NCBI RefSeq assembly: GCF_019801145.1
Contig: NZ_JAHVJQ010000003.1
Span: 248,001-312,000, forward strand
Direction: 5' to 3'
DNA: 64,000 nucleotides
From: Leisingera aquaemixtae
GTDB taxonomy: Bacteria; Pseudomonadota; Alphaproteobacteria; Rhodobacterales; Rhodobacteraceae
Made by a program: the position numbers and the translations under genes. Positions 1-64,000 of this stretch are shown here, piece by piece. Position 1 is the first letter of the stretch. Each line of letters opens with the position of its first letter. The notes below the pieces were generated by a model. It worked only from the letters and a program-made list of their open reading frames with translations. It had not been told where the DNA came from and searched no databases.

Positions 1-231
<231 letters not shown>

Positions 232-327
232 TTAAACCCCCGGCTGTCATCCCTGGCGCGGTATGCCGCGGGATGCGGTTTTGCGGCGGCAGGGCGGATT
301 TGTGGCTTGCGCGCCCGCTCTGCAAAG

Positions 328-358
328 AATATTGCGCGGCGATGAAACAATATTGCGC
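328..358 (+). promoter_or_regulatory. Paired AATATTGCGC direct repeats in the trxB/lrp control region
   Basis: AATATTGCGC occurs at 328-337 and again at 349-358. The offset is exactly 21 bp, two helical turns. The second copy contains the palindrome CAATATTG (348-355) and overlaps a possible -35 hexamer, TTGCGC at 353-358. A possible -10, TATAAG, lies at 375-380 after a 16 bp spacer, and the Lrp-type gene starts at 409 after an AGGAG ribosome site. Lrp-family proteins bind as dimers of dimers on phased sites and often repress themselves, so this is a candidate operator for the neighbouring regulator. The function is inferred. Confidence 0.5.
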
Positions 359-408
359 AGCCCGGCGGCGGTGCTATAAGAAACGCAAAGTTCACAGGAG
401 TTTCCGGC

Positions 409-909
409 ATGGTCACAACCCGTCTTGATCCGATTGATCGCAAGATTTTGTCGGAGCTTCAGGCCGATGGGCGGATGACCAACGTGGAGCTGGCCAAGCG
501 GGTCGGCATTTCCGCACCGCCCTGCCTGCGCCGGGTGCGGGCGCTGGAGGAGGCCGGTCTGATTCACGGCTACCACGCGGATGTGAACGCGCGCGAGCTG
601 GGGTTCGAGGTGCAGGTCTTTGCCATGGTGGGGCTGGAGAGCCAGGCCGAGGCGGAGCTGAGCGCCTTTGAGGAGAAATGCCGCAGCTGGCCGCTGGTGC
701 GCGAGTGCCACATGCTGAACGGCGAGGTGGATTTCATCCTGAAATGCGTCTCCCCCGATCTCAGCACCTTCCAGAGCTTCCTGACCGGCGATCTGCTGAC
801 CACCCCGAATGTGGCCAGCGTCAAGACCTCGCTGGTGATCCGCGGCGCCAAGGATGAGCCCGGCGTGCCGTTTGAGGTGCTGGAGGAGCGGCTGGCGCGC
901 GAGGCCTGA
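409..909 (+). CDS. Lrp/AsnC-family transcriptional regulator
   Basis: 166-residue one-component regulator of the feast/famine family. Residues 5-60 form the winged helix-turn-helix (LDPIDRKILSELQADGRMT then VELAKRVGISAPPCLRRV), and about 70-145 form the RAM/AsnC ligand-binding and oligomerisation domain. The ATG is preceded by AGGAG at a good distance. Family members sense amino acids or small metabolites and assemble as octamers. Its position opposite trxB suggests a link to thiol or redox control, but the effector cannot be read from sequence. Confidence 0.93.
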   Translation: MVTTRLDPIDRKILSELQADGRMTNVELAKRVGISAPPCLRRVRALEEAGLIHGYHADVNARELGFEVQVFAMVGLESQAEAELSAFEEKCRSWPLVRECHMLNGEVDFILKCVSPDLSTFQSFLTGDLLTTPNVASVKTSLVIRGAKDEPGVPFEVLEERLAREA

Positions 910-961
910 GCCAAAGCCGCTGCCGGCAGGCTGCCCGTTCCGGGGGCTGATGCCCCGCATC

Positions 962-975
962 TTGATCCAAGTCAT
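962..975 (+). promoter_or_regulatory. Fnr/Dnr-like box ahead of the CBS-domain gene (imperfect)
   Basis: TTGATCCAAGTCAT fits the Fnr-type pattern TTGAY-N4-RTCAA at every fixed position except the last base. It lies about 96 bp before the ATG of the CBS-domain gene. CBS-domain proteins are known members of low-oxygen regulons in other proteobacteria. One imperfect match may be chance, but a perfect box of the same class occurs at 30759. Confidence 0.35.
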
Positions 976-1070
976 TGACAGAACGGGGAAACCCGGGATG
1001 CTGGTAAGGCGGGGCTTGCCGGTGCAATCGGTTTGAGCCGGCCGTTGTTCCGCCGACTGGAGGTGCGGCG

Positions 1071-1505
1071 ATGGCAATTGTTCAGCAAATTCTTGATGGC
1101 AAGGGCAAGACGCTCCACACGCTTCCGCCCGAGGCCATGGTGGTCGATGCCCTGGAGCTGATGGCAGAGCATGACGTTGGCTCGGTGCTGGTGGTGTCCG
1201 GCGGGGAGCTGGCCGGCATCTTCACCGAGCGGCACTATACCCGCAATGTCTTCCTGGCGGGCAAGACTTCGCCCGCGACACCGCTGGCGGATGTCATGGC
1301 CACCGATTTCACCTGTGTCGACCCCGGCCAGAGCGCCGAGGCCTGCATGGCCCTGATGAGCAAGAAGCGGGTGCGGCATCTGCCGGTTCTGAAGGACGGG
1401 CAGCTGGCCGGGATCGTGTCGATCGGCGACCTGATGAAGGCGATCATCGAAGAGGAGCACTTCAACGCCGACCAGCTGGTGCGCTACGTCCGCGGCATGA
1501 ACTGA
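1071..1505 (+). CDS. CBS-domain pair protein
   Basis: 144-residue stand-alone protein with two CBS domains at about residues 10-65 and 78-135, and little else. Repeats such as AMVVDALELMAEHDVGSVLV and VRHLPVLKDGQLAGIVSIGD are typical. CBS pairs bind adenosine ligands (AMP, ATP, SAM) and act as energy sensors or regulators of partner enzymes in the cytoplasm. GGAGGTGCGGCG precedes the ATG, a strong ribosome site. The gene stands alone, with a weak Fnr-type box upstream. The partner is unknown. Confidence 0.9.
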   Translation: MAIVQQILDGKGKTLHTLPPEAMVVDALELMAEHDVGSVLVVSGGELAGIFTERHYTRNVFLAGKTSPATPLADVMATDFTCVDPGQSAEACMALMSKKRVRHLPVLKDGQLAGIVSIGDLMKAIIEEEHFNADQLVRYVRGMN

Positions 1506-1545
1506 GCGGCCGCAGCGGCCCGATGAGGGGGCCGCCGGTCCCGGA

Positions 1546-2328
1546 TTACAGGATTGCCGGCCCGGGCCGGCTGATGCTGTCGGCCCGGGGGTGCGCCAGC
1601 GGGCCGAAGCCCTGGATGCTGTCGGTATGGGCAAACAGGTTCAGGAACAGCGTCTTGATTGCATAGCTCGCCAGCTTCAGCGCGTCCGGCCCCGGGTGGT
1701 AGGATTCAAACGGCAGGCCGGCCACCGTGATCACCGCATGGCGCGGCAGGCAGAGGTGGTAGAGGTCGACAGGCGCCGGCGGTGCGGTCTCGAAAATGCT
1801 CATGCCGTCCTGGAATTCCGATGCCAGGGTCAGCAGCTTGCTGCTGCCGCTGCCCTGCATGTGCGGCGGCGTGCGCAGCAGCCGTGCGGCGGGGCCGGCC
1901 ACCAGGCTGGCGGCGGGCTTTTGCAGGCCCAGGCTGTCGGCCATGAAACTGGTCAGGCTGCAGCTGCGGGGGCTGCCGCCGGCGCGCCCGGGCAGCACGC
2001 AGGTGCGGCCGACCCAGACCAGCGGCTGGCTGCCGCCGTCCTCGGTCAGGACTTCGTCGCCGGGCAGCAGGTCCTCAACCGCGATGGGGCCGCTTGCGGT
2101 GTCCACCAGCGAGCCGCGGGAGAACGCGCAGAAAGCGTTTTCGAACAGCGGCAGGGCCGGGGCAATGTGGCGGGTTTCGGCGATGGCGCCGCCGGGCAGC
2201 AGGCAGCTGACCTCATAGCGGCGCAGCTGCGGCTTGCTGGCGCTGCGCAGCGCAGCGGGATCCTGCAGGATCGCAGTGGCCTCGACGGCGTTGGCTGCAG
2301 CGCGCTGCAGCGACTGGGGGATGGTCAT
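1546..2328 (-). CDS. Hint-domain protein
   Basis: 260 residues. From Cys67 on (CAFSRGSLVDTASGPIAVED, then LLPGDEVLTEDGG) the sequence follows the start of Hint (hedgehog/intein) domains found in many roseobacter proteins, which can carry out self-splicing or ester-forming cleavage at the first Cys. The domain seems to extend to about residue 225. No toxin or RTX region is attached. The start is supported by AAAGGAGAGG 11 nt ahead and by an AT-rich promoter region. The role is unknown; such proteins are often linked to secretion or surface-protein processing. Confidence 0.82.
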   Translation of the reverse strand: MTIPQSLQRAAANAVEATAILQDPAALRSASKPQLRRYEVSCLLPGGAIAETRHIAPALPLFENAFCAFSRGSLVDTASGPIAVEDLLPGDEVLTEDGGSQPLVWVGRTCVLPGRAGGSPRSCSLTSFMADSLGLQKPAASLVAGPAARLLRTPPHMQGSGSSKLLTLASEFQDGMSIFETAPPAPVDLYHLCLPRHAVITVAGLPFESYHPGPDALKLASYAIKTLFLNLFAHTDSIQGFGPLAHPRADSISRPGPAIL

Positions 2329-2414
2329 GACAGCAGACCTCTCCTTTCAAACTGCCCGCATGCATCGGCCCCCACCGGCAACACAGACGTGCTTGAACGA
2401 TATGTATGCGCCCT

Positions 2415-2443
2415 AATTGGCAGGATTTAATTCGAATTGTCAA
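2415..2443 (-). promoter_or_regulatory. Possible promoter of the Hint-domain gene
   Basis: On the minus strand a perfect TTGACA lies at 2443-2438. After 17-18 bp there is CCAATT or CAATTA, a poor -10. The surrounding 60 bp are clearly AT-richer than the genome. The Hint gene begins about 87 bp further on. The assignment rests on the -35 element alone. Confidence 0.35.
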
Positions 2444-2595
2444 AAAATCTGAAGCAAACTGGTTAATGCGGGGCGGCGTGCCGGAGCCGCCGCCGCACGG
2501 TATCGGACAAGGCCGGTTGGATGCCCCTTAGGCGGCAGGCCGGGCTGGCGCGGCTGCGCCAGGGGTTGCCGCTGCCGGGGCATCCGTCCCCGGCG

Positions 2596-2730
2596 TTAAC
2601 CCAGTTTCCGCATCGCGCCGCCGCTGCGCGCCCGGCCCGCGCCGCGCCGGGCGGCGGCCCAGGGCAGGGGGGCAGTTTCGCTCTTGGCGGAGCGGATGAT
2701 GGAGGCAATGAAGCGCTTGTTCATTTTCAT
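2596..2730 (-). CDS. Small basic conserved-type protein (44 aa)
   Basis: 44-residue, strongly basic peptide beginning MKMNKRFIASIIRSAKSETA and continuing into a Pro/Trp then Ala/Arg-rich tail. An AAGGACAG ribosome site stands 8-15 nt before the ATG. Similar short MKTNKRFI-like proteins occur in roseobacter genomes as far as I recall, but no function is known to me. It sits alone between the Hint-domain gene and the laccase-domain operon. The main doubt is that short ORFs in GC-rich DNA can be chance. Confidence 0.55.
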   Translation of the reverse strand: MKMNKRFIASIIRSAKSETAPLPWAAARRGAGRARSGGAMRKLG

Positions 2731-3019
2731 AATCAGGTCTGTCCTTCGCCCGGCAGCTGCACCCTGACGCCGGGCGGCTGCTGTTCTTGCTGGTCTGACC
2801 TTTTTATGGGTAATCTTTGCGCCCTGATTATGGCGTGGCGGGGGCATTTTGCGCCCCGGCGGCGCATGGAGCTGCCCCGCCGGGAATGATCCGGGGTCTT
2901 TTTCAAGCATCTGATTTCACAGGGAAATGCGGGACTGGCGCGTGCCGGTGCCGGGACGGCGGCCGGGAATGGGGCGGAATTTATTCAAAACCGCCACAAT
3001 TGCGCTGGTTAACGGGGCC

Positions 3020-3775
3020 TTAAAGCCGGATGCAGGAGATCAGGCGGCCGTAGTCGGCCTCCTTGGCGTGGGTGGCGCGGCGGTAGGAGAAGAATTTCTC
3101 CGGGTCGGAATAGGTGCAGTAGCGGCTCCATTCCGCGGCGCCGATACCGGCCTGGCGCAGCTTGTGCAGGCCGAGGCCGGGCAGGTCGAACAGGTAGCGG
3201 TCGCCCTCGCCGTTGGCAAAAAAGCGGGCATAGCCGTCGTCCTGCATCATGAAGTCCTCGAAGAACTCCGGTCCGACCTCATAGGCGCGCTGGGAAATCG
3301 TCGGGCCGATCACCGCGGCGGTGTTTTCACGCCGCGCGCCGAGGCCTTCCATCGCCTCCAAAGTGGCTTCCAGCACCCCGTCGAGGGTGCCGCGCCAGCC
3401 CGCGTGGGCGGCGCCGATGACGCCCGCCCCGGGGTCGCAGAACAGCACCGGCTGGCAGTCGGCGGTCAGGATCGAAAGTGCCAGTCCGGGCACATTGGTG
3501 ACCATTGCGTCCGCCTGCGGCCGGTCCTGCGAGGGTTCCGTCACCACCTGCACATCGGCGCTGTGGACCTGATGCACCGCGCTCAGGTTCTCCGGCGGCA
3601 CCTCCATCGCGGCAGCCACGCGGTTGCGGTTGATCTGCACCGCCTCGCGCTGGTCGGTGGAGCCGAGGCCGCAGTTCAGACCCCGGTAGATGCCGGAGGA
3701 TGCGCCGCCCCTGCGGGTGAAGAACCCGTGCCGCACCGGGCCAAGCAGATCGGACGTGAGAATTTCAAGCGTCAT
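3020..3775 (-). CDS. Laccase-domain / YfiH-family purine nucleoside phosphorylase-type protein
   Basis: 251 residues matching the YfiH/PgeF (multicopper polyphenol oxidase, DUF152) family throughout. Metal-binding signatures are visible: VHQVHSADV, ILTADCQPVLF and IGAAHAGWRG. Members have been described as purine nucleoside phosphorylases/adenosine deaminases or as peptidoglycan-editing factors. The start was placed at 3775, where ATG overlaps the last codons of the upstream methyltransferase; a longer reading would extend into that gene. It is the third gene of lgt - methyltransferase - this gene, all overlapping by 4 bp, implying one operon. Confidence 0.9.
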   Translation of the reverse strand: MTLEILTSDLLGPVRHGFFTRRGGASSGIYRGLNCGLGSTDQREAVQINRNRVAAAMEVPPENLSAVHQVHSADVQVVTEPSQDRPQADAMVTNVPGLALSILTADCQPVLFCDPGAGVIGAAHAGWRGTLDGVLEATLEAMEGLGARRENTAAVIGPTISQRAYEVGPEFFEDFMMQDDGYARFFANGEGDRYLFDLPGLGLHKLRQAGIGAAEWSRYCTYSDPEKFFSYRRATHAKEADYGRLISCIRL

Positions 3776-4839
3776 GGGTTCAATCCTGGCAAAGGGGCGG
3801 CCTGAGGCGGGTAGAGGCCGAGCACTTTGAACAGGTTTCCCATTTCCTCCGGGTGCGTCAACCGCCGATGTGCGGCGATCAGGGAGTCCAGCGCCGCGCC
3901 CTGCAGCGGGGCGGCCAGGGCGCGGGCGCGGTCGGTGATGCCCAGCCGTTCGAGGAACACACCTTGGGGGGTGAGGCGGGTGAAGCCGCAACCCTTGGTT
4001 TTTGCGGCCATCGCCAGCGCCTCGAAATCCACATGGGCGGTGAGGTCGGCCTGGCCGGGATCCTGCAGCGGGCCGGCGGGTTCATGCGCGCGCAGGGCCT
4101 GCAGGGTGTCCCCCAGCGCCCGCCAGTCGCCGTAATCCACGATCAGGGCGCCGCCGCCATGGGCAGCGATTCGGGCGGCGATGGCCTGGGTGACGGGAAC
4201 CGCGGGTTCGCAGAGTTCGACCAGATCGCCCTCGCTGGTGTCCTGCAGCCGGTGCGCCAGCGCGGGCTGCGGCGCGGCGGGGCTGAGGCCGAAGGCAAGC
4301 GCGCCGTCCGCGAGGCCGATGCGTCTTTCGCTCCAGTGGCCGCCTGTGCGGATGAACTGGCGGATGGGCAGGGCGTCGAAAAACTCGTTTGCCACCAGGA
4401 ACAGCGGCTGGGCGGGCAGGGCGTCCGCCGTGCCGAGCCATTGCGGCGCGTAGCCCTCCAGCGCCTTGGCCTGGGCCGCGCGCAGGGGTGGCGAGGCCTC
4501 GACCAGATGGATCTGCATGGCGGCGTGGAAGCCGGGCACGCCGCGGGTGGCGCGCAAGAGGTCCGCCATCAGGGTGCCGCGGCCCGGTCCCAGTTCTGCC
4601 AGCGTGAAAGGCGCAGGCGACCCTTGGTCGAGCCAGGCCTGCGCCAGCGCGAGGCCGATCAGCTCGCCGAACATCTGGCTGATTTCCGGCGCGGTGATGA
4701 AATCGCCCTTGGCGCCCAGCGGGTCGCGGGTGGTGTAATAGCCGAACTGCGGGTGCAGCAGGCAGTCCGCCATGTAGTCGGCGACGGACATCGGGCCATC
4801 GGCGCGGATGCGGGCGGCGAGGTGGTCGCTGAGGCTCAT
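3772..4839 (-). CDS. MidA/NDUFAF7-type SAM-dependent methyltransferase
   Basis: 355 residues. The N-terminus [20 protein letters not shown] and the SAM site [18 protein letters not shown] identify the family that includes human NDUFAF7 (MidA), an arginine methyltransferase needed for assembly of respiratory complex I. A conserved [12 protein letters not shown] follows at about residue 150. It overlaps lgt upstream and the laccase-domain gene downstream by 4 bp each, so the three are probably translated in a coupled way. A bacterial role in complex I assembly is inferred from the eukaryotic homologue. Confidence 0.9.
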
Positions 4840-5735
4840 GCCGTGCTCCGGGCCGCGTGGCGGGCGCGGATCAGGAACCAGAGGCCGACCGCGATCATCG
4901 GCAGCGACAGCGCCTGGCCCTGGGTGAGGCCGATGCCGTCAATGTGCCAGGCCAGCCCCAGCGGGTTGCCGGGGGTGACGAACTGGGCGTCCGGCTGGCG
5001 GAAAAACTCGACAATGAACCGCGCAAGCCCGTAGCCCGCCAGGAACACGCCCAAGAGGCGGCCCGGGGTGTGGAAGGCGTTCCGGCGCCAGGCGAGATAG
5101 AGAAGCACGGCGCCAAGGATCAGCCCCTCCATCAGCGCTTCATAGAGCTGCGACGGGTGGCGGGCGCAAAGCTCTCCCAGCGCCTGGCCGCAGTCCTGTG
5201 CCGCCTGGCCGGGGAAGGCCACGCCCCAGGGCAAGTCCGTCGGGCGGCCCCAGAGCTCTGCGTTGACGAAATTCGCGAGCCGTCCCAGCAGCAGCCCCGG
5301 CGGCACCGTGTGGGCAACCAGGTCGGAGATCTGCAGTTTCGGGATGTTGTGGCGGGCGGCAAAAATCAGGGTGGCCAGAATCACGCCGATCAACCCGCCG
5401 TGAAAGGCCATGCCGCCCTGCCAGATCTTCAGGATCTCGCCCGGGTGCGCCAGGTAATAGGCCGGCTGGTAGAACAGAACGAAGCCGAGCCGCCCGCCCG
5501 CGATCACACCGATGATGATCCAGGTCAGCAGATCCTCCACCTGCTGCGGTTTCATCGGCGGCTGCCCGGCGGGCCACAGCGCGGGGCGGCGCAGCGCCGC
5601 GACGGCGAGCCGCCAGGCGATGACGATGCCCGCGATATAGGCCAGCGCATACCAGCGCAGGGCGAATTCGAAACTGCCGATGGCGATCGAGAAGATCTCG
5701 GGCGAGAGGTCGGGGAATTGGATCATGGCCTGCAT
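4836..5735 (-). CDS. lgt: Prolipoprotein diacylglyceryl transferase
   Basis: 299-residue inner-membrane enzyme that transfers diacylglycerol from phosphatidylglycerol to the lipobox cysteine of prolipoproteins, the first step of lipoprotein maturation. Seven hydrophobic segments are visible. The signature [16 protein letters not shown] (about residue 150) and the catalytic-region motif FHGGLIGV (about residue 110) are both present. It heads the operon with the methyltransferase and laccase-domain genes. MIQFP, three codons into the ORF, is an alternative start. Confidence 0.96.
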
Positions 5736-5832
5736 GTGCGTCTGAATGCCTCTGCTCTTTGGGGGAAGTCAACGGCTTGCAGCCGGTCGCCTGCTTGCCC
5801 ATATAGGTGCTGACCCCGAGACGGAGAAGAAC

Positions 5833-6078
5833 ATGCAGACCCGCAACAAGATCCTGGACGATATTTCGCAGCTGATGACAAATGCGATGGGCGTGGCCCA
5901 GGGCGCCAAGGACGAGGCGGAGACCGCGATGAAAAGCATGATCGACCGCTGGCTGGCCGACCGCGATTTCGTCACCCGCGAGGAGTTTGACGCGGTGCGC
6001 GCGATGGCGCAGAAGGCGCGCGAGGAGAACGAGGCGCTGAAGGCGCGGCTGGACGCGCTGGAGGCAGCGCAGAAGTAA
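5833..6078 (+). CDS. ubiK: Ubiquinone biosynthesis accessory factor UbiK (BMFP family)
   Basis: 81-residue mostly helical protein with a C-terminal coiled coil (EENEALKARLDALEAAQK). The start MQTRNKILDDISQLMTNAMG is typical of the YqiC/BMFP family, which trimerises, binds lipid and helps the Ubi complex under aerobic conditions. The ATG at 5833 was chosen because the family begins at this point; a longer frame reaches back to 5746 without resemblance. It is divergent from lgt and is followed by a hairpin terminator at 6124. Confidence 0.88.
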   Translation: MQTRNKILDDISQLMTNAMGVAQGAKDEAETAMKSMIDRWLADRDFVTREEFDAVRAMAQKAREENEALKARLDALEAAQK

Positions 6079-6123
6079 GCCAAGGCGCTGGCGGGCGGGT
6101 TGCCCGCCCTGCGGTGAAACAGA

Positions 6124-6157
6124 GCCTGCCGCGGCGTGATGCTGCGGCGGGCTTTTT
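6124..6157 (+). terminator. Rho-independent terminator after ubiK
   Basis: GCCTGCCGC (6124-6132) pairs with GCGGCGGGC (6144-6152) with one G-U pair, extended by partial pairing of the loop edges, and is followed by five T. Confidence 0.75.
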
Positions 6158-6344
6158 CGTGTCCTGGGCGTCTTGGGCGGGGGCGGGGTGTCCGCCCGCA
6201 GGCAGGGTCTGTATTCCGCGCATGGCTGCCTTGCCGGGCCGGACGCAAAAACAGGTCGCTTTCCGCCCGCGGGGTCGAAAACTGCGCAGCGGTTTGCAGG
6301 CCGCGCGGTACATGCTGCCTCAGCTTCATCAGAGGGATCACAGC

Positions 6345-6896
6345 ATGGTGTCTGTCTATACGGTGCCGGGGGCGTTCAGCACTCAGGAGTGCGCGGAAAT
6401 CATCCGCAAGGCGGAAGAGGCGCCGGACAGCGAGGCGCTGCTGGTCGGGCAGACCCGGGATCACAACCTGCGCCGGGGCAGCGTGGTGTGGCTGGACGAT
6501 GTGCCGGGCACCAGCTGGGTGATGGACCGGCTGATCTCTGTGGTGCGCCGCGCCAACAAGGAGCGGTTCGGGTTCGACCTGCGCGAGTTTGCCGAAAGCC
6601 CGCAGGCGGCCAGCTACAAGGCCAAGGACGGCGGTCATTTCGCCTGGCATTCCGACATCGGCGACGGGCCGGTGGCGGGCAAGCGCAAGCTGAGCCTGGT
6701 GGTGCAGCTGAGCAAGCCCGGCTCCTATGACGGCGGCGATCTGGAGATCATGCCGGGCGCCCATGTGGTGGCGGCCAGCCGGGTGCAGGGCAGCGCCACG
6801 GTGTTCCCCAGCTTCCTGCTGCATCAGGTGACACCGGTCACCCGCGGCGAGCGCAAGTCGCTGACCGTCTGGGCGCACGGGCCGGCCTTCCGCTGA
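6345..6896 (+). CDS. 2-oxoglutarate/Fe(II)-dependent oxygenase (prolyl 4-hydroxylase type)
   Basis: 183 residues. The facial triad is readable: FAWHSDIG gives HxD at about residue 103, and FLLHQVTPVTRGERKSLTVW gives the distal His and the Arg that binds 2-oxoglutarate. Family members hydroxylate proteins or small molecules using O2 and 2-oxoglutarate; the substrate is unknown. ATG at 6345 is chosen because AGAGGGA precedes it by 7-8 nt; the frame stays open back to 6114 without recognisable content. It is a single gene, with a GC hairpin but no T-run behind it. Confidence 0.87.
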   Translation: MVSVYTVPGAFSTQECAEIIRKAEEAPDSEALLVGQTRDHNLRRGSVVWLDDVPGTSWVMDRLISVVRRANKERFGFDLREFAESPQAASYKAKDGGHFAWHSDIGDGPVAGKRKLSLVVQLSKPGSYDGGDLEIMPGAHVVAASRVQGSATVFPSFLLHQVTPVTRGERKSLTVWAHGPAFR

Positions 6897-7050
6897 ACTT
6901 TGCGCCGGCCCGGCCAGGGCCGGCCGGGCTGCGCCTGGCAGCCTAGGCGGCGCCAATCCGTCTTCTATGCGCAATTTGTGATGTGTTCTGCTATACTTGC
7001 CCCGGGGCAGCCGTGCGGCGCCCATGTGTGATTTGCAGGGGACAGGTACG

Positions 7051-8127
7051 ATGACGGCACAAAACGGCTATATGCTGATTGCGGATATTTCCGGGTACAC
7101 GCAATTCCTGACCTCGTCGGAGCTGGACCATGCCAACCCGATCCTGCAGTCGCTGCTGCAGGCGGTGGCGGAGCAGGTCGGCGAGCCGCTGCACTTCTGG
7201 AAGCTGGAAGGCGACGCGGTACTGGCCTATTCGACCCAGGCTGAGCTGGTCTCCGGCGATCTGCTGCTCACGTTCTGCGAGAACCTCTATAACGCCTTTG
7301 CCGCCCGGCGGCAGGATATCGTTGCCAACACCACCTGTCCTTGCCGCGCCTGCGCCAATGCGGGCGGGCTGGACCTGAAGGTGATCGTCCACTACGGCGC
7401 CTTTGACGAGATGCAGGTGGGGCCGGTCAAGGATCTGTCCGGCGCCGACGTAATCCTGGTGCACCGGATGACCAAGACAGAGGCGGCGGCGGAAACCGGC
7501 GTGCGCAGCTATGCGCTGTTCAGCGATGCGGCGGTAGAGGCGATGCAGCTGCAGGCGGCGATGGAGCCCTATTCGCAGCCGTTTGAGCATTTCGGCGACG
7601 TGTCCATGCAGGTCTATGACCTGGCCCGCGCCTGGGACCGGTTCCGGGCCGGGCAGGAGCGGGATTTCCTGGAGGAGGCGGACGGGATCTGGACCTACCG
7701 GCGCCGGTTCAAGGCCTCGCCGCAGCTGGTCTGGGAGGCGCTGACCGCGCCCGAGTTCAAACTGCGCTGGATGGATCAGGTCAGCACCATGGAGATGGAC
7801 AATCCGGACGGCCGCCTGGGGGCCGGGTCGGTCTACCACTGCGGCCATTCCCTGGCGGAGTTTGTCTACCGCGTCACCGACTGGCAGCCGTTCGAGTATT
7901 TCTCGACCCGGATCAAGGACCCGGGCCGCGACGGCATCGAATTGCCCGAAACCTACCATCTGACGCCAGACGGGGACGGCACCGCGCTGCGCTATACCAT
8001 GGGCCGGGCCTATGACGGTGCAGGCAACCGGTCGGAGGTCTCGGAGCAGGAGGCGGTGGGTTTCCTGTCGGAGTTCTGGCCTGTCTCTTTTGACGCACTG
8101 GATGCGGAGCTGGCGGAACCGTCCTGA
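7051..8127 (+). CDS. DUF2652 (cyclase-like) and SRPBCC fusion protein
   Basis: 358 residues in two parts. Residues 1-190 (MLIADISGYTQFLTSSELDH, LEGDAVLAY) resemble DUF2652, a relative of class III nucleotide cyclase domains. Residues 205-350 (WTYRRRFKASPQLVWEALTA) form a START/SRPBCC-type lipid- or ligand-binding fold. Four cysteines in CPCRACANAGG (about residue 105) could bind metal. The first aspartate of the cyclase metal site is present, but catalysis is not assured. GGGGACAGG precedes the chosen ATG. The biological role is unknown. Confidence 0.82.
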   Translation: MTAQNGYMLIADISGYTQFLTSSELDHANPILQSLLQAVAEQVGEPLHFWKLEGDAVLAYSTQAELVSGDLLLTFCENLYNAFAARRQDIVANTTCPCRACANAGGLDLKVIVHYGAFDEMQVGPVKDLSGADVILVHRMTKTEAAAETGVRSYALFSDAAVEAMQLQAAMEPYSQPFEHFGDVSMQVYDLARAWDRFRAGQERDFLEEADGIWTYRRRFKASPQLVWEALTAPEFKLRWMDQVSTMEMDNPDGRLGAGSVYHCGHSLAEFVYRVTDWQPFEYFSTRIKDPGRDGIELPETYHLTPDGDGTALRYTMGRAYDGAGNRSEVSEQEAVGFLSEFWPVSFDALDAELAEPS

Positions 8128-8239
8128 GGCGGGCTGCGCAGGCTTTCAGAGACCGCAATTTCCGGACCCGTCCAAGGCCGTCCGGGGTTTACCTTTGGGT
8201 TTGCCCGCCCCATAGTCGCGATGCCGGCATTTGGGGGTC

Positions 8240-8258
8240 TGTGGATAGTTCATCCACA
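8240..8258. repeat. Inverted repeat resembling two DnaA boxes
   Basis: TGTGGAT-AGTTC-ATCCACA is a perfect 7 bp inverted repeat. Read outward, each arm with its neighbours (CTATCCACA and TCATCCACA) differs from the DnaA box TTATCCACA at one base. AT-rich sequence with TTATTGCAGATATCCCC follows. It may be a DnaA site in the leader of the YbjN-like gene or simply a hairpin. Confidence 0.35.
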
Positions 8259-8332
8259 AGTTATTGCAGATATCCCCAAAATAAAGGTTGCCAGAACATC
8301 AATTCAGGCCCACCATATCTAGTATGGGAGCG

Positions 8333-8363
8333 GGGATGCCTCCCCGGCCCATAGCACAAAAAA
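8333..8363 (+). ncRNA. Possible structured leader or small RNA ahead of the YbjN-like gene
   Basis: TATGGG (8333-8338) pairs with CCCATA (8358-8363) and, inside, GGGGA (8342-8346) pairs with TCCCC (8351-8355) around a TGCC loop, giving an 11-pair hairpin with an internal loop. A second pairing region, GCTATAGGG to CCCGGTTAGC, lies between 8363 and the start codon at 8419. The 8128-8418 gap holds no gene. The structure could be a 5' leader element; no known riboswitch class was recognised. Confidence 0.3.
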
Positions 8364-8418
8364 CCAGCTATAGGGTGCCGCTGTGCCCGGTTAGCTAGGC
8401 AATCAGAGAGGTGGCATC

Positions 8419-8919
8419 ATGGCACTATCCGAGCTTCACCTGGAAGAAGACGTCCATCCGATCGACATCGTTGAGACTTTGGCGTCGCACCATGATTGGG
8501 ATTTCGACAGGGTCGGGGACGATCAGATCGCCATGTCGGTGGAAGGGCAGTGGCGCACCTATTCGCTGACGCTGGCCTGGTCGGGCTATGAGGAATGCCT
8601 GCGGCTGGTCTGCAGCTTTGAGATGGAGCCGCCGGAGGCAGAGCTGCCGCGGCTTTACGAGCTGATCAACCGGATGAACGACCAGTGCTGGGAAGGCTCC
8701 TTCACCTACTGGGAGGACCACAAGCTGATGCTGTTCCGTTACGGGCTGATGCTGTCCGGCGGCCAGATGGCCAGCCCGCAGCAGATCGACGCGATGCTGA
8801 ACGCCGCGGTGGCCAATGCGGAGCGCTACTATCCGGCGATCCAGCTGGCGGTCTGGGGCCAGCGCAGCCCGCAGGATGCGATGCAGGTCGCCATTGCAGA
8901 GGCTTACGGCCGGGCGTAA
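8419..8919 (+). CDS. YbjN-domain protein (T3SS-chaperone-like fold)
   Basis: 166-residue acidic protein. The pattern WDFDRVGDDQIAMSVEGQWR, the YELINRMNDQCWEGSFTYW segment and the C-terminal helices fit the YbjN family, which shares the fold of type III secretion chaperones and whose E. coli member affects motility and stress responses. GAGAGGTGG precedes the ATG. Only 40 bp separate it from proC, so the two and csaA probably form one transcript. The molecular function is unknown. Confidence 0.85.
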   Translation: MALSELHLEEDVHPIDIVETLASHHDWDFDRVGDDQIAMSVEGQWRTYSLTLAWSGYEECLRLVCSFEMEPPEAELPRLYELINRMNDQCWEGSFTYWEDHKLMLFRYGLMLSGGQMASPQQIDAMLNAAVANAERYYPAIQLAVWGQRSPQDAMQVAIAEAYGRA

Positions 8920-8959
8920 ACCTGAGCCCTGAACCTGACACCAAGGGGAGGGGCTTAAG

Positions 8960-9775
8960 ATGGATATGCAGGATATTGCTGCACGCGGCCTGGTGCTGCT
9001 GGGCTGCGGCAAGATGGGATCGGCGATGCTGGCCGGATGGCTGGAGGGCGGATTGCCCGCATCCTCGGTCTGGGTGATCGACCCGAACCCGTCGGACTGG
9101 CTGAAGGGCACCGGCGTTCACATCAACGCAGAGCTGCCCGCGGCGCCGGGAATCGTTCTGATCGCCGTGAAGCCGCAGATGATGGGTGAAGCACTGCCGA
9201 CGCTGCAGAGCTACGGCAATGGTTCCACATTGTTTATTTCCGTTGCCGCCGGCACCTCGATCGCAACTTTTGAGGATGTTCTGGGCGCGCAGTCGCCCAT
9301 TGTCCGCGCGATGCCGAACACGCCGGCCGCCGTGGGCCGGGGCATTACCGCGATTATCGGCAATGCCCATGCGGGCGATGCGGATCTGGACCGCGCCGCG
9401 GGGCTGCTGCAGGCCGTGGGCCAGGTTGTGCGGCTGGAAAACGAGGGGCAGATGGATGCCGTCACCGGCGTCAGCGGCTCCGGCCCGGCATACGTGTTCC
9501 ACTTGATCGAAACGCTGGCCGCCGCGGGCGAGGCGCAGGGGCTGCCTGCGGAACTGGCGATGAAGCTCGCCAAAGCAACTGTTGCCGGCGCCGGCGCGCT
9601 GGCAGAGGCGGCAGAGGAAAGCCCAAGCCAGCTGCGCATCAATGTGACCAGCCCCAACGGCACCACCCAGGCCGCTTTGGAGGTGCTGATGGATGATGAC
9701 GACGGTTTCCCGGCCTTGCTGAACCGCGCGGTGGCGGCGGCAACCAACCGCTCCAAGGAGCTGTCGCGTGGCTGA
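8960..9775 (+). CDS. proC: Pyrroline-5-carboxylate reductase
   Basis: 271 residues; reduces 1-pyrroline-5-carboxylate to proline with NAD(P)H, the last step of proline synthesis. The Rossmann motif LLGCGKMGSAMLAGW lies at residues 12-27. The family signature is the C-terminal GVSGSGPAYVFHLIETLAAA (about 170-190), followed by the NVTSPNGTTQAAL loop. The last 8 bp overlap the start of the csaA-like gene. Confidence 0.96.
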   Translation: MDMQDIAARGLVLLGCGKMGSAMLAGWLEGGLPASSVWVIDPNPSDWLKGTGVHINAELPAAPGIVLIAVKPQMMGEALPTLQSYGNGSTLFISVAAGTSIATFEDVLGAQSPIVRAMPNTPAAVGRGITAIIGNAHAGDADLDRAAGLLQAVGQVVRLENEGQMDAVTGVSGSGPAYVFHLIETLAAAGEAQGLPAELAMKLAKATVAGAGALAEAAEESPSQLRINVTSPNGTTQAALEVLMDDDDGFPALLNRAVAAATNRSKELSRG

Positions 9776-10106
9776 GATCAGCTTTGATGACTTCATGAAG
9801 GTCGACATCCGCGTCGGCGAAGTTGTGCGCGCGGAGCCGTTTCCCGAGGCGCGCAAGCCTGCAATCAAGCTCTGGGTCGATTTCGGGCCGGATATTGGCG
9901 TAAAAAAGAGCTCAGCGCAGATTACGGCGCATTACATGCCGGAAACGCTGGTGGGCAAGCAGGTTCTGGCCGTCGTAAACTTCCCGCCGCGGCAGATCGG
10001 CAAGTTCATGTCAGAGATCCTGGTTCTGGGCCTGCCGGATGAAAACGGAGAGATATTCCTGGCGGGTCCCGATGGAACGGTACCGCTGGGCGGGAGGATG
10101 CACTGA
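9768..10106 (+). CDS. csaA: CsaA-like tRNA-binding-domain protein
   Basis: 112 residues, the whole being one OB-fold tRNA-binding domain (VDIRVGEVVRAEPFPEARKP, then VNFPPRQIGKFMSEILVLG). CsaA proteins are small homodimers with chaperone-like and tRNA-binding activity, and help Sec export in Bacillus. The start overlaps the end of proC by 8 bp, implying coupling; the 2-hydroxyacid dehydrogenase begins 1 bp after its stop. Confidence 0.9.
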   Translation: MAEISFDDFMKVDIRVGEVVRAEPFPEARKPAIKLWVDFGPDIGVKKSSAQITAHYMPETLVGKQVLAVVNFPPRQIGKFMSEILVLGLPDENGEIFLAGPDGTVPLGGRMH

Positions 10107-10107
10107 A

Positions 10108-11061
10108 ATGAAAATCTGGATTGCGCGGCCGATGACGGCAGCGGTCACGGCACGGGCGCGGGAGGCGTTTGCTGATCTGGAAATCCGCGAGACCAACGCG
10201 GTGATGAGCGAGGCGGAGATGCTGCGCGCATTGTCCGAGTTCGACATCGTGGTGCCGACGCTGGGCGACCGGTTCACGGCGGAGATCTTTGCCAAGGCGG
10301 GCACGCCCCGCTGCAAGCTGCTGGCCAACTTCGGCGTCGGCTACAACCACATCGACGTCGAGGCCGCGCGGGCGGCGGGTGTCGAGGTGACCAACACGCC
10401 GGGCGCGGTGACCGATGCCACCGCCGATATCGCGATGACGCTGATCCTGATGTCGGCGCGCCGCGCCTCCGAGGGCGAGCGGATGCTGCGCAAGGGCGAT
10501 TGGGAGGGCTGGCACCCGACCCAGATGCTGGGCCTGCACGCCACCGGCAAGCGCGTCGGCATCGCCGGCATGGGCCGGATCGGCCAGGCGATTGCGCGGC
10601 GCTGCCATTTCGGCTTTGGCATGGACGTGTCCTATGTGGCGCGCTCCCCCAAGGATCTGGACTTCCCCGCGGACCGCGCCGAGAGCCTGATTGCGATGGC
10701 GGGCGAGGTGGATTTCCTGGTGGTGGCGGTGCCGGGCGGCGCCGAAACCACGCATCTGATCAACGCCGAGGTGCTGAACGCGATGCAGCCCCATGCGCAT
10801 CTGATCAACATCGCCCGCGGCGAAGTGGTGGAGGAGGCGGCGCTGATCGACGCGCTGCAAAACCGCCGCATCGGCGGCGCGGGTCTGGACGTCTATGAGT
10901 TCGAACCCAAGGTGCCGCAGGCGCTGATTGATCTGGATAACGCCACCCTGCTGCCGCATCTGGGCACCGCCACCGAGGAGGTGCGCAGCAACATGGGCCA
11001 TATGGCGCTGGACAACGTTGCCGCCTATCTGGCCGGCGAGGTGCTGCCGAACCGGGTGTAA
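10108..11061 (+). CDS. D-isomer-specific 2-hydroxyacid dehydrogenase (glyoxylate/hydroxypyruvate reductase type)
   Basis: 317 residues. Substrate domain, then the NAD-binding segment GKRVGIAGMGRIGQAIARRC at about residue 150. The catalytic Arg (INIARGEVVEEAAL) and Glu follow, and the His of LLPHLGTAT. The closest known activities are glyoxylate, hydroxypyruvate or D-glycerate reduction; the exact substrate is not fixed by sequence. ATG at 10108 follows a GGGAGGA ribosome site and lies 1 bp after the csaA stop, so it belongs to the proC-csaA transcript. Confidence 0.92.
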   Translation: MKIWIARPMTAAVTARAREAFADLEIRETNAVMSEAEMLRALSEFDIVVPTLGDRFTAEIFAKAGTPRCKLLANFGVGYNHIDVEAARAAGVEVTNTPGAVTDATADIAMTLILMSARRASEGERMLRKGDWEGWHPTQMLGLHATGKRVGIAGMGRIGQAIARRCHFGFGMDVSYVARSPKDLDFPADRAESLIAMAGEVDFLVVAVPGGAETTHLINAEVLNAMQPHAHLINIARGEVVEEAALIDALQNRRIGGAGLDVYEFEPKVPQALIDLDNATLLPHLGTATEEVRSNMGHMALDNVAAYLAGEVLPNRV

Positions 11062-11090
11062 CCCCGGCTGATCCGCCAACCGGAAAGACG

Positions 11091-11122
11091 CAGCCGCCCT
11101 AGAGGGCGGCTGTTCTGTCTTT
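11091..11122 (+). terminator. Terminator between the dehydrogenase and tdk
   Basis: CAGCCGCCCT (11091-11100) and AGGGCGGCTG (11103-11112) pair perfectly with a 2 nt loop, followed by TTCTGTCTTT. The stem overlaps the tdk stop codon, so the two converging genes share it. Confidence 0.75.
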
Positions 11123-11704
11123 CGGGGTGTCGCCGGTGGCCTCGCGCCAATGGCGGCGGCAGAGCGAGACATAGGTCTCATTGCCGCCGATCTGCACCTG
11201 GTCGCCCTCGGTCATCACCCGGCCCTGTTCGTCCTGGCGCACCACCATCGTGGCCTTCTTGCCGCAGTGGCAGATGGTGCGCACCTCGCGCATCTCATCG
11301 GCCAGCGCCAAGAGGGTGGCGGAGCCGGGGAACAGGTTGCCCTGGAAATCCACCCGCAGCCCGTAAGCCAGCACCGGCACCCGCAGGTCATCGACCACGC
11401 GGGCCAGCTGCCAGACCTGCTGAGGCTCCAGAAACTGCGCCTCATCGACAAAAATCGCCGCCAGCGGGCCGCGGGCCAGGCGCTGTTCAATGCGGGCATA
11501 GAGGTCGTCGCCCGCAGCAAACATGTCCGCGTCCTCGCCGATGCCGATGCGCGACGCGATCCTGCCGCTGCCGGCCCGGTCATCCAGCCGCGCGGTCAGC
11601 AGGTAAGTGTCCATGCGGTTTTCACGGTAGTTGTGCGAGGCCTGCAGCAGCACCGTCGACTTGCCCGCGTTCATGGTGGAGTAATTGAAATAGAGCTTGG
11701 CCAT
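11099..11704 (-). CDS. tdk: Thymidine kinase
   Basis: 201 residues, type II thymidine kinase of pyrimidine salvage. The P-loop STMNAGKST lies at residues 8-16, the Walker B-like IFVDEAQFL at about 90, and zinc ligands at CHCGKKA (about 145) and in the C-terminal CRRHW. Start at 11704 because MAKLYFNYSTMNAGKS is the family N-terminus; the frame extends further upstream without similarity. It converges with the dehydrogenase gene. Confidence 0.96.
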   Translation of the reverse strand: MAKLYFNYSTMNAGKSTVLLQASHNYRENRMDTYLLTARLDDRAGSGRIASRIGIGEDADMFAAGDDLYARIEQRLARGPLAAIFVDEAQFLEPQQVWQLARVVDDLRVPVLAYGLRVDFQGNLFPGSATLLALADEMREVRTICHCGKKATMVVRQDEQGRVMTEGDQVQIGGNETYVSLCRRHWREATGDTPKDRTAAL

Positions 11705-12069
11705 GGCGGCGGGTTTAGCCGCCCTGCCGGGCAGGGAAAACCGGATTCGTGCGGGAAGTGCGGGCCTGGTTGCATTCGGCAACAGGAAGGCTCCCGGGGC
11801 AGGCGCGGCCGGGGCGGAACAAAACCCCTTTGACGGCCAACGCCAGATGCCCCGGAGAGCGCAAGTACCGGGCAGACCAATTACCCTGAAAGCAGGACGT
11901 CACTCACCCGCCTGCTTCGCTGGACAACCGATGCCAATCGCATCATGTCACTAGCTAAATCCCTGAAAACCTGAGGGATGGATAAGGTATCGCAATTCCT
12001 CTACAACTCGGACATGGGAAATTAACCGCTTCGTTCCCCTAACCGGGGGCGGCGGTCACGCCAGGTAGG
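11705..12069. other. Gene-free stretch between tdk and the HTH-like gene
   Basis: No convincing gene on either strand. It contains the inverted repeat ATCCCT-N9-AGGGAT (11959-11979) and AT-richer sequence towards 12020 that probably carries the promoter of the 12070 gene. AGGTAGGA at 12062-12069 is its ribosome site. Confidence 0.6.
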
Positions 12070-12540
12070 ATGCATATGGCTGAAATCGGGACGTATCTGA
12101 AGAAGCACACGGAAGCGCTGGTCAAGGATGTGGGCATTGAAGCCGCCTGCCAGATCACCGGGAAATCCAAGGCGACGCTGGGGCGCTATTATTCGGATAA
12201 CGCCGAACACGCGGACCGGTTCATGCCGGTGGATGCGGTGGCCAAGCTGGAAAGCGCGTCGTCCTTTCCGCATGTGACGTCGGCGCTGGCGGACCTGAAG
12301 AACATCACCCTGTCCTACAATGGCAACGGCAGCGCCGAGGAAACCGGCCGCAGCGGCGGCGTCAATTCGGATGTGATTGCCCTCAGCCAGCGGTTTGCCC
12401 AGCTGATGTGCGAATACCAGGCCGCGATGGAAGACGGCATCATCACCGTCAATGAGGCCAAGCGGCTGCTGCGCGAGACGGTGCTGCTGCAGCAGGTGCT
12501 GCTGGATATGAAACTGCATCTGGAAGAAGAAAGTGCCTGA
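12070..12540 (+). CDS. HTH-like protein coupled to arsH
   Basis: 156 residues, or 154 if the second ATG (12076) is used. Residues 20-45 ([20 protein letters not shown]) look like a helix-turn-helix of the phage/XRE kind, followed by a linker and a C-terminal helical region rich in Leu ([20 protein letters not shown]) suited to oligomerisation. The function is not known to me. Its stop overlaps the GTG start of arsH by 8 bp, so both proteins are made from one message, which suggests a regulator or partner of the flavoprotein. Confidence 0.72.
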
Positions 12541-13261
12541 CAGCCCCGACCTGAGCGAACTGCCCGGAATAGCGGCGGATCAGCTGCATCCGGTTGACGT
12601 GGACATGCTGGCGGCGCCGGGTGATCCGCGCCACCCGCCGCGTATCCTGCTGCTTTACGGCAGCCTGCGCGCGGTGAGCTACTCCCGCAAGGCAGCGGAG
12701 GAGGCGGCGCGGGTGCTGCGGGCCTTGGGCTGCGAGACGCGGATCTTCGATCCCTCCGGCCTGCCGCTGCCGGATGATGCGGGCGCGGCGGAGCATCCCA
12801 AGGTGGCGGAGCTGCGCGAGCTGGCGGTCTGGTCCGAGGGCATGGTCTGGTCCAGCCCGGAGCGCCACGGCGCGATGACCGGCATCATGAAGCTGCAGAT
12901 CGACTGGCTGCCCCTGTCCCTGCAGGGCGGCATCCGCACCACCCAGGGCAAGACGCTGGCGGTGATGCAGGTGTCGGGCGGGTCGCAAAGCTTCAACGCG
13001 GTCAACCAGATGCGCATCCTGGGCCGCTGGATGCGGATGGTGACGATCCCGAACCAAAGCTCGATCCCCAAGGCGTGGCTGGAGTTTGAAGAGGGCGAGC
13101 GCCTGCCCGAAGGCCCGTTCTACCGCCGCCTGGTGGATGTCATGGAAGAGCTGGTGAAGTTCACCTGGCTGGTGCGCGGCCGCAAGGATTACCTGGTGGA
13201 CCGCTATTCGGAGCGGGTGGAGAGCGCCGAAGAGGTGCACAAGCGGGTGTCGCAGAAATAA
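12533..13261 (+). CDS. arsH: ArsH-type NADPH-dependent FMN reductase
   Basis: 242 residues of the ArsH branch of flavodoxin-like reductases. [17 protein letters not shown] at about residue 40 is the FMN phosphate loop; [20 protein letters not shown] and the [18 protein letters not shown] segment are typical of ArsH. The enzymes reduce quinones, azo dyes or oxidise trivalent organoarsenicals. Translation begins at a GTG overlapping the upstream stop. No arsR, arsB, arsC or acr3 gene is nearby, so a general quinone-reductase role is possible. Confidence 0.9.
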
Positions 13262-13294
13262 GCGGGGCGTGTTTGCCCGAGGAAAGTTAATCGA

Positions 13295-13321
13295 GGCCCC
13301 GGCAGATGCCGGGGCTTTTTT
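13295..13321 (+). terminator. Terminator after arsH
   Basis: GCCCCGGC (13295-13302), loop AGAT, GCCGGGGC (13307-13314), then seven T. A textbook rho-independent terminator. Confidence 0.88.
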
Positions 13322-13324
13322 GCT

Positions 13325-13399
13325 TCAGATCAGCGGTATCAGCGGCACATCGCAGGCGGCAACGGCCAGCAGGGCGGTCAGGATCAGGGTGAGGCGCAT
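13325..13399 (-). CDS. Tiny lipoprotein-like peptide (24 aa)
   Basis: 24 residues: a basic start MRLTLILTALLAVAAC, giving a hydrophobic stretch and a lipobox-like end at Cys16, then DVPLIPLI. Very short lipoproteins ending in VPxIPxI are, as far as I recall, frequent in Rhodobacteraceae. The ribosome site is weak. No function is known. It is the only candidate gene between arsH and the protease and lies convergent to the arsH terminator. Confidence 0.5.
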   Translation of the reverse strand: MRLTLILTALLAVAACDVPLIPLI

Positions 13400-13563
13400 G
13401 CACGGGGTCCATTTGCGAGGGAGCGGGATTTTCAGTTGTGCCGTGCGCCGTTTGCGGGGGCAAGCCGCGGGTTTCGCAAGGCGCCGGGTGAGCCGGTTCC
13501 CGCCTGTTCTCCCCAAAGCTGCGGGCTGCGGTTAAGCAATTGGGCGGAGCCGGGCGCCGGTGT

Positions 13564-13578
13564 TTAGCCATTTGTTAA
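13564..13578 (+). promoter_or_regulatory. Near-match CtrA-type site
   Basis: TTAG-CCATTTG-TTAA: one base away from the CtrA pattern TTAA-N7-TTAA. It lies 202 bp upstream of the perfect site in the same gap. Confidence 0.3.
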
Positions 13579-13779
13579 GGCTCATTTCCGCCGCAATTGG
13601 ATCGTGAAGTTACCGGCGATGCCCGCTTGCGCCGTAAAACCAGCGAAAATCCTGAATTTCTTTCCTAACGGAACAGGAAGGATTTTCCGTTGTTTTTATA
13701 TGGTTTTTCCGAAAATTGAGCGCGTCCGTTAAGTAAATAAGGGGTTTCCGCGCCGCTGCCGCGGCGAAACGGGTGCCTG

Positions 13780-13794
13780 TTAACTCTCTGTTAA
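13780..13794 (+). promoter_or_regulatory. CtrA-type site TTAA-N7-TTAA
   Basis: TTAA-CTCTCTG-TTAA is a perfect match to the binding pattern of the alphaproteobacterial response regulator CtrA. It lies 107 bp before the protease start codon in an AT-rich promoter region. CtrA controls motility, gene transfer agents and cell-cycle functions in this group. Confidence 0.45.
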
Positions 13795-13901
13795 GCCTGT
13801 CTCATTCTGCGCATCTTTCTGCCAGCGCGGCACCGCAGCAGGCCGCATTCCAGCCTCAGGACTCACCGAACATGGCGGTGTGGGAACATGGAGTGTGAGT
13901 C

Positions 13902-14606
13902 ATGAGACGATTACTTGGAATTGCCGCCGCTATCGCCATCGGATGCAGCGCCGCAGCCGCAGGCGGGCAGGGCGCTGTGCAGGGGGTGCCTGGCTGGGAG
14001 GCAGTGGGCCGTCTCAACATCGGCGGCCGGGCCATGTGCACCGCCACTTTGATTGCGCCGGACCTGGTGCTGACTGCCGCGCACTGCATGTATGATATCC
14101 GCCATGGCCGGGCGGTGAGCCCGCGCAGTATCACCTTCGAGGCGGGTCTCAACGGCCGCCAGTCCAAGGCCGCGCGGCGGGTCGCCAAGGCGGTCATCCA
14201 CCCCGGCTACCGGCACGGCCAGACCGGCCAGTTCCAGACCGGCACCGATATTGCCGTGCTGCGCCTGGACCGGGCGATCAGCGGCGATCTGGTGCGGCCG
14301 CTGTCGCTGGCCGCGGCGCCGGAAAAGGGCGAACGGGTGGACGTGATGTCCTATTCGCACAGCAATGCCACCTCGCCCCGGCTGCAAAGCGCCTGCCATG
14401 TGATCGCGGCCCGGCAAACCTCGGTCGTGACCAGCTGCCGGGTTGATTTCGGGGCGTCCGGCTCGCCGGTGCTGCAGACCCGGCCCGGGCGGCTGCCGCA
14501 GCTGGTGTCGGTGATTTCCTCCAAGGCGCGGATGGGCGGCAAGGGCGTGTCGCTGGCGGCGCCCCTGGGGCATGAACTGCAGGCGCTGATCCGCCAGGCG
14601 GGCTGA
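13902..14606 (+). CDS. Secreted trypsin-like serine protease
   Basis: 234 residues. Signal peptide at 1-20 (MRRLLGIAAAIAIGCSAAAA), then an S1 peptidase domain. The catalytic triad is complete: His in LTAAHCMYD (about 64), Asp in GTDIAVLRLD (about 116) and Ser in FGASGSPVL (about 187). Paired cysteines around His and before Ser suggest disulfides, so it acts in the periplasm or outside. It lacks PDZ domains, unlike DegP. The gene stands alone with its own long promoter region and terminator. Confidence 0.9.
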   Translation: MRRLLGIAAAIAIGCSAAAAGGQGAVQGVPGWEAVGRLNIGGRAMCTATLIAPDLVLTAAHCMYDIRHGRAVSPRSITFEAGLNGRQSKAARRVAKAVIHPGYRHGQTGQFQTGTDIAVLRLDRAISGDLVRPLSLAAAPEKGERVDVMSYSHSNATSPRLQSACHVIAARQTSVVTSCRVDFGASGSPVLQTRPGRLPQLVSVISSKARMGGKGVSLAAPLGHELQALIRQAG

Positions 14607-14657
14607 CACAGGACCGCGCACAGATACTGTTGCTGCCGGAGCGCGGCATCAGAATGC

Positions 14658-14697
14658 GAAACAGCCCCGCTCTGTTCCCTTCGGGGCTGTTTCCGTT
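14658..14697 (+). terminator. Terminator after the protease
   Basis: GAAACAGCCCCG (14658-14669) and CGGGGCTGTTTC (14682-14693) pair perfectly over 12 bp with a 12 nt loop and T-rich flank. Confidence 0.7.
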
Positions 14698-14724
14698 TCC
14701 GGCGTCAGGGCCGCACCGCACAGC

Positions 14725-14752
14725 AAAAAGCCCCGGAAGTTCCGGGGCTTTC
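14725..14752 (-). terminator. Terminator after carB
   Basis: CCCCGGA and TCCGGGG (around 14731-14747) form a tight stem flanked by AAAAAG and CTTT, so it can act in both directions. It lies 39 bp beyond the carB stop codon on the minus strand. Confidence 0.75.
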
Positions 14753-14790
14753 CTGTTTCAATCCGTGACGGCAGGGCGTCAGCGCAGGGC

Positions 14791-18162
<3,372 letters not shown>

Positions 18163-18305
18163 GGCCATATTCCTTTGGTTGACGCGCGGGCAGCTTTGAA
18201 TCACGGGCGCTGGCGTGCGCCCAAATTGTCCTGCGTTATAGGGACCGCGCCGAAAGGTTCAAGGGGTATCGGAAACGGAATTGGAAATGCCGCATCCACC
18301 CCTTT

Positions 18306-18322
18306 TGTTCGCATAGCGAACA
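18306..18322. promoter_or_regulatory. Perfect 17 bp palindrome in the carB/pabB control region
   Basis: TGTTCGC-ATA-GCGAACA lies 40 bp before pabB and 144 bp before carB, with CAGATATATG directly after it. The form resembles operators of IclR-type regulators (GTTCG...CGAAC). No such regulator is encoded in the window. Confidence 0.45.
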
Positions 18323-18361
18323 GATATATGTGGGGGCAAGAAACTCGCGGAGACTTTTTCA

Positions 18362-19567
18362 GTGCGGATTCGCTTTGACCGGGGCCCCAAGGGGGCCGGC
18401 ACATGCTTTGACCAGCCGCTGCGCATGATCCGCGCGGACGGGCCGGAAGAGGTGCCTGCTGCGCTGGCGGCGCTGGATGCGGCGCGGGACGCCGGGCACT
18501 GGCTGGCGGGCTATGCGTCCTATGAACTGGGCTATGCGCTGGAACCGAAACTGGCGGCGAGGATGCCGCAGGAGCGGCGGCTGCCGCTGATCTGCTTCGG
18601 GGTTTATGATGAGCCGCTGCCGCAAAACACAAAGGGCAGCGCGCGGCCCTGGGAGGGTGCGAAAGCGCCCTCCCGTGGGGAGGGTCGGGCGCTGCCCGGC
18701 CTTCAGCCGGGCGGAGCGGGTTTGGAGGGCATTACCCCGCGCTGGTCCTATGACCGCTACGCCGAAGCTTTCACTGAGGTGAACCGCAACATCGGCAAGG
18801 GCGACATCTACCAGGCCAACCTGACCTTCCCGATTGATGCGGACGCCTATGGCACTGCCGAAGAACTTTATGCTGCCTTGCAGGCCAAACAGGCGGTGGG
18901 CCACGGCGCTTTGGTCGAACAGAACGGGCTGCCGGACCTGTTGTCGCGTTCGCCGGAGCTGTTCTTCCGCACCGATGCCGAGGGCGTCATCGAAACCCGC
19001 CCGATGAAAGGCACTCAGCCGCGCAGCGACGATCCGGTCGAGGACGCTCGCCGCCGCGACTTCCTGCGCCAGGACGAGAAGAACCGCGCCGAGAACCTGA
19101 TGATCGTCGACCTCCTGCGCAACGACATCAGCCGGGTGGCGCAGACAGGCTCGGTGCATGTGCCGGAGCTGTTTGCGGTGGAAAGCTATGCCACCGTGCA
19201 TCAGATGGTGTCGCTGGTGCGGGCGAAACTGCGGCCTAATGCCGGGCTGGCAGAGATCTTTGCGGCGCTGTTCCCCTGCGGCTCGATCACCGGCGCGCCC
19301 AAGATCCGGTCGATGGAGATCCTGGCGGAGCTGGAGCCCTGGGCGCGCGACATCTATTGCGGCACCATCGGCTGGGCGGCGCCGGATGGCGCGTCCGAGT
19401 TCAACGTGGCAATTCGCACGCTGATGCTGGAAGACGGCCGCGCGACGCTCAATGTGGGCGGCGGCGTGGTCTGGGACAGCACCGCGGACTCCGAATATGA
19501 GGAAGCGCTATGGAAAGCCCGGTTCGCCCGCGTGACGCCGTCCAGAACGATCCCGCTTTCCGCCTGA
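18362..19567 (+). CDS. pabB: Aminodeoxychorismate synthase component I
   Basis: 401 residues; converts chorismate and ammonia to 4-amino-4-deoxychorismate for folate synthesis. The chorismate-binding core runs from about residue 135 to 390 (GDIYQANLTFPI, ETRPMKGTQPR, FPCGSITGAPKIRSMEILAE). Translation starts at GTG with GGAGA ahead. Residues about 97-117 are unusual: they are encoded by a palindromic repeat that occurs between genes elsewhere in this window and yield RALPGLQPG. The 3' end overlaps pabC by 58 bp. Confidence 0.93.
   Translation: MRIRFDRGPKGAGTCFDQPLRMIRADGPEEVPAALAALDAARDAGHWLAGYASYELGYALEPKLAARMPQERRLPLICFGVYDEPLPQNTKGSARPWEGAKAPSRGEGRALPGLQPGGAGLEGITPRWSYDRYAEAFTEVNRNIGKGDIYQANLTFPIDADAYGTAEELYAALQAKQAVGHGALVEQNGLPDLLSRSPELFFRTDAEGVIETRPMKGTQPRSDDPVEDARRRDFLRQDEKNRAENLMIVDLLRNDISRVAQTGSVHVPELFAVESYATVHQMVSLVRAKLRPNAGLAEIFAALFPCGSITGAPKIRSMEILAELEPWARDIYCGTIGWAAPDGASEFNVAIRTLMLEDGRATLNVGGGVVWDSTADSEYEEALWKARFARVTPSRTIPLSA
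18651..18712 (+). repeat. Palindromic repeat lying in frame inside pabB
   Basis: Two hairpins. GGGAGGGTGC (18651-18660), loop GAAA, GCGCCCTCCC (18665-18674) pairs over ten positions with one G-U. GCCCGGC (18694-18700), loop CTTCA, GCCGGGC (18706-18712) is the second. The unit GGGCGCTGCCCGGC...GCCGGGC with a preceding CCCTCCC...GGGAGGG arm recurs near 34705 (reverse orientation) and, with variation, at 60838. Here it is translated as part of PabB. Confidence 0.7.
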
Positions 19568-20163
19568 TCGAGACGCTGGGCTGGCATCCGGGCGAAGAGT
19601 TCCGGCACCTGCAGCCGCATCTGGCCCGGATGGGGCGCAGCGCGGCGGCGTTTGGCATTCCCTTTGAACCTGAGCAGGCGCAGGAGGTTCTGGCTGAGGC
19701 CGCCGGAGATGCGCGGCTGCGCTGCCGCCTGACGCTGGATGCGGCTGGCCAATTGGAGCTGACCACGGCACCGCTGGGAAACAACCCGTCTGAATGGCGC
19801 CTCGGCATCGCGGAGACCCGGCTGGAGGCCGGGGATATCTGGCTGCAGCACAAGACCACCCGCCGCGCGCTCTATGACACTGCACGGGCAGCGCTGCCGG
19901 AAGGCGTGGACGAGTTGTTGTTCCTGAACCGGCGCGGCGAGGTTTGCGAGGGCACCATCACCAATCTCTTCGTGACCCGTGCCGATGGCCGGATGGTGAC
20001 GCCGCCGCTTTCCTGCGGCCTGCTGCCGGGCATCCTGCGGCAGGTTCTGCTGGAGCGGGGGGAGTGCCAGGAGGCTGTTCTGGAACTGCTGGACCTGAAG
20101 GACGCAAAAGCCATTCATATGGGTAATTCCCTGCGCGGACTGATCCCGGCACGGCTGGTCTGA
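19510..20163 (+). CDS. pabC: Aminotransferase class IV, probable aminodeoxychorismate lyase
   Basis: 217 residues of the PLP-dependent class IV fold. The lysine for PLP lies in LQHKTTRRALYD (about 120), and the phosphate-binding motif is EGTITNLFV (about 155), with PPLSCGLLPGILRQVLL following. Next to pabB this almost certainly releases pyruvate from aminodeoxychorismate to give p-aminobenzoate. The start lies inside the end of pabB (58 bp overlap), indicating translational coupling. It is slightly short for the family (usually 260-290). Confidence 0.88.
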   Translation: MESPVRPRDAVQNDPAFRLIETLGWHPGEEFRHLQPHLARMGRSAAAFGIPFEPEQAQEVLAEAAGDARLRCRLTLDAAGQLELTTAPLGNNPSEWRLGIAETRLEAGDIWLQHKTTRRALYDTARAALPEGVDELLFLNRRGEVCEGTITNLFVTRADGRMVTPPLSCGLLPGILRQVLLERGECQEAVLELLDLKDAKAIHMGNSLRGLIPARLV

Positions 20164-20219
20164 CAGGCAGCGCTCCCGCGGGCAACAGGCCCCTGGCTGG
20201 CGCCTGCGGGCCGTTGCCC

Positions 20220-20263
20220 TTGGGCCCGGCAGCGCACCTGACGGTGCGCGGCGCCCGGCCCAA
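20220..20263. repeat. TTGGGC-type palindromic repeat
   Basis: TTGGGCCCGGCAGCGCACC pairs imperfectly with GGTGCGCGGCGCCCGGCCCA around a TGAC loop. Read in reverse it starts GTTGGGC, as do elements at 27261 and 54487, so it appears to belong to an interspersed intergenic family. Confidence 0.55.
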
Positions 20264-20365
20264 CCCTGGAGGTCCCGGCGCGCCAGCGGCGGGGCGGGAG
20301 ATCGCCGCCGGCGTCAGGAACCGCCGATTTCAGGCGTCAGTGTGCGCGGAAATGGCCCTGTTTGC

Positions 20366-20394
20366 TTGACAAGCGGGCTGCAACCTTGTGTACC
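20366..20394 (+). promoter_or_regulatory. Possible aspS promoter
   Basis: TTGACA at 20366-20371, 17 bp spacer, then TGTACC at 20389-20394 as a weak -10. It lies about 90 bp before the aspS start. Confidence 0.45.
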
Positions 20395-20481
20395 ACCCCG
20401 GACGAATTCAAGCGCCCTTTTGCGCTACTCCCGAATGACGGTCCCGAAGGACCCGCGACCCGCATAACGAAAGGCCGAGCC

Positions 20482-22266
20482 ATGCACGCCTACCGCAGCC
20501 ACACCTGCGCCGAACTGAACAAATCCAACGTCGGTGAAACCGTCCGCCTTTCGGGCTGGGTCCACCGCGTCCGCGACCACGGCGGCCTGTTGTTCATCGA
20601 CCTGCGCGACCACTACGGCGTGACCCAGGTGATGGCCGATCCGGACAGCCCGGTGTTTGCCGAGATTGAGAAGGTCCGCAGCGAATGGTGCATCCGCATC
20701 GACGGCAACGTGCTGGCGCGCGACGAGAGCCTGGTGAACCCCAAGATCCCGACCGGCGAGGTCGAGGTCTTCATCCGCGACATCGAGGTGCTGGGCAAAT
20801 CCGAGGAACTGCCGCTGATGGTGTTCGGCGAGCAGGAATACCCGGAGGAAACCCGCCTGCGCTACCGCTACCTGGACCTGCGCCGCGAGAAGATGCAGCG
20901 CAACATGGTGCTGCGCGCCAACATGATCCAGTCGATCCGCAAGCGGATGTGGGACATCGGCTTCAACGAATACCAGACCCCGATCATCACCGCCTCCTCC
21001 CCCGAAGGCGCGCGCGACTTCCTGGTGCCGTCGCGCCTGCACCCGGGCAAGTTCTACGCGCTGCCGCAGGCGCCGCAGCAGTTCAAGCAGCTGATGATGG
21101 TGTCGGGCTTTGACAAGTATTTCCAGATCGCGCCCTGCTTCCGCGACGAGGACCCGCGCGCCGACCGCTCGCCCGCGGACTTCTACCAGCTGGACATGGA
21201 AATGTCCTTTGTCACCCAGCAGGACGTCTTTGACACCATCGCGCCGGTGATGGCGGGCGTGTTCGAGGAATTCGGGCAGGGCCGCAAGGTGGACCCGGCG
21301 CATGAGTGGCCGCAGATCTCCTACAAGGATGCCGCCAAATGGTACGGCACCGACAAGCCGGACCTGCGGAACCCGATCAAGATGCAGGACTGCTCCGAGC
21401 ATTTCCGCGGCTCCGGGTTTGCGATCTTCGCAAACCTCTTGGAAAACGAAGGCACCGAAATCCGCGCCATCCCGGCGCCGACCGGCGGCTCCCGCAAGTT
21501 CTGCGACCGGATGAACAAGTTCGCCCAGGGCGAAGGCCTGCCGGGCATGGGCTATATCTTCTGGCGCGACCAGGGCGAGGGGATCGAGGCCGCGGGCCCG
21601 CTGGCCAAGAACATCGGGCCTGAGCGCACCGAGGCGATCCGCCAGCAGCTGGGCCTGGGCGTCGGCGACGCGGCCTTCTTCCTGGGCGGCAAGCCGAAGG
21701 CGTTTGAAGGCGTCGCGGGCAAGGCCCGCACCGTCATCGGCGAGGAACTGGGCCTGATTGACAAGGACCGCTTTGCCTTTGCCTGGATCGTCGACTTCCC
21801 GATCTACGAGAAGGACGAGGAAACCGGCAAGATCGACTTTGAGCACAACCCGTTCTCGATGCCGCAGGGCGGCATGGACGCGCTGCTGAGCGATCCGCTG
21901 GCGGTCAAGGGTTACCAGTACGACCTCGCCTGCAACGGCTATGAGCTGGTGTCCGGCGCGATCCGGAACCACAAGCCGGAGATCATGTTCAAGGCCTTTG
22001 AAATTGCCGGTTACGGCGAAGACGAGGTGAAGAAGCGCTTTGGCGGCATGGTCAACGCCTTCCAGTACGGCGCCCCGCCGCACGGCGGCTGCGCGGCCGG
22101 CATCGACCGCATGGTGATGCTGCTGGCCGATGAAGCCAACATCCGCGAAGTGATCATGTTCCCGATGAACCAGCGCGCCGAGGACCTGATGATGTCGGCG
22201 CCGTCGGAGCCGATGGCTGAGCAGCTGATGGAACTGGGGCTGCGGCTGATCCCGCAGGACCAGTAA
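20482..22266 (+). CDS. aspS: Aspartyl-tRNA synthetase
   Basis: 594 residues, class IIb synthetase of the bacterial type. N-terminal OB-fold anticodon domain at about 1-105 ([20 protein letters not shown]), catalytic core with motif 2 ([20 protein letters not shown], about 220), an inserted GAD domain (about 290-420), and motif 3 [13 protein letters not shown] near the end. ATG at 20482 follows AAAGG and is the family start. The gene is followed by a strong terminator. Confidence 0.97.
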
Positions 22267-22286
22267 TCTCCGCATGTTTCCTGAAC

Positions 22287-22313
22287 AGGCCCGGGCAGTT
22301 GCCCGGGCCTTTT
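22287..22313 (+). terminator. Terminator after aspS
   Basis: AGGCCCGGGC, loop AGTT, GCCCGGGCCT pairs perfectly over 10 bp, followed by TTTT. Confidence 0.88.
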
Positions 22314-22497
22314 CTGTTGAGCCGGGGTCTTTCCGGGCGCTTTAGCATTTCCGGCCGGAAGAACCGGGTTTCAAAAATCTGCCGGGCCGGCGACGGAACA
22401 CGCGGAGATCTGCGTATCACCTGAAATTCACCTGTGGGCAGGGGCGGCGATGCTCTAACCTGCAGGCGCAGCAGCAGGGCAGAGGGAAAGCGGAACG

Positions 22498-23883
22498 ATG
22501 CGGTTTGACGGAGATTTGGCAGAGATCCGCTTTGGTGCAGGGCTGTCCCCGCTGCTGCCGCCCCCGGCCTCGGCTGCGGAGATGCTGGAGCGCCTGCAAG
22601 GCCCGGATGAGGCCGCCGAGCGCTTCCCGGTCAGCGGTTTTGCCACAGCTGCGGCCGGCGCCGGGACCTTCCAGAAGCTGCGGCGGCAGCGCAACCGGCT
22701 GGCGGGGAAGTCCGGCTATGAGGCCGCGGACAAGGCGTTCAAGGATTTCCGCCGGGCGCAGAATCAGGCCCGGATCGGCTGGCACGGCCAGCGCCTGCTG
22801 CGCCATATCCACACCCGCGACGGGTTCCGCGAGCGGCTGGTGCTGTTCTGGGCCGACCATTTCACCGCGCAGGGAAAGACCCCGGCACTTCGGGTTCTGG
22901 CCGCGCCTTATGCCGAAAGCGTGATCCGGCCGCATGTCAGCGGGCGGTTCGAGGACCTGCTGATCGCCGCCGTCACCAGCCCGCTGATGCTGCATTATCT
23001 GGATCAGTTCCGCTCTGCCGGGGAAGGCAGCCGCGCCGCCAAGCGGGCCAAGCGCCTTGAGGGGCTGAACGAAAACCTGGCCCGCGAAGTGCTGGAGCTG
23101 CACACGCTGGGCGTCGGCGGGCCGTACAGCCAGACAGATGTGCGGCAGCTGGCGGAGCTGTTCACCGGGCTGAGCATTTCGCGCGAAAAGGGGTTTGTGT
23201 TCCGGCCCGGGATGGCTGAGCCCGGGGCTGAGACCGTGCTGGGCAAAACCTACGGCGGCGGAAAGCCGCAGCTGCAGCAGGTGCTGAGCGCCCTGCGCGA
23301 CCTGGCCCGCCATCCCGCCACTGCGCGCCATATCGCCTGGAAGCTGGCGGTGCATTTTGTCTCGGACACACCGGATGCGGCGCTGGTGGACTATCTGGCG
23401 GACCGCTATCAGGCCAGCGGCGGCGGCCTGATGGCGGTCTATGAAGCGCTTCTGGGCCATAACGCCGCCTGGGCGCCTGAGCTGCGCAACGTGAAGCCGC
23501 CGTTTGATTTCGTGGCCTCTGCCTGCCGGGCGCTGGCGGTGCCGGCAGAGCGGATCGATGCGTTGAAGCCCCGGCAGCTGAACCGCCTGCTGCTGGCGCC
23601 GCTGACGCCGATGGGGCAGGCTTGGGAGTTTTCCAGCGGCCCGGACGGCTGGGCAGAGGAAGACGCGGCCTGGATCACGCCGCAGGCGCTGGCCGCGCGT
23701 CTGCGCTGGGCCATGGCGGCGCCGCGGCGGCTGGCGCAGGGGCTGCCGGATCCGCGGGATTTTGCGGATGCTGCCCTGGGCGGATACGCCAATGAACGGG
23801 TGCAATTTGCCGCCCGCGCGGCGGAAACCCAAACCGAGGGGATCGGCCTGATCCTGTCCTCTCCCGCGTTCCAGCGCCGCTGA
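22498..23883 (+). CDS. DUF1800 family protein
   Basis: 461 residues of the DUF1800 family, which usually pairs with DUF1501. Typical elements are visible: RLVLFWADHFTAQGKT (about 120), EGLNENLAREVLELHTLGVG (about 190), YSQTDVRQLAELFTGLSI (about 210), ARHIAWKLAVHFVSD (about 280). No clear signal peptide. The gene is 15 bp from the DUF1501 gene, so they form an operon. The biochemical function of the family is not established. Confidence 0.9.
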   Translation: MRFDGDLAEIRFGAGLSPLLPPPASAAEMLERLQGPDEAAERFPVSGFATAAAGAGTFQKLRRQRNRLAGKSGYEAADKAFKDFRRAQNQARIGWHGQRLLRHIHTRDGFRERLVLFWADHFTAQGKTPALRVLAAPYAESVIRPHVSGRFEDLLIAAVTSPLMLHYLDQFRSAGEGSRAAKRAKRLEGLNENLAREVLELHTLGVGGPYSQTDVRQLAELFTGLSISREKGFVFRPGMAEPGAETVLGKTYGGGKPQLQQVLSALRDLARHPATARHIAWKLAVHFVSDTPDAALVDYLADRYQASGGGLMAVYEALLGHNAAWAPELRNVKPPFDFVASACRALAVPAERIDALKPRQLNRLLLAPLTPMGQAWEFSSGPDGWAEEDAAWITPQALAARLRWAMAAPRRLAQGLPDPRDFADAALGGYANERVQFAARAAETQTEGIGLILSSPAFQRR

Positions 23884-23898
23884 CAGGAGACCTTGCAG

Positions 23899-25131
23899 AT
23901 GCAGCTGACCCGCCGTTCCCTTCTGACCCGTTCCGCCGTGCTGGGCTGTTCGCTGGCGGCCAGCCCGCTGCTGACCCCGGTTACCTTTGCCGCCGCCCCC
24001 TGGGACACCCGGCTGGTGGTGATCATCCTGCGCGGCGGCATGGACGCGCTGGACGTGGTGCAGCCCTATGGCGACCCGCAGTATGCCGGGTTGCGCCAGA
24101 GCCTGTCCGGCGGCCCGGCCGCGGGGGCCGCGGATCTGGACGGGTTCTATGCGCTGCACCCCGGCCTGGCGCCGCTGCTGCCGCTGTGGCGCGCGGGCGA
24201 GCTGGGCTTTGTGCAGGCGGTGTCGACGCCCTACCGCGACCGGCGCAGCCATTTCGACGGCCAGGACCTGCTGGAGGCCGGCACCGCGGGGCTGGGCCAG
24301 GCGGAAGGCGGCTGGCTGAACCGGCTGCTGCAGCAGATGCCGGGAGTGGAGGCGCGCACCGCCTTTGCCATAGGCCAGGAGCGGATGCTGATCTTGGAGG
24401 GCAGCGCGCCGGTGTCGCAGTGGGCGCCGGGGGCCGGGCTGCTGATGAGCCCGCAGGCGGAGCGGCTGGCGGGGCTCTTGATGGAGGACGATCCGCTGTT
24501 CCATGCCGCTTTGAACGAGGCGCTGGAGCTGACCCGGCAGGACATGGCCCTGGGCGGCGAGGACGGCGGCGAGGGCGACAGCGCGGAAGCCGGCGAAGAC
24601 ATGATGGCGTCGATGATGACGGCACCGAAAGGCAAGGCGCACAGCGAGGTTGCCGCCTATGCGGCGCAGCAGCTGCGCGGCGACAGCCGGATTGCGGCCT
24701 TCTCCATCAATGGCTGGGACACCCATTTCCGCCAGGCCGGGGCGCTGAAGGGGGCGCTGGGGCGGCTGGCGGAGACCATTCTGGCGCTGCAGAGCGGCCT
24801 GGGGCCGGAGATCTGGGGCAAGACCGCCGTGGCGGCGGTGACCGAGTTCGGCCGCACCGCGCGGGAGAACGGCACCGGCGGCACCGACCACGGCACCGGC
24901 GGCGCGATGCTGCTGGCGGGCGGCGCGGTCCGCGGCGGCCGGGTTCTGGGGCGCTGGCCGGGGCTGGCAGAGGCGGATCTCTATGACCGCCGCGACCTGA
25001 TGCCGACCGCGGATGTGCGCGGTCAGCTGGCCTGGCTCCTGCACGGGCTGACCGGGGCTGGCAAGAGCGGGCTGGAAACCGATGTGTTCCCCGGTTTGGC
25101 CATGGGCAGGGATCCCGGTTTGCTGCTCTAG
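23899..25131 (+). CDS. DUF1501 family protein with Tat-type signal
   Basis: 410 residues of the DUF1501 family, related to alkaline phosphatase-like/sulfatase folds. The N-terminus MQLTRRSLLTRSAVLGCSLA carries a twin-arginine motif and hydrophobic stretch, so export in folded form is likely. Markers: VVIILRGGMDALDVVQPYGD (about 40), RDRRSHFDGQDLLE (about 115), FSINGWDTHF (about 270), EFGRTARENGTGGTDHGTGG (about 315). ATG at 23899 has AGGAGA 8 nt ahead; an in-frame TTG two codons earlier is less likely. Function unknown. Confidence 0.9.
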   Translation: MQLTRRSLLTRSAVLGCSLAASPLLTPVTFAAAPWDTRLVVIILRGGMDALDVVQPYGDPQYAGLRQSLSGGPAAGAADLDGFYALHPGLAPLLPLWRAGELGFVQAVSTPYRDRRSHFDGQDLLEAGTAGLGQAEGGWLNRLLQQMPGVEARTAFAIGQERMLILEGSAPVSQWAPGAGLLMSPQAERLAGLLMEDDPLFHAALNEALELTRQDMALGGEDGGEGDSAEAGEDMMASMMTAPKGKAHSEVAAYAAQQLRGDSRIAAFSINGWDTHFRQAGALKGALGRLAETILALQSGLGPEIWGKTAVAAVTEFGRTARENGTGGTDHGTGGAMLLAGGAVRGGRVLGRWPGLAEADLYDRRDLMPTADVRGQLAWLLHGLTGAGKSGLETDVFPGLAMGRDPGLLL

Positions 25132-25395
25132 CAGCCCGGCAGGCTGTCAGGCAGCGGCTCCCGCCGGTCCGGCCCGTTCAGGGCGCGGGCCCAAGGCCGC
25201 CAAGCAGTACGGCGCAAGCGGTGCGGTTGCGTTGCGGGCGCGGGAGATTTTCCGGGCTGGATGGTGGCGGGAGCGGCGGTGCAAGCAAGCGCGGCGCGTC
25301 AGGCGCGGGGGGGCATGATGCGGCTTCTGCATGCGGCAGGGCCGCTATTGGCTGCGATGGCCGCTGGCGGCCTGGACCCGCGGCCCGGGTAAGCG

Positions 25396-25539
25396 TCAGG
25401 GTCTGCCCGAATGCAGGATCAGCGGGCGGGTGTTTGCATCGCTGCTGCGGTTCCGGCGGATGGCCCGGGCTTCCAGCCGGACCTGGCCGTAGAGCACGAT
25501 GATCAGGGTGGCGAGGGCGATGATGCAGGCTTCGGCCAT
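25396..25539 (-). CDS. Possible 47-residue membrane micro-protein after the response regulator
   Basis: MAEACIIALATLIIVLYGQV begins with a single hydrophobic helix (residues 4-17) followed by a basic tail (RLEARAIRRNRSS). The ATG lies one base after the response-regulator stop codon, which would allow coupled translation. The peptide is not recognised. It could be a small regulator or partner of the response regulator, or a chance ORF; 25132-25395 beside it holds nothing I can identify. Confidence 0.4.
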   Translation of the reverse strand: MAEACIIALATLIIVLYGQVRLEARAIRRNRSSDANTRPLILHSGRP

Positions 25540-25540
25540 G

Positions 25541-26260
25541 TCAGATCGCCGCGCGGCGTTCCAGCCGCTCCTGCACGAGCCCGGCCAGGGCGGCCGCGTC
25601 CTGCGTCAGCGGCCGCCCGTTTTGCCGCGAGCGGGCAAGCCGGTCGGCGGCTTCGGCCAGCGGGTTGTCGCCGGCGCTGCGGGCGACGCCGCCCAGGAAC
25701 TGGGCCAGATAGGCCAGGGTCTTTTCCTCCTGCCCCATGTTCAGCACATCGGCGGCATGGGCCATGTCGTCGCGGTAGGCGATCAGGTCCGGTTCCACCG
25801 TTTCGTCGGCCAGCGCGCGCGGGCCGGAAGGCCGGCGGTCGGGTGGCATGCTGGACAGCACCGCCTGCTGGAAGGCGGCAAGCGAGGTGATCGGCTTTTC
25901 CAGGAAACCGGCGGCGCCGGCTTCGATCGCCGCATCCGCCAGGCTGGAGTCGCCGGAAGTGGCAAGGATCACGCTGGGGCGCGGGCTGGCGTCCGCCAGC
26001 TCGCGGATCAGGTCGAGGCCGGAGCCGTCGGGCAGCCCGACATCGGCAATCAGCACCGACGGGCGGTAGACCTGCAAATGGCGGCGGGCGGACTTCAGGC
26101 AATCGGCACGGCGGATGCGGGCGCCGCTGCGCAGGCACAGCAGCCGCAGCGCCTCGCAGGCAAAGCGGCTGTCCTCGACCACCAGGATGGTCAGCCCCAG
26201 CAGCGGGCGCCGTGTGGTCGGCAGGCGCTGGGCCGCCGCAAACAGTTCCGAATCATCCAT
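25541..26260 (-). CDS. Response regulator receiver protein with C-terminal HPt-like helical region
   Basis: 239 residues. Receiver domain at about 22-135 with acidic pair Glu29-Asp30, phosphoacceptor Asp73 (VLIADVGLPDGSG), Thr101 and Lys122 (GFLEKPI). The remaining 100 residues are helical (MAHAADVLNMGQEEKTLAYLAQFL) with no DNA-binding motif recognised. A histidine at the start of this helix gives a faint resemblance to HPt domains, which is only a guess. AAGGAGG precedes the ATG. No kinase gene is adjacent, so it is an orphan regulator. Confidence 0.87.
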   Translation of the reverse strand: MDDSELFAAAQRLPTTRRPLLGLTILVVEDSRFACEALRLLCLRSGARIRRADCLKSARRHLQVYRPSVLIADVGLPDGSGLDLIRELADASPRPSVILATSGDSSLADAAIEAGAAGFLEKPITSLAAFQQAVLSSMPPDRRPSGPRALADETVEPDLIAYRDDMAHAADVLNMGQEEKTLAYLAQFLGGVARSAGDNPLAEAADRLARSRQNGRPLTQDAAALAGLVQERLERRAAI

Positions 26261-26448
26261 AACGTATCCTCCTTGCGGGATAGGCCTCCACGCTAGGGAA
26301 TCGAGGCTAATTACAGGTTAACGGCGCGCGCGCCGGCCCAGATCGGCAGCCGGGCGGCAGGCCGCGCGCGGATTGGCGCACTTGCCGCGGCGCAGCATCC
26401 GCCCCATAACCATGGCCAAGGACCGTTTGTGAGAGGAGCACGAAAAAG

Positions 26449-26853
26449 ATGATCGGCCGTTTGAACCATGTTGCCATTGCTGTCCCTGATCTGGAGGCGG
26501 CCTCGGCCCAGTACCGCAACGCGCTGGGCGCCAAGGTGGGGGAGCCGCAGGATGAACCGGATCACGGCGTCACCGTGGTGTTCATCGAATTGCCCAACAC
26601 CAAGATCGAGCTGCTCTATCCGCTGGGAGAGAACTCGCCGATCAACGGCTTTCTGGAAAAGAACCCGGCGGGCGGCATCCACCACGTCTGCTACGAGGTG
26701 GAGGACATCCTGGCGGCGCGCGACCATCTGAAGGCGCAGGGCGCGCGGGTGCTGGGCACCGGCGAGCCGAAGATCGGCGCCCACGGCAAGCCGGTGCTGT
26801 TCCTGCACCCGAAGGATTTCAACGGCTGCCTGGTGGAACTCGAGCAGGTTTGA
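26449..26853 (+). CDS. mce: Methylmalonyl-CoA epimerase
   Basis: 134 residues, vicinal-oxygen-chelate fold with two beta-alpha modules. Begins MIGRLNHVAIAVPDLEAASA, includes ELLYPLGENSPINGFLEKNP and GGIHHVCYEVEDI with metal-binding His, and ends FLHPKDFNGCLVELEQV with the last metal Glu. Interconverts (R)- and (S)-methylmalonyl-CoA in the propionyl-CoA route to succinyl-CoA. The mutase chaperone meaB is at 61092; the mutase itself is outside the window. Followed after 56 bp by a DUF1467 gene, a common roseobacter order. Confidence 0.95.
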   Translation: MIGRLNHVAIAVPDLEAASAQYRNALGAKVGEPQDEPDHGVTVVFIELPNTKIELLYPLGENSPINGFLEKNPAGGIHHVCYEVEDILAARDHLKAQGARVLGTGEPKIGAHGKPVLFLHPKDFNGCLVELEQV

Positions 26854-26909
26854 CGTTATGAGCGTCCTGCCCCGGCTGCGGGGCAGGGCAATAACGAAAG
26901 GCCGGCGCC

Positions 26910-27185
26910 ATGGGCATTACATCAGCGATCGTGCTTTATGCAGTGATCTGGTTCCTGACCTTCCTGGTGATCATCCCGATCCGGCTGGAGACCCAGGGCG
27001 ACAAGGGCGACGTGGTGCCCGGAACCCATGCAGGCGCGCCGGAGAAGCATTTCCTGAAGCAGAAAGCCTGGATCACCACCGGCGTGGCGGCCGTGCTCTG
27101 GGCGGTCATTGCCGGGATCATCATTTCCGGCGCGGTCTCGGTGCATGATTTCGACTGGATGGGGATGCTGCCGGAGCGGCAGTGA
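26910..27185 (+). CDS. DUF1467 family membrane protein
   Basis: 91 residues with two transmembrane helices (about 5-24 and 55-75) separated by a polar loop with RLETQGDKGDVVPGTHAGAP, the hallmark of DUF1467. Found widely in alphaproteobacteria, usually beside mce as here. Function unknown. Start at ATG 26910, with AAAGG ahead. Confidence 0.9.
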   Translation: MGITSAIVLYAVIWFLTFLVIIPIRLETQGDKGDVVPGTHAGAPEKHFLKQKAWITTGVAAVLWAVIAGIIISGAVSVHDFDWMGMLPERQ

Positions 27186-27503
27186 ACCGTCCGGACATCC
27201 GGCAAACAAGTCAACAGACACTCCCGTCCTGCATTGAGGCTTTGCAATGCCTCTGCGCCGGTTGGGCATGGCGCCGCGCTGGCGCGCGGCGCGGGGGCGG
27301 CCAGCCCGCCGGGCCGGAGCGGGCCGGGGTGCCAACAGGCAGTCAGAAGAGATTTGCTGAGAAGCGCTTTAAGTGCAGGTCTGCACTTAAAGACGCCCGT
27401 TCGAGTGTATTCCGCCCTTCGCCGCGTCAAGGCAACCCGCGCGTGCCGCGCGGGCGGCTGGCGCCGGCCTTGACCCGGCTGCGGCCGGGAGGTTGGCGCC
27501 GGC
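27186..27503. other. Gene-free stretch rich in palindromes
   Basis: No gene identified between the DUF1467 gene and the converging EI24 gene. It contains a GTTGGGC-type repeat beginning at 27261, a perfect AT-rich palindrome at 27367-27392, and a GTCAAGG...CCTTGAC element (about 27425-27475) that resembles the one at 38540. Confidence 0.6.
27367..27392. repeat. Perfect 26 bp palindrome with 12 bp arms
   Basis: CTTTAAGTGCAG, two-base centre GT, CTGCACTTAAAG. Its AT-rich arms stand out from the GC-rich surroundings and it lacks a T-run, so it is not an obvious terminator. It may be a protein-binding site or a hairpin. Confidence 0.6.
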
Positions 27504-28193
27504 CTAGCGGCGCGCCAGCGCGTGGTAGATGTGGGTGAAGGTGGCGGCGCCCAGGATCGGGATCACCAGGTTTAAGAGCGGCACCGACAGCGGCACCGCC
27601 ATCAGCGTGCCGGCCGCCCAGATGGTGGTGGAGTGGCGGCGGCGCAGCCGCTTGGCCTCGGCGGTGCCGACGCGGCGGGCGGCGGCAAGGGTGAAATATT
27701 CGCGCCCCAGCAGGAAGCCGTTGAGGCCCCAGAAGATGAACAGCGCCGCAGGCGGGAACAGCACATAGAGGAACAGCGCCAGGATGTTGGCCGCAATCAG
27801 CAGGCCGAGGAAGTTCACCGTGTCCCGGACCGCATCCCAGAACGGTACCTTGGCCGCCGGCGGCAGGGCGGGGTAGTGCCTGTCCTCCACCGCCTGGGCG
27901 ACCTCCTCGAGGAACATCGAGGTGATGGCAGAGGCCACCGGCACCATCAGGAACACCGACAAGAGCAGCATCAGCAACAGCGAGCCGATCGACAGCAGGT
28001 CATCGACCCAGGTGACCTCGCCCAGCACCGGCAGGGTGACCTCCGGTCCGGCCAGCCACTGGATCAGCATCAGGAACACCGCATAGGCGGCAAACAGCAG
28101 CGCAACAGACAGGCCGAGCCCCAGGAACAGCACCTTGCGGAAGCGCGGGTCGCCGGTCTGGCCGAGGGTCTTGAAAAAGGCGGTGAAGATCAT
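27504..28193 (-). CDS. EI24/CysZ-like membrane protein
   Basis: 229 residues with several long hydrophobic segments (about 22-45, 65-90, 125-155, 190-215) and the EI24 family pattern SAITSMFLEEVAQAVEDRHY. CysZ relatives move sulfate across the inner membrane, but most alphaproteobacterial members are uncharacterised. Its ATG overlaps the stop of the nitroreductase gene upstream, so the two are coupled. Confidence 0.85.
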   Translation of the reverse strand: MIFTAFFKTLGQTGDPRFRKVLFLGLGLSVALLFAAYAVFLMLIQWLAGPEVTLPVLGEVTWVDDLLSIGSLLLMLLLSVFLMVPVASAITSMFLEEVAQAVEDRHYPALPPAAKVPFWDAVRDTVNFLGLLIAANILALFLYVLFPPAALFIFWGLNGFLLGREYFTLAAARRVGTAEAKRLRRRHSTTIWAAGTLMAVPLSVPLLNLVIPILGAATFTHIYHALARR

Positions 28194-28768
28194 GCGCTCA
28201 TCCAGGTTGTCATGGCGTCCAGGTCCGGGCGCGGGCGCTCGGGCGGGGCAGCGCTTTCGGTGGCGATGTGGATGATGCCGGCGACGCGCTCGTTTTCCGC
28301 CAGGCCAAAGGCGGCAGCGCAGAAGCCCGCATCATGGCTGGCCCAGCCGGTCAGCCAGTTGGCGCCCCAGCCGGAGGCCAGCGCCGCGTTCAAGAGCGCC
28401 AGGCAGACCGCGCCGGCGGAATAGGTCTGCTCAACGGCGGGCACCTTGGGGCTGTCCTTCTGCACCTCGACCACCACCACCGCCAGCTGGCCCTGGTCGA
28501 ACTGGCTGCGGCCTTTGGCGATGTCCTCCGGGCTTTTGCCGAGGCGCTTGCCTGCGTCCTCTGTCAGAGCGGCAAGGCGCGCCATCGCGGGCTGCTCCAC
28601 CACGATGAAGCGCCAGGGCTCCAGCTTGCCATGATCCGGGGAGCGGGCGGCGGCGGTCAGGATCGGCAGCAGCTCGTCCCGGGTGGGGGCGGGCGCCACC
28701 AGCGTCTTGGCCGGGCGCGAGCGGCGCGACAGCAGGAATTCGAGGGCGGCGTCATTGCGTGCAGGCAT
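28190..28768 (-). CDS. Nitroreductase family protein (YdjA type)
   Basis: 192 residues with an FMN-dependent nitroreductase fold. The N-terminus FLLSRRSRPAKTL and RSPDHGKLEPWRFIVVE (about 50) are characteristic of the compact YdjA-like group, and AVCLALLNAALASGWGANWL (about 125) of the FMN-contacting helix. Acts on nitro compounds or quinones in the cytoplasm; the natural substrate is unknown. Start placed at 28768, where the family begins; the frame is open further upstream. Overlaps the EI24 gene. Confidence 0.9.
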   Translation of the reverse strand: MPARNDAALEFLLSRRSRPAKTLVAPAPTRDELLPILTAAARSPDHGKLEPWRFIVVEQPAMARLAALTEDAGKRLGKSPEDIAKGRSQFDQGQLAVVVVEVQKDSPKVPAVEQTYSAGAVCLALLNAALASGWGANWLTGWASHDAGFCAAAFGLAENERVAGIIHIATESAAPPERPRPDLDAMTTWMSA

Positions 28769-28965
28769 ATGTGAAACCTTTTTACATCTGTTGCTGCCTA
28801 TCTCGGCGGCGTTGGGTGTTTTTTCAAGAGCCATTGGGCCTTGCGTGCCATCTGTGCCGGAAATGCAGCAGGCGGCGGGGCTGGGGTTTCGCTGGCAGGG
28901 TGATAGCCGCGGAAGGGCGGCAAAGTCTATGGCCTTTGCAGCCCGCACAGGGCATGTGTGGCGCC

Positions 28966-29247
28966 ATGGGAAAGCCAAGGAAGAAAGACCTGCCGGATCT
29001 GGGCCATCTGCGCGTGCCGGGCGCGGAAATTGCCGTGCGCGCCACGCCCAAGGCGGCGCGCAATGCCATTGTGCAGGCGGAGGGCGTGCTGAAAATCTCT
29101 GTCACTACGGCGCCGGAAAACGGCAAGGCGACCGAGGCCATCCGCAGCCTGCTGGCCATGGCGATGGGCACCGCGGCGTCGAACCTTGAGCTGCGCCGCG
29201 GCGCAGCCTCCCGCGACAAGATCTTTGTCTACACCGGGCCGGGCTGA
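28966..29247 (+). CDS. DUF167 (YggU) family protein
   Basis: 93 residues of the YggU/DUF167 family, recognised by IAVRATPKAARNAIVQ and SVTTAPENGKATEAIRSLLA. Small cytoplasmic alpha/beta fold, function unknown. Start at the ATG at 28966 because upstream translation has no similarity. It diverges from the nitroreductase operon and its stop lies 3 bp from that of the converging gene at 29251. Confidence 0.88.
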   Translation: MGKPRKKDLPDLGHLRVPGAEIAVRATPKAARNAIVQAEGVLKISVTTAPENGKATEAIRSLLAMAMGTAASNLELRRGAASRDKIFVYTGPG

Positions 29248-29250
29248 GGG

Positions 29251-29487
29251 TTACTCCTCTCCGACCAGACGGTAGACGCCTTCGGGCAGGTCAAGCGCTG
29301 CTGCGAGGTCCCGCACCTGCAGGTGCGAGAGGGTGATTTTCTGCACGCTGTCGGTGCGGGGATCGTATTGCTCGACCGTCACGCATTCGGCGAAGGAATT
29401 GATGGTCACATCCTCGTTGAGCGGAGTTCCCTTCTCGTCAACAAGGGTGATCACCGTCGAGTCGAATTCATGTTCGATGGTAAACAT
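29251..29487 (-). CDS. Conserved-type hypothetical acidic protein (78 aa)
   Basis: 78 residues starting MFTIEHEFDSTVITLVDEKG and ending LPEGVYRLVGEE. Acidic, mixed alpha/beta, no signal peptide, membrane segment or known motif. The coding pattern is convincing (third-position GC, no rare codons). Function unknown. It converges with the DUF167 gene and diverges from the M48 gene. Confidence 0.7.
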   Translation of the reverse strand: MFTIEHEFDSTVITLVDEKGTPLNEDVTINSFAECVTVEQYDPRTDSVQKITLSHLQVRDLAAALDLPEGVYRLVGEE

Positions 29488-29636
29488 GGCCCCAGCCTGC
29501 ACCGCGGCCCGGCTGCTGGCAAGACCTTGCAAACACAGGCGATCATTCCAATCTACCGGCAAGGTTCCGCCGCCGGGCAATTGCCATCCCCGGAGCTTGC
29601 GGGATAATGTGCGGACGAATTGCAAAAGGATGTGCC

Positions 29637-30350
29637 ATGCGCCGTTTTCTGTGTCTGTTTGCCCTTGCTGCCAGCGCCTGCAACATGGTGGTTGAGCCTG
29701 CATCCCAGCCTGTTCCCGCTGCGCAGCGGCAGCCGGTGCAGGGGATGGCGCCGGGCGAGGCGCGCAGCGCCTTTGCCACCGTCAGCCGCCGGGTGGAGCC
29801 GGTGGCGGAGCGCGAGTGCCGCAAGCGCACCCAGGGCCTGAACTGCGACTTCCTGATCCGCATCGACCCGAACCCCAAGGCCGCGCCGAATGCCTATCAG
29901 AGCCTGGACCGCAACGGCCGCCCGGTGATCACCTTCACCCAGCGGATGCTGGGGCAGATCGCCAACCACGACGAACTGGCCTTTGTGATGTCGCATGAGG
30001 CGGCCCACCATATTCGCGGCCACCTGGCGCGGCAGGCAACGAATTCGGCGCTGGTCAGCGCCGGCGCCGGGCTGATCACCGCGCTGGCGGGGGGCGGTTC
30101 TGCCAGCGTTTCCACCGCGCAGGATATCGGCGGCTTTGTCGGCGCCCGCACCTATTCCAAGGATTTCGAGCTGGAGGCGGATGAGCTGGGCACCATCATC
30201 ACCCACAAGTCCGGCTACCGGCCCAGCGTCGGCGTGCGCTTCTTCAACCGGCTGCCGGATCCGGGCGACCGCTTTCTGGGCACCCACCCGGCCAACCCGG
30301 ACCGGGTGCGGGTGGTGCAGGCGACCATTGCGCGCAACGGCCTGAACTGA
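29637..30350 (+). CDS. M48-family metalloprotease, probable lipoprotein
   Basis: 237 residues. Signal sequence with a lipobox-like LAASAC, so Cys15 may be lipid-anchored, though the -3 Ala is not ideal. Zinc site His120-Glu-Ala-Ala-His124 in VMSHEAAHHIRGHL, third ligand Glu in FELEADELGTIITHKSGY. This is the BepA/LoiP-like periplasmic group that degrades or helps assemble outer-membrane proteins. AAAAGGA stands 6 nt before the ATG. The next gene starts two bases after its stop. Confidence 0.9.
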   Translation: MRRFLCLFALAASACNMVVEPASQPVPAAQRQPVQGMAPGEARSAFATVSRRVEPVAERECRKRTQGLNCDFLIRIDPNPKAAPNAYQSLDRNGRPVITFTQRMLGQIANHDELAFVMSHEAAHHIRGHLARQATNSALVSAGAGLITALAGGGSASVSTAQDIGGFVGARTYSKDFELEADELGTIITHKSGYRPSVGVRFFNRLPDPGDRFLGTHPANPDRVRVVQATIARNGLN

Positions 30351-30352
30351 CC

Positions 30353-30745
30353 GTGGCTGCCAAGGACCGCACTGCCCCCGCGCTGGAGAAACTTGGCGTG
30401 GTGCTGACCGACCGCGGCTCGAAATACGCGGTAACGGGCGCGCGGGTTTCCTCGCGCGAGGAGGTGGATGCGGTCCTGGCGGACCTCAAAACCGACCGCG
30501 CCTATGCCAAGGCGACCCACAACACCTGGGCGGCAGTGCTGCCCAGCGGCGGGCTCAAGGCCGATGACGGCGAAAGCGGCGCGGGCATGGTGATTCTGCG
30601 GATGATGGAGCGCGAAGGCATCACCGGTCACGTCATCATCGTCACCCGCTGGTACGGCGGCAAGAAGCTCGGCGGCGACCGTTTCCGCCGGGTGCAGGAT
30701 GCAGTGCGCGCCTATCTGGACCACCAGGGCGGGAAACCTGCGTGA
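30353..30745 (+). CDS. IMPACT/YigZ N-domain protein (UPF0029)
   Basis: 130 residues, consisting of the IMPACT (UPF0029) domain only, without the C-terminal DUF1949 part of E. coli YigZ. Typical segments: GSKYAVTGARVSSREEVDAV, THNTWAAVLPSGG, ADDGESGAGMVILRMM and VTRWYGGKKLGGDRF. Eukaryotic relatives regulate translation through GCN1; the bacterial function is open. GTG start immediately after the M48 gene, implying one transcript. Confidence 0.88.
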   Translation: MAAKDRTAPALEKLGVVLTDRGSKYAVTGARVSSREEVDAVLADLKTDRAYAKATHNTWAAVLPSGGLKADDGESGAGMVILRMMEREGITGHVIIVTRWYGGKKLGGDRFRRVQDAVRAYLDHQGGKPA

Positions 30746-30758
30746 AAATTTCGTCTGG

Positions 30759-30772
30759 TTGACCTGGGTCAA
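30759..30772 (+). promoter_or_regulatory. Perfect Fnr/Dnr-type box ahead of the DUF6455 genes
   Basis: TTGACCTGGGTCAA is a perfect palindrome fitting TTGAC-N4-GTCAA, the site type of FnrL and Dnr regulators in Rhodobacteraceae. It lies 62 bp before the first DUF6455 start. A TAAG-containing -10 candidate (30793-30798) sits where a class II Fnr promoter would place it. Activation under low oxygen or NO is the inference. Confidence 0.6.
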
Positions 30773-30834
30773 ATTCCTGGCTGTTCCCAATCGCTAAGCT
30801 GCCCCGGCAATGCATGATTACGGGGGACTGCGCG

Positions 30835-31098
30835 ATGACCGCCGAAGCCGACCTGAAAACCCACGCCGAACTGTTCGACCGGATGGCCTGCGCCGTGGGC
30901 CTGGATCTGGAAGAGGAGGCCGTGGCCGGCACCCTGCGCTTTGACGAGATCGCCGAAGCGGTGCTGCGCTGCACCCGCTGCGGCGGCGTCGGCGCCTGCC
31001 GCAAGTGGCTGGCCGAGGGGCTGCGCCCGGGCGCAGACGCGCCGGATTTCTGCCGCAACCGCGACCTGCTCGGCTATCTGAATGAGCAGCAGGCCTGA
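30835..31098 (+). CDS. DUF6455 family protein, copy 1
   Basis: 87 residues, mostly helical, no signal peptide. Four cysteines in a pattern shared with its neighbours: RCTRCGGVGAC (CxxC-x5-C, about residues 46-55) and PDFCRN near the C-terminus. Such an arrangement could bind a metal or an Fe-S cluster. First of three tandem related genes behind an Fnr-type box. Start ATG at 30835, after GGGGGAC. Function unknown. Confidence 0.82.
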   Translation: MTAEADLKTHAELFDRMACAVGLDLEEEAVAGTLRFDEIAEAVLRCTRCGGVGACRKWLAEGLRPGADAPDFCRNRDLLGYLNEQQA

Positions 31099-31128
31099 GC
31101 GCGCTGTCCCAGCCAAGGAGTGCAAACC

Positions 31129-31389
31129 ATGAATCCATTGGGTGAGCCGCTGCGCCATTTGCGGCTGCTGTCAAAGATGGGCGACACCGTCGGCGCCGAT
31201 CTGTCCGGCGCCTTTGCCGCGGGCCGGATCGGGCACCAGGAATGGGCGGCAATGGTCACCGCCTGCCGGGGCTGCGAAGCGCCGGAGCAATGCGCGGCGT
31301 TTCTGGCGGAGCATGAGCGTGCCAGCGCCCCGATGCCAGGCTGCCGCAATGCCGAAGAGCTGAAGCGCCTCAAGGAACTGGCCCGATGA
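31129..31389 (+). CDS. DUF6455 family protein, copy 2
   Basis: 86 residues, related to the genes on both sides. It opens PLGEPLRHLRLLSKMGDTVG and keeps the cysteine pattern as ACRGCEAPEQC (CxxC-x5-C) with MPGCRN near the end. AAGGAG precedes the ATG at 31129 by 8 nt, favouring it over the in-frame GTG at 31120. Its stop overlaps the start of copy 3 by 4 bp. Function unknown. Confidence 0.82.
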   Translation: MNPLGEPLRHLRLLSKMGDTVGADLSGAFAAGRIGHQEWAAMVTACRGCEAPEQCAAFLAEHERASAPMPGCRNAEELKRLKELAR

Positions 31390-31661
31390 AGGACATGGCA
31401 GCGGAGGCAGAGGGCCTCGGAAACATCTTCCGCCACTTGTGGCTGATGCGGTCGGTGGCCGAGGCTGCGGGCGTCGACTTGGACCGGGCGGTGCAGGACG
31501 GGCGGCTCAGCGGGCTGGACTATGCCAGGATGGTCACCGGATGCCGCGGCGCCGGCTGCAGCAAGTCCTGCGCCCTGTGGCTCTCCTCCCGCCGCGATGA
31601 TGCGCCCGCGGTGCCGGAGTTCTGCCCCAGCGCGGATGTCTTCAAGCGGCTGATGCCCTAG
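31386..31661 (+). CDS. DUF6455 family protein, copy 3
   Basis: 91 residues. The same layout as copies 1 and 2 but with shifted cysteine spacing: GCRGAGCSKSC (C-x4-C-x3-C) and PEFCPS near the end. FRHLWLMRSVAEAAGVDLDR parallels the N-terminal helix of copy 2. Its ATG overlaps the stop of copy 2. The altered spacing suggests the copies have diverged in what they bind. Function unknown. Confidence 0.82.
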   Translation: MKDMAAEAEGLGNIFRHLWLMRSVAEAAGVDLDRAVQDGRLSGLDYARMVTGCRGAGCSKSCALWLSSRRDDAPAVPEFCPSADVFKRLMP

Positions 31662-31706
31662 GAGCCGCGCGGCCTTCTGTCGCGCGCTGCGCCTGCCGGC
31701 GCTTCA

Positions 31707-31961
31707 CTACAGCTTGGAATGCGTGCCGTCGCACAGGGGTTTCTTGCCCGAATGCTTGCAGCCGCAGAAGAACAGTTTGCCGTCTTTCTCTGCCTTGTAC
31801 TTGACCGGTTCGAACGCCGTGTCCTTGTGCGAGCCGTCGCAGAACGGCTGGCGGCTGGATTTGCCGCAGGCGCACCAGAAATAGGTCTTTCCCTCCTTCA
31901 CCTCGACGGGGAAGGGGGCTTTCTGCGCGATCTCCGGTTCCGGAGTGCTGTCATTCGGCAT
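31707..31961 (-). CDS. Double CDGSH iron-sulfur protein
   Basis: 84 residues with two CDGSH-type [2Fe-2S] sites: CACGKSSRQPFCDGSH (about 31-46) and CGCKHSGKKPLCDGTH (about 66-81), each giving three Cys and one His. Small soluble electron-transfer or redox-sensing protein of the tandem-CDGSH kind. It converges on the DUF6455 trio, 45 bp from its end. About 290 bp of non-coding DNA separates it from the sulfotransferase. Confidence 0.92.
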   Translation of the reverse strand: MPNDSTPEPEIAQKAPFPVEVKEGKTYFWCACGKSSRQPFCDGSHKDTAFEPVKYKAEKDGKLFFCGCKHSGKKPLCDGTHSKL

Positions 31962-32249
31962 GGCTGGGGCTCTCCCTGGCTGGTTGGGGTCTGTATCCGA
32001 ACTTTGCCCCGCTAAGGCGTTTGGTCAAGTTGCCCGTTTGGTTTCCGCGCCGGCCGGCCAGGAATGACGCGGATGCGGTTGCGGTTCAGGCCGCTGCCAG
32101 GTGTTTGCAATAGTCCACACTGCGCCCGGCACCGCAAAAGACCCGCGAACCGAACTGTCGACATCAGCCGGACTTTGCTATAGCCGCTTCTGCAAAGTGC
32201 CGTCAGCAGGCGCTTGTGCCAGGGCATCAAGATTTGAACGGAGTGGGAA

Positions 32250-33080
32250 GTGCTTTCACGACTCTTTAGCCAAAAACCTGAAGAGAGCGAGAGCGAAGTC
32301 AGCGGTTCCTCTGACCTGAAGCGTATCGTTTTCTTTCACGTCCCGAAATGCGGGGGCTCAAGCGTAAGAGATGCGCTGAAGAGCGCATACCGGAAGAAAA
32401 ACCTCACCGCGAGAAACATCGTATTTCACTTGGACTCGCATACGAGCAAATCGTCTTCGGATTTGATGGACGAAAACCTTGCAGTCCACAGGGAGCATGT
32501 TTTCATGTATAAATTCATGCTCCGAAGGTATTTTCTGTTGACCGGGCATTTCCCCTATTCGGATTCCGTTGCGAAGGCCAAAACGAAAAATGACCTTTTT
32601 ATCACGCTGATCCGGGATCCGTTTGACCGGAAACTGTCCCAGTATTACTACAACCGGCACAAGGCGGATCACCAGGCACATTTCGGAACCGATTTGAGCC
32701 TGGAAGACTGGCTTCAAAAATCGATCGAATCCACTAACCCCGGTTCTTACACACGGTACTTCTGCGGCAATGTGCGGCTGGAGCGGGGAGCCGATGAAAC
32801 GGATGGGCAGTTCGTTAAAGGCCGGGTCGACGCAGCAATAAAAAACCTTCGTACCTTTGATGTCGTGGGAAATGTGTCGGACATGGCAGGGTTCGCCGGG
32901 GAAGTGTCAAGGAAATCAGGGCTTTCGGTCAGCATTGACCATCTGCGCAGGTCTCCCAAATCGGGCTACCCAAAGTTTCGCGAGCAGCCGAAGCACATTC
33001 AAGCATTGCTGGAAGCGTCCTGTGAGCACGATGTCAGAATTTATGAATCCGTGTTCGGCGCAGGCAGCGCCGGCGCGTAG
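32250..33080 (+). CDS. Sulfotransferase family protein, probably acquired
   Basis: 276 residues. The PAPS 5'-phosphosulfate loop is IVFFHVPKCGGSSVRDALKS (about 27-46) and the 3'-phosphate site LIRDPFDRKLSQYYYNR (about 125-142). Resembles family-2 sulfotransferases acting on carbohydrates. GTG start after GGAGTGGGAA. Base composition (near 50 percent GC by eye) and AT-ending codons differ sharply from neighbours, suggesting transfer. It stands alone; a target could be surface polysaccharide, but no such gene adjoins it. Confidence 0.83.
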   Translation: MLSRLFSQKPEESESEVSGSSDLKRIVFFHVPKCGGSSVRDALKSAYRKKNLTARNIVFHLDSHTSKSSSDLMDENLAVHREHVFMYKFMLRRYFLLTGHFPYSDSVAKAKTKNDLFITLIRDPFDRKLSQYYYNRHKADHQAHFGTDLSLEDWLQKSIESTNPGSYTRYFCGNVRLERGADETDGQFVKGRVDAAIKNLRTFDVVGNVSDMAGFAGEVSRKSGLSVSIDHLRRSPKSGYPKFREQPKHIQALLEASCEHDVRIYESVFGAGSAGA

Positions 33081-33183
33081 CTTTCAATAGGACCTGTGCC
33101 GGGGGGCTCGGCAGTGACAGCCGTCAGGCATATCGCAACCAAGCCATAGGTGGAGGTGGGGCAGACTGCCTTGAACAAGCCGC

Positions 33184-34602
33184 CTATCCGGCGATTTGCC
33201 CCCACAGGTCATATTCGCCGGCCTCGTCCACGGCGACCGTGACCAGATCACCCGCCTGGAGGCTCTCTGTTCCTTCGTCAATGAACAGGTTGCCGTCGAT
33301 CTCCGGCGCGTCGGCCTTGGTGCGGCAGGTGGCGATCCCGTCTTCGTCGATGTCGTCCACGATTACCTGCATGGTCTGGCCGACCTTGGCCGCCAGCTTG
33401 GCTTCGGAAATCGCCTGGGCCTTTTCCATGAAGCGCTCCCAGCGCTCCTGCTTCACCTCTTCCGGCACGTGGTCCGGCAGGTCGTTGGAGCGGGCGCCGT
33501 CAACGTTTTCGTATTTGAAACAGCCGACCCGGTCCAGCTGCGCCTCGTCCATCCAGTCGAGCAGGTGCTGGAACTCCGCCTCGGTCTCGCCGGGGAAGCC
33601 GACGATGAAGGTGGAGCGCAGGGTGATATCCGGGCAAGTCGCGCGCCAGGCGTTAATCTCGTCCAGCGTCTTGGCTGCCGCTGCAGGCCGGGCCATGCGG
33701 CGCAGCACGTCCGGGTGGGCGTGCTGGAAGGGGATGTCCAGATAGGGCAGAAGCGCATTCTCGGGGTCCGCCATCAGCGGGATCAGCTCGCGCACATGCG
33801 GGTAGGGGTAGACATAGTGCAGCCGCACCCACAGGTCCTCCGCCGGGGCTAGCTTGCCCAACTCGCGGGAAAGGTCGAGGATATGGCTGCGCACCTCCTC
33901 CCCCTTCCAGGGATGCGCGGAATACTTGCGGTCGAGCCCGTAGGCAGAGGTGTCCTGCGAAATCACCAGGATTTCGCGCACCCCGGCCTCCACCAGCTTT
34001 TCCGCCTCGCGCAGCACCGCGTGCACCGGGCGCGACGCCAGTAGCCCTCGCATGTCCGGGATGATGCAGAATTTGCACTTGTGGTTGCAACCCTCTGAAA
34101 TCTTGAGATAACTGAAGTGCCGCGGGGTGAGTTTCACACCGGCTGAGGGCAGCAGGTCCACGTAAGGATTCGGGCTGGGCGGCACCGCGGAATGCACCGC
34201 GTCCAGCACCTGCTCATACTGGTGCGGGCCGGTGACCGCGTGGATGCGCGGGTGATGCTCGCGGATGTAATCGGGCTCTGCCCCCAGGCAGCCGGTCACG
34301 ATCACCTTGCCGTTTTCCTTCAGCGCCTCGCCGATCGCCTCCAGGCTTTCCGCCTTGGCGCTGTCGAGGAAGCCGCAGGTGTTGACGATCACCGCGTCGG
34401 CGCCGGCGTAATCGGGCGAGATGCCGTACCCTTCGGCGCGCAGCCGGGTCAGGATGCGCTCGCTGTCCACCAGCGCCTTGGGGCAGCCGAGCGACACCAT
34501 GCCGAGGGTCGGCTGGCCGTCACGGGGCGCCTCGCGGAACTGCGGTTCCGGGGCAAGGTCGGGGCGGAGGCTGGGCGGGTTGCTGGACGGGGTACTGGTC
34601 AT
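33184..34602 (-). CDS. rimO: Ribosomal protein S12 methylthiotransferase
   Basis: 472 residues; radical-SAM enzyme that adds a methylthio group to Asp of ribosomal protein S12. UPF0004 domain ([20 protein letters not shown], about 35-150) with three Cys for the auxiliary cluster, then the radical-SAM motif [10 protein letters not shown] (about 165-180), and a C-terminal TRAM domain (about 405-470). Start [10 protein letters not shown] at 34602; the open frame further upstream translates the 34705 repeat and is rejected. Confidence 0.95.
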
Positions 34603-34658
34603 GCGCGCGCATATATCAGGAATGCGGCAGGAGGCAAGGAAAACGGGGGGTGCTGGCC

Positions 34659-34691
34659 GTGCACCCCCTGTGCACCCTCTGTGCACCGGGG
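34659..34691 (+). repeat. Three tandem 11 bp GTGCACC repeats
   Basis: GTGCACCCCCT, GTGCACCCTCT and GTGCACCGGGG follow one another without spacers, 57 bp upstream of rimO. The GTGCAC core is itself palindromic. It could mark slippage or a phased binding site. Confidence 0.6.
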
Positions 34692-34704
34692 GGCAGTTCC
34701 CCTT

Positions 34705-34790
34705 GCCCGGCCGCAGGCCGGGCAGCGCCCGACCCTCCCCGTCAAACCAAAGGTTTGCCTCCGGCAAAACGGGAGGGCGCCTGTGCGCCC
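34705..34790 (-). repeat. Palindromic repeat between rimO and the pentapeptide gene
   Basis: GCCCGGCC-GCA-GGCCGGGC (34705-34723) followed by AGCGCCCGACCCTCCCC, an inner AAACC/GGTTT stem and GGGAGGGCGC with GCGCCCACCC. In reverse orientation it matches the unit inside pabB (18651-18712), with an extra inner hairpin here. Confidence 0.68.
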
Positions 34791-34886
34791 ACCCAGAGTC
34801 AGGCGCTGCCCTCTGTTAGATGTTGAAGGTGGAGCGCAAAAGCCCGTAGCCTGCGGCTAAGGTGATTTGCATTACGAGAGCGATTG

Positions 34887-36326
34887 ATGCGTAACGAGAC
34901 AGATGGTTTGGCTCCGGCCGCCCCGCAGCGCAAGCTAACCCCTGCCAACGAGAACCCCTGGTATGTGCTGATGACGCTTTTTGGGGAGCAGACAGAGGGC
35001 CTTTCAAGAACACTGAAACGCGAACTGCATGAAAAGAACCGCCGTGCGTGGAATGCTTGGGCCGGTCAAGCTCTAACTGCACAAGAAAAGGTCGAGGCCG
35101 CTAAAACCTGTGAAATCGATGTTGCTGAGCTGGACGCTTGGAGAGAACTTGAGCCGGATATCCGTAGGCGCTTCCATGAAAGATTCTTGCCTTTAGGGAA
35201 AGGCATTGCTTCCCATTTACTGATGCCTGATCCGTATGAAGATTTGTCCTTGGAGGAAACCTTTTTTGGGGAGGGGGTGTACTGTAAAAGTTTCGTTTTC
35301 CCGATGGCGCTGGTTGCTGTCGATACTCAAGTGGAACGCCAGTTTAATTTATTGAAATCGTGGTTCAAGCGACCTTTGGACTTGGCTTTGGAAGTAAATG
35401 GGGGTGTGTATTTTTCGGAGGCGATATTTGCATCAGATGTCAACTTTGCATTGGATGTCACGGGGTATTCCTATTTCAATAAGGCGAAATTTGAGCGGGG
35501 TGTTTGGTTTCACGTTGGAACATTTAAAAAAATGGCTCGCTTTGAAAAAGCTCAACTCTCAGGCGTTGCAAATTTTTCAGAAAATTGTTTTGAAGGTGGC
35601 GTTAGTTTTTCTGGAAGTAGATTTCGTGATTATTGCTACTTTGATGGATCAAAATTCCCCCTCTCCGAAATGGGAGTGGTAGATTTTTCAGATTGTGTGT
35701 TTGAAAAACCTGTTCGATTTGGTGGGGCGAAATTCCAAGGGGGCTACCCGATATTGATTGGTGCAATGTTGCACGAGAGGTCGTATTTTTCTGCACAAGC
35801 TGATTGTTGGCCTGCATTAACGCAGAGTGAAGCCATAGATCAAAGTGACTGCGAAGTCGCCAAGGCGTCTTGCGCCACCATCCGCCACGTCCTCGCAAAA
35901 CAAGGCCTCCCCGAAGACGAGCACTTCTTCTTCCGCCGCGAGATGCACTTTGCCGGCAGGATCGGCCCCATCTGGCAGCGGCTGCCCTATCTGCTGTTCG
36001 GCTGGTTCTCGGAATACGGCTATTCCATCGCACGCCCGTTCTGGTGGCTGTTTGCGATTTGGCTGTTTGGCACTTTCGTAATAGCGGAGCACTTTGTGGC
36101 CGAAACCGCCAAGCCTCTGCTAGGCTCAGATGACTGGACGGCAATGGCACTCAGCTTTTCGAACCTGTTTCCGGTATTCGGGTTCGGGAGGGCTTATTTC
36201 GGGGCTGAGTTCCTGCAGGCATTGCCGCAGCATCTGAAGGTTCTGTCCGGCGTCCAGACCGTCGCCAGCCTGCCGCTCTTGTTCTTCCTCGGCCTGGGCC
36301 TGCGGCAGCGGTTCCGGCTGCGGTAA
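34887..36326 (+). CDS. Pentapeptide-repeat protein with C-terminal membrane domain; mosaic composition
   Basis: 479 residues. A helical N-terminal part (1-115), then a region of A(D/N)F-like repeats (about 160-295: VNFALDVTGYSYFNKAKFER, FEKAQLSGVANFSENCF, FGGAKFQGG) forming a pentapeptide beta-helix. A conserved HVLAKQGLPEDEHFFFRREM linker and three membrane segments (about 370-470) follow. Function unknown; similar layouts occur in predicted ion-channel or effector proteins. DNA before about 35855 is AT-rich, after it GC-rich like the host. ATG 34887 or the TTG one codon earlier. Confidence 0.75.
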   Translation: MRNETDGLAPAAPQRKLTPANENPWYVLMTLFGEQTEGLSRTLKRELHEKNRRAWNAWAGQALTAQEKVEAAKTCEIDVAELDAWRELEPDIRRRFHERFLPLGKGIASHLLMPDPYEDLSLEETFFGEGVYCKSFVFPMALVAVDTQVERQFNLLKSWFKRPLDLALEVNGGVYFSEAIFASDVNFALDVTGYSYFNKAKFERGVWFHVGTFKKMARFEKAQLSGVANFSENCFEGGVSFSGSRFRDYCYFDGSKFPLSEMGVVDFSDCVFEKPVRFGGAKFQGGYPILIGAMLHERSYFSAQADCWPALTQSEAIDQSDCEVAKASCATIRHVLAKQGLPEDEHFFFRREMHFAGRIGPIWQRLPYLLFGWFSEYGYSIARPFWWLFAIWLFGTFVIAEHFVAETAKPLLGSDDWTAMALSFSNLFPVFGFGRAYFGAEFLQALPQHLKVLSGVQTVASLPLLFFLGLGLRQRFRLR

Positions 36327-36565
36327 AGGGAGTATTTGCCGGGCTGCCCCGCGGCCCGGTTCGCGCCGGCCCGCTCCGTCATGCCGGAGGCGTGATTTCA
36401 GCGCGGCGGCGGGGGCGACGTGCACCCGCCCCGGGACGGGCGCGAACCTCTCGGCAGTGCAGCAACACCATGCTTTGAACCCTCTTTGCATTGCGCCCCC
36501 GCGCACAGGCGGTAAGCTGCGCAAAACCCCGCGGGAACAGGGGGCAAGGCAAGAGGAGTGGGCTG

Positions 36566-38530
36566 ATGAAGCTGATTTTCCGGGTTGTGACGGCGCTGGT
36601 GCTGACGGTGGTGCTGCTGGCGGCGCTGGTGCTGCTGCTGCCGGGCGAGAAGATTGCGCGGCTGGCGGCGGATCAGCTGCAGGCGCAGACCGGGCGCACG
36701 CTGGCGTTCGGCGGCAAGGTGCGGTTCACCTTCTGGCCGACGCTGGGCGTCAAAGCGGATGCGGTGACGCTGTCCAATGCCGAGTGGGCCGGGCCGGAGC
36801 CGATGCTGCAGGCCGAACGCCTGACCATCGGCATTTCAGCGGCAGAGCTGCTGCAGGGCGACGTGCGGATCACCGAAGTCTCGGCCATCCTGCCGCATCT
36901 GAACCTGGCCACCAATGCCGAGGGCGTTGGCAACTGGGTCATGGATGGCGGCGCAGGCGGCGGCACAGGCGGTAGCGCAAGCGGCGGCACTGGCAGCGGC
37001 GGCACATCCGATGGCGACAGCAGCGGCAGCGCATTGCCGCTGAGGATCGAGGCGGTGGAGCTGACCGGGGCCTCGCTGCGCTATGCGGCGCACGGGGCGG
37101 CGCCGGTGGAGATGAAGAACATCGACCTCAGCCTGCTGTGGCCGGACCCGGCGGGCACTGCGGCGGTCAAGGCCACCCTGCGTCCGGCGGGGGAGCCGGT
37201 GGCGGTGGATGCCGAGATCGGCACTTTTGCCGCCTTCCTGGCGGGCGAGGTCTCCTCGGTCGGGGCAAGTGTCACGGCCCCGGGCGGCAAGGGGCGGTTT
37301 GACGGCCACGCCGATATCAATGGCGAGGCCAGCGGGCGGCTGACGTTCGGGGCGCAGGATGCCCTGCAGACCGGCGTAGCGCTGGGGGTGTTCCTGCCCG
37401 ATGCGCTGGCGCAGAAGGCGGTGTTCGCCGCCGATGTGACCTATACCGCGGACGGGCGGCTTTCGATGCGGGACCTGGCTGTGGAACTGGGCGCAAACAG
37501 GCTGACCGGCGCTGCGGATGTGGAGTTCAAGGAGCGCCCCAGCATCACCGCGCAGCTGCAGGGCGGGGCGCTGGATGTCTCCGGTTTCGCCGCCGGGCAG
37601 AGCAGCGGTTCCGGCGCGGGCGGCGGCGGCAGCGGGTCTGCGGGCAGCGGCTGGCCGGATGATCCGATCGACGCCTCGGCGCTGGGGCTGGCGGATGCGG
37701 CGATTGACCTGAGCTTCGACAGCCTCAGCACCGGCGGCGTGAACCTGGGGGCCAGCAAGCTGAACCTGACGATGGAGCGCAGCCGCGCGGTGCTGAAGTT
37801 TCTGCCCGCGTCGATGTTCGGCGGCCAGGTGCAGGGGCAGGTGGTGGCCAACAACCGCAGCGGGCTGTCGGTGGGCGGCAAGCTGACCTTTACCGGCATC
37901 CGGCTGGAGCGCGCCCTGGGGGAAACCGCGGGCTACAGCCGGCTGAACGGCGAAGCCCTGGGCGAGCTGGAGTTCCTCGGCTCCGGTAAATCCGTCAAGG
38001 CGATCATGCGCTCGCTGAGCGGCAAGGGCTGGCTGGAGGCAGGCAAGGGCTTTTTCACCGGCTTCGACCTGGAAGAGCTGATGCGCTCCGGCGGCAACGG
38101 CGGTAGCACCGTGTTCGACCAGCTGACCGCCAGCTATACGATCAAGGACGGCAACCTCCGCAACAAGGACCTTCTGGTGCTGCTCAAGGGCTTCCGGGCC
38201 GAAGGCAAGGGCCGGATCGGCCTTGGCGCGCGCGATATCGACTACCTGTTCTCGCCGCAGCTGGTGCGGGCGGGCCGCGATCAGGTGCTGACCATCCCGG
38301 TGCGGATCAAGGGCAGCTGGGACAACCCGGACATCCGGCCGGACTTCGGCCAGGCGCTGCAGCCGAAGATCGACGAGATCGAGCAGGAAGCCAAGGACCG
38401 GGTGCGCCAGAAGCTGAGCGAGGAGCTGAACACCGAGATCGCCCCGGAGCAGGACCTGAACGACGCGCTGAAGCAGCGCATCGAACAGGAGGCCCGCGAC
38501 CAGCTGCTGAAGCTGCTGGGCGGCGACTGA
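36566..38530 (+). CDS. AsmA family protein
   Basis: 654 residues of the AsmA/TamB-like superfamily, which bridges inner and outer membranes and is linked to phospholipid transport and outer-membrane homeostasis. One N-terminal membrane anchor (residues 5-27), then repeated beta-rich segments (LTIGISAAELLQGDVRITEV) and a C-terminal AsmA domain (SGKGWLEAGKGFFTGFDLEE, about 490-620). Two Gly/Ser/Thr-rich linkers (about 127-155 and 345-365) interrupt it. AGAGGAG precedes the ATG. Confidence 0.9.
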   Translation: MKLIFRVVTALVLTVVLLAALVLLLPGEKIARLAADQLQAQTGRTLAFGGKVRFTFWPTLGVKADAVTLSNAEWAGPEPMLQAERLTIGISAAELLQGDVRITEVSAILPHLNLATNAEGVGNWVMDGGAGGGTGGSASGGTGSGGTSDGDSSGSALPLRIEAVELTGASLRYAAHGAAPVEMKNIDLSLLWPDPAGTAAVKATLRPAGEPVAVDAEIGTFAAFLAGEVSSVGASVTAPGGKGRFDGHADINGEASGRLTFGAQDALQTGVALGVFLPDALAQKAVFAADVTYTADGRLSMRDLAVELGANRLTGAADVEFKERPSITAQLQGGALDVSGFAAGQSSGSGAGGGGSGSAGSGWPDDPIDASALGLADAAIDLSFDSLSTGGVNLGASKLNLTMERSRAVLKFLPASMFGGQVQGQVVANNRSGLSVGGKLTFTGIRLERALGETAGYSRLNGEALGELEFLGSGKSVKAIMRSLSGKGWLEAGKGFFTGFDLEELMRSGGNGGSTVFDQLTASYTIKDGNLRNKDLLVLLKGFRAEGKGRIGLGARDIDYLFSPQLVRAGRDQVLTIPVRIKGSWDNPDIRPDFGQALQPKIDEIEQEAKDRVRQKLSEELNTEIAPEQDLNDALKQRIEQEARDQLLKLLGGD

Positions 38531-38539
38531 GCCCTTAAG

Positions 38540-38610
38540 CCTGCGGCCGCGTCAAGGAGGGCCGAGAGGCCTCCGGGCGCAGCCCGGCGCGTCCTTGACG
38601 CGGTCGCAGG
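38540..38610. repeat. Long inverted repeat enclosing two hairpins
   Basis: CCTGCGGCCGCGTCAAGGA (38540-38558) pairs with TCCTTGACGCGGTCGCAGG (38592-38610) over 19 positions with a single G-U. The 33 bp between contain GGCC-GAGA-GGCC and CCGGGC-GCA-GCCCGG. As RNA it would form a three-way junction. GTCAAGG...CCTTGAC also frames the element near 27425. Confidence 0.7.
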
Positions 38611-38671
38611 CGCTTTACACTCGAAGTGGCGCATCCAAGGGCAGACCTGGCCTTGGACCGCTTCTCAGACA

Positions 38672-38700
38672 AAGAAAAAGCGCCCGCCGGAGGCGGGCGC
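38672..38700 (-). terminator. Terminator after the phosphohexomutase operon
   Basis: On the minus strand GCGCCCGCC, loop TCC, GGCGGGCGC, then TTTTTC. A second hairpin, TCGCCTGC-GAA-GCAGGCGA, lies just before it at 38703-38721. Confidence 0.85.
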
Positions 38701-38743
38701 GGATCGCCTGCGAAGCAGGCGAAATCCCTCTTGTTTGCGGGGA

Positions 38744-40240
38744 TCAGATGGTCTGGTCGTAATCGCCCACCAGCGGCTCGGTGCGGATCACCGCGTCGAT
38801 ATCCGCAAAGATTGCCCGCATCTCGTCCTCGCTGTCGGAGCTTTCGCAGACCACCACCAGGTTCGGGGTGTTGGACGATGCCCGCACCAGCCCCCAGGAG
38901 CCGTTGTCGAGGATCACCCGGGCGCCGTTCACGGTGACGACGTCCTTGATGGCGCGGCCGGCAAAGCTGTCGCCTGCCTGATGCTTGGCCACCAGTTTCT
39001 GCACCAGCCGTTCCAGCACCGCGTATTTCTCGGTGTCGGCGCAATAGGGCGACATGGTCGGGGTGGACCAGGTCTTGGGCAGCGCCTTCCTGAGATCGGA
39101 CATCGACTGGTCCGGGTTGCGGTCCAGCATCTTGCAGACCTCAACCGCGACCCGCATGCCGCAGTCGTAGCCGCGGCCCACGGGCTCGGCCAGGAAGTAG
39201 TGGCCGGACTTCTCGAAGCCGGCCAGGGCGCCGATCTCCTTGACCCGCCGCTTCATGTAGCTGTGGCCGGTCTTCCAGTAATCCGCGGTGACGCCGTTCT
39301 TCTGCAGCTCGGGGTCAGAGGCAAACAGACCGGTGGATTTCACGTCGGCGACAAAAGTGGAGTTCGGATAGATCTTCGACAGGTCGCGGGCCATGATCAC
39401 GCCCACCTTGTCGGCAAAGATCTCCTCGCCCTCGTCATCGACCACGCCGCAGCGGTCGCCGTCGCCGTCAAACCCCAGCGCCAGATCGGCGCCGGAAGCC
39501 TTCACGCTGGCAGCCATGTCGTGCAGCATTTCCATGGCTTCGGGGTTGGGGTTGTAATGCGGGAAGGTGTAGTCGAGCTCATTGTGGCTCTCGACCACCT
39601 CGACGCCGATGCGCTTAAACAGCTCCGGCGCAAAGGCAGAGGCGGTGCCGTTGCCGGTGGCGCAGACCACCTTCAGCGGGCGGGTCATTTTGAAATCGCC
39701 GACCAGATCGTCGAGATAGGCTTCCTTGACGCCCTCCACGAACTCGTAAGAGCCGCCGGGGGCAGGCTGGCCTTCGCCGTTCAGCACGATATCGCGCAGC
39801 TCGCTCATCTCGTCGGGGCCGTGGGTCAGCGGGCGGTCAAAGCCCATCTTGACGCCGGTCCAGCCGTTGGGGTTGTGGCTGGCGGTGACCATGGCCACGG
39901 CCGGCACATCCAGGTGGAACTGGGCGAAATAGGCCATCGGCGACAGCGCTGGGCCGATGTCCTTTACCTTGATGCCGGCCTGCATCAGGCCCAGGATCAG
40001 CGCGTTCTTGATCGCCAGCGAATAGTCGCGGTAGTCGTTGCCGACCGCGATCACCGGGTCGATGCCGCGCTTGCGCATCTGGGTGCCGAGGCCGAGACCC
40101 AGGGCGGTCATGCCGGGCAGGTTGATCTCCTCCGGGTATTTCCAGCGCGCGTCATATTCGCGGAAGCCCGTCGGCTTGATCATCGCGTCGCGCAGGAAGC
40201 TCCAGGTGTTCGGGGTCACCTCAGGCTGCGGTTTGGTCAT
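38744..40240 (-). CDS. Phosphomannomutase/phosphoglucomutase
   Basis: 498 residues of the alpha-D-phosphohexomutase family (AlgC/ManB type). Four domains: the phosphoserine loop VTASHNPNGWTGVKMG (about 115-130), the metal site FDGDGDRCGVVDD (about 255), the sugar loop GFEKSGHYFLAE (about 345), and a C-terminal phosphate-binding domain (DNGSWGLVRASSNTPNLVVV). Interconverts hexose 1- and 6-phosphates for polysaccharide precursors. Fourth gene of the kpsT-kpsE-kdsA run, 21 bp after kdsA. Confidence 0.92.
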   Translation of the reverse strand: MTKPQPEVTPNTWSFLRDAMIKPTGFREYDARWKYPEEINLPGMTALGLGLGTQMRKRGIDPVIAVGNDYRDYSLAIKNALILGLMQAGIKVKDIGPALSPMAYFAQFHLDVPAVAMVTASHNPNGWTGVKMGFDRPLTHGPDEMSELRDIVLNGEGQPAPGGSYEFVEGVKEAYLDDLVGDFKMTRPLKVVCATGNGTASAFAPELFKRIGVEVVESHNELDYTFPHYNPNPEAMEMLHDMAASVKASGADLALGFDGDGDRCGVVDDEGEEIFADKVGVIMARDLSKIYPNSTFVADVKSTGLFASDPELQKNGVTADYWKTGHSYMKRRVKEIGALAGFEKSGHYFLAEPVGRGYDCGMRVAVEVCKMLDRNPDQSMSDLRKALPKTWSTPTMSPYCADTEKYAVLERLVQKLVAKHQAGDSFAGRAIKDVVTVNGARVILDNGSWGLVRASSNTPNLVVVCESSDSEDEMRAIFADIDAVIRTEPLVGDYDQTI

Positions 40241-40261
40241 GTCTGAAATACTCTTTAGGGG

Positions 40262-41095
40262 TCAAATACGGATAGGGTCGGCCTTGGCCAGCGCATCAAA
40301 GCGCATCAGGCTGCCGATCAGCTGCGGCATCTGGTCGAGATAGATCATGTTGGGCCCGTCGGAGGGCGCATTGTCCGGGTCCTGGTGGGTCTCGATGAAC
40401 ACCGCGGAAATGCCAAGCGAGACCGCCGCGCGCGCCATCAGCGGCGCAAACTCGCGCTGGCCGCCGGTGGAGCCGCCCTTGCCGCCCGGCTGCTGCACCG
40501 AATGGGTGGCGTCCATCACCACCGGGTAGCCGCCCTGCGCCATCTGCGGCAGCGAGCGCATGTCGGCGACCAGGGTGTTGTAGCCGAATGAGGTGCCGCG
40601 CTCGGTCAGCAGGATGTTGGTGTTGCCGGTGCTTTCCACCTTGGCGACCACATTGGCCATGTCCCAGGGCGCCAGGAACTGGCCCTTCTTGATGTTCACT
40701 GCCTTGCCGGTGCGCCCTGCGGCCAGCAGCATGTCGGTCTGGCGGCACAGGAAGGCCGGGATCTGCAGGATGTCGACAGCCTCCGCCGCCACCGCGCATT
40801 GTTCCTCAGTATGCACATCGGTCAGCACCGGCACGCCGAATTCGCTGCGGATGGTGTCCAGCACCTTCAGGCCCTCGTCGATGCCAAGCCCGCGCTTGCC
40901 GGACAGCGAAGTGCGGTTGGCCTTGTCGTAGGAGGCCTTGAACACGAACTGCGCGCCTGCCTGGTCGCAGGCTTCCTTGAGCGCGCCGGCAATCATCCGG
41001 GCGTGATCTGCGGTTTCCAGCTGGCAGGGGCCCGCGATGATGGTCAGCGGACAGTCATTGCCGATGGTGAGGCCGGCGATATCGATGTTTTTCAT
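40262..41095 (-). CDS. kdsA: 3-deoxy-8-phosphooctulonate synthase
   Basis: 277 residues; condenses phosphoenolpyruvate with arabinose 5-phosphate to Kdo 8-phosphate. TIM barrel with IAGPCQLETADHARM (about 20), FKASYDKANRTSLSGKRGLG (about 53-72), FLAPWDMANVVAKVE and DATHSVQQPGG. Whether it is the metal-dependent or independent type cannot be told with certainty. It lies between kpsE and the hexomutase, so the Kdo made here may feed a capsule or a Kdo-linked glycan as well as LPS. Confidence 0.95.
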   Translation of the reverse strand: MKNIDIAGLTIGNDCPLTIIAGPCQLETADHARMIAGALKEACDQAGAQFVFKASYDKANRTSLSGKRGLGIDEGLKVLDTIRSEFGVPVLTDVHTEEQCAVAAEAVDILQIPAFLCRQTDMLLAAGRTGKAVNIKKGQFLAPWDMANVVAKVESTGNTNILLTERGTSFGYNTLVADMRSLPQMAQGGYPVVMDATHSVQQPGGKGGSTGGQREFAPLMARAAVSLGISAVFIETHQDPDNAPSDGPNMIYLDQMPQLIGSLMRFDALAKADPIRI

Positions 41096-41110
41096 GAGCT
41101 TCCGATAGCT

Positions 41111-42775
41111 TTACGATGACACCTGCTCCCGCAGGATGGACGCGGTGAGCGAACACATCAGGTAGATACCGGAAAAGATCAGGAAAGCCAAAACGGTATT
41201 CTCGAACTTGCGCGGATAGGCGGGTTCGTCACTGGCGACCGGCTCCACCGCGGTTGTCAGGTAGCGGACCTGGCGGTTGGCCTCCAGGCGGGTGGTTTCC
41301 ACTTGCTGCAAGGCCGATTGCAGCATCAGGTCGCGGGTGGCGAGATCGGCCTGGGCCATCTGGATCTGGATCCGCAGGCTGGCCAGCGAGTTTTCGCCGG
41401 CCGAGGCGTCGACCATCCGGTTGTTCAGGTTGGCGATCACCACCTCCAGCCGTTTGATATCCGCCTCCGCGCCGGACACTTTGGCGCGGTTGGGGCGGGT
41501 GTTGTCGAGGAGCGCGGCCAGCTCCAGCCGTTTCTCCTCCAGCTGGATTTCAAAGGTGCTGATCTGCTGGCGCAGCGAGGCCACCACGCCTTCGGGGTCG
41601 AGAACCGAGCCCTGCTGCTGCAGGACAACCAGCTGTTCCTGCGCCGCGCGGCGCTGGGCCTCGGCATCGTGCAGCGCCGCCTCGGCCTCGGACATCTGGT
41701 CGGCCCGTTTCTGCTGCGACAGGTTATTCACCTTCTGCTGCGCATAGGAAATCAGCTTGCGCGAGAACTCGGCCGCGACTTCCGGGTCGGCGGCGGAGAC
41801 CTCCATCCGCACCACGCCTTCGGTCGGGTCGTAGCCGATTTTCACGTTGCGGCTGTAGGTGGCATAGGCCTCCTCGTTGGTGGGGCCGCTTTCCAGCCGC
41901 TGGATCGGGTCCAGCCAGTCTTGGGTGAAATGCGCCTTGAAACCGGCCTCGCGGTCCAGCCGCAGCATCGCCTCCTTGGACATCAGGTAGCTTTGCACCG
42001 CAATCGAATCCTGGCTGGTGGCGAACTGGGTGCCGGACAGCAGCCCGCCCATGCCGCTGGCGGCGCTGTCGGCCTTGAGCACCAGGAACTCGGACTTGGA
42101 GGAATACATCGGCGTGGCGATGGCATAGAAATAGATGCCCGCGGCCAGGGTCGGCAGCATCACGAAGAAGGCCAGCCGGGTGGCCAGCATCGTCAGCTTG
42201 CGGCGGCGGCGGCGGGCGATGTCGCGCTGGATTTCCTGGATTTCGCGGTTGCGGCGCTCCAGCGGGCTCAGCTCTGCGGCGGGCAGCGTGGTCTTGGCCG
42301 CGGGAATGGTCTGCGGCAGCTGCACGGTGCCGGGGGCGGGCGGGGCGCCGGATGGCTGCGCCTTGTTCTGCGGCACCACCAGCTCCAGCATATTGGTGCG
42401 CTGGAACGGGTCGATGCCGCGCTCGCGCAGCATCCGCACCGCCTCGAAATCAGAAGTGGCGGACAGATTGTGCTTTTGCGCCATCCGCCGGGCGAGGCGC
42501 AGCTGGCGGCCGGTCAGCCCTTCCTGGCGGATCGCGTCGATGTCGGTTTCCATGCTGGTTTCGCGCGGCGAGCTGACCATGCCGCTGAGCGGCGCAGGGC
42601 CGGCCTCTGCCGCCGCCGGTTCCGCCGGGGCAGCGGCCGCGGGAGCGGGCTGCGCCTGGCGGCCGGCGCCATCCGCAGGGTCCACCGCCTGCGGCCGGGC
42701 CGCCTCGCTCTCTGCGCCTTCGGCGGCAGGGCTGCGGCGGATGCGGAACTTCTTAGCTCTCGGTTTCGTAGTCAT
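41111..42775 (-). CDS. kpsE: Capsule polysaccharide export inner-membrane protein (KpsE/Wzz type)
   Basis: 554 residues. A long cytoplasmic N-terminus (1-195) begins KFRIRRS and is rich in Ala and Pro. Transmembrane helix 198-220, a periplasmic part with coiled-coil stretches (about 330-490: AEAALHDAEAQRRAAQEQL), and a second membrane helix at about 525-548. This is the polysaccharide co-polymerase/export layout that works with the KpsMT transporter. Start at 42775, inside the end of kpsT by 23 bp. Confidence 0.88.
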   Translation of the reverse strand: MTTKPRAKKFRIRRSPAAEGAESEAARPQAVDPADGAGRQAQPAPAAAAPAEPAAAEAGPAPLSGMVSSPRETSMETDIDAIRQEGLTGRQLRLARRMAQKHNLSATSDFEAVRMLRERGIDPFQRTNMLELVVPQNKAQPSGAPPAPGTVQLPQTIPAAKTTLPAAELSPLERRNREIQEIQRDIARRRRRKLTMLATRLAFFVMLPTLAAGIYFYAIATPMYSSKSEFLVLKADSAASGMGGLLSGTQFATSQDSIAVQSYLMSKEAMLRLDREAGFKAHFTQDWLDPIQRLESGPTNEEAYATYSRNVKIGYDPTEGVVRMEVSAADPEVAAEFSRKLISYAQQKVNNLSQQKRADQMSEAEAALHDAEAQRRAAQEQLVVLQQQGSVLDPEGVVASLRQQISTFEIQLEEKRLELAALLDNTRPNRAKVSGAEADIKRLEVVIANLNNRMVDASAGENSLASLRIQIQMAQADLATRDLMLQSALQQVETTRLEANRQVRYLTTAVEPVASDEPAYPRKFENTVLAFLIFSGIYLMCSLTASILREQVSS

Positions 42776-43412
42776 AGAGCTGTTTCGCTTCTTCCAGAGT
42801 GTCAAACATGTGCAGCTGCCCCTGCAGGAGGACGGCAGCCGAACGGGCAAATTTTTCCAGCGTCTTGGCCTGGTGCGAGACGATGATGATGGTGGTGGTC
42901 TGCAGCCGCTCCTGCAGGATTTCCCCGGCCTTGCGGTTGAACTCCACGTCGGTGGTGGAGGGCATGCCTTCGTCGATCAGGTAGACGTCGAAATCCAGCG
43001 CCAGCATCAGCGAAAAGCTGAACCGCGCCCGCATGCCCGAGGAGTAGGTGCCGACCGGCTGGTCGAAATACTCCTTGAGCCCGCAGAGCCAGCGGCAGTA
43101 GGCCTCCACATAATCCGGGTCCAGCCCGTACAGCTTGGCGATGTAGCGGCAGTTCTCCATCGCCGACAGTCGGCTGATGACGCCGCCCATGAACCCCAGC
43201 GGGAAGGAGACCTTGCAGTTGCGGCGGATCTCGCCCTCATCCGGTTTTTCGAGGCCGGCCATCATGTTGATCAGGGTGGTCTTGCCGGTGCCGTTCGGCG
43301 CCAGCACGCCCAGCGACTTGCCGGGCTCGATACGGAACGACACCCGGTCAAGGATCACCTTGCGCTGGGTCCCCGTCCAAAAGGACTTGCTGACGTTTTC
43401 AAACTCAAGCAT
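42753..43412 (-). CDS. kpsT: Capsular polysaccharide ABC transporter ATP-binding protein
   Basis: 219 residues. Walker A LAPNGTGKTTLINMMAG (about 37-53), ABC signature TYSSGMRARFSFSLML (about 125-140), Walker B FDVYLIDEGMP, and switch His in IIIVSHQAKT. The sequence is close to the KpsT/CtrD group for group 2 capsules and Kdo-linked glycans. Normally it pairs with a KpsM permease, which is missing next to it. It heads the minus-strand operon with kpsE, kdsA and the hexomutase. Confidence 0.93.
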   Translation of the reverse strand: MLEFENVSKSFWTGTQRKVILDRVSFRIEPGKSLGVLAPNGTGKTTLINMMAGLEKPDEGEIRRNCKVSFPLGFMGGVISRLSAMENCRYIAKLYGLDPDYVEAYCRWLCGLKEYFDQPVGTYSSGMRARFSFSLMLALDFDVYLIDEGMPSTTDVEFNRKAGEILQERLQTTTIIIVSHQAKTLEKFARSAAVLLQGQLHMFDTLEEAKQLYDYETES

Positions 43413-43544
43413 CGCCTGTTCCGGTACTGCCCGTGCGGCCCTGTCGCGGGCTCTGTTTGCCTCGATGTCCAGACGCCTTCAACGCGCCTATGGCTCTGTC
43501 TTATCAAAAGAGTGTTAATGGCCTACGCCGGGAATTTGGTCTTA

Positions 43545-43565
43545 TTATGTCGAATTGTGACATAA
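43545..43565. promoter_or_regulatory. Palindrome TTATGTC-N7-GACATAA between kpsT and the UDG-like gene
   Basis: TTATGTC (43545-43551) and GACATAA (43559-43565) are perfect 7 bp inverted repeats separated by GAATTGT. They sit in an AT-rich patch of the 239 bp divergent gap, 133 bp before kpsT and 87 bp before the + strand gene. A dimeric regulator site is likely; the regulator is unknown. Confidence 0.45.
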
Positions 43566-43651
43566 ATCATCAACCAGGTGTTAACCAATCTGCCGCGTAT
43601 CCGGGCCGATCGCGCAGGTTTTCCGGGGCCGGACAGGGGGCAGGGCGCAAG

Positions 43652-44269
43652 ATGGCTGTTTCCAAGGCTGAAACAATAGGCGCCAGCCGGCGCTTGAAGG
43701 CGCAGATTCGCGGCTGCCGGATCTGTGCGGAGCGCTTTGCCGCCACCGCCACCGCGCATGAACCGCGCCCGGTGGTGTGGTTCCGCCCCTCCGCCCGCAT
43801 CCTGATCGCCGGCCAGGCGCCGGGCGCGCGGGTGCATGAAAGCGGCCGCCCCTTCACCGATCCCTCCGGCGACCGGCTGCGGGCCTGGCTGGGGCTCTCG
43901 GAGGCGGAATTCTATGACAAGGACCGGGTCGCGGTGGTGCCGATGGGGTTCTGCTTTCCCGGCTACAACGACCGGAAGGCCGACCTGCCGCCGCCCGCCG
44001 TCTGCGGCAGGACCTGGCACCATCAGGTGATGGACCATCTGCCGGAGGTTCAGCTCAAGGTCCTGATCGGCGCCCATGCGCAGCGCTATCACCTTGGGCT
44101 GAAGGGGCCGGTGACGGCGCTGGTGCAGGGCTGGCGGGATCATGCGCCGCAGGTCTTCCCCTTGCCGCACCCGTCCTGGCGTAATACCGCATGGCTGAAG
44201 AAGAACCCCTGGTTCGAGGCGGAACTGCTGCCGGTTCTGCAGGCCCGGGTGAAGGAGCTGATGCGATGA
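43652..44269 (+). CDS. Uracil-DNA glycosylase superfamily protein
   Basis: 205 residues. Conserved sites of the UDG superfamily are present in altered form: ILIAGQAPGARVHESGRPF (motif 1, about 50) and PLPHPSWRN (motif 2, about 170). Cysteines in GCRICAERF, GFCFPGY and AVCGRTW could hold an Fe-S cluster as in family 4 enzymes. Whether it removes uracil is unproven. Start ATG at 43652, as the frame upstream lacks similarity. Its stop overlaps the next gene (ATGA). Confidence 0.83.
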   Translation: MAVSKAETIGASRRLKAQIRGCRICAERFAATATAHEPRPVVWFRPSARILIAGQAPGARVHESGRPFTDPSGDRLRAWLGLSEAEFYDKDRVAVVPMGFCFPGYNDRKADLPPPAVCGRTWHHQVMDHLPEVQLKVLIGAHAQRYHLGLKGPVTALVQGWRDHAPQVFPLPHPSWRNTAWLKKNPWFEAELLPVLQARVKELMR

Positions 44270-45057
44270 CAGATGAAACCCCGCTGGATCTGGCCCATGC
44301 CGCGATGGAAGCTGCGCCCGAGAACGATGCCGCCCGGCTGCGGTTCTATGAACGGCTGGCGGATGCCGAGCTGTTCCTGATGCTGACGGAAGAGGCCGCG
44401 GGGGAGCAGATCTCCCCGGAGCTGTTCGAGACGCCGGACGGCGCCTTTGTGCTGGTGTTCGACCGCGAGGAGCGGCTGGCGCAGTTTGCCGGCAAGCCTG
44501 TTCCTTATGCGGCGCTGTCGGGCCGGGTGGTTGCGCAGATGCTGGCCGGGCAGGGAATCGGGCTAGGGCTGAACCTGGAGGTGGCGCCTTCGGCCTTTCT
44601 GATCCCGCCGGAGGCCATCAGCTGGCTGCACCAGACCCTGGGCCGCGCGCCGGAGGAAGTCGAGGCCGGGGTGGCGGAGTTCACCGCGCCCAAGGGCCTG
44701 CCGGAGGCGCTGCTGACGGCGCTGGACGCCAAGCTTGCCACCGCGGGCGGGCTGGCGGCGGCGGCCTATCTGGCCGGCGTGCGCTATGCCGCCGGCGGTC
44801 AGGGGCATCTGTTGGGGTTTGTCGGCGCCAAGGAGGCCGCGCAGGCCTCGCTCGCCAAGGCCGCCAGCGAGGCGCTCACCTTCTCCGGCATCGAGGCCGG
44901 GGCGATGGACGTCGGTTTCTTCGAGGCGGAGGACCCTGTGGCGGCCAGCCTGGCCCGTGTCGGCCTGCGGTTTGACCTGCCGCAGCCCAAGGCGCCGCAG
45001 GAATTGAAGCCGGTTAAGCCCGGCAGCGACCCGGACAAGCCGCCGCGGCTCAAATAG
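44266..45057 (+). CDS. SseB-domain protein
   Basis: 263 residues. The N-terminal 120 residues (ETPDGAFVLVFDREERLAQF, LGLNLEVAPSAFLIPPEAI) match the SseB domain, and a further SseB-C-like region follows at about 140-240. The C-terminus is Pro/Lys-rich. Role unknown; E. coli SseB affects serine sensitivity. The ATG overlaps the stop of the UDG-like gene, so they are coupled. Confidence 0.83.
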   Translation: MTDETPLDLAHAAMEAAPENDAARLRFYERLADAELFLMLTEEAAGEQISPELFETPDGAFVLVFDREERLAQFAGKPVPYAALSGRVVAQMLAGQGIGLGLNLEVAPSAFLIPPEAISWLHQTLGRAPEEVEAGVAEFTAPKGLPEALLTALDAKLATAGGLAAAAYLAGVRYAAGGQGHLLGFVGAKEAAQASLAKAASEALTFSGIEAGAMDVGFFEAEDPVAASLARVGLRFDLPQPKAPQELKPVKPGSDPDKPPRLK

Positions 45058-45150
45058 GCTTTCCTCGCCCTCATCGGTTTTCGCCTTATTTGCTGCTGAA
45101 GGTGCGTGGCCCTGCGCCAGGCCCTGAAAACAACCCGGAGGGAGAGAACG

Positions 45151-45564
45151 ATGTCCATCAAACAGACAGCCCATGATTTCTGCGAGGCCTGCGATGCGGG
45201 CAAGGGATGGGACGTGTGTCAGGAATGGTGCACGCCGGACGCCACCTTCTCCGTCCAGGCGGATGCGCTGGCGGAGATCAAGACGATTGCGGATTATACC
45301 GAATGGGCCAAGGGGCTGCTGACACCGATGCCGGACGCCCATGCCGAGTTCAAATCCATCGCGGTGGATGAGGACGGCAACCGCGCGATCCTGTTTGCGG
45401 TGTTCCATGGCACCCACACGGTGGATGCGGGCAACGGTGCGCCGACCGGTAAGAAGGTCGCCTCGGACTATGTCTATGTGCTGGATTTCGACGGCGGCAA
45501 GATCCGCCACATGACCAAGGTCTGGAACGACGTGCATGCCCTGACGCAGGTGGGCTGGATGTAG
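45151..45564 (+). CDS. NTF2-like / SnoaL-fold protein
   Basis: 137 residues with the cone-shaped NTF2-like fold pattern: WCTPDATFSVQADALAEI near the start, FHGTHTVDAGN in the middle and YVLDFDGGKIRHMTKVWND near the end. Members are small enzymes or binding proteins; the ligand is unknown. GGAGGGAGAG precedes the ATG at 45151. A terminator for the opposite gene begins right at its stop codon. Confidence 0.85.
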   Translation: MSIKQTAHDFCEACDAGKGWDVCQEWCTPDATFSVQADALAEIKTIADYTEWAKGLLTPMPDAHAEFKSIAVDEDGNRAILFAVFHGTHTVDAGNGAPTGKKVASDYVYVLDFDGGKIRHMTKVWNDVHALTQVGWM

Positions 45565-45591
45565 AAAAAGCGCCCGCATCGCGGCGGGCGC
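45565..45591 (-). terminator. Terminator after yghU
   Basis: On the minus strand GCGCCCGC (45591-45584), short loop, GCGGGCGC (45577-45570), then TTTTT. It abuts the stop codon of the converging NTF2-like gene. Confidence 0.85.
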
Positions 45592-45629
45592 CTGGTAATT
45601 CTTGAAACAGGGCCTTGCAGGCTGGGCGG

Positions 45630-46505
45630 TTACTCCGCCGCTTCCAGCTTGTCCTGGGTGCGGGTGTCGAAGTCGCTGGCGTCATGGCGCTCGTGCAGCT
45701 GGAACGCCGGATCGCCGGAGGTGCGGTTCACCATGCGGCCGCGCTGCACCGCCGGGCGGGCGTCGATGGCCTTGGCCCAGCGGACCACGTTCTTGTAGCT
45801 GGCCGCATCCAGGAACTCGGCCGCGTCGCCGTAGTTGCGGCCCAGAACCAGCTGGCCGTACCAGGGCCAGATGGCGATATCGGCGATGGTGTATTCGTCG
45901 CCTGCGATGAACTCGCGCTCCGCCAGCTGCCGGTCCAGCACATCCAGCTGGCGCTTGGTTTCCATCGTGAAACGGTCGATCGGATACTGGAATTTCTCCG
46001 GTGCATAGGCATAGAAGTGGCCGAAACCGCCGCCCAGGTAGGGCGCGCTGCCCATCTGCCAGAACAGCCAGTTCAGGGTCTCGGTGCGGGCCGCGCCCTC
46101 CTTGGGCAGGAAGGCCCCGAACTTCTCCGCCAGATGCAGCAGGATCGAGCCGCTCTCGAACACCCGCACCGGCTCTGCGCCGCTGAGGTCCAGAAGGGCC
46201 GGGATTTTGGAGTTCGGGTTCACCTCGACAAAGCCGGAGCCGAACTGGTCGCCGTCACCGATCTGGATCAGCCAGGCGTCATACTCGGCGTCTGCGTGGC
46301 CCGCTGCCAGCAGCTCCTCGAACATCACGGTGACTTTCACCCCGTTCGGGGTCGCCAGAGAGTAGAGCTGGAAGGGGTGCTTGCCCGCGGGCAGGTCCTT
46401 GTCATGGGTCGCACCGGCGATGGGGCGGTTGATCGAGGCGAACTCGCCGCCGTTGGCTTGTTCCCATTTCCAGACTTTCGGCGGGGTGTAGGGGGTGTCG
46501 CTCAT
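45630..46505 (-). CDS. yghU: Glutathione-dependent disulfide-bond oxidoreductase (YghU type)
   Basis: 291 residues, Nu-class glutathione transferase. The N-terminal thioredoxin-like part starts after about residue 45 (HPFQLYSLATPNGVKVTVMF), with NPNSKIPALLD and ESGSILLHLAEKFG binding glutathione. The helical C-domain ends with KAIDARPAVQRGRMVN. E. coli YghU reduces disulfides with two bound glutathiones. Start at 46505, matching the family N-terminus SDTPYTPPKVW. It stands alone. Confidence 0.94.
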   Translation of the reverse strand: MSDTPYTPPKVWKWEQANGGEFASINRPIAGATHDKDLPAGKHPFQLYSLATPNGVKVTVMFEELLAAGHADAEYDAWLIQIGDGDQFGSGFVEVNPNSKIPALLDLSGAEPVRVFESGSILLHLAEKFGAFLPKEGAARTETLNWLFWQMGSAPYLGGGFGHFYAYAPEKFQYPIDRFTMETKRQLDVLDRQLAEREFIAGDEYTIADIAIWPWYGQLVLGRNYGDAAEFLDAASYKNVVRWAKAIDARPAVQRGRMVNRTSGDPAFQLHERHDASDFDTRTQDKLEAAE

Positions 46506-46777
46506 CTGTCGGCCTTGTCCTGATTGTTTCCTGTTCACGGGCAATCGCACGCGCTGCGGCGATCGGCTCCGGCTGAGATAAGGGGTTATTTGCAAATTCC
46601 AATGACTGGAAGGTCTGCGCGCGGAAATTTTACAATCCGCTCACATCCTCTCGTCCCCGGACACAGAGCCGTGAGCCCCCCTTCGCATTTGCCGCCGGGG
46701 CGGTAATGTCAGTGCCGAGGCCGGTGCCGCGAGCCGGTGCCCCATTTGAAGCGATCACCGATGAAAGGGACGATCCC

Positions 46778-47296
46778 ATGAAGCGTATTGCATTTGCTGC
46801 TGCGGCGGCGCTGTCCTTTGCCCTGCCGGCCTTTGCCGGCGAACAGTATGTCGACGGCACCGGTTACGCGGTTTCCGGCTATGACGTGGTGGCCTACCGC
46901 AGCCTTGAGATGAACCCGGTCGGCACGCCGCAGACCGCGCCGGTCCGGGGCAGCACCGCATTCACCGCCGACTACAACGGCGCCACCTGGGCGTTCTCCA
47001 CTGCTGAAAACCGCGACGCGTTCCTGGAAAACCCGGCCTATTACGCGCCGCAGTATGACGGCCACTGCGCCTATGGCGTGTCCAAGGGCGGCAAGGTGCC
47101 GGCCAACCCGAACCTGTGGCGCATCGTCGACGACAAGCTCTATCTGAACATCACCGACGTGGTGGTCGGCTTCTGGGAGGAAGACATTCCCGGCAACATC
47201 ACCCTGGCCGAGGGCAACTGGCCGGGGATCGAGCCCAAGGCAGCCTCCGACAGCGTGATCCCGAAATTCACCTCCGAAGGCCCGGTCACCAACTGA
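46778..47296 (+). CDS. Exported YHS-domain protein
   Basis: 172 residues. Signal peptide MKRIAFAAAAALSFALPAFA with AFA cleavage site, then a YHS-like domain: GYAVSGYDVVAYRSLE, FTADYNGATWAFSTAENRDA and YGVSKGGKVPANPNLW. YHS domains are often metal-associated, and exported single-domain forms of unknown function are frequent in marine proteobacteria. AAAGGGA precedes the ATG. Confidence 0.88.
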   Translation: MKRIAFAAAAALSFALPAFAGEQYVDGTGYAVSGYDVVAYRSLEMNPVGTPQTAPVRGSTAFTADYNGATWAFSTAENRDAFLENPAYYAPQYDGHCAYGVSKGGKVPANPNLWRIVDDKLYLNITDVVVGFWEEDIPGNITLAEGNWPGIEPKAASDSVIPKFTSEGPVTN

Positions 47297-47382
47297 CGGC
47301 CGCAAATCCGCAGCGCCGCTCCCGGTCCGTCAGAGGGCCGGGGGCGGCGTATTCCATCAGAAAGGCCGGCTGTGCCGCCCTG

Positions 47383-47778
47383 TCAGTTGCTGATCATCAG
47401 CGGCTTGCCAGACTCGCCGACCTGGAAAACAACGATCTTGGCCCGCTCCGTGGTGCTGGCGTTTGAGCCGATCATGCTGATGTTCGGCCTTTCATAAAAC
47501 GCTTCGCCGGCGCTGTATTCGACAGGGTCTTCCCCGTCGACATCAATCTTCACCGTGCCCTCGATCACATAGACGAAGACGTGCCCCGGATGGTAATGGT
47601 GCTCGGTTTCCCAGTCTGGGTCCACGTCGAAGACAACGATATTGGCTTCGGTTCCGGGCATGCCTTCCAGCTCAGTCTTCAGAACCGGTTCCGATACGGT
47701 GTCCGCTGATGCCGGAGCAAGAGACAGGGCAATCGCTGCGCCAAGAGCGGCGCAGGCCGCGGATGCTGTGCGTTTCAT
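47383..47778 (-). CDS. Exported cupin-domain protein
   Basis: 131 residues. Signal peptide of about 25 residues ending in ASA, then a single cupin barrel. EHHYHPGHVFVYVIEGTVKI supplies the His-x-His metal ligands and Glu, and AGEAFYERPN and SNASTTERAKIVVFQ the second motif. Likely periplasmic. Substrate or ligand unknown. GAGGAGG precedes the ATG. It converges with the YHS gene. Confidence 0.87.
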   Translation of the reverse strand: MKRTASAACAALGAAIALSLAPASADTVSEPVLKTELEGMPGTEANIVVFDVDPDWETEHHYHPGHVFVYVIEGTVKIDVDGEDPVEYSAGEAFYERPNISMIGSNASTTERAKIVVFQVGESGKPLMISN

Positions 47779-47891
47779 GTTGGCCTCCTCGCTGAGTCAG
47801 GCCCGCCGCCGCCAGGGCAGCGGCGGACTCCGCTATCATACACATTTTTGCATGTTTCCGGGAGGCAGAGAGGCCGGCAGCCGCCGGACAG

Positions 47892-47917
47892 AAAAAAGGC
47901 GCCCTTGCGGACGCCTT
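47892..47917 (-). terminator. Terminator after gcrA
   Basis: On the minus strand AAGGCGTCC, loop GCAA, GGGCGCCTT (one G-U pair), then TTTT. Confidence 0.8.
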
Positions 47918-47942
47918 CAATTCTTCAATTGCCGGGCTGGGC

Positions 47943-48536
47943 TCAGCGGCGGCGGTCGCGGCGCGAGGACATCGGCTGGAACGCCACGCCCACATGCGCC
48001 TCGCAATAGGGCTTGCCCTGCTGGGCGGGCAGGCCGCAGAACCAGAAGTCCTCGGTCGCGGGGTCGCCGACCGGCCATTTGCAGGTGCGCTCGGTCAGCT
48101 CCATCAGGCCCAGCTTCTTGGCCTTCTTCTCGATCTCATTGACCTTGGCCAGCGCCTCGGGGCTGATTTCATTGGCCGAGGGCTGCGGCGGCAGCGGCTG
48201 GCCGGCCGGGATGATCTGGCGGCGTGCCGGGGTTGCGGGCTTGGCGTCCGCGGACGGCTGGGCCGCGGCCGGGCGCGCCGGTTCGGTTTTGGGCTGCGGC
48301 TTGGGCTTGGCGGCGGCGGGTTTCGGCGCGGCGGCCGCGGGGGCTGCTGCGGGCTTTTCCTTGGGCTCGGCAGCCTTGGCGCCGCCGCTGTTGCGGTTGG
48401 ACAGGCCGAGGCGGTGCACCTTGCCGATCACGGCGTTGCGGGTGACGCCGCCCAGTTCCTTGGCGATCTGGCTGGCCGACTGGCCCTCGCCCCACATTTT
48501 CTTGAGCAGTTCGACGCGCTCGTCTGTCCAGGACAT
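47943..48536 (-). CDS. gcrA: Cell-cycle regulator GcrA
   Basis: 197 residues. The N-terminal DNA-binding domain MSWTDERVELLKKMWGEGQS and GVTRNAVIGKVHRLGLSNR is nearly canonical. A long Ala/Pro/Lys-rich linker (about 50-125) follows, and a C-terminal part with CKWPVGDPATEDFWFCG and Cys/His pairs that contacts sigma-70. In Caulobacter GcrA works with CcrM methylation at GANTC sites. Start at 48536, the family start; AAAGG stands ahead. Confidence 0.95.
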   Translation of the reverse strand: MSWTDERVELLKKMWGEGQSASQIAKELGGVTRNAVIGKVHRLGLSNRNSGGAKAAEPKEKPAAAPAAAAPKPAAAKPKPQPKTEPARPAAAQPSADAKPATPARRQIIPAGQPLPPQPSANEISPEALAKVNEIEKKAKKLGLMELTERTCKWPVGDPATEDFWFCGLPAQQGKPYCEAHVGVAFQPMSSRRDRRR

Positions 48537-48697
48537 CTGTTGCCTTTCCAAGCTAATAGCGGCCCCAGGGGTTCTGCGGCCGCCATCATATTCCGTGTGA
48601 TCGCCCTATTCTAATCACTGCGGGCGGAGTTACAAGGCATCTTGCGCCTATTGGCCCAGCCGTTATGCAGTCCCGGCAAGGAAATGCAGGGGGCAGC

Positions 48698-49510
48698 ATG
48701 GCAGATCAGGGCTATCAGGTCGAATTGGGCGCGCGCCGCTTCGGGCGGGTGAACTGGATGGGACTCAGGGCGCTGGCGTGGCGCGAGGTGCAGCGGTTCC
48801 TGGCGGTTTGGACCCAGACCCTGCTGGCGCCTCTGGTGACCGCGGCGCTGTTCCTGATGATCTTCAACATCGCCATCGGGCCGAAACGCGGCGACGTGAT
48901 GGGGGTGCCGTTCCTGACCTTCCTGGCGCCGGGTATCATGATGATGACGGTGATCCAGAATGCCTTTGCAAACACCTCATCCTCCATCGTTATTGCCAAG
49001 GTGCAGGGCAATATCGTCGACACGCTGATGCCGCCCCTGTCGGGGCTGGAGATCCTGCTGGGCTACCTGGCAGGCGCGGTGGCGCGCGGCACGCTGGTGG
49101 CGCTGGGCATCGGGCTGGGGCTGATGGCGGTCTTGCAGATCGTGCCCGCGCACCCGCTGACGGCGCTGGTGTTCATCGTGCTGGGCGCGGCGTTTCTGGG
49201 CGGCCTGGGCATCGTCGCCGGAGTGTTCGCCGAAAAGTTCGACCAGATGGCGGCGATCACCAATTTCATCGTGACGCCCCTGGCGTTCCTCTCGGGCACT
49301 TTCTATTCGGTGGAGGCGCTGCCGCCGGTTCTGAAAGTGATCTCGCATCTGAACCCGGTGTTCTACCTGATCGACGGGGTGCGATTCGGGGTGATCGGCA
49401 CCTCCGACAGCCCGCCCTTGCTGGGGCTGATGGTGTGCAGCAGCGCCACCTTTGCGGTCTGCCTGCTGGCCTGGGTGATGCTGCGAACCGGCTACCGGCT
49501 GAAACCCTGA
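48698..49510 (+). CDS. ABC-2 type transporter permease without adjacent ATPase
   Basis: 270 residues with six hydrophobic segments (about 25-50, 60-85, 110-135, 145-165, 170-195, 235-262). The pattern LAPGIMMMTVIQNAFANTSS and TPLAFLSGTFYSVEALPPVL is typical of the YadH/NodJ group of ABC-2 permeases. No ATP-binding gene lies on either side, so its partner is elsewhere. GGGGG-containing ribosome site. It is divergent from gcrA. Confidence 0.9.
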   Translation: MADQGYQVELGARRFGRVNWMGLRALAWREVQRFLAVWTQTLLAPLVTAALFLMIFNIAIGPKRGDVMGVPFLTFLAPGIMMMTVIQNAFANTSSSIVIAKVQGNIVDTLMPPLSGLEILLGYLAGAVARGTLVALGIGLGLMAVLQIVPAHPLTALVFIVLGAAFLGGLGIVAGVFAEKFDQMAAITNFIVTPLAFLSGTFYSVEALPPVLKVISHLNPVFYLIDGVRFGVIGTSDSPPLLGLMVCSSATFAVCLLAWVMLRTGYRLKP

Positions 49511-49528
49511 CCTGAAACCCCGACGCCG

Positions 49529-50767
49529 CTACTCTGCGGGCAGCGGATCCTCCGCGGGCTGAGGGGCCGCCTTTGTGCGCCCCAGCCGCGGATGCAGCTT
49601 GCCAGCCAGAAGCGCGGCATAGGCGGCGGCCGCGGCACCTGCCGCAAAGATCCCGGCCAGCGGCGACACCATCAGCACCAGCCAGGCAGCCCCCGGCGTC
49701 AGAATGCCGGAGATATCCCGGTAGCTGGAATAGACCGCCGACATCTCGGTGCGTTCGGAGGGTTTCACCGCCATCAGGAAGGGCAGCCCGCCGCAGATAT
49801 CCAAGAGGATCAGCGCCGCGGACCCCGCCATCAGCAGAGCCACCGATACCGCGGGCCAGCCCTGCAGCGCCGCCGCGGCACCGAAACAGGCCGCAACGGT
49901 CAGAAACCCCGTGCGCACGGCCAGCCGGATCGAATGCCGCTGCACCCAGCGCTGCAGCAGCGGCGCGCCGAACAGGCAGGCGTTGGTCACGGACAAGAGG
50001 ATGCCGCCCAGCTCCTGTCCCAGCCCCTTTTCGATGGCAAAGATCGGCAGGTAGACCACATAGATCCACCAGCCGGCCGAGCGGATCACCGCAAACAGAA
50101 AGCCGGTGATCAGCCGCGGCTGCTCCAGAAAGCGCGGCAGGTATTTCAACGGGTTGGAGGCCGGGCCGCGGGCACGGGCGATCTGCTTGCCGTTGCCCAT
50201 CCGCATCCACCAGAAGGCCGCCAGCATCATGAGCGCCGCCGCGGCAGAGATCAGGAAGGGTGCGGGCGCCCAGACCTCCAGCAGCAGCACGCCTGCCATC
50301 GGCCCGGCGGTCCAGCCAAGGGCCGAATAGAACATCCGCGAAGTCTCGCATTTGCCCAGCTCGACGCGGGAAATGTAGTCCAGCACATAGGCGTTGAAGC
50401 AGATGAAGGTGGTGACCGCCGCCACGGTGTTGAGCGCCAGCGCCGCCAGCACCGAGGCCGGGCTGCCCTCGACCGCCAGGGCTGCCGAGGCCACGAACAT
50501 CGCCGCACCCAGGGAGTAGGCCCAGCGGCGCGGCACCAGCCGGACCAGCGCGGGCACCATCAGCCCGGCCAGCAGCGACAGGATCCCGACCGCGAAATAG
50601 GAGGCCGAGACCAGCCCGGCATCCCCCAGCGCCCGGTACATGATCAGCGGAAACACCGAGATCAAAGTGCCGCGCACCACCGCCTCAAGCCCCGCCAGGA
50701 TGCCGAAATCCCTGACCGAGGGCACCGGCGCGTGGCGCAGCCATTCTGGAATCCGCCTCTCGTGCAT
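49529..50767 (-). CDS. MFS transporter
   Basis: 412 residues with about twelve transmembrane segments of the major facilitator type. It contains LVPRRWAYSLGAAMFVASAA in the loop 2-3 region and a hydrophilic central loop near residue 200. The substrate cannot be told. ACAGGAG precedes the ATG. It converges with the ABC-2 permease (18 bp gap). Confidence 0.87.
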   Translation of the reverse strand: MHERRIPEWLRHAPVPSVRDFGILAGLEAVVRGTLISVFPLIMYRALGDAGLVSASYFAVGILSLLAGLMVPALVRLVPRRWAYSLGAAMFVASAALAVEGSPASVLAALALNTVAAVTTFICFNAYVLDYISRVELGKCETSRMFYSALGWTAGPMAGVLLLEVWAPAPFLISAAAALMMLAAFWWMRMGNGKQIARARGPASNPLKYLPRFLEQPRLITGFLFAVIRSAGWWIYVVYLPIFAIEKGLGQELGGILLSVTNACLFGAPLLQRWVQRHSIRLAVRTGFLTVAACFGAAAALQGWPAVSVALLMAGSAALILLDICGGLPFLMAVKPSERTEMSAVYSSYRDISGILTPGAAWLVLMVSPLAGIFAAGAAAAAYAALLAGKLHPRLGRTKAAPQPAEDPLPAE

Positions 50768-50897
50768 CTGCGTGCTCCTGTCCTGCTTAGGTGCAGGGTG
50801 GCGCGCCGGGCAGGCGGAAATTGCCGGTTTTCGACCTCAGCGTCGCGGCTGGGCCAGTGTCGGAAAATAACTTTTCGTGAGCGGCGGCGGCCCGGGG

Positions 50898-51809
50898 CTA
50901 TTTTCCCGCGGTTGCCGCGCGGCCCGCGGGCGGCCGCACCCGGCCTTCGCGCCAGGCCAGAACGGCGGCGCCCGCCAGGATGATGCAGGCGCCGAGGAGG
51001 GAAATGGCATCCGGCACCACGCCAAAGCCGAGGAAATCGTAAAGCGCCGCAAACACCAGCGTGGCATAGCTGAACGGGGCGACAAAGGAGGCATCGGCCC
51101 GCGCCATGCCGTTGATGAAACAAGCCTGTGCGCAGGCCATCAAAAGCCCCAGCGCCGCAAGGGCTGCCCATTGCGCCGGGCTGGGCATCTGCCAGACCTG
51201 CAGCACCGCGCAGCTGGCAATCATCATGCCCAAAAGGTTGTTGAACCACAGCACCTGCAGCGGCCCTTCGCGGCCTGCGAGCTTCTTGATGAAAATCAGC
51301 TCCAGCCCCATCACCGCCGCCGCGCCCAGGGCCAGCAGCGCTGCGGGCTGGAAGCTGGCGGGCGTCGGCCTAAGCAGGATCATTGCCCCCATCATCGCAA
51401 TCAGCGCCGCGCCCCAGCGCCAGGGGCCGACGCGCTCACCCAGGAGCGGAATAGCCAGCAGCATGCCGAAGACCGGGTTCAGGAAGGTGATCGCGGTGGC
51501 ATCGGCCAGCGGAATATAGGCCACCGAGGCAAACATCAGCGTGACCCCGGCCCAGCCGAAGGTGGTGCGCCCGATGTGATAGCCCCAATGCGGGCGGATG
51601 AAGCGAGGGCGCAGGACCAGCACGGCGGTTGAAATCGCCATGAAGGCAAACAGGAAGCGCCCGTGGCTGATCTGCATCGGGTGCAGCGGCGCGCCCAGGC
51701 TCTCGGTTCCCAGCGCCTTGGCCATGAGCGTGGTGCCCGCAATGAATGTGGTTGCCGCCAGGATCAGGGCGGCGGCCAGGGCCGGGTTCTGCGGGGTGCT
51801 GCGCGTCAT
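50898..51809 (-). CDS. DMT-superfamily (EamA) transporter
   Basis: 303 residues, ten predicted transmembrane helices in two EamA halves (about 10-140 and 155-290). YIPLADATAITFLNPVFGML is the typical end of the first half and FSYATLVFAALYDFLGFG lies in the second. Drug/metabolite exporter of unknown substrate. Start at 51809 (MTRSTPQN); an upstream ATG in frame lacks a ribosome site. Confidence 0.88.
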   Translation of the reverse strand: MTRSTPQNPALAAALILAATTFIAGTTLMAKALGTESLGAPLHPMQISHGRFLFAFMAISTAVLVLRPRFIRPHWGYHIGRTTFGWAGVTLMFASVAYIPLADATAITFLNPVFGMLLAIPLLGERVGPWRWGAALIAMMGAMILLRPTPASFQPAALLALGAAAVMGLELIFIKKLAGREGPLQVLWFNNLLGMMIASCAVLQVWQMPSPAQWAALAALGLLMACAQACFINGMARADASFVAPFSYATLVFAALYDFLGFGVVPDAISLLGACIILAGAAVLAWREGRVRPPAGRAATAGK

Positions 51810-52238
51810 GGCTCCAGCGGTGCGGCAAGCCGCCGCGGGATGCAAGGGGAAAGGCTTCGGCAGCCGCCGTAATTAACCTCCAGGGCAGGGGCGCTGCCCC
51901 GCGGGCTTGGAGAAGGAGGGGCGCTGCCCCTCTTGGCCTGCGGCCAAATCACCCCGGAGTATTTCGCCAAAGGTGAAAGGGCCGGGCGGCGCATTGGCGG
52001 GGCAGGCTGCACAAAAGGGGTTTTCTTTCGCTAAAACCTCCACTATGGAACCCGCCTATGATCAAACGCGCATATACCACCATCTCGCGACGCCGACGCC
52101 GCCTGGCGTGACCGGCCCTTTGATCCCCTGTGCCTGCCGTGCAGCACATCCCCCATTCGAAATCCAATGATCCACCGTTGACCCAAGGCCAAGCTTACGT
52201 CACAGCTTTGGCTTCCACCTTTGAAAAGGATGATCCCG
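51810..52238. other. Gap between the DMT gene and argD with repeat elements
   Basis: No gene seen. Two copies of GGGGCGCTGCCCC lie at about 51886-51930, followed by GGCCTGCGGCC and CACCCCGGAGTATTT (about 51950). The last is related, in opposite orientation, to the AATACTTCCGGGG stretch between argD and argF. The argD promoter must lie in the last 150 bp, but no clear hexamers were identified. Confidence 0.55.
51945..51982 (+). repeat. CCCCGGAGTATTT repeat, copy upstream of argD
   Basis: CACCCCGGAGTATTTCGCCA continuing AAGGTGAAAG. Compared with the reverse complement of 53419-53451, it agrees at most positions: CCCCGGA, GTATTT, CAAAG, TGAA. It probably belongs to an intergenic repeat family of the group. 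Confidence 0.5.
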
Positions 52239-53414
52239 ATGATCCCGTCCGTTCTGCCGACCTACAACCGTGCACCGCTTGAGTTCGTCAAAGGCGAAGG
52301 CGCCTGGCTGACCGCGGCGGACGGGCGACGCTTTCTGGATCTGGGCTCCGGCATTGCGGTGAACGCGCTGGGCCATGCCCATCCGGCGCTGGTGGAGGCG
52401 CTGACCTCCCAGGCGCAGAACCTGTGGCATGTGTCCAACCTCTACCAGATCCCGCAGCAGCAGGCGCTGGCGGACAAGCTGGTGGAGCATACCTTTGCCG
52501 ACACCGTGTTCTTCACCAACTCGGGCACCGAAGCCTGCGAGCTGGCAGTGAAGATGGCGCGCAAGTATTTCTATGACAAGGGCCAGCCTGAGCGGGTGGA
52601 GATCATCACCTTCGACGGCTCCTTCCACGGCCGCTCGTCTGCCGGCATCGCCGCCGCGGGCTCCGAGAAGATGGTCAAGGGCTTCGGCCCGCTGCTGCCC
52701 GGTTTCGTGCATCTGACCTTCGGCGACCTGGACGGAGTGACCAATGCGATCTCGGAGAAGACCGCCGCGATCCTGATCGAACCGGTGCAGGGCGAGGGCG
52801 GCATCCGTCCGGTCCCGGATGCAGAGCTGAAGGCGCTGCGCCAGATCTGCGACGACAACGGCCTGTTGCTGATCCTGGATGAGGTGCAATGCGGCGTCGG
52901 ACGGACCGGGAAGCTGTTTGCCCATGAATGGGCGGGTATCACCCCGGACATCATGATGGTGGCCAAGGGCATCGGCGGCGGCTTCCCGCTGGGCGCGGTG
53001 CTGGCCACCGAGGATGCGGCCAGCGGCATGACCGCAGGCACCCACGGCTCCACCTACGGCGGCAACCCGTTGGGCTGCGCCGTGGGCTGCGCGGTGATGG
53101 ACCACATCGCCGATGACGCCTTCTTGGCCGAGGTGAACCGCAAGGCGGGCCTGCTGCGCCAGAAGCTGGAAGGGCTGGTGGCCGATCATCCGGAGGTCTT
53201 TGAAGAGGTGCGCGGCGCCGGCCTGATGCTGGGCCTCAAGTGCAAGGCGGTGAACGCCGATGTGGTGAAGGCCGGCTATGACAATGAGCTGATCACCGTC
53301 CCGGCTGCCGACAACGTGATCCGCCTGCTGCCGCCGCTGACCCTGACGGACGAGGACATCGCCGAGGCCGTCAGCCGCCTGGAAAAAACCGCCGCTCAGG
53401 TCGAAGCTGCCTGA
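52239..53414 (+). CDS. argD: Acetylornithine aminotransferase
   Basis: 391 residues, class III PLP-dependent aminotransferase; converts N-acetylglutamate semialdehyde to acetylornithine. [20 protein letters not shown] (about 92-111) binds PLP phosphate, [20 protein letters not shown] holds the PLP-ring Asp, and [19 protein letters not shown]-type sequence includes the catalytic Lys. ATG 52239 is preferred: GAAAAGGA stands 8 nt ahead, whereas the ATG at 52230 overlaps that site. Followed by argF after 79 bp. Confidence 0.94.
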
Positions 53415-53418
53415 ACTT

Positions 53419-53451
53419 CATCTTTGCAAAAATACTTCCGGGGGTCCGGGG
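53419..53451 (-). repeat. CCCCGGAGTATTT-type repeat between argD and argF
   Basis: ATCTTTGCAAAAATACTTCC followed by GGGGGTCCGGGGGCAGGC. It is the reverse of the element upstream of argD and is followed by CCGGGGGCAGGCAGCCCCCGG, a hairpin. It separates the two arg genes and may affect relative expression. Confidence 0.5.
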
Positions 53452-53493
53452 GCAGGCAGCCCCCGGCCTTCGCCAGAACAAAGCGATACGACC

Positions 53494-54420
53494 ATGAACC
53501 ATTTCCTCGACATCCACAAAACCGACCCCGCAGACCTGCGCGCAATCATCGACCAGGCCAAAGCCACCAAGCAGGCGCGCCTCGGCCGCCCCAAGGCAGC
53601 GCTGGATGATGAACTGCCGCTGAAGGACCGGATGGTGGCGCTGATCTTCGAAAAACCCTCGACCCGGACCCGGGTCTCCTTTGACGTCGGCGTGCGCCAG
53701 ATGGGCGGCCAGACCATGGTGCTGTCGGGCAAGGACATGCAGCTGGGCCATGGCGAGACCATCGCCGACACCGCCCGGGTGCTCAGCCGCTATGTCGACA
53801 TGATCATGATCCGCACCTTTGACGAGACCGTGCTGACCGAGATGGCGGAATACTCGGACGTGCCGGTGATCAACGGCCTGACCGACCGCACCCACCCCTG
53901 CCAGATCATGGCCGACGTGCTGACCTACGAGGAGCACCGCGGCCCGATCAAGGGCAAGAAGGTGGTCTGGGCCGGCGACGGCAACAACGTCTGCGCCTCC
54001 TTCATCCACGCCGCCGGGCAGTTCGGCTTCGACCTCACCTTCACCGGCCCGGCGCAGCTGGACCCGGAGGAGGAGTTCATGGGGCTGGCGCGCAAGGCCG
54101 GTTCCAAGATCGTGGTTGAACGGGACGCGGCGAAAGCGGTGGAAGGCGCCGACCTGGTGGTCGCCGATACCTGGGTGTCGATGCACGACAGCCAGTCCTC
54201 CAAGGAGCGCCGCCACAACATGCTGCGCCCCTACCAGGTCAACGATGCGCTGATGGCGCATGCGAAGCCCGACGCGCTGTTCATGCACTGCCTGCCGGCC
54301 CACCGCGAGGAGGAGGTGACCTCTGCGGTGATGGACGGTCCGCAGTCGGTGATCTTTGACGAGGCAGAAAACCGCCTGCACGCGCAGAAGGCCGTCATGC
54401 GCTGGTGCCTCGGCGGCTGA
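53494..54420 (+). CDS. argF: Ornithine carbamoyltransferase
   Basis: 308 residues; joins carbamoyl phosphate and ornithine into citrulline. The carbamoyl-phosphate loop [20 protein letters not shown] (about 46-65), [11 protein letters not shown] (about 130) and the ornithine motif [12 protein letters not shown] (about 268) are all present. Its carbamoyl phosphate comes from CarAB; carB is in the same window. The ribosome site is weak, in keeping with translation from an argD-argF transcript. Confidence 0.96.
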
Positions 54421-54486
54421 GCTGTTCTTTCCCGCGGCGGGGCGCTCCCGCCCGCCGCGGATCATTCCGGGGAATGACCCTTGCCA

Positions 54487-54519
54487 GTTGGGCGTGGCGC
54501 CGGGCCTTTGGCCCGGCGC
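54487..54519 (+). repeat. GTTGGGC-type palindromic repeat after argF
   Basis: GTTGGGCGTG leads into GCGCCGGGCC (54497-54506), loop TTT, GGCCCGGCGC (54510-54519), a perfect 10 bp stem. GTTGGGCRTGGCGCCG is shared with 27261. No T-run follows. Confidence 0.55.
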
Positions 54520-54635
54520 AGTGCGTTTGGCGCAGCCCGTCCGGTTTGGAACCCAACGGAAAAAGGGGATTGCACTGGCCCCGGCCGCGCCGCTCTGCCA
54601 GTCTGGCGCCTGTATTCGAGCGGGAGGAGATTTTC

Positions 54636-55211
54636 ATGCACCATGCCACAGCCCTGTTGATTGTCGACATGCAGCAGGAGATGGCCAACGTGGCGGCCTC
54701 CGGCCGTCCGCAGGCCAACCCGGATGCGCAGGAGAAAGCGGCGGAGCTGGCCGCAGCTTTCCGCGCGGCGGGGCTGCCGGTGGTGCATGTGATGCATGAC
54801 GACCCGCGGCCCGAGAGCAGGTTCCGCCGCGACCTGCCCAGCGGCCGGCCCTTGCCCTGCGCGGTGCCGCAGGAGGGCGAGGCGGTGTTCTGGAAGACCG
54901 GCTCTTCCGGGTTCTATGGCACCGGGCTGGAGCGCCACCTGCGGGACGCCGGGATCAGCCGTCTGGTGATCATTGGCGGGGTTGCGGCGTTCTGCGTCAA
55001 CTCCACTGCCCGCTCCGCCGCCAGCCTGGGGTTTGAAATCCAGGTGGTGGAGGATGCGCTCATTGCCTTCGACATGCCCGCGCGCAAGGGCGGCATGCTG
55101 GACGCGGAAACCGTCCTGGAAGTCACGCTGTCCGCCCTGCACGCAGGGTTCGGCAGGGTGGTGGAATCCAAGGATGTGCTGGCGGGACTGCCTGCCGTTG
55201 CTTCCGCATAG
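54636..55211 (+). CDS. Cysteine hydrolase (isochorismatase-like)
   Basis: 191 residues. Catalytic triad Asp11 (ALLIVDMQQEM), Lys (VFWKTGSSGFYGT, about 90) and Cys (GGVAAFCVNSTARSA, about 125), with the preceding cis-peptide GGV. Family members hydrolyse amides or vinyl ethers (nicotinamidase, isochorismatase, ureidoacrylate hydrolase); the substrate is not clear. GGGAGGAGA precedes the ATG at 54636. Confidence 0.88.
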   Translation: MHHATALLIVDMQQEMANVAASGRPQANPDAQEKAAELAAAFRAAGLPVVHVMHDDPRPESRFRRDLPSGRPLPCAVPQEGEAVFWKTGSSGFYGTGLERHLRDAGISRLVIIGGVAAFCVNSTARSAASLGFEIQVVEDALIAFDMPARKGGMLDAETVLEVTLSALHAGFGRVVESKDVLAGLPAVASA

Positions 55212-55322
55212 GCGCCGTCCGGCGTCTCGAAGGCTGAGGCGGCTTCTCAACACTTTGTGCGCCCCTTGTGCCAGGGCATGTTTGCCGCCAGCATTGCCGC
55301 GTCAATCAGGGGGAGGAAGACC

Positions 55323-56042
55323 ATGGCGGACACATCATCCAAACCGCAGGCGCTGATCGTCGGGGCCGGCACCGGCCTGTCGGCGGCTTTTGCCCGGCGG
55401 CTGGCGGCGGCGGGTTACGCGGTGCATCTGGCGGCGCGCAATACGGCCAAGCTGGAGGCGCTGGCGGCGGAGACCGGGGCCAGACTGCACGTGCTCGACG
55501 GCACTGACGCAGGCGGAACCGCCGCCTTGATCGACAGCCTGCCGGGCGATTTGCGGGTGGCCTGCTACAACCCCTCGGCCCGGCTGCGCGGCCCCGTTGC
55601 GGAGCTGGACCCGGAAGCGGTGCGCAAGGCAGTGGAAGTGACCGCCTATGGCGCCTTTGTGCTGGGCCAGGCGGCGGCTAAACAAATGCTGACACAGCAG
55701 CCCGCGGACGGGCGGCTTGGCACCATTCTGTTCACCGGCGCCTCGGCGGGTGTGAAGGGCTTTGCCCAGTCGGCGGCCTTTGCGATGGGCAAGTTCGCAC
55801 AGCGCGGCCTGGCGCAGTCGATGGCGCGGGAGCTGCACCCAAAGGGCATCCACGTCGCCTGGGTCAATATCGACGGCGGCATCCGCAATGCGTCGCGGCC
55901 GGAGCGGACAGAGGCGGAGGGCAATCCAGACAGCATGCTGGACCCCGATGCCATCGCCAGTGAGTACATGCATCTGATCGGCCAGCACCGCTCCGCCTGG
56001 AGCGACGAACTGGTGCTGCGGCCCTGGGTGGAGCGGTTCTAG
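55323..56042 (+). CDS. SDR-family oxidoreductase
   Basis: 239 residues. Cofactor motif ALIVGAGTGLSAAFARRLAA (about 12-31) replaces the usual TGxxxGIG with GAGTGLS. The Ser of TGASAGVKGF and the stretch SAAFAMGKFAQRGLAQSMAR give the Ser/Lys part, but the usual YxxxK Tyr is replaced (FAMGK has Phe), so catalysis may be altered or lost. Substrate unknown. GGGGAGGAAG precedes the ATG. It is 111 bp after the cysteine hydrolase. Confidence 0.82.
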   Translation: MADTSSKPQALIVGAGTGLSAAFARRLAAAGYAVHLAARNTAKLEALAAETGARLHVLDGTDAGGTAALIDSLPGDLRVACYNPSARLRGPVAELDPEAVRKAVEVTAYGAFVLGQAAAKQMLTQQPADGRLGTILFTGASAGVKGFAQSAAFAMGKFAQRGLAQSMARELHPKGIHVAWVNIDGGIRNASRPERTEAEGNPDSMLDPDAIASEYMHLIGQHRSAWSDELVLRPWVERF

Positions 56043-56063
56043 GCGGCGGGACGCAAGGCAAAG

Positions 56064-56097
56064 AAAAACCCCCGCAGCCGGAAGGCGCGGGGGCTTT
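56064..56097. terminator. Bidirectional terminator between the SDR and PiT genes
   Basis: CCCCCGC (56069-56075) and GCGGGGG (56087-56093), flanked by AAAAA on one side and CTTT on the other, serving both converging genes. Confidence 0.8.
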
Positions 56098-56116
56098 GAG
56101 TTTTCTGCGGTGCGGC

Positions 56117-57598
56117 TCAGCCGACGAAGGTGTTGAGCAGCAGGTAGATCACCGCGGACAGCAGCGCGGCGGCGGGCACGGTGATCACCCAGGCGGCCAC
56201 GATGGTCATGAAGTGGCTGCGGCGCACCAGCTTGCGGCGGCGGCGTTCCTCCGGCGCGATGCGCTTTTCGGCCGGGCGGCCTGCGGCGGAATTCTTCAGG
56301 CGGCGCTCCATGTGCCACTCGCGGAAGAAGCCGACGCCGAACACCGCGCCCACCGCGATATGGGTGGAGGAAACCGGCAGGCCCAGCCAGCTGGCCACGA
56401 TCACGGTGATCGCTGCCGACAGCGACACGCAGTAGGCGCGCATCGGATTGAGCTTGGTGATCTGGCTGCCGACCATGCGGATCAGCTTGGGGCCGAACAG
56501 GAACAGGCCGAAGGAGATGCCGAAGGCGCCGATCACCATCACCCAGGTCGGGATCGCCACCTTGGAGGCAAAATCGCCGAACTCGGTGGCATGCACGATG
56601 GCGGCCAGCGGGCCGACCGCGTTGGCGACGTCATTGGCGCCATGGGCAAAGGACAGCAGCGCGGCGGAGATCACCAGCGGCAGGCCGAACAGCGCCTTCA
56701 GCGACTTGTTGCGGTTCTCCATGCCCTCGGACTGGCGCTTGATCAGCGGCGCGGTGACGACATAGGACAGCGCCCCGATGCCGGCGCCGATCAGCAGCGC
56801 GGTCTGCAGGTCGATCTTGACGATCTTCTTCAGCCCCTTGAGGGCCAGGTAGGAGGCAAAGGCGCCTGCCATAATGCCGACCAGCACCGGAACCCAGCGG
56901 CGGGCGGCGGCGATCTTGTCGTCCTGATAGATAATCTTGGCCTTGATGAAGGCCAGGAACAGGGCTGCGATGATGCCGCCCAGAACCGGCGAGATCACCC
57001 AGCTGGCGGCGATCTTGCCCATGGTGGGCCAGTTCACCGCGGCGGTGCCCGCGGCAGCCACACCGGCGCCCAGCACGCCGCCGACCACCGAATGGGTGGT
57101 GGAGACAGGCGCGCCGACCCAGGTTGCCAGGTTTACCCACAGCGCAGAGGAGATCAGCGCCGCCATCATCGCCCAGATGAACACGTTGCTGCTGGCAACC
57201 GCGGTGGGGTCGATGATGCCCTTGGAGATGGTCGAAACCACATCGCCGCCCGCCAGGAGCGCGCCTGCGCTTTCGGCGATCGCGGCAATCACGATGGCGC
57301 CGCCCATGGTCAGCGCGTTTGCGCCCACCGCCGGCCCCATGTTGTTGGCGACGTCATTGGCGCCGATGTTGATCGCCATGTAGGCGCCAAAGGCGGCGGC
57401 GGCGATCACCACCATGCTCATGGCGGAGCCGCCGAAGAAGACGCCGGCCGCCAGGCCCGCCAGCACAATGAAGGCCAGCGCAATGCCCGGCGCCACCAGC
57501 GGGCGGGAGGCATAGCTCGCGGCCAGTTCGAGCTGGGAGATCCGGTTCAGATCCTTGTCCAGCGTGTTCCATTGCGTGCGCTGATCTGCATCGCTCAT
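56117..57598 (-). CDS. Inorganic phosphate transporter, PiT family
   Basis: 493 residues. Two copies of the PiT signature: INIGANDVANNMGPAVGANA (about 79-98) and FAHGANDVANAVGPLAAIVH (about 325). Around ten membrane helices, and an extended N-terminus and basic linker (GRPAEKRIAPEERRRRKLV) near the C-terminus. Proton- or sodium-coupled phosphate uptake of low affinity is the known family role. A Pho-box-like repeat lies 78 bp upstream of the start. Confidence 0.93.
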   Translation of the reverse strand: MSDADQRTQWNTLDKDLNRISQLELAASYASRPLVAPGIALAFIVLAGLAAGVFFGGSAMSMVVIAAAAFGAYMAINIGANDVANNMGPAVGANALTMGGAIVIAAIAESAGALLAGGDVVSTISKGIIDPTAVASSNVFIWAMMAALISSALWVNLATWVGAPVSTTHSVVGGVLGAGVAAAGTAAVNWPTMGKIAASWVISPVLGGIIAALFLAFIKAKIIYQDDKIAAARRWVPVLVGIMAGAFASYLALKGLKKIVKIDLQTALLIGAGIGALSYVVTAPLIKRQSEGMENRNKSLKALFGLPLVISAALLSFAHGANDVANAVGPLAAIVHATEFGDFASKVAIPTWVMVIGAFGISFGLFLFGPKLIRMVGSQITKLNPMRAYCVSLSAAITVIVASWLGLPVSSTHIAVGAVFGVGFFREWHMERRLKNSAAGRPAEKRIAPEERRRRKLVRRSHFMTIVAAWVITVPAAALLSAVIYLLLNTFVG

Positions 57599-57675
57599 CG
57601 TCGCATTCCTGATTCCGAGGTCTGCGCACGCGCCTAACGCCGCTTGGGGCGCGGTTCAAGCTTCCGACATGAAAA

Positions 57676-57693
57676 TGTCACATAACTGTTACA
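57676..57693 (+). promoter_or_regulatory. Pho-box-like direct repeat upstream of the PiT gene
   Basis: TGTCACA (57676-57682) and TGTTACA (57687-57693) repeat with an 11 bp period, TAAC between; compare the PhoB consensus CTGTCAT-N4-CTGTCAC. The motif reads on the + strand, opposite to the PiT gene, and its end overlaps the NUDIX stop. In Sinorhizobium PhoB represses pit, which would fit. Confidence 0.45.
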
Positions 57694-58147
57694 ATCGGCG
57701 CAGAACGGCCTGCAGCTGCGGCTCGTGCACCAGGCCGGCGGCCTGCTCCGGCTTCATCCACTGGCGGGTGCGCTCGGCGGATTCCGGGTAGTCATCCTCC
57801 AGCTGCTCCACTTCGGCCTCGAAAATCAGTGTGGTGACCGGCTCTTCGGTGCCGTTGTCATGGCGCTTGGTGAAATGGTATTCGCCGATCGGCTGCGGGG
57901 TGATGCGGGCCGATTTCACGCCCGCTTCCTCCCAGGCTTCCTGCAGCGCCGAGTCCGGGCCGTCCTTGCCCTCGACCGGCCAGCCCTTGGGCAGGATCCA
58001 GCGCCCGGTGCCGCGGCTGGTGATCATCAGCACCTCCTTGCCGTCCGCGCCAATGCGGTAGCACAGGGCGGCAACCTGCACGCGGGCAGGGCGCTGCAGC
58101 ATCGGTTTGATAATCTCGTTCCAGGCGCGGGTCAGGGGGCTTGTCAT
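57689..58147 (-). CDS. NUDIX hydrolase
   Basis: 152 residues. The Nudix box reads GKDGPDSALQEAWEEAGVKS (about 50-69): the catalytic EEAGV is intact, while the usual Arg before Glu is Gln. With KGWPVEG ahead it resembles the diphosphoinositol-polyphosphate/Ap4A group common in alphaproteobacteria. Hydrolyses nucleoside or inositol pyrophosphates; the substrate is not defined. Placed between pit and hrpB on the minus strand. Confidence 0.9.
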   Translation of the reverse strand: MTSPLTRAWNEIIKPMLQRPARVQVAALCYRIGADGKEVLMITSRGTGRWILPKGWPVEGKDGPDSALQEAWEEAGVKSARITPQPIGEYHFTKRHDNGTEEPVTTLIFEAEVEQLEDDYPESAERTRQWMKPEQAAGLVHEPQLQAVLRRL

Positions 58148-58312
58148 GGGTGCTCAGCCTTTGTTGTTGGGGAAGTTCCCGTGTTTATGTGCGTAATTGT
58201 GGGAATCTACGCCTGTTCGACCGGGGTTGCAAGGAGATGCGCGGGTTTGCCGGGCGGGCAGGGGCCGCGCGCCCGCCCGCGTCCCATCGCATCACGGATG
58301 CGCTGCGCGGCG

Positions 58313-60760
58313 TTACTTGCGCCGTTTCGCCCGCAGCGTCGGGTCTTCCTGCGTCGGGTCTTCGGGCCAGGGGTGCTTGGGGTACTGGGCGCGCATGTCC
58401 TTCCTGACATCCGCATAAGAGCCGGCCCAGAAGCCCGGCAGGTCGCGGGTGATCTGGATCGGGCGCTGGGCGGGCGACAAGAGCGACACCTTCAGCGGCA
58501 CGCCGCCGACGGACGGATGCCGGGTGACGCCGAACATCTCTTGCAGGCGGACCGAGATTTCCGGGATTTCGCCATCATAGCTGATCGGGATCTTGCGCCC
58601 CAGCGGGGTGATGAAACTGCCCGGCGCCTCGCGGTCCAGCAGCTGGGTCTGCTCCCAGCTGAGCGCCGCTTTGAGCGCGGGCAGAAGATCAAAGCGCTTC
58701 CAGTCCTCGGCCGATTTCACGCCGTCCAGCATCGGCAGCAGCCAGTCGTCCAAGGTTTCCATCAGGCCGGGGATGGAGAAGTCCGGCAGGTCGTGGCCTT
58801 CCGCCCTGACCAGCTCCACCCGTGCCGCCAGCCGTGCCGGCGCGCCGCTCAGGCGAAGGCCCAGGTCGCGCACCCCGTCCAGCATCGCCCGCGCCACCGC
58901 CTCCGGCGGTGCCTCCTTCCAGATCCGGTCGTCCAGCACCACGGCGCCAAAGCGCTCCTGCTGGCGCGCCGCCACCCGGCGGTCGCGTTTCGACCATTCG
59001 CAGGTGTCAGCCCAGGCAATCTGATCGGCAAACAGCTCGCGGATTTCGGCCAGCGAGATTTGCGCCGCCATCCGGATCCTGGCCTCGCGCGGGTTGCCGT
59101 CGGTATCCAGCGCCACGATGAACGGCGCCCCCGCCAGCGTGTCGCCGCCGTCCAATACGGCGCCCTTGCCGCCGGACAGCACGAACCGCGGGTTATCGCC
59201 CTTGCGGCGCTGGCCGATGCGGTCGGGATAGGCGAGGGCGGCCATCGTTGCAGCGGACAGTCCCGCATCGCGGCGGCCCGCCTGTTTCTCCAGCCGCCGC
59301 GCCTCGCTCTTGATGCGCTCCACGACGGGGCGGTTCAGCTGATAGGGGTGATTGCGCTCAAAGCCCTTGGGATCTTTCAAGGCTTTCAGCCGCAAGGACA
59401 GATCCGCAGGCGCCCCGCGCAGCGGGTCGCGTTCGCCCAAGAGCGCTGCCAAGGGCGCAGCCGCGGGGCCTGCCTGCAGCAGCATATGGCCAAGGCGCGG
59501 ATGCAAGGGCAGGGCGGCCAGCGCCTTGCCATGTTCGGTGATCCGCCCTTGCACGTCCAGCGCCCCCAGCATTGCGAGCAGCGCCTGCGCCTCTGCCATC
59601 GCGCCAGCGGGCGGCTGGGTCAGGAACATCAGATCGTCCGGCGCGGCGCCCCACAGCGCCAGCTCCAGCGCCAGCGCGGTGAGGTCGGCGCTTTCGATCT
59701 CGGCCGGCGGAAACGCCATCAGCGCGCCTTCCTCGCCTTTGGTCCACAGCCGGTAGCAGATGCCCTCCGCCACCCGGCCCGCGCGGCCCTGGCGCTGGGT
59801 CGCCTCGGCGCGGGTCACTTTCTCTGTCACCAGCCGCGACATGCCGGAGCCGGGATCGAACCGCGCGCGGCGCGCCTGGCCCATGTCCACCACCACGCGG
59901 ATGTCCTGAATGGTCAGCGAGGTCTCGGCGATCGAGGTCGCCAGCACCACCTTGCGGCCCTGCGCCTCGGGCTGGATCGTCGCGCGCTGCTCGGCAAAGG
60001 GCAGGGCGCCGAACAGCGGCCGGATATGGCAGTGGCCGGGCAGGCGCTTTTCCAGCGCGCCGGCGGCGCGGCGGATCTCGCCCTCGCCGGGCAGGAACAC
60101 CAGAATGCCGCCGCCGGTTGCCCGCGTCTCCTTCTCCGCCTGCACCACCAGGTCCGCCAGCGCATCGCCGCGCCGCGCTTGCGCGGGCAGGGGGCGCTCC
60201 AGCCAGCGGGTTTCCACCGGATAGCTGCGCCCCTCGGAGGTGACCATCGGCGCGTCCATCAGCGCCGCCACCGGCTCCGCATCCAGGGTTGCCGACATCG
60301 CCAGCAGGATCAGGTCATCGCGCAGCGCGCCCGCCACCTCCAGGCATAAGCCAAGACCCAGATCGGCGTTCAGGGAGCGTTCGTGGAATTCGTCAAAGAT
60401 CACCGCGCCGACACCGGGCAGGTCCGGGTCCGATTGCAGCATCCGGGTCAGGATGCCCTCGGTCACCACCTCGATGCGGGTGGATTTGGAGACCTTGGCA
60501 TCGCCGCGCACCCTGTAGCCGACGGTCTGGCCGGGCTTCTCCCCCAGTGTTTCCGCCATCCGCTCCGCAGCTGCACGGGCGGCGAGGCGGCGGGGTTCCA
60601 GCATCACGATGCGGCCCCGGGTGAGGCCGGCCTCCAGCATCGCCAGCGGCACCCGTGTGGTCTTGCCCGCACCAGGCGGCGCCTGCAGCACGGCACGGCC
60701 GCGGGCACGCAGGGCGTCCAGCAGTTCGGGGAGGGCGTCTTCGATCGGCAATCTGGTCAT
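58313..60760 (-). CDS. hrpB: ATP-dependent helicase HrpB
   Basis: 815 residues, DEAH-type helicase. Walker A APPGAGKTTRVPLAML (about 27), motif II VIFDEFHERS (about 115), motif III LAMSATLDAEPV, motif VI ATQRQGRAGRVAEG (about 320), then HA2/OB-like region and the C-terminal HrpB domain (about 680-800). The cellular role in bacteria is poorly known. Start at 60760; frame upstream translates the 60838 repeat and is rejected. Confidence 0.93.
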   Translation of the reverse strand: MTRLPIEDALPELLDALRARGRAVLQAPPGAGKTTRVPLAMLEAGLTRGRIVMLEPRRLAARAAAERMAETLGEKPGQTVGYRVRGDAKVSKSTRIEVVTEGILTRMLQSDPDLPGVGAVIFDEFHERSLNADLGLGLCLEVAGALRDDLILLAMSATLDAEPVAALMDAPMVTSEGRSYPVETRWLERPLPAQARRGDALADLVVQAEKETRATGGGILVFLPGEGEIRRAAGALEKRLPGHCHIRPLFGALPFAEQRATIQPEAQGRKVVLATSIAETSLTIQDIRVVVDMGQARRARFDPGSGMSRLVTEKVTRAEATQRQGRAGRVAEGICYRLWTKGEEGALMAFPPAEIESADLTALALELALWGAAPDDLMFLTQPPAGAMAEAQALLAMLGALDVQGRITEHGKALAALPLHPRLGHMLLQAGPAAAPLAALLGERDPLRGAPADLSLRLKALKDPKGFERNHPYQLNRPVVERIKSEARRLEKQAGRRDAGLSAATMAALAYPDRIGQRRKGDNPRFVLSGGKGAVLDGGDTLAGAPFIVALDTDGNPREARIRMAAQISLAEIRELFADQIAWADTCEWSKRDRRVAARQQERFGAVVLDDRIWKEAPPEAVARAMLDGVRDLGLRLSGAPARLAARVELVRAEGHDLPDFSIPGLMETLDDWLLPMLDGVKSAEDWKRFDLLPALKAALSWEQTQLLDREAPGSFITPLGRKIPISYDGEIPEISVRLQEMFGVTRHPSVGGVPLKVSLLSPAQRPIQITRDLPGFWAGSYADVRKDMRAQYPKHPWPEDPTQEDPTLRAKRRK

Positions 60761-61091
60761 TCCCGCCTTATCGCCAAAGCGGAGGGGGAGGTCTAGCGGT
60801 GTGTCTATTGATAGAGCGCAGAGGGAAGTGCCTGTCCGCGGGCGGAAGCGAAGCGCCCGCCCATGGGGGCGGACGGGCGCTGCCCGGCGTGCCGCCGGGC
60901 GAAACAGTGGTGATTGGTGAGTTTGTTGGCGTTTCAATTCAGAACACTCGCTGCGCAAACCGCATCAGGCGCGGCGGATTTGCCGCCTTTCCTGCGGCGC
61001 CTGCTGATGTAGGTTGCCCCGCAGACGGCAGGGGCTGGACTTTGCGGCACGGCTTGCGCCAAGGTCCGCCCATTACGACAGGAAAGCACGC
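60761..61091. other. Gap between hrpB and meaB, holding a palindromic repeat
   Basis: No gene. The repeat at 60838-60900 fills a fifth of it. The sequence just before meaB (CGACAGGAAAGCACGC) carries the ribosome site AGGAAAG. No clear promoter hexamers. Confidence 0.55.
60838..60900 (+). repeat. Palindromic repeat upstream of hrpB
   Basis: GCGGGCG (60838-60844) with CGCCCGC (60854-60860), then GGACGGGCGCTGCCCGGC and GCCCGGC (60882-60888), loop GTGCC, GCCGGGC (60894-60900). It has the same order of parts and the GGGCGCTGCCCGGC core as the units in pabB and beside rimO. Confidence 0.65.
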
Positions 61092-62069
61092 ATGGACACC
61101 GAACAGCTGACACAGAAGATCCTCGATGGCGACCGCCGGGCGCTGGCCCGTGCCATCACCCTGGTGGAAAGCGGCCGCGAGGATCACCGCGCCAGGGCGG
61201 GCGAGCTGTTGTCGGAGCTGGCCAAGCACAAGCGCCAGTCGCTGCGCATCGGCCTGTCGGGCACGCCCGGCGTCGGCAAATCCACCTTCATCGAAAGCTT
61301 CGGCATGATGCTGACGGGCCTCGGCCTGCGGGTGGCGGTGCTGGCGGTCGATCCCAGCTCCGCCCGCTCCGGCGGCTCGATCCTGGGCGACAAGACCCGG
61401 ATGGAGCGGCTTAGCCGCGAGCGCAACGCTTTCATCCGCCCGTCCCCCAGCCAGAGCCACCTGGGCGGCGTCGCCCGCCGCTCCCGCGAAGCTGTCGCCC
61501 TGTGCGAGGCAGCAGGCTTTGACGTGGTGCTGATCGAAACTGTCGGGGTGGGGCAGTCGGAAACCGTAGTGGCGGAAATGTCGGACCTGTTCCTGCTCTT
61601 GCTGGCGCCCGCGGGCGGCGATGAGCTGCAGGGGGTGAAGCGCGGCATCATGGAAATGGCCGACCTCATCCTGGTGAACAAGGCGGACGGACCCTTGAAA
61701 CCGGTGGCGACCCGCACCTGCGCCGATTACGCCGGCGCGCTGCGGCTCTTGCGCAAGCGGCCGCAGGACCCGGAGGGCTTTCCCAAGGCGCTGATGGTTT
61801 CGGCGGTGGAGGAGCACGGGCTGGACAAGGCCTGGGAGGAGATGCAGACCCTGACCGCCTGGCGCAAGGAAAACGGCCACTGGGACCGCCGCCGCGCCGA
61901 CCAGTCCTGCTACTGGTTCGACCAGGAGGTGCGCCAGGCGCTGCTGGCGCGGCTGCACACCGCCAGCGCCCAGGCGGCGATGGCAGAGCTGTCGGGCCAG
62001 GTCGCCGCGGGCGCGCTGACCCCGGCGGCGGCGGCACAGCAGATGCTGCGGGACCACCTGAAGGGCTGA
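61092..62069 (+). CDS. meaB: Methylmalonyl-CoA mutase-associated GTPase MeaB
   Basis: 325 residues of the ArgK/MeaB G3E GTPases, which load and protect the B12 cofactor of methylmalonyl-CoA mutase. P-loop GLSGTPGVGKSTFIESFG (about 54-71), switch region DPSSARSGGSILGDKTRM, IETVGVGQSETVVAEM and base motif LVNKADG (about 198). With mce at 26449 this marks a complete methylmalonyl route in the cell. Followed after 9 bp by an alpha/beta hydrolase gene. Confidence 0.95.
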   Translation: MDTEQLTQKILDGDRRALARAITLVESGREDHRARAGELLSELAKHKRQSLRIGLSGTPGVGKSTFIESFGMMLTGLGLRVAVLAVDPSSARSGGSILGDKTRMERLSRERNAFIRPSPSQSHLGGVARRSREAVALCEAAGFDVVLIETVGVGQSETVVAEMSDLFLLLLAPAGGDELQGVKRGIMEMADLILVNKADGPLKPVATRTCADYAGALRLLRKRPQDPEGFPKALMVSAVEEHGLDKAWEEMQTLTAWRKENGHWDRRRADQSCYWFDQEVRQALLARLHTASAQAAMAELSGQVAAGALTPAAAAQQMLRDHLKG

Positions 62070-62078
62070 GCCGCGCAG

Positions 62079-62882
62079 ATGCAGGAAACCCGGGTCTTCG
62101 ACGGCGCAAAGCTGCGCGCCTCTCTGTTCAACGCGGAGGGCGAAAGTCTGTTCGTGACCTTCCGCCAGCGGGTTGCCGTGGCCGGGGAATTCGAGGACCG
62201 CGGCCCGGTCCGGAACATGACCGCGCATGGCTATGCCCATCTGCACATCCAGCCCCGCAACAACGACTGGTACATCAACAGCGAGACCAAGGCGCTGGCG
62301 CGCAGCCTCAAGGAACTGGCCAACGGCTTTCAGGACGTTTCTGCCATGGGGTTCTCCATGGGCGGCTACGGGGCGCTGCGGTTCTCCAGGGCGCTGCGCC
62401 TCAGCCGCCTGATTGCGGTCTCGCCGCAATACACCATCGCGCCGGGCGTGGTGCCCTACGACCGCCGCCGCAAGGAGGCGGAGGCGTTTGACGAAGCGCT
62501 GGGCGACCTGATCCGCTACGGCCGCCACGGCGTGCAGGGGGTGGTGCTGTTCGACCCGTTCCGCAAGATGGATCTGAGCCACGCGATGTTCATCCAGGCG
62601 GTGTTCCCGGACCTGCAGCTGTGCCGCCTGTCCTGCGGCGGCCATCCGGCCAGCCAGGTGATCCGCGAGGGCGGCAGCTTCTGGGACCTGCAGTCGATGC
62701 TGCGCGACGGGCCGCTGAATGCGGCGCGGGTGCTGGACCTGCACCGGAGCCGCCGCAGGCTGTCGCGGACCTACTGGCAGAAGCTGGCACGGGTGGCGCG
62801 GCAGCGCGGCAGGCCGCAGCTCGGGGCGGCGGCGGACGCCCGGCTGCAAGGGCTTGCAGAGGGCCGGGAAACCGTGCAGTAA
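62079..62882 (+). CDS. Alpha/beta-hydrolase-like protein downstream of meaB
   Basis: 267 residues. Nucleophile elbow GFSMGGYGALRFSRAL (GxSxG, about 89-104) preceded by SLKELANGF. An Asp in VVLFDPFRKMD and a His in SCGGHPASQVI could complete the triad. It lacks a lid domain and a signal peptide. Substrate unknown. It is 9 bp after meaB, so co-transcribed, but a link to methylmalonyl metabolism is only positional. Confidence 0.75.
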   Translation: MQETRVFDGAKLRASLFNAEGESLFVTFRQRVAVAGEFEDRGPVRNMTAHGYAHLHIQPRNNDWYINSETKALARSLKELANGFQDVSAMGFSMGGYGALRFSRALRLSRLIAVSPQYTIAPGVVPYDRRRKEAEAFDEALGDLIRYGRHGVQGVVLFDPFRKMDLSHAMFIQAVFPDLQLCRLSCGGHPASQVIREGGSFWDLQSMLRDGPLNAARVLDLHRSRRRLSRTYWQKLARVARQRGRPQLGAAADARLQGLAEGRETVQ

Positions 62883-62910
62883 GCCGGGCAAGAAAGCTGA
62901 GTTGAATCAC

Positions 62911-62939
62911 TTGACGCTGTTGCCGGTTGAGCGTAAGAG
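62911..62939 (+). promoter_or_regulatory. Probable rpmB promoter
   Basis: TTGACG at 62911-62916, spacer 17 bp, TAAGAG at 62934-62939, 94 bp before the rpmB start. A reasonable sigma-70 type promoter for a ribosomal gene. Confidence 0.5.
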
Positions 62940-63032
62940 CAGCGGACCAGTTTTCGGGCGCAGCCAATGGCCGCGCCCCTTGTGATTTGGACCGGAGCTG
63001 CTCCGGACCTACAAAAAACGAAGGATGAAGAT

Positions 63033-63323
63033 ATGTCGCGCCGTTGCGAACTGACCGGAAAAGGCCCGATGACTGGCAACAATGTCAGCCACGCCAACAA
63101 CAAAACCAAGCGCCGCTTTCTGCCCAACCTGAACGACGTGACCCTGCAGTCCGAAGTTCTGGGCCGTGGCGTCAAGCTGCGCATCTCCGCAGCTGCCCTG
63201 CGCTCTGTAGACCACCGCGGCGGCCTGGACGCGTTCCTGGCCAAAGCCAAGGACGAAGAACTGTCGGCAAACGCGCTGAAAGTGAAGAAAGAGATCGCCA
63301 AGGCACAAGCCGCTCAGGCTTAA
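63033..63323 (+). CDS. rpmB: 50S ribosomal protein L28
   Basis: 96 residues, long alphaproteobacterial form of L28. Begins [20 protein letters not shown], followed by [20 protein letters not shown] and [20 protein letters not shown], all typical. GAAGGA precedes the ATG at 63033. Monocistronic, with its own promoter and a strong terminator. Confidence 0.97.
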
Positions 63324-63361
63324 TCGACTTGGCCTGATCCCTTCACCGGATCGGATAACAG

Positions 63362-63393
63362 ACACCGCGCAGAGGCAACTCTGCGCGGTGTTT
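63362..63393 (+). terminator. Terminator after rpmB
   Basis: ACACCGCGCAGAG (63362-63374), loop GCAA, CTCTGCGCGGTGT (63379-63391) pairs perfectly over 13 bp, then TT. Confidence 0.85.
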
Positions 63394-63461
63394 GCGTTTG
63401 TGCAATCTGCCGCAGGGTTGCGCCTTGCAGGCTGCGCGCCGCGCGGGCATATCTTGCGGTG

Positions 63462-63812
63462 ATGATGCATTTTCTGCGCCTATACCTCGGCCTGTTTCTG
63501 GCCTTTGCCGTTGCCCTGACGGCGCATAGCGCCGCCGCGCGGCAGGGGGAGCGCGATGCCGCCGGGCAGATGGTGATCTGCACCGGCACCGGCCCTGTCA
63601 CCGTCTATGTGGGCAGCGAAGGCCAGCCGGCCAAGCCGCCGCACCATTGCCCCGATTGCGTGATGCATGTGCTGGATGCGGTGGCGCAGCCCGTTGGGCT
63701 GGTGCTGCCTTTGGAGAGCTGCAGGACAGTGGCCCCGGTGCAAGAGACCGTGCGGGTTTCCGCAGCGCTGAGGCTCCGGGCTTCTGCCCGCGCGCCGCCG
63801 GCAGCTGCCTGA
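63462..63812 (+). CDS. Exported CxxC protein, DUF2946-like (copper-associated)
   Basis: 116 residues. Signal sequence of about 25 residues (HFLRLYLGLFLAFAVALTAH), then a short domain with CTGTGPVTVYV and the metal-binding-like HHCPDCVMH (about 62-70), close to the CPDC pattern of DUF2946 proteins near copper genes. It is directly followed by a PCu(A)C-type gene, which supports a role in copper handling. Start is the first of two adjacent ATGs; a GTG one codon earlier is possible. Confidence 0.7.
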   Translation: MMHFLRLYLGLFLAFAVALTAHSAAARQGERDAAGQMVICTGTGPVTVYVGSEGQPAKPPHHCPDCVMHVLDAVAQPVGLVLPLESCRTVAPVQETVRVSAALRLRASARAPPAAA

Positions 63813-63868
63813 ACGGCCACCCCAACCACCCATTTGAAAACTGAATATCTACCAAGAGGAGACAGGAT

Positions 63869-64000
63869 ATGTCCCTGAAGTCTGTTGTCTTTGCAGCCGC
63901 CGCTGCTGCTGCCTTTGCCACCTCCGCCTTTGCAGGCGATGCCATGATCATGGTGCATGACCAATACGCGCGCGTCTCGTCGCCCGCGGCCAAGGCCGGC
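63869..64000 (+). CDS. PCu(A)C copper chaperone, N-terminal fragment (cut by window edge)
   Basis: The first 44 residues: signal peptide MSLKSVVFAAAAAAAFATSA with FAG cleavage, then DAMIMVHDQYARVSSPAAKAG, which matches the first strand and YAR(A/V)S segment of PCu(A)C (DUF461) chaperones that deliver copper to cytochrome oxidase. The Met/His copper site lies beyond the window edge. AGAGGAGACAGG precedes the ATG, 56 bp after the DUF2946-like gene, so both are likely co-transcribed. Confidence 0.8.
   Translation, partial: MSLKSVVFAAAAAAAFATSAFAGDAMIMVHDQYARVSSPAAKAG

What the first reader, a model, noticed from the sequence alone, without database searches (positions are those of the whole stretch)
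30759..31661. Three tandem DUF6455 cysteine proteins behind a perfect Fnr-type box
TTGACCTGGGTCAA lies 62 bp before three consecutive small genes of one family. Each encodes four Cys: a CxxC-x5-C cluster (copies 1 and 2) or C-x4-C-x3-C (copy 3), plus one Cys near the C-terminus. The box position fits class II activation by FnrL or Dnr. Local duplication with changed Cys spacing suggests three related metal or Fe-S binding proteins made under low oxygen or NO. I know of no assigned function for the family.
Basis: partly seen in the sequence, partly recalled or inferred. Interest (0 to 1): 0.78.

Follow-up and report, generated by a model that had tools for sequence, protein, structure and literature searches.

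The report
Low-oxygen operon of small cysteine proteins
Three neighbouring genes for small, related, cysteine-rich proteins of unknown function sit behind a switch that bacteria use to turn genes on when oxygen runs low, and the same switch stands in front of most relatives of these genes that were examined, so the family appears to belong to the low-oxygen response.

Summary
TTGACCTGGGTCAA (30759-30772) lies 62 bp before three DUF6455 genes (PF20056, E 2e-27 to 3e-20). One correction: copy 1 has five Cys, not four.

At most one mismatch to the box was found upstream of 80 of 80 named loci (78 perfect) and 64 of 75 loci of unnamed relatives. At 40-115 bp it is 61 of 75, against 15 of 1101 control upstreams. 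Anchoring 109 divergent upstreams on the box alone reveals one further conserved element, a -10 hexamer 22 nt downstream. That puts the box centre at -41.5, the class II position. In the host genome the same pattern stands before fnrL/hemN, ccoN and ccoG. In other genera of the family, 39 of 39 genomes with DUF6455 have FnrL, against 21 of 31 without.

'Local duplication' is wrong as stated: copies A, B and C are old groups kept in order.

Mechanism is inferred: small helical four-Cys proteins with the CxxC-x5-C spacing of E. coli FNR and WhiB1, probably [4Fe-4S]-binding adaptors made at low oxygen. Some distant relatives carry a DUF1127-like module (known to bind RNA or sensor kinases), which points to a regulatory role. 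Cofactor and partner are untested.

The parts
30759..30772 (+). FNR-type box TTGACCTGGGTCAA, palindrome TTGAC-N4-GTCAA
   Evidence: conserved upstream of relatives
30795..30800 (+). -10 hexamer TAAGCT, 22 nt after the box (class II geometry)
   Evidence: position predicted from 109 divergent upstream regions anchored on the box: A...T at this offset in 71 of 109, 14 and 13 at the two neighbouring offsets, mean about 3 at other offsets
30807..30807 (+). predicted transcription start (box centre at -41.5)
   Evidence: inference; no transcript data
30822..30827 (+). probable ribosome binding site GGGGGA
   Evidence: read from the sequence
30835..31098 (+). DUF6455 copy 1 (type A), 87 aa, Cys 19, 46, 49, 55, 73
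   Evidence: AlphaFold2 pLDDT 90.7, five helices
31129..31389 (+). DUF6455 copy 2 (type B), 86 aa, Cys 46, 49, 55, 72
31386..31661 (+). DUF6455 copy 3 (type C), 91 aa, Cys 53, 58, 62, 80; start overlaps the end of copy 2 by 4 bp
   Evidence: AlphaFold2 pLDDT 92.8

Best explanation
30759-31661 is an FNR-activated operon. Shown by comparison: a class II promoter (FNR-type box centred at -41.5, -10 at 30795-30800) conserved in front of DUF6455 genes of the family, and an old A-B-C triplet of paralogues kept together in many roseobacters. Inferred: when oxygen falls, FnrL with its own [4Fe-4S] cluster binds the box and recruits RNA polymerase, and three small cytosolic helical proteins are made. 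In each, three Cys around the end of helix 3 and start of helix 4, plus one before the last helix, hold a metal centre, most likely an oxygen- or NO-labile [4Fe-4S] cluster (about 50%; Zn about 30%; thiol redox only about 15%). The proteins then act as small adaptors that bind a regulatory partner (RNA, RNA polymerase or a sensor kinase) and adjust the low-oxygen programme, returning to apo form when oxygen or NO appears. The partner may differ between A, B and C.
For: Box: at most 1 mismatch in 80 of 80 named loci (78 perfect, 53-83 bp from the start, 150 bp searched), 64 of 75 loci of unnamed relatives (250 bp), 24 of 26 loci of a phylum draw (700 bp; 21 of them within 110 bp) including other alphaproteobacterial families and two genomes outside the class, 7 of 15 loci of a class draw. 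Controls: 36 of 1101 upstreams of other ORFs in 250 bp; at 40-115 bp 15 of 1101 against 61 of 75. Promoter: the only conserved element outside the box and the GG next to it is a -10 at fixed spacing. All five 4th paralogues sampled (same genus) have TTGCG-N4-ATCAA with a hexamer fitting A...T at the same offset (read), a form listed as an FnrL site at R. sphaeroides hemN (PMC2908626, passages). The host's other perfect boxes precede fnrL/hemN, ccoN and ccoG, each over its NCBIfam cut-off. Co-occurrence with FnrL 39/39 against 21/31 (Fisher p 1.1e-4), with FixO 38/39 against 23/31 (p 0.008). Outside the family, 4 of 12 neighbourhoods hold cco/fix genes: ccoP-ccoG-fixH-P-ATPase, then one CBS-like gene, then DUF6455 on the other strand (L216); fixL/fixJ within 4-6 kb (L217, L218); fixJ and fixK within 4-6 kb (L221). 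Metal site: C-x8-C with a middle Cys at +3 or +5 in 280 of 283 distinct proteins; confident helical models. C-x2-C-x5-C equals E. coli FNR Cys 20/23/29 (PMC4601167, passages) and WhiB1 Cys 37/40/46 (PMC6282962, passages). Regulatory role: DUF1127-like module N-terminal to the domain in some distant members (5 of 25 segments at 5 bits or more, against 2 sequences in 40 shuffled sets; best E 3.6e-7; hhalign probability 94). DUF1127 proteins bind RNA (CcaF1) or sensor kinases (PMC12501420, section 32).
Against: No expression, binding or cofactor data for these genes were found. In roseobacters the recurring neighbours (M48 peptidase, UPF0029, glyoxalase and others) carry no low-oxygen theme, and 8 of the 12 outside neighbourhoods showed no fix genes by eye. 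FixL and FixK matches in L217, L218 and L221 are below their NCBIfam cut-offs, as is the truncated FixJ of L221. The window copies lack the DUF1127 module, and single-protein Pfam scores for it are below cut-off (E 0.013 and 0.59). The CxxC-x5-C likeness is three residues in a loop; the fourth Cys lies on the other side compared with WhiB1. No convincing PDB match: Foldseek nothing with E below 1; by sequence best E 0.016, to one stretch of a malate dehydrogenase. 11 of 75 relatives' loci, 2 of 26 and 8 of 15 lack the box at one mismatch.
Confidence: 0.55

Rival explanations
1. Same FNR-driven operon, but the four Cys hold a structural Zn and the proteins are small assembly or stability factors for low-oxygen respiratory enzymes such as cbb3 oxidase.
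For: Four-Cys sites of small bacterial proteins are often Zn (general knowledge). Position close to ccoP-ccoG-fixH-P-ATPase in one genome and co-occurrence with FixO 38/39 against 23/31.
Against: One genome (G050) has DUF6455 without a FixO match; in the host the genes lie on another contig than FixO. The middle Cys moves between +3 and +5, with 15 of 283 proteins holding both, which I judge easier for a cluster loop than for a Zn knuckle (inference).
Confidence: 0.28
2. The operon answers to NO or denitrification through a Dnr-type regulator rather than to oxygen through FnrL.
For: Dnr and FnrL share such sites (PMC5398030, passages). NnrS, an NO-linked family, is commoner in DUF6455 genomes: 25 of 39 against 10 of 31, p 0.015. 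The host has a CRP/FNR protein without the N-terminal Cys cluster within 1 kb of an NnrS gene (L206, C13), which I take to be Dnr-like.
Against: 14 of 39 DUF6455 genomes lack an NnrS match, but none of the 39 lacks FnrL. The CTG core also occurs in the host's fnrL/hemN, ccoN and coxA-like boxes.
Confidence: 0.2
3. The proteins are thiol buffers or disulfide switches without a metal.
For: CxxC motif in most members; no signal peptide seen by eye; small.
Against: Core Cys conserved in fixed loop positions rather than one redox pair; production at low oxygen, where disulfides are less favoured, fits poorly (inference).
Confidence: 0.12

Closest known systems
DUF6455 (Pfam PF20056)
   Same: All three proteins are members by score; all 56 rows of alignment A3, the three included, match the model.
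   Different: The family has no assigned function in Pfam. The only paper of the held library naming it does so as a line in an RNA-seq table in Azospirillum (PMC11819568, +1.67 log2 with ethylene; passage and section 10).
FnrL regulon promoters of Rhodobacteraceae (fnrL/hemN, ccoN, ccoG)
   Same: Same box pattern in the host; box to start 60 bp for the ccoG frame and 74 bp for the ccoN frame at the starts taken, against 62 bp here.
   Different: The genes encode an uncharacterised Cys protein family; in the passages seen of the 2010 regulon tables such genes could only hide among unnamed hypothetical proteins.
WhiB-like (Wbl) proteins of actinobacteria
   Same: Small, helical, four conserved Cys including C-x2-C-x5-C (WhiB1 Cys 37, 40, 46).
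   Different: Fourth Cys is C-terminal here, N-terminal (Cys 9) in WhiB1; G[VI]WGG in 0 of 283; no Wbl model among the Pfam matches of 56 members.
FNR N-terminal cluster motif
   Same: E. coli FNR Cys 20, 23, 29 has the same spacing.
   Different: No CRP-type effector or DNA-binding domain match in the window proteins; FnrP and the host FnrL use C-x2-C-x7-C.
DUF1127 small proteins (CcaF1, YjiS)
   Same: Some distant DUF6455 proteins carry a DUF1127-like segment.
   Different: The window proteins have none.

Membership tests
DUF6455 (PF20056) | score over the curated cut-off of 23.7 bits | tested here: met
   95.6, 79.2, 72.6 bits
DUF6455 (PF20056) | conserved Cys core and distal Cys before a final helix | tested here: met
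FNR class II regulated operon | FNR-type palindrome upstream, conserved in orthologues | tested here: met
FNR class II regulated operon | box centred at -41.5 with a -10 hexamer 22 nt after the box | tested here: met
   by comparison of 109 upstreams; no mapped start
FNR class II regulated operon | FnrL binding and FnrL-dependent transcription in vivo | not testable with these tools
   needs ChIP and a deletion strain
Wbl | four Cys holding a [4Fe-4S] cluster | not testable with these tools
   Cys present, cluster unknown
Wbl | Cys order: distal Cys N-terminal of CxxC-x5-C | tested here: not met
   distal conserved Cys is C-terminal
Wbl | G[VI]WGG motif | tested here: not met
   0 of 283
Wbl | shared fold | tested here: inconclusive
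   no PDB match of weight, Wbl not listed
DUF1127 | PF06568 match in the window proteins | tested here: not met
   no match up to E 1
DUF1127 | DUF1127-like segment in distant DUF6455 proteins | tested here: inconclusive
   profile evidence positive, curated Pfam cut-off not reached

The most novel reading that the evidence does not exclude
DUF6455 proteins are a proteobacterial counterpart of Wbl proteins: small oxygen- or NO-labile [4Fe-4S] adaptors, made only when FNR is active, that give FNR a second, cluster-gated layer acting on RNA or sensor kinases. This would be direct in the fusions with a DUF1127-like module and via partners for the stand-alone A, B and C copies.
Probability: 0.2. 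Interest if true: 0.85.

Novelty: new variant of a known kind. Interest (0 to 1): 0.62.

Why it matters
It assigns a family without function to the low-oxygen regulon on comparative evidence strong enough to act on: box, spacing, -10 and co-occurrence with the regulator agree across many genera. It gives a cheap, specific test (fnrL deletion, transcript start at 30807, anaerobic purification) and, through the DUF1127-like fusions, a first hint of what kind of partner to look for. If the proteins hold oxygen- or NO-labile clusters, FNR would drive production of further gas-sensitive proteins in marine bacteria that live at shifting oxygen.

Tried and rejected
Recent local duplication: rejected by the tree. 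First genes of three all fall on side A (26 of 26); second genes in two B groups except L184 and L194 (24 of 26); third genes in clade C except the same two (25 of 27). The tree has few columns, an unsettled bootstrap and a midpoint root, and rests on 112 of 283 distinct proteins.

A label I withdrew on checking: the 104-aa gene behind one host box (L288) looked dksA-like by eye but has no Pfam match, so it is not counted as an FNR target here. The coxA-like protein (L295) is truncated by the locus and below its NCBIfam cut-off.

R. capsulatus hypothetical FnrL targets likewise (passages). A tblastn of copy 1 against plasmid records found 5 of 72,556, all Thioclava, 36-39% identity.

Rows dropped or not seen: one search covers 75 loci; L092 gave no profile hit and was left out, and several DUF6455 places were not fetched (the tandem clusters of G014 and G016, some fourth paralogues). 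One search kept the best 80 of 107 relatives, found with type A peptides. G052 and G071, below cut-off, count as DUF6455-negative in the co-occurrence test. In one search, L245 and L246 are doubtful frames but are kept in the 15; both were left out of the 25 segments. In one search the seven segments were picked by hand, so repeats the test without picking. Genomes are not independent in the Fisher tests. Of the 24 host boxes, 15 were held as loci and looked at.

Literature: 'PF20056' gave no paper and 'DUF6455' one, in the open PMC library only; subscription papers are not covered.

Full report
What is there. The window lies in a 4.88 Mb genome (G000:C3:248001-312000) whose nearest named relative in the scan is Leisingera sp. 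JC1 (99% identity for copy 1). TTGACCTGGGTCAA is at 30759-30772, 13 bp after the stop of a UPF0029 gene and 62 bp before the ATG of the first of three ORFs, 30835-31098, 31129-31389 and 31386-31661. All three are DUF6455. A fourth DUF6455 gene stands alone elsewhere in the genome (C1:764211-764462). Copy 1 has five Cys, copies 2 and 3 four; the extra Cys19 is present in 8 of 19 same-genus first copies.

Is the box more than chance? In the genome the exact pattern occurs at 24 places, against 5 for the pattern read backwards. 15 of the 24 were held as loci and the adjacent frames read. Ten adjacent proteins were scanned: hemN and fnrL share one box (L293), then ccoN (L292) and ccoG (L290), each over its NCBIfam cut-off; an Rrf2 regulator (L296), a DUF465 and a sulphur-transport protein match Pfam; a cytochrome oxidase subunit I (L295) is truncated; two have no match (L285, L288). 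Upstream of DUF6455 genes a box with at most one mismatch was found in 64 of 75 relatives' loci (53 perfect; 250 bp searched), 80 of 80 named loci (78 perfect; 150 bp), 24 of 26 loci of a phylum draw (700 bp, 21 within 110 bp) and 7 of 15 of a class draw (from 400 bp above the open frame to the domain). Controls, upstream of other ORFs of 200 aa or more in the same loci: 36 of 1101 in 250 bp; at 40-115 bp 15 of 1101 against 61 of 75. The longer search spans have no control of their own. Misses: G027, G084, G054b, G060b, G082b, G085c and the five fourth paralogues; L116 and L118; eight. The fourth paralogues have TTGCG-N4-ATCAA at 67-68 bp instead, a form listed as an FnrL site at R. sphaeroides hemN (PMC2908626, passages).

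Promoter anatomy. Of 155 upstream regions, 139 have the box at 40-90 bp and 109 remain after removing pairs 80% or more identical. Aligned on the box alone, columns before the box carry at most 0.18 bits. Inside the box a CTG core is common (85, 79 and 70 of 109); after it come G14 and G15 (73 and 98 of 109; the window has AT there), and one further element, T36 A37 ... T41 counted from the first base of the box. A...T is met at offset 36 in 71 of 109, with 14 and 13 at the two neighbouring offsets and about 3 on average elsewhere; after thinning to flanks under 50% identical it is 55 of 87. A hexamer at -12 to -7 there sets the start at +48 from the box start and the box centre at -41.5, the class II position. 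In the window the hexamer is TAAGCT, 30795-30800. The five fourth paralogues sampled, all of this genus, have a hexamer fitting A...T at the same offset (read).

Which regulator. The genome has FnrL (C-x2-C-x7-C, L205), a CRP/FNR protein close to an NnrS gene that I take to be Dnr-like (L206), and other CRP/FNR proteins. Among 70 genomes of other genera of the family, FnrL (NF045989) is present in 39 of 39 with DUF6455 over cut-off and 21 of 31 without; FixO 38 of 39 and 23 of 31; NnrS 25 of 39 and 10 of 31 (Fisher; shared ancestry not corrected). In the same genus 20 of 21 have FnrL; the miss is a 90% complete assembly. FnrL is the likelier regulator; Dnr is not excluded.

The proteins. In 283 distinct proteins the core is C-x8-C with a middle Cys at +3 (224), at +5 (41) or at both (15); 3 differ. 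The +5-only form occurs only in last genes of clusters (34 of 60 third genes, 7 of 27 second genes of two). In the tree all first genes of three lie on one side of a 100/99 branch (side A); third genes form clade C (99/94) apart from two clusters; second genes form a main B clade (99/93) and a smaller Leisingera-type group (100/85), again apart from two. So the triplet is old and kept in order, and the Cys shift is a change among third-gene types. AlphaFold2 gives confident helical models for copy 1 (pLDDT 90.7, pTM 0.81) and copy 3 (92.8, 0.81). The core Cys of copy 1 sit at the end of helix 3, in the loop and in helix 4, the distal Cys just before helix 5.

Context. Among roseobacters the upstream neighbours recur across loci (30 loci compared, 7 printed); those named in the window by Pfam (M48 peptidase, UPF0029, glyoxalase) give no functional hint. 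Outside the family, 12 neighbourhoods were looked at; 4 hold low-oxygen genes: ccoP, ccoG, fixH and a copper-type P-ATPase, then a CBS-like gene, then DUF6455 on the other strand (L216); fixL/fixJ within 4-6 kb (L217, and L218 where fixJ is by eye); fixJ and fixK within 4-6 kb (L221). FixL, FixK and the truncated FixJ of L221 are best matches but below the NCBIfam cut-offs. The other 8 showed none by eye.

A lead on function. Some distant DUF6455 proteins have an N-terminal extension resembling DUF1127. hhalign of seven hand-picked segments against 30 DUF1127 rows gave probability 94 and score 37.7, column shuffles at most 16.3 in 60. Without picking, 5 of 25 N-terminal segments score 5 bits or more, against 2 sequences in 40 shuffled sets; best 20.7 bits, E 3.6e-7. 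Single-protein Pfam scores stay below cut-off. DUF1127 proteins bind RNA (CcaF1) or sensor kinases (PhoR) (PMC12501420, abstract and section 32; PMC10253847, passages). Others have an N-terminal hydrophobic segment (L235, L237, L244, by eye).

How it most likely works. Shown by comparison: class II FNR promoter, old triplet, conserved Cys. Inferred: metal centre, most likely [4Fe-4S], since the spacing equals that of E. coli FNR and WhiB1 (passages) and the middle ligand is movable; action as a small regulatory adaptor. It works like a Wbl protein at most by analogy; it is not one, because the Cys order and G[VI]WGG fail.

Novelty. DUF6455 is named in one paper of the held open library, as a line in an RNA-seq table; PF20056 in none. 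The regulon assignment, the promoter geometry and the DUF1127 link were therefore not found under those names there. Subscription literature was not searched.

Noticed in passing
window 31707-31961 (-): Convergent gene for a protein with two CDGSH-type iron-sulfur stretches directly downstream of the operon (PF09360).
   Followed up: no
L077 5712-5966 (+), i.e. G000:C1:764211: Fourth DUF6455 paralogue with the variant box TTGCGCCACATCAA at 68 bp and a -10-like hexamer in the class II position; it groups with single genes of other genera.
   Followed up: partly
L096 (G006): Third copy reduced to a 30-residue remnant without the Cys core.
   Followed up: no
L144 6629-6910 and L090: The two full-length proteins of 283 that depart from the Cys core: a third copy lacking the third core Cys, and one with a longer loop.
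   Followed up: no
   Followed up: no
G000 contig C15, 35206-49904: Six perfect TTGAY-N4-RTCAA matches within 15 kb, five of six with an NGCC core; possibly repeats inside coding sequence.
   Followed up: no
window 32250-33080 (+): Sulfotransferase-like gene (PF03567) in sequence that reads more A+T-rich than its surroundings (by eye); possible recent arrival.
   Followed up: no
L235, L237, L244: Distant DUF6455 proteins with an N-terminal hydrophobic segment, probably membrane-anchored (by eye).
   Followed up: no
Thioclava plasmid records (5 hits): DUF6455 genes also lie on large Thioclava replicons (0.43-0.83 Mb).
   Followed up: no
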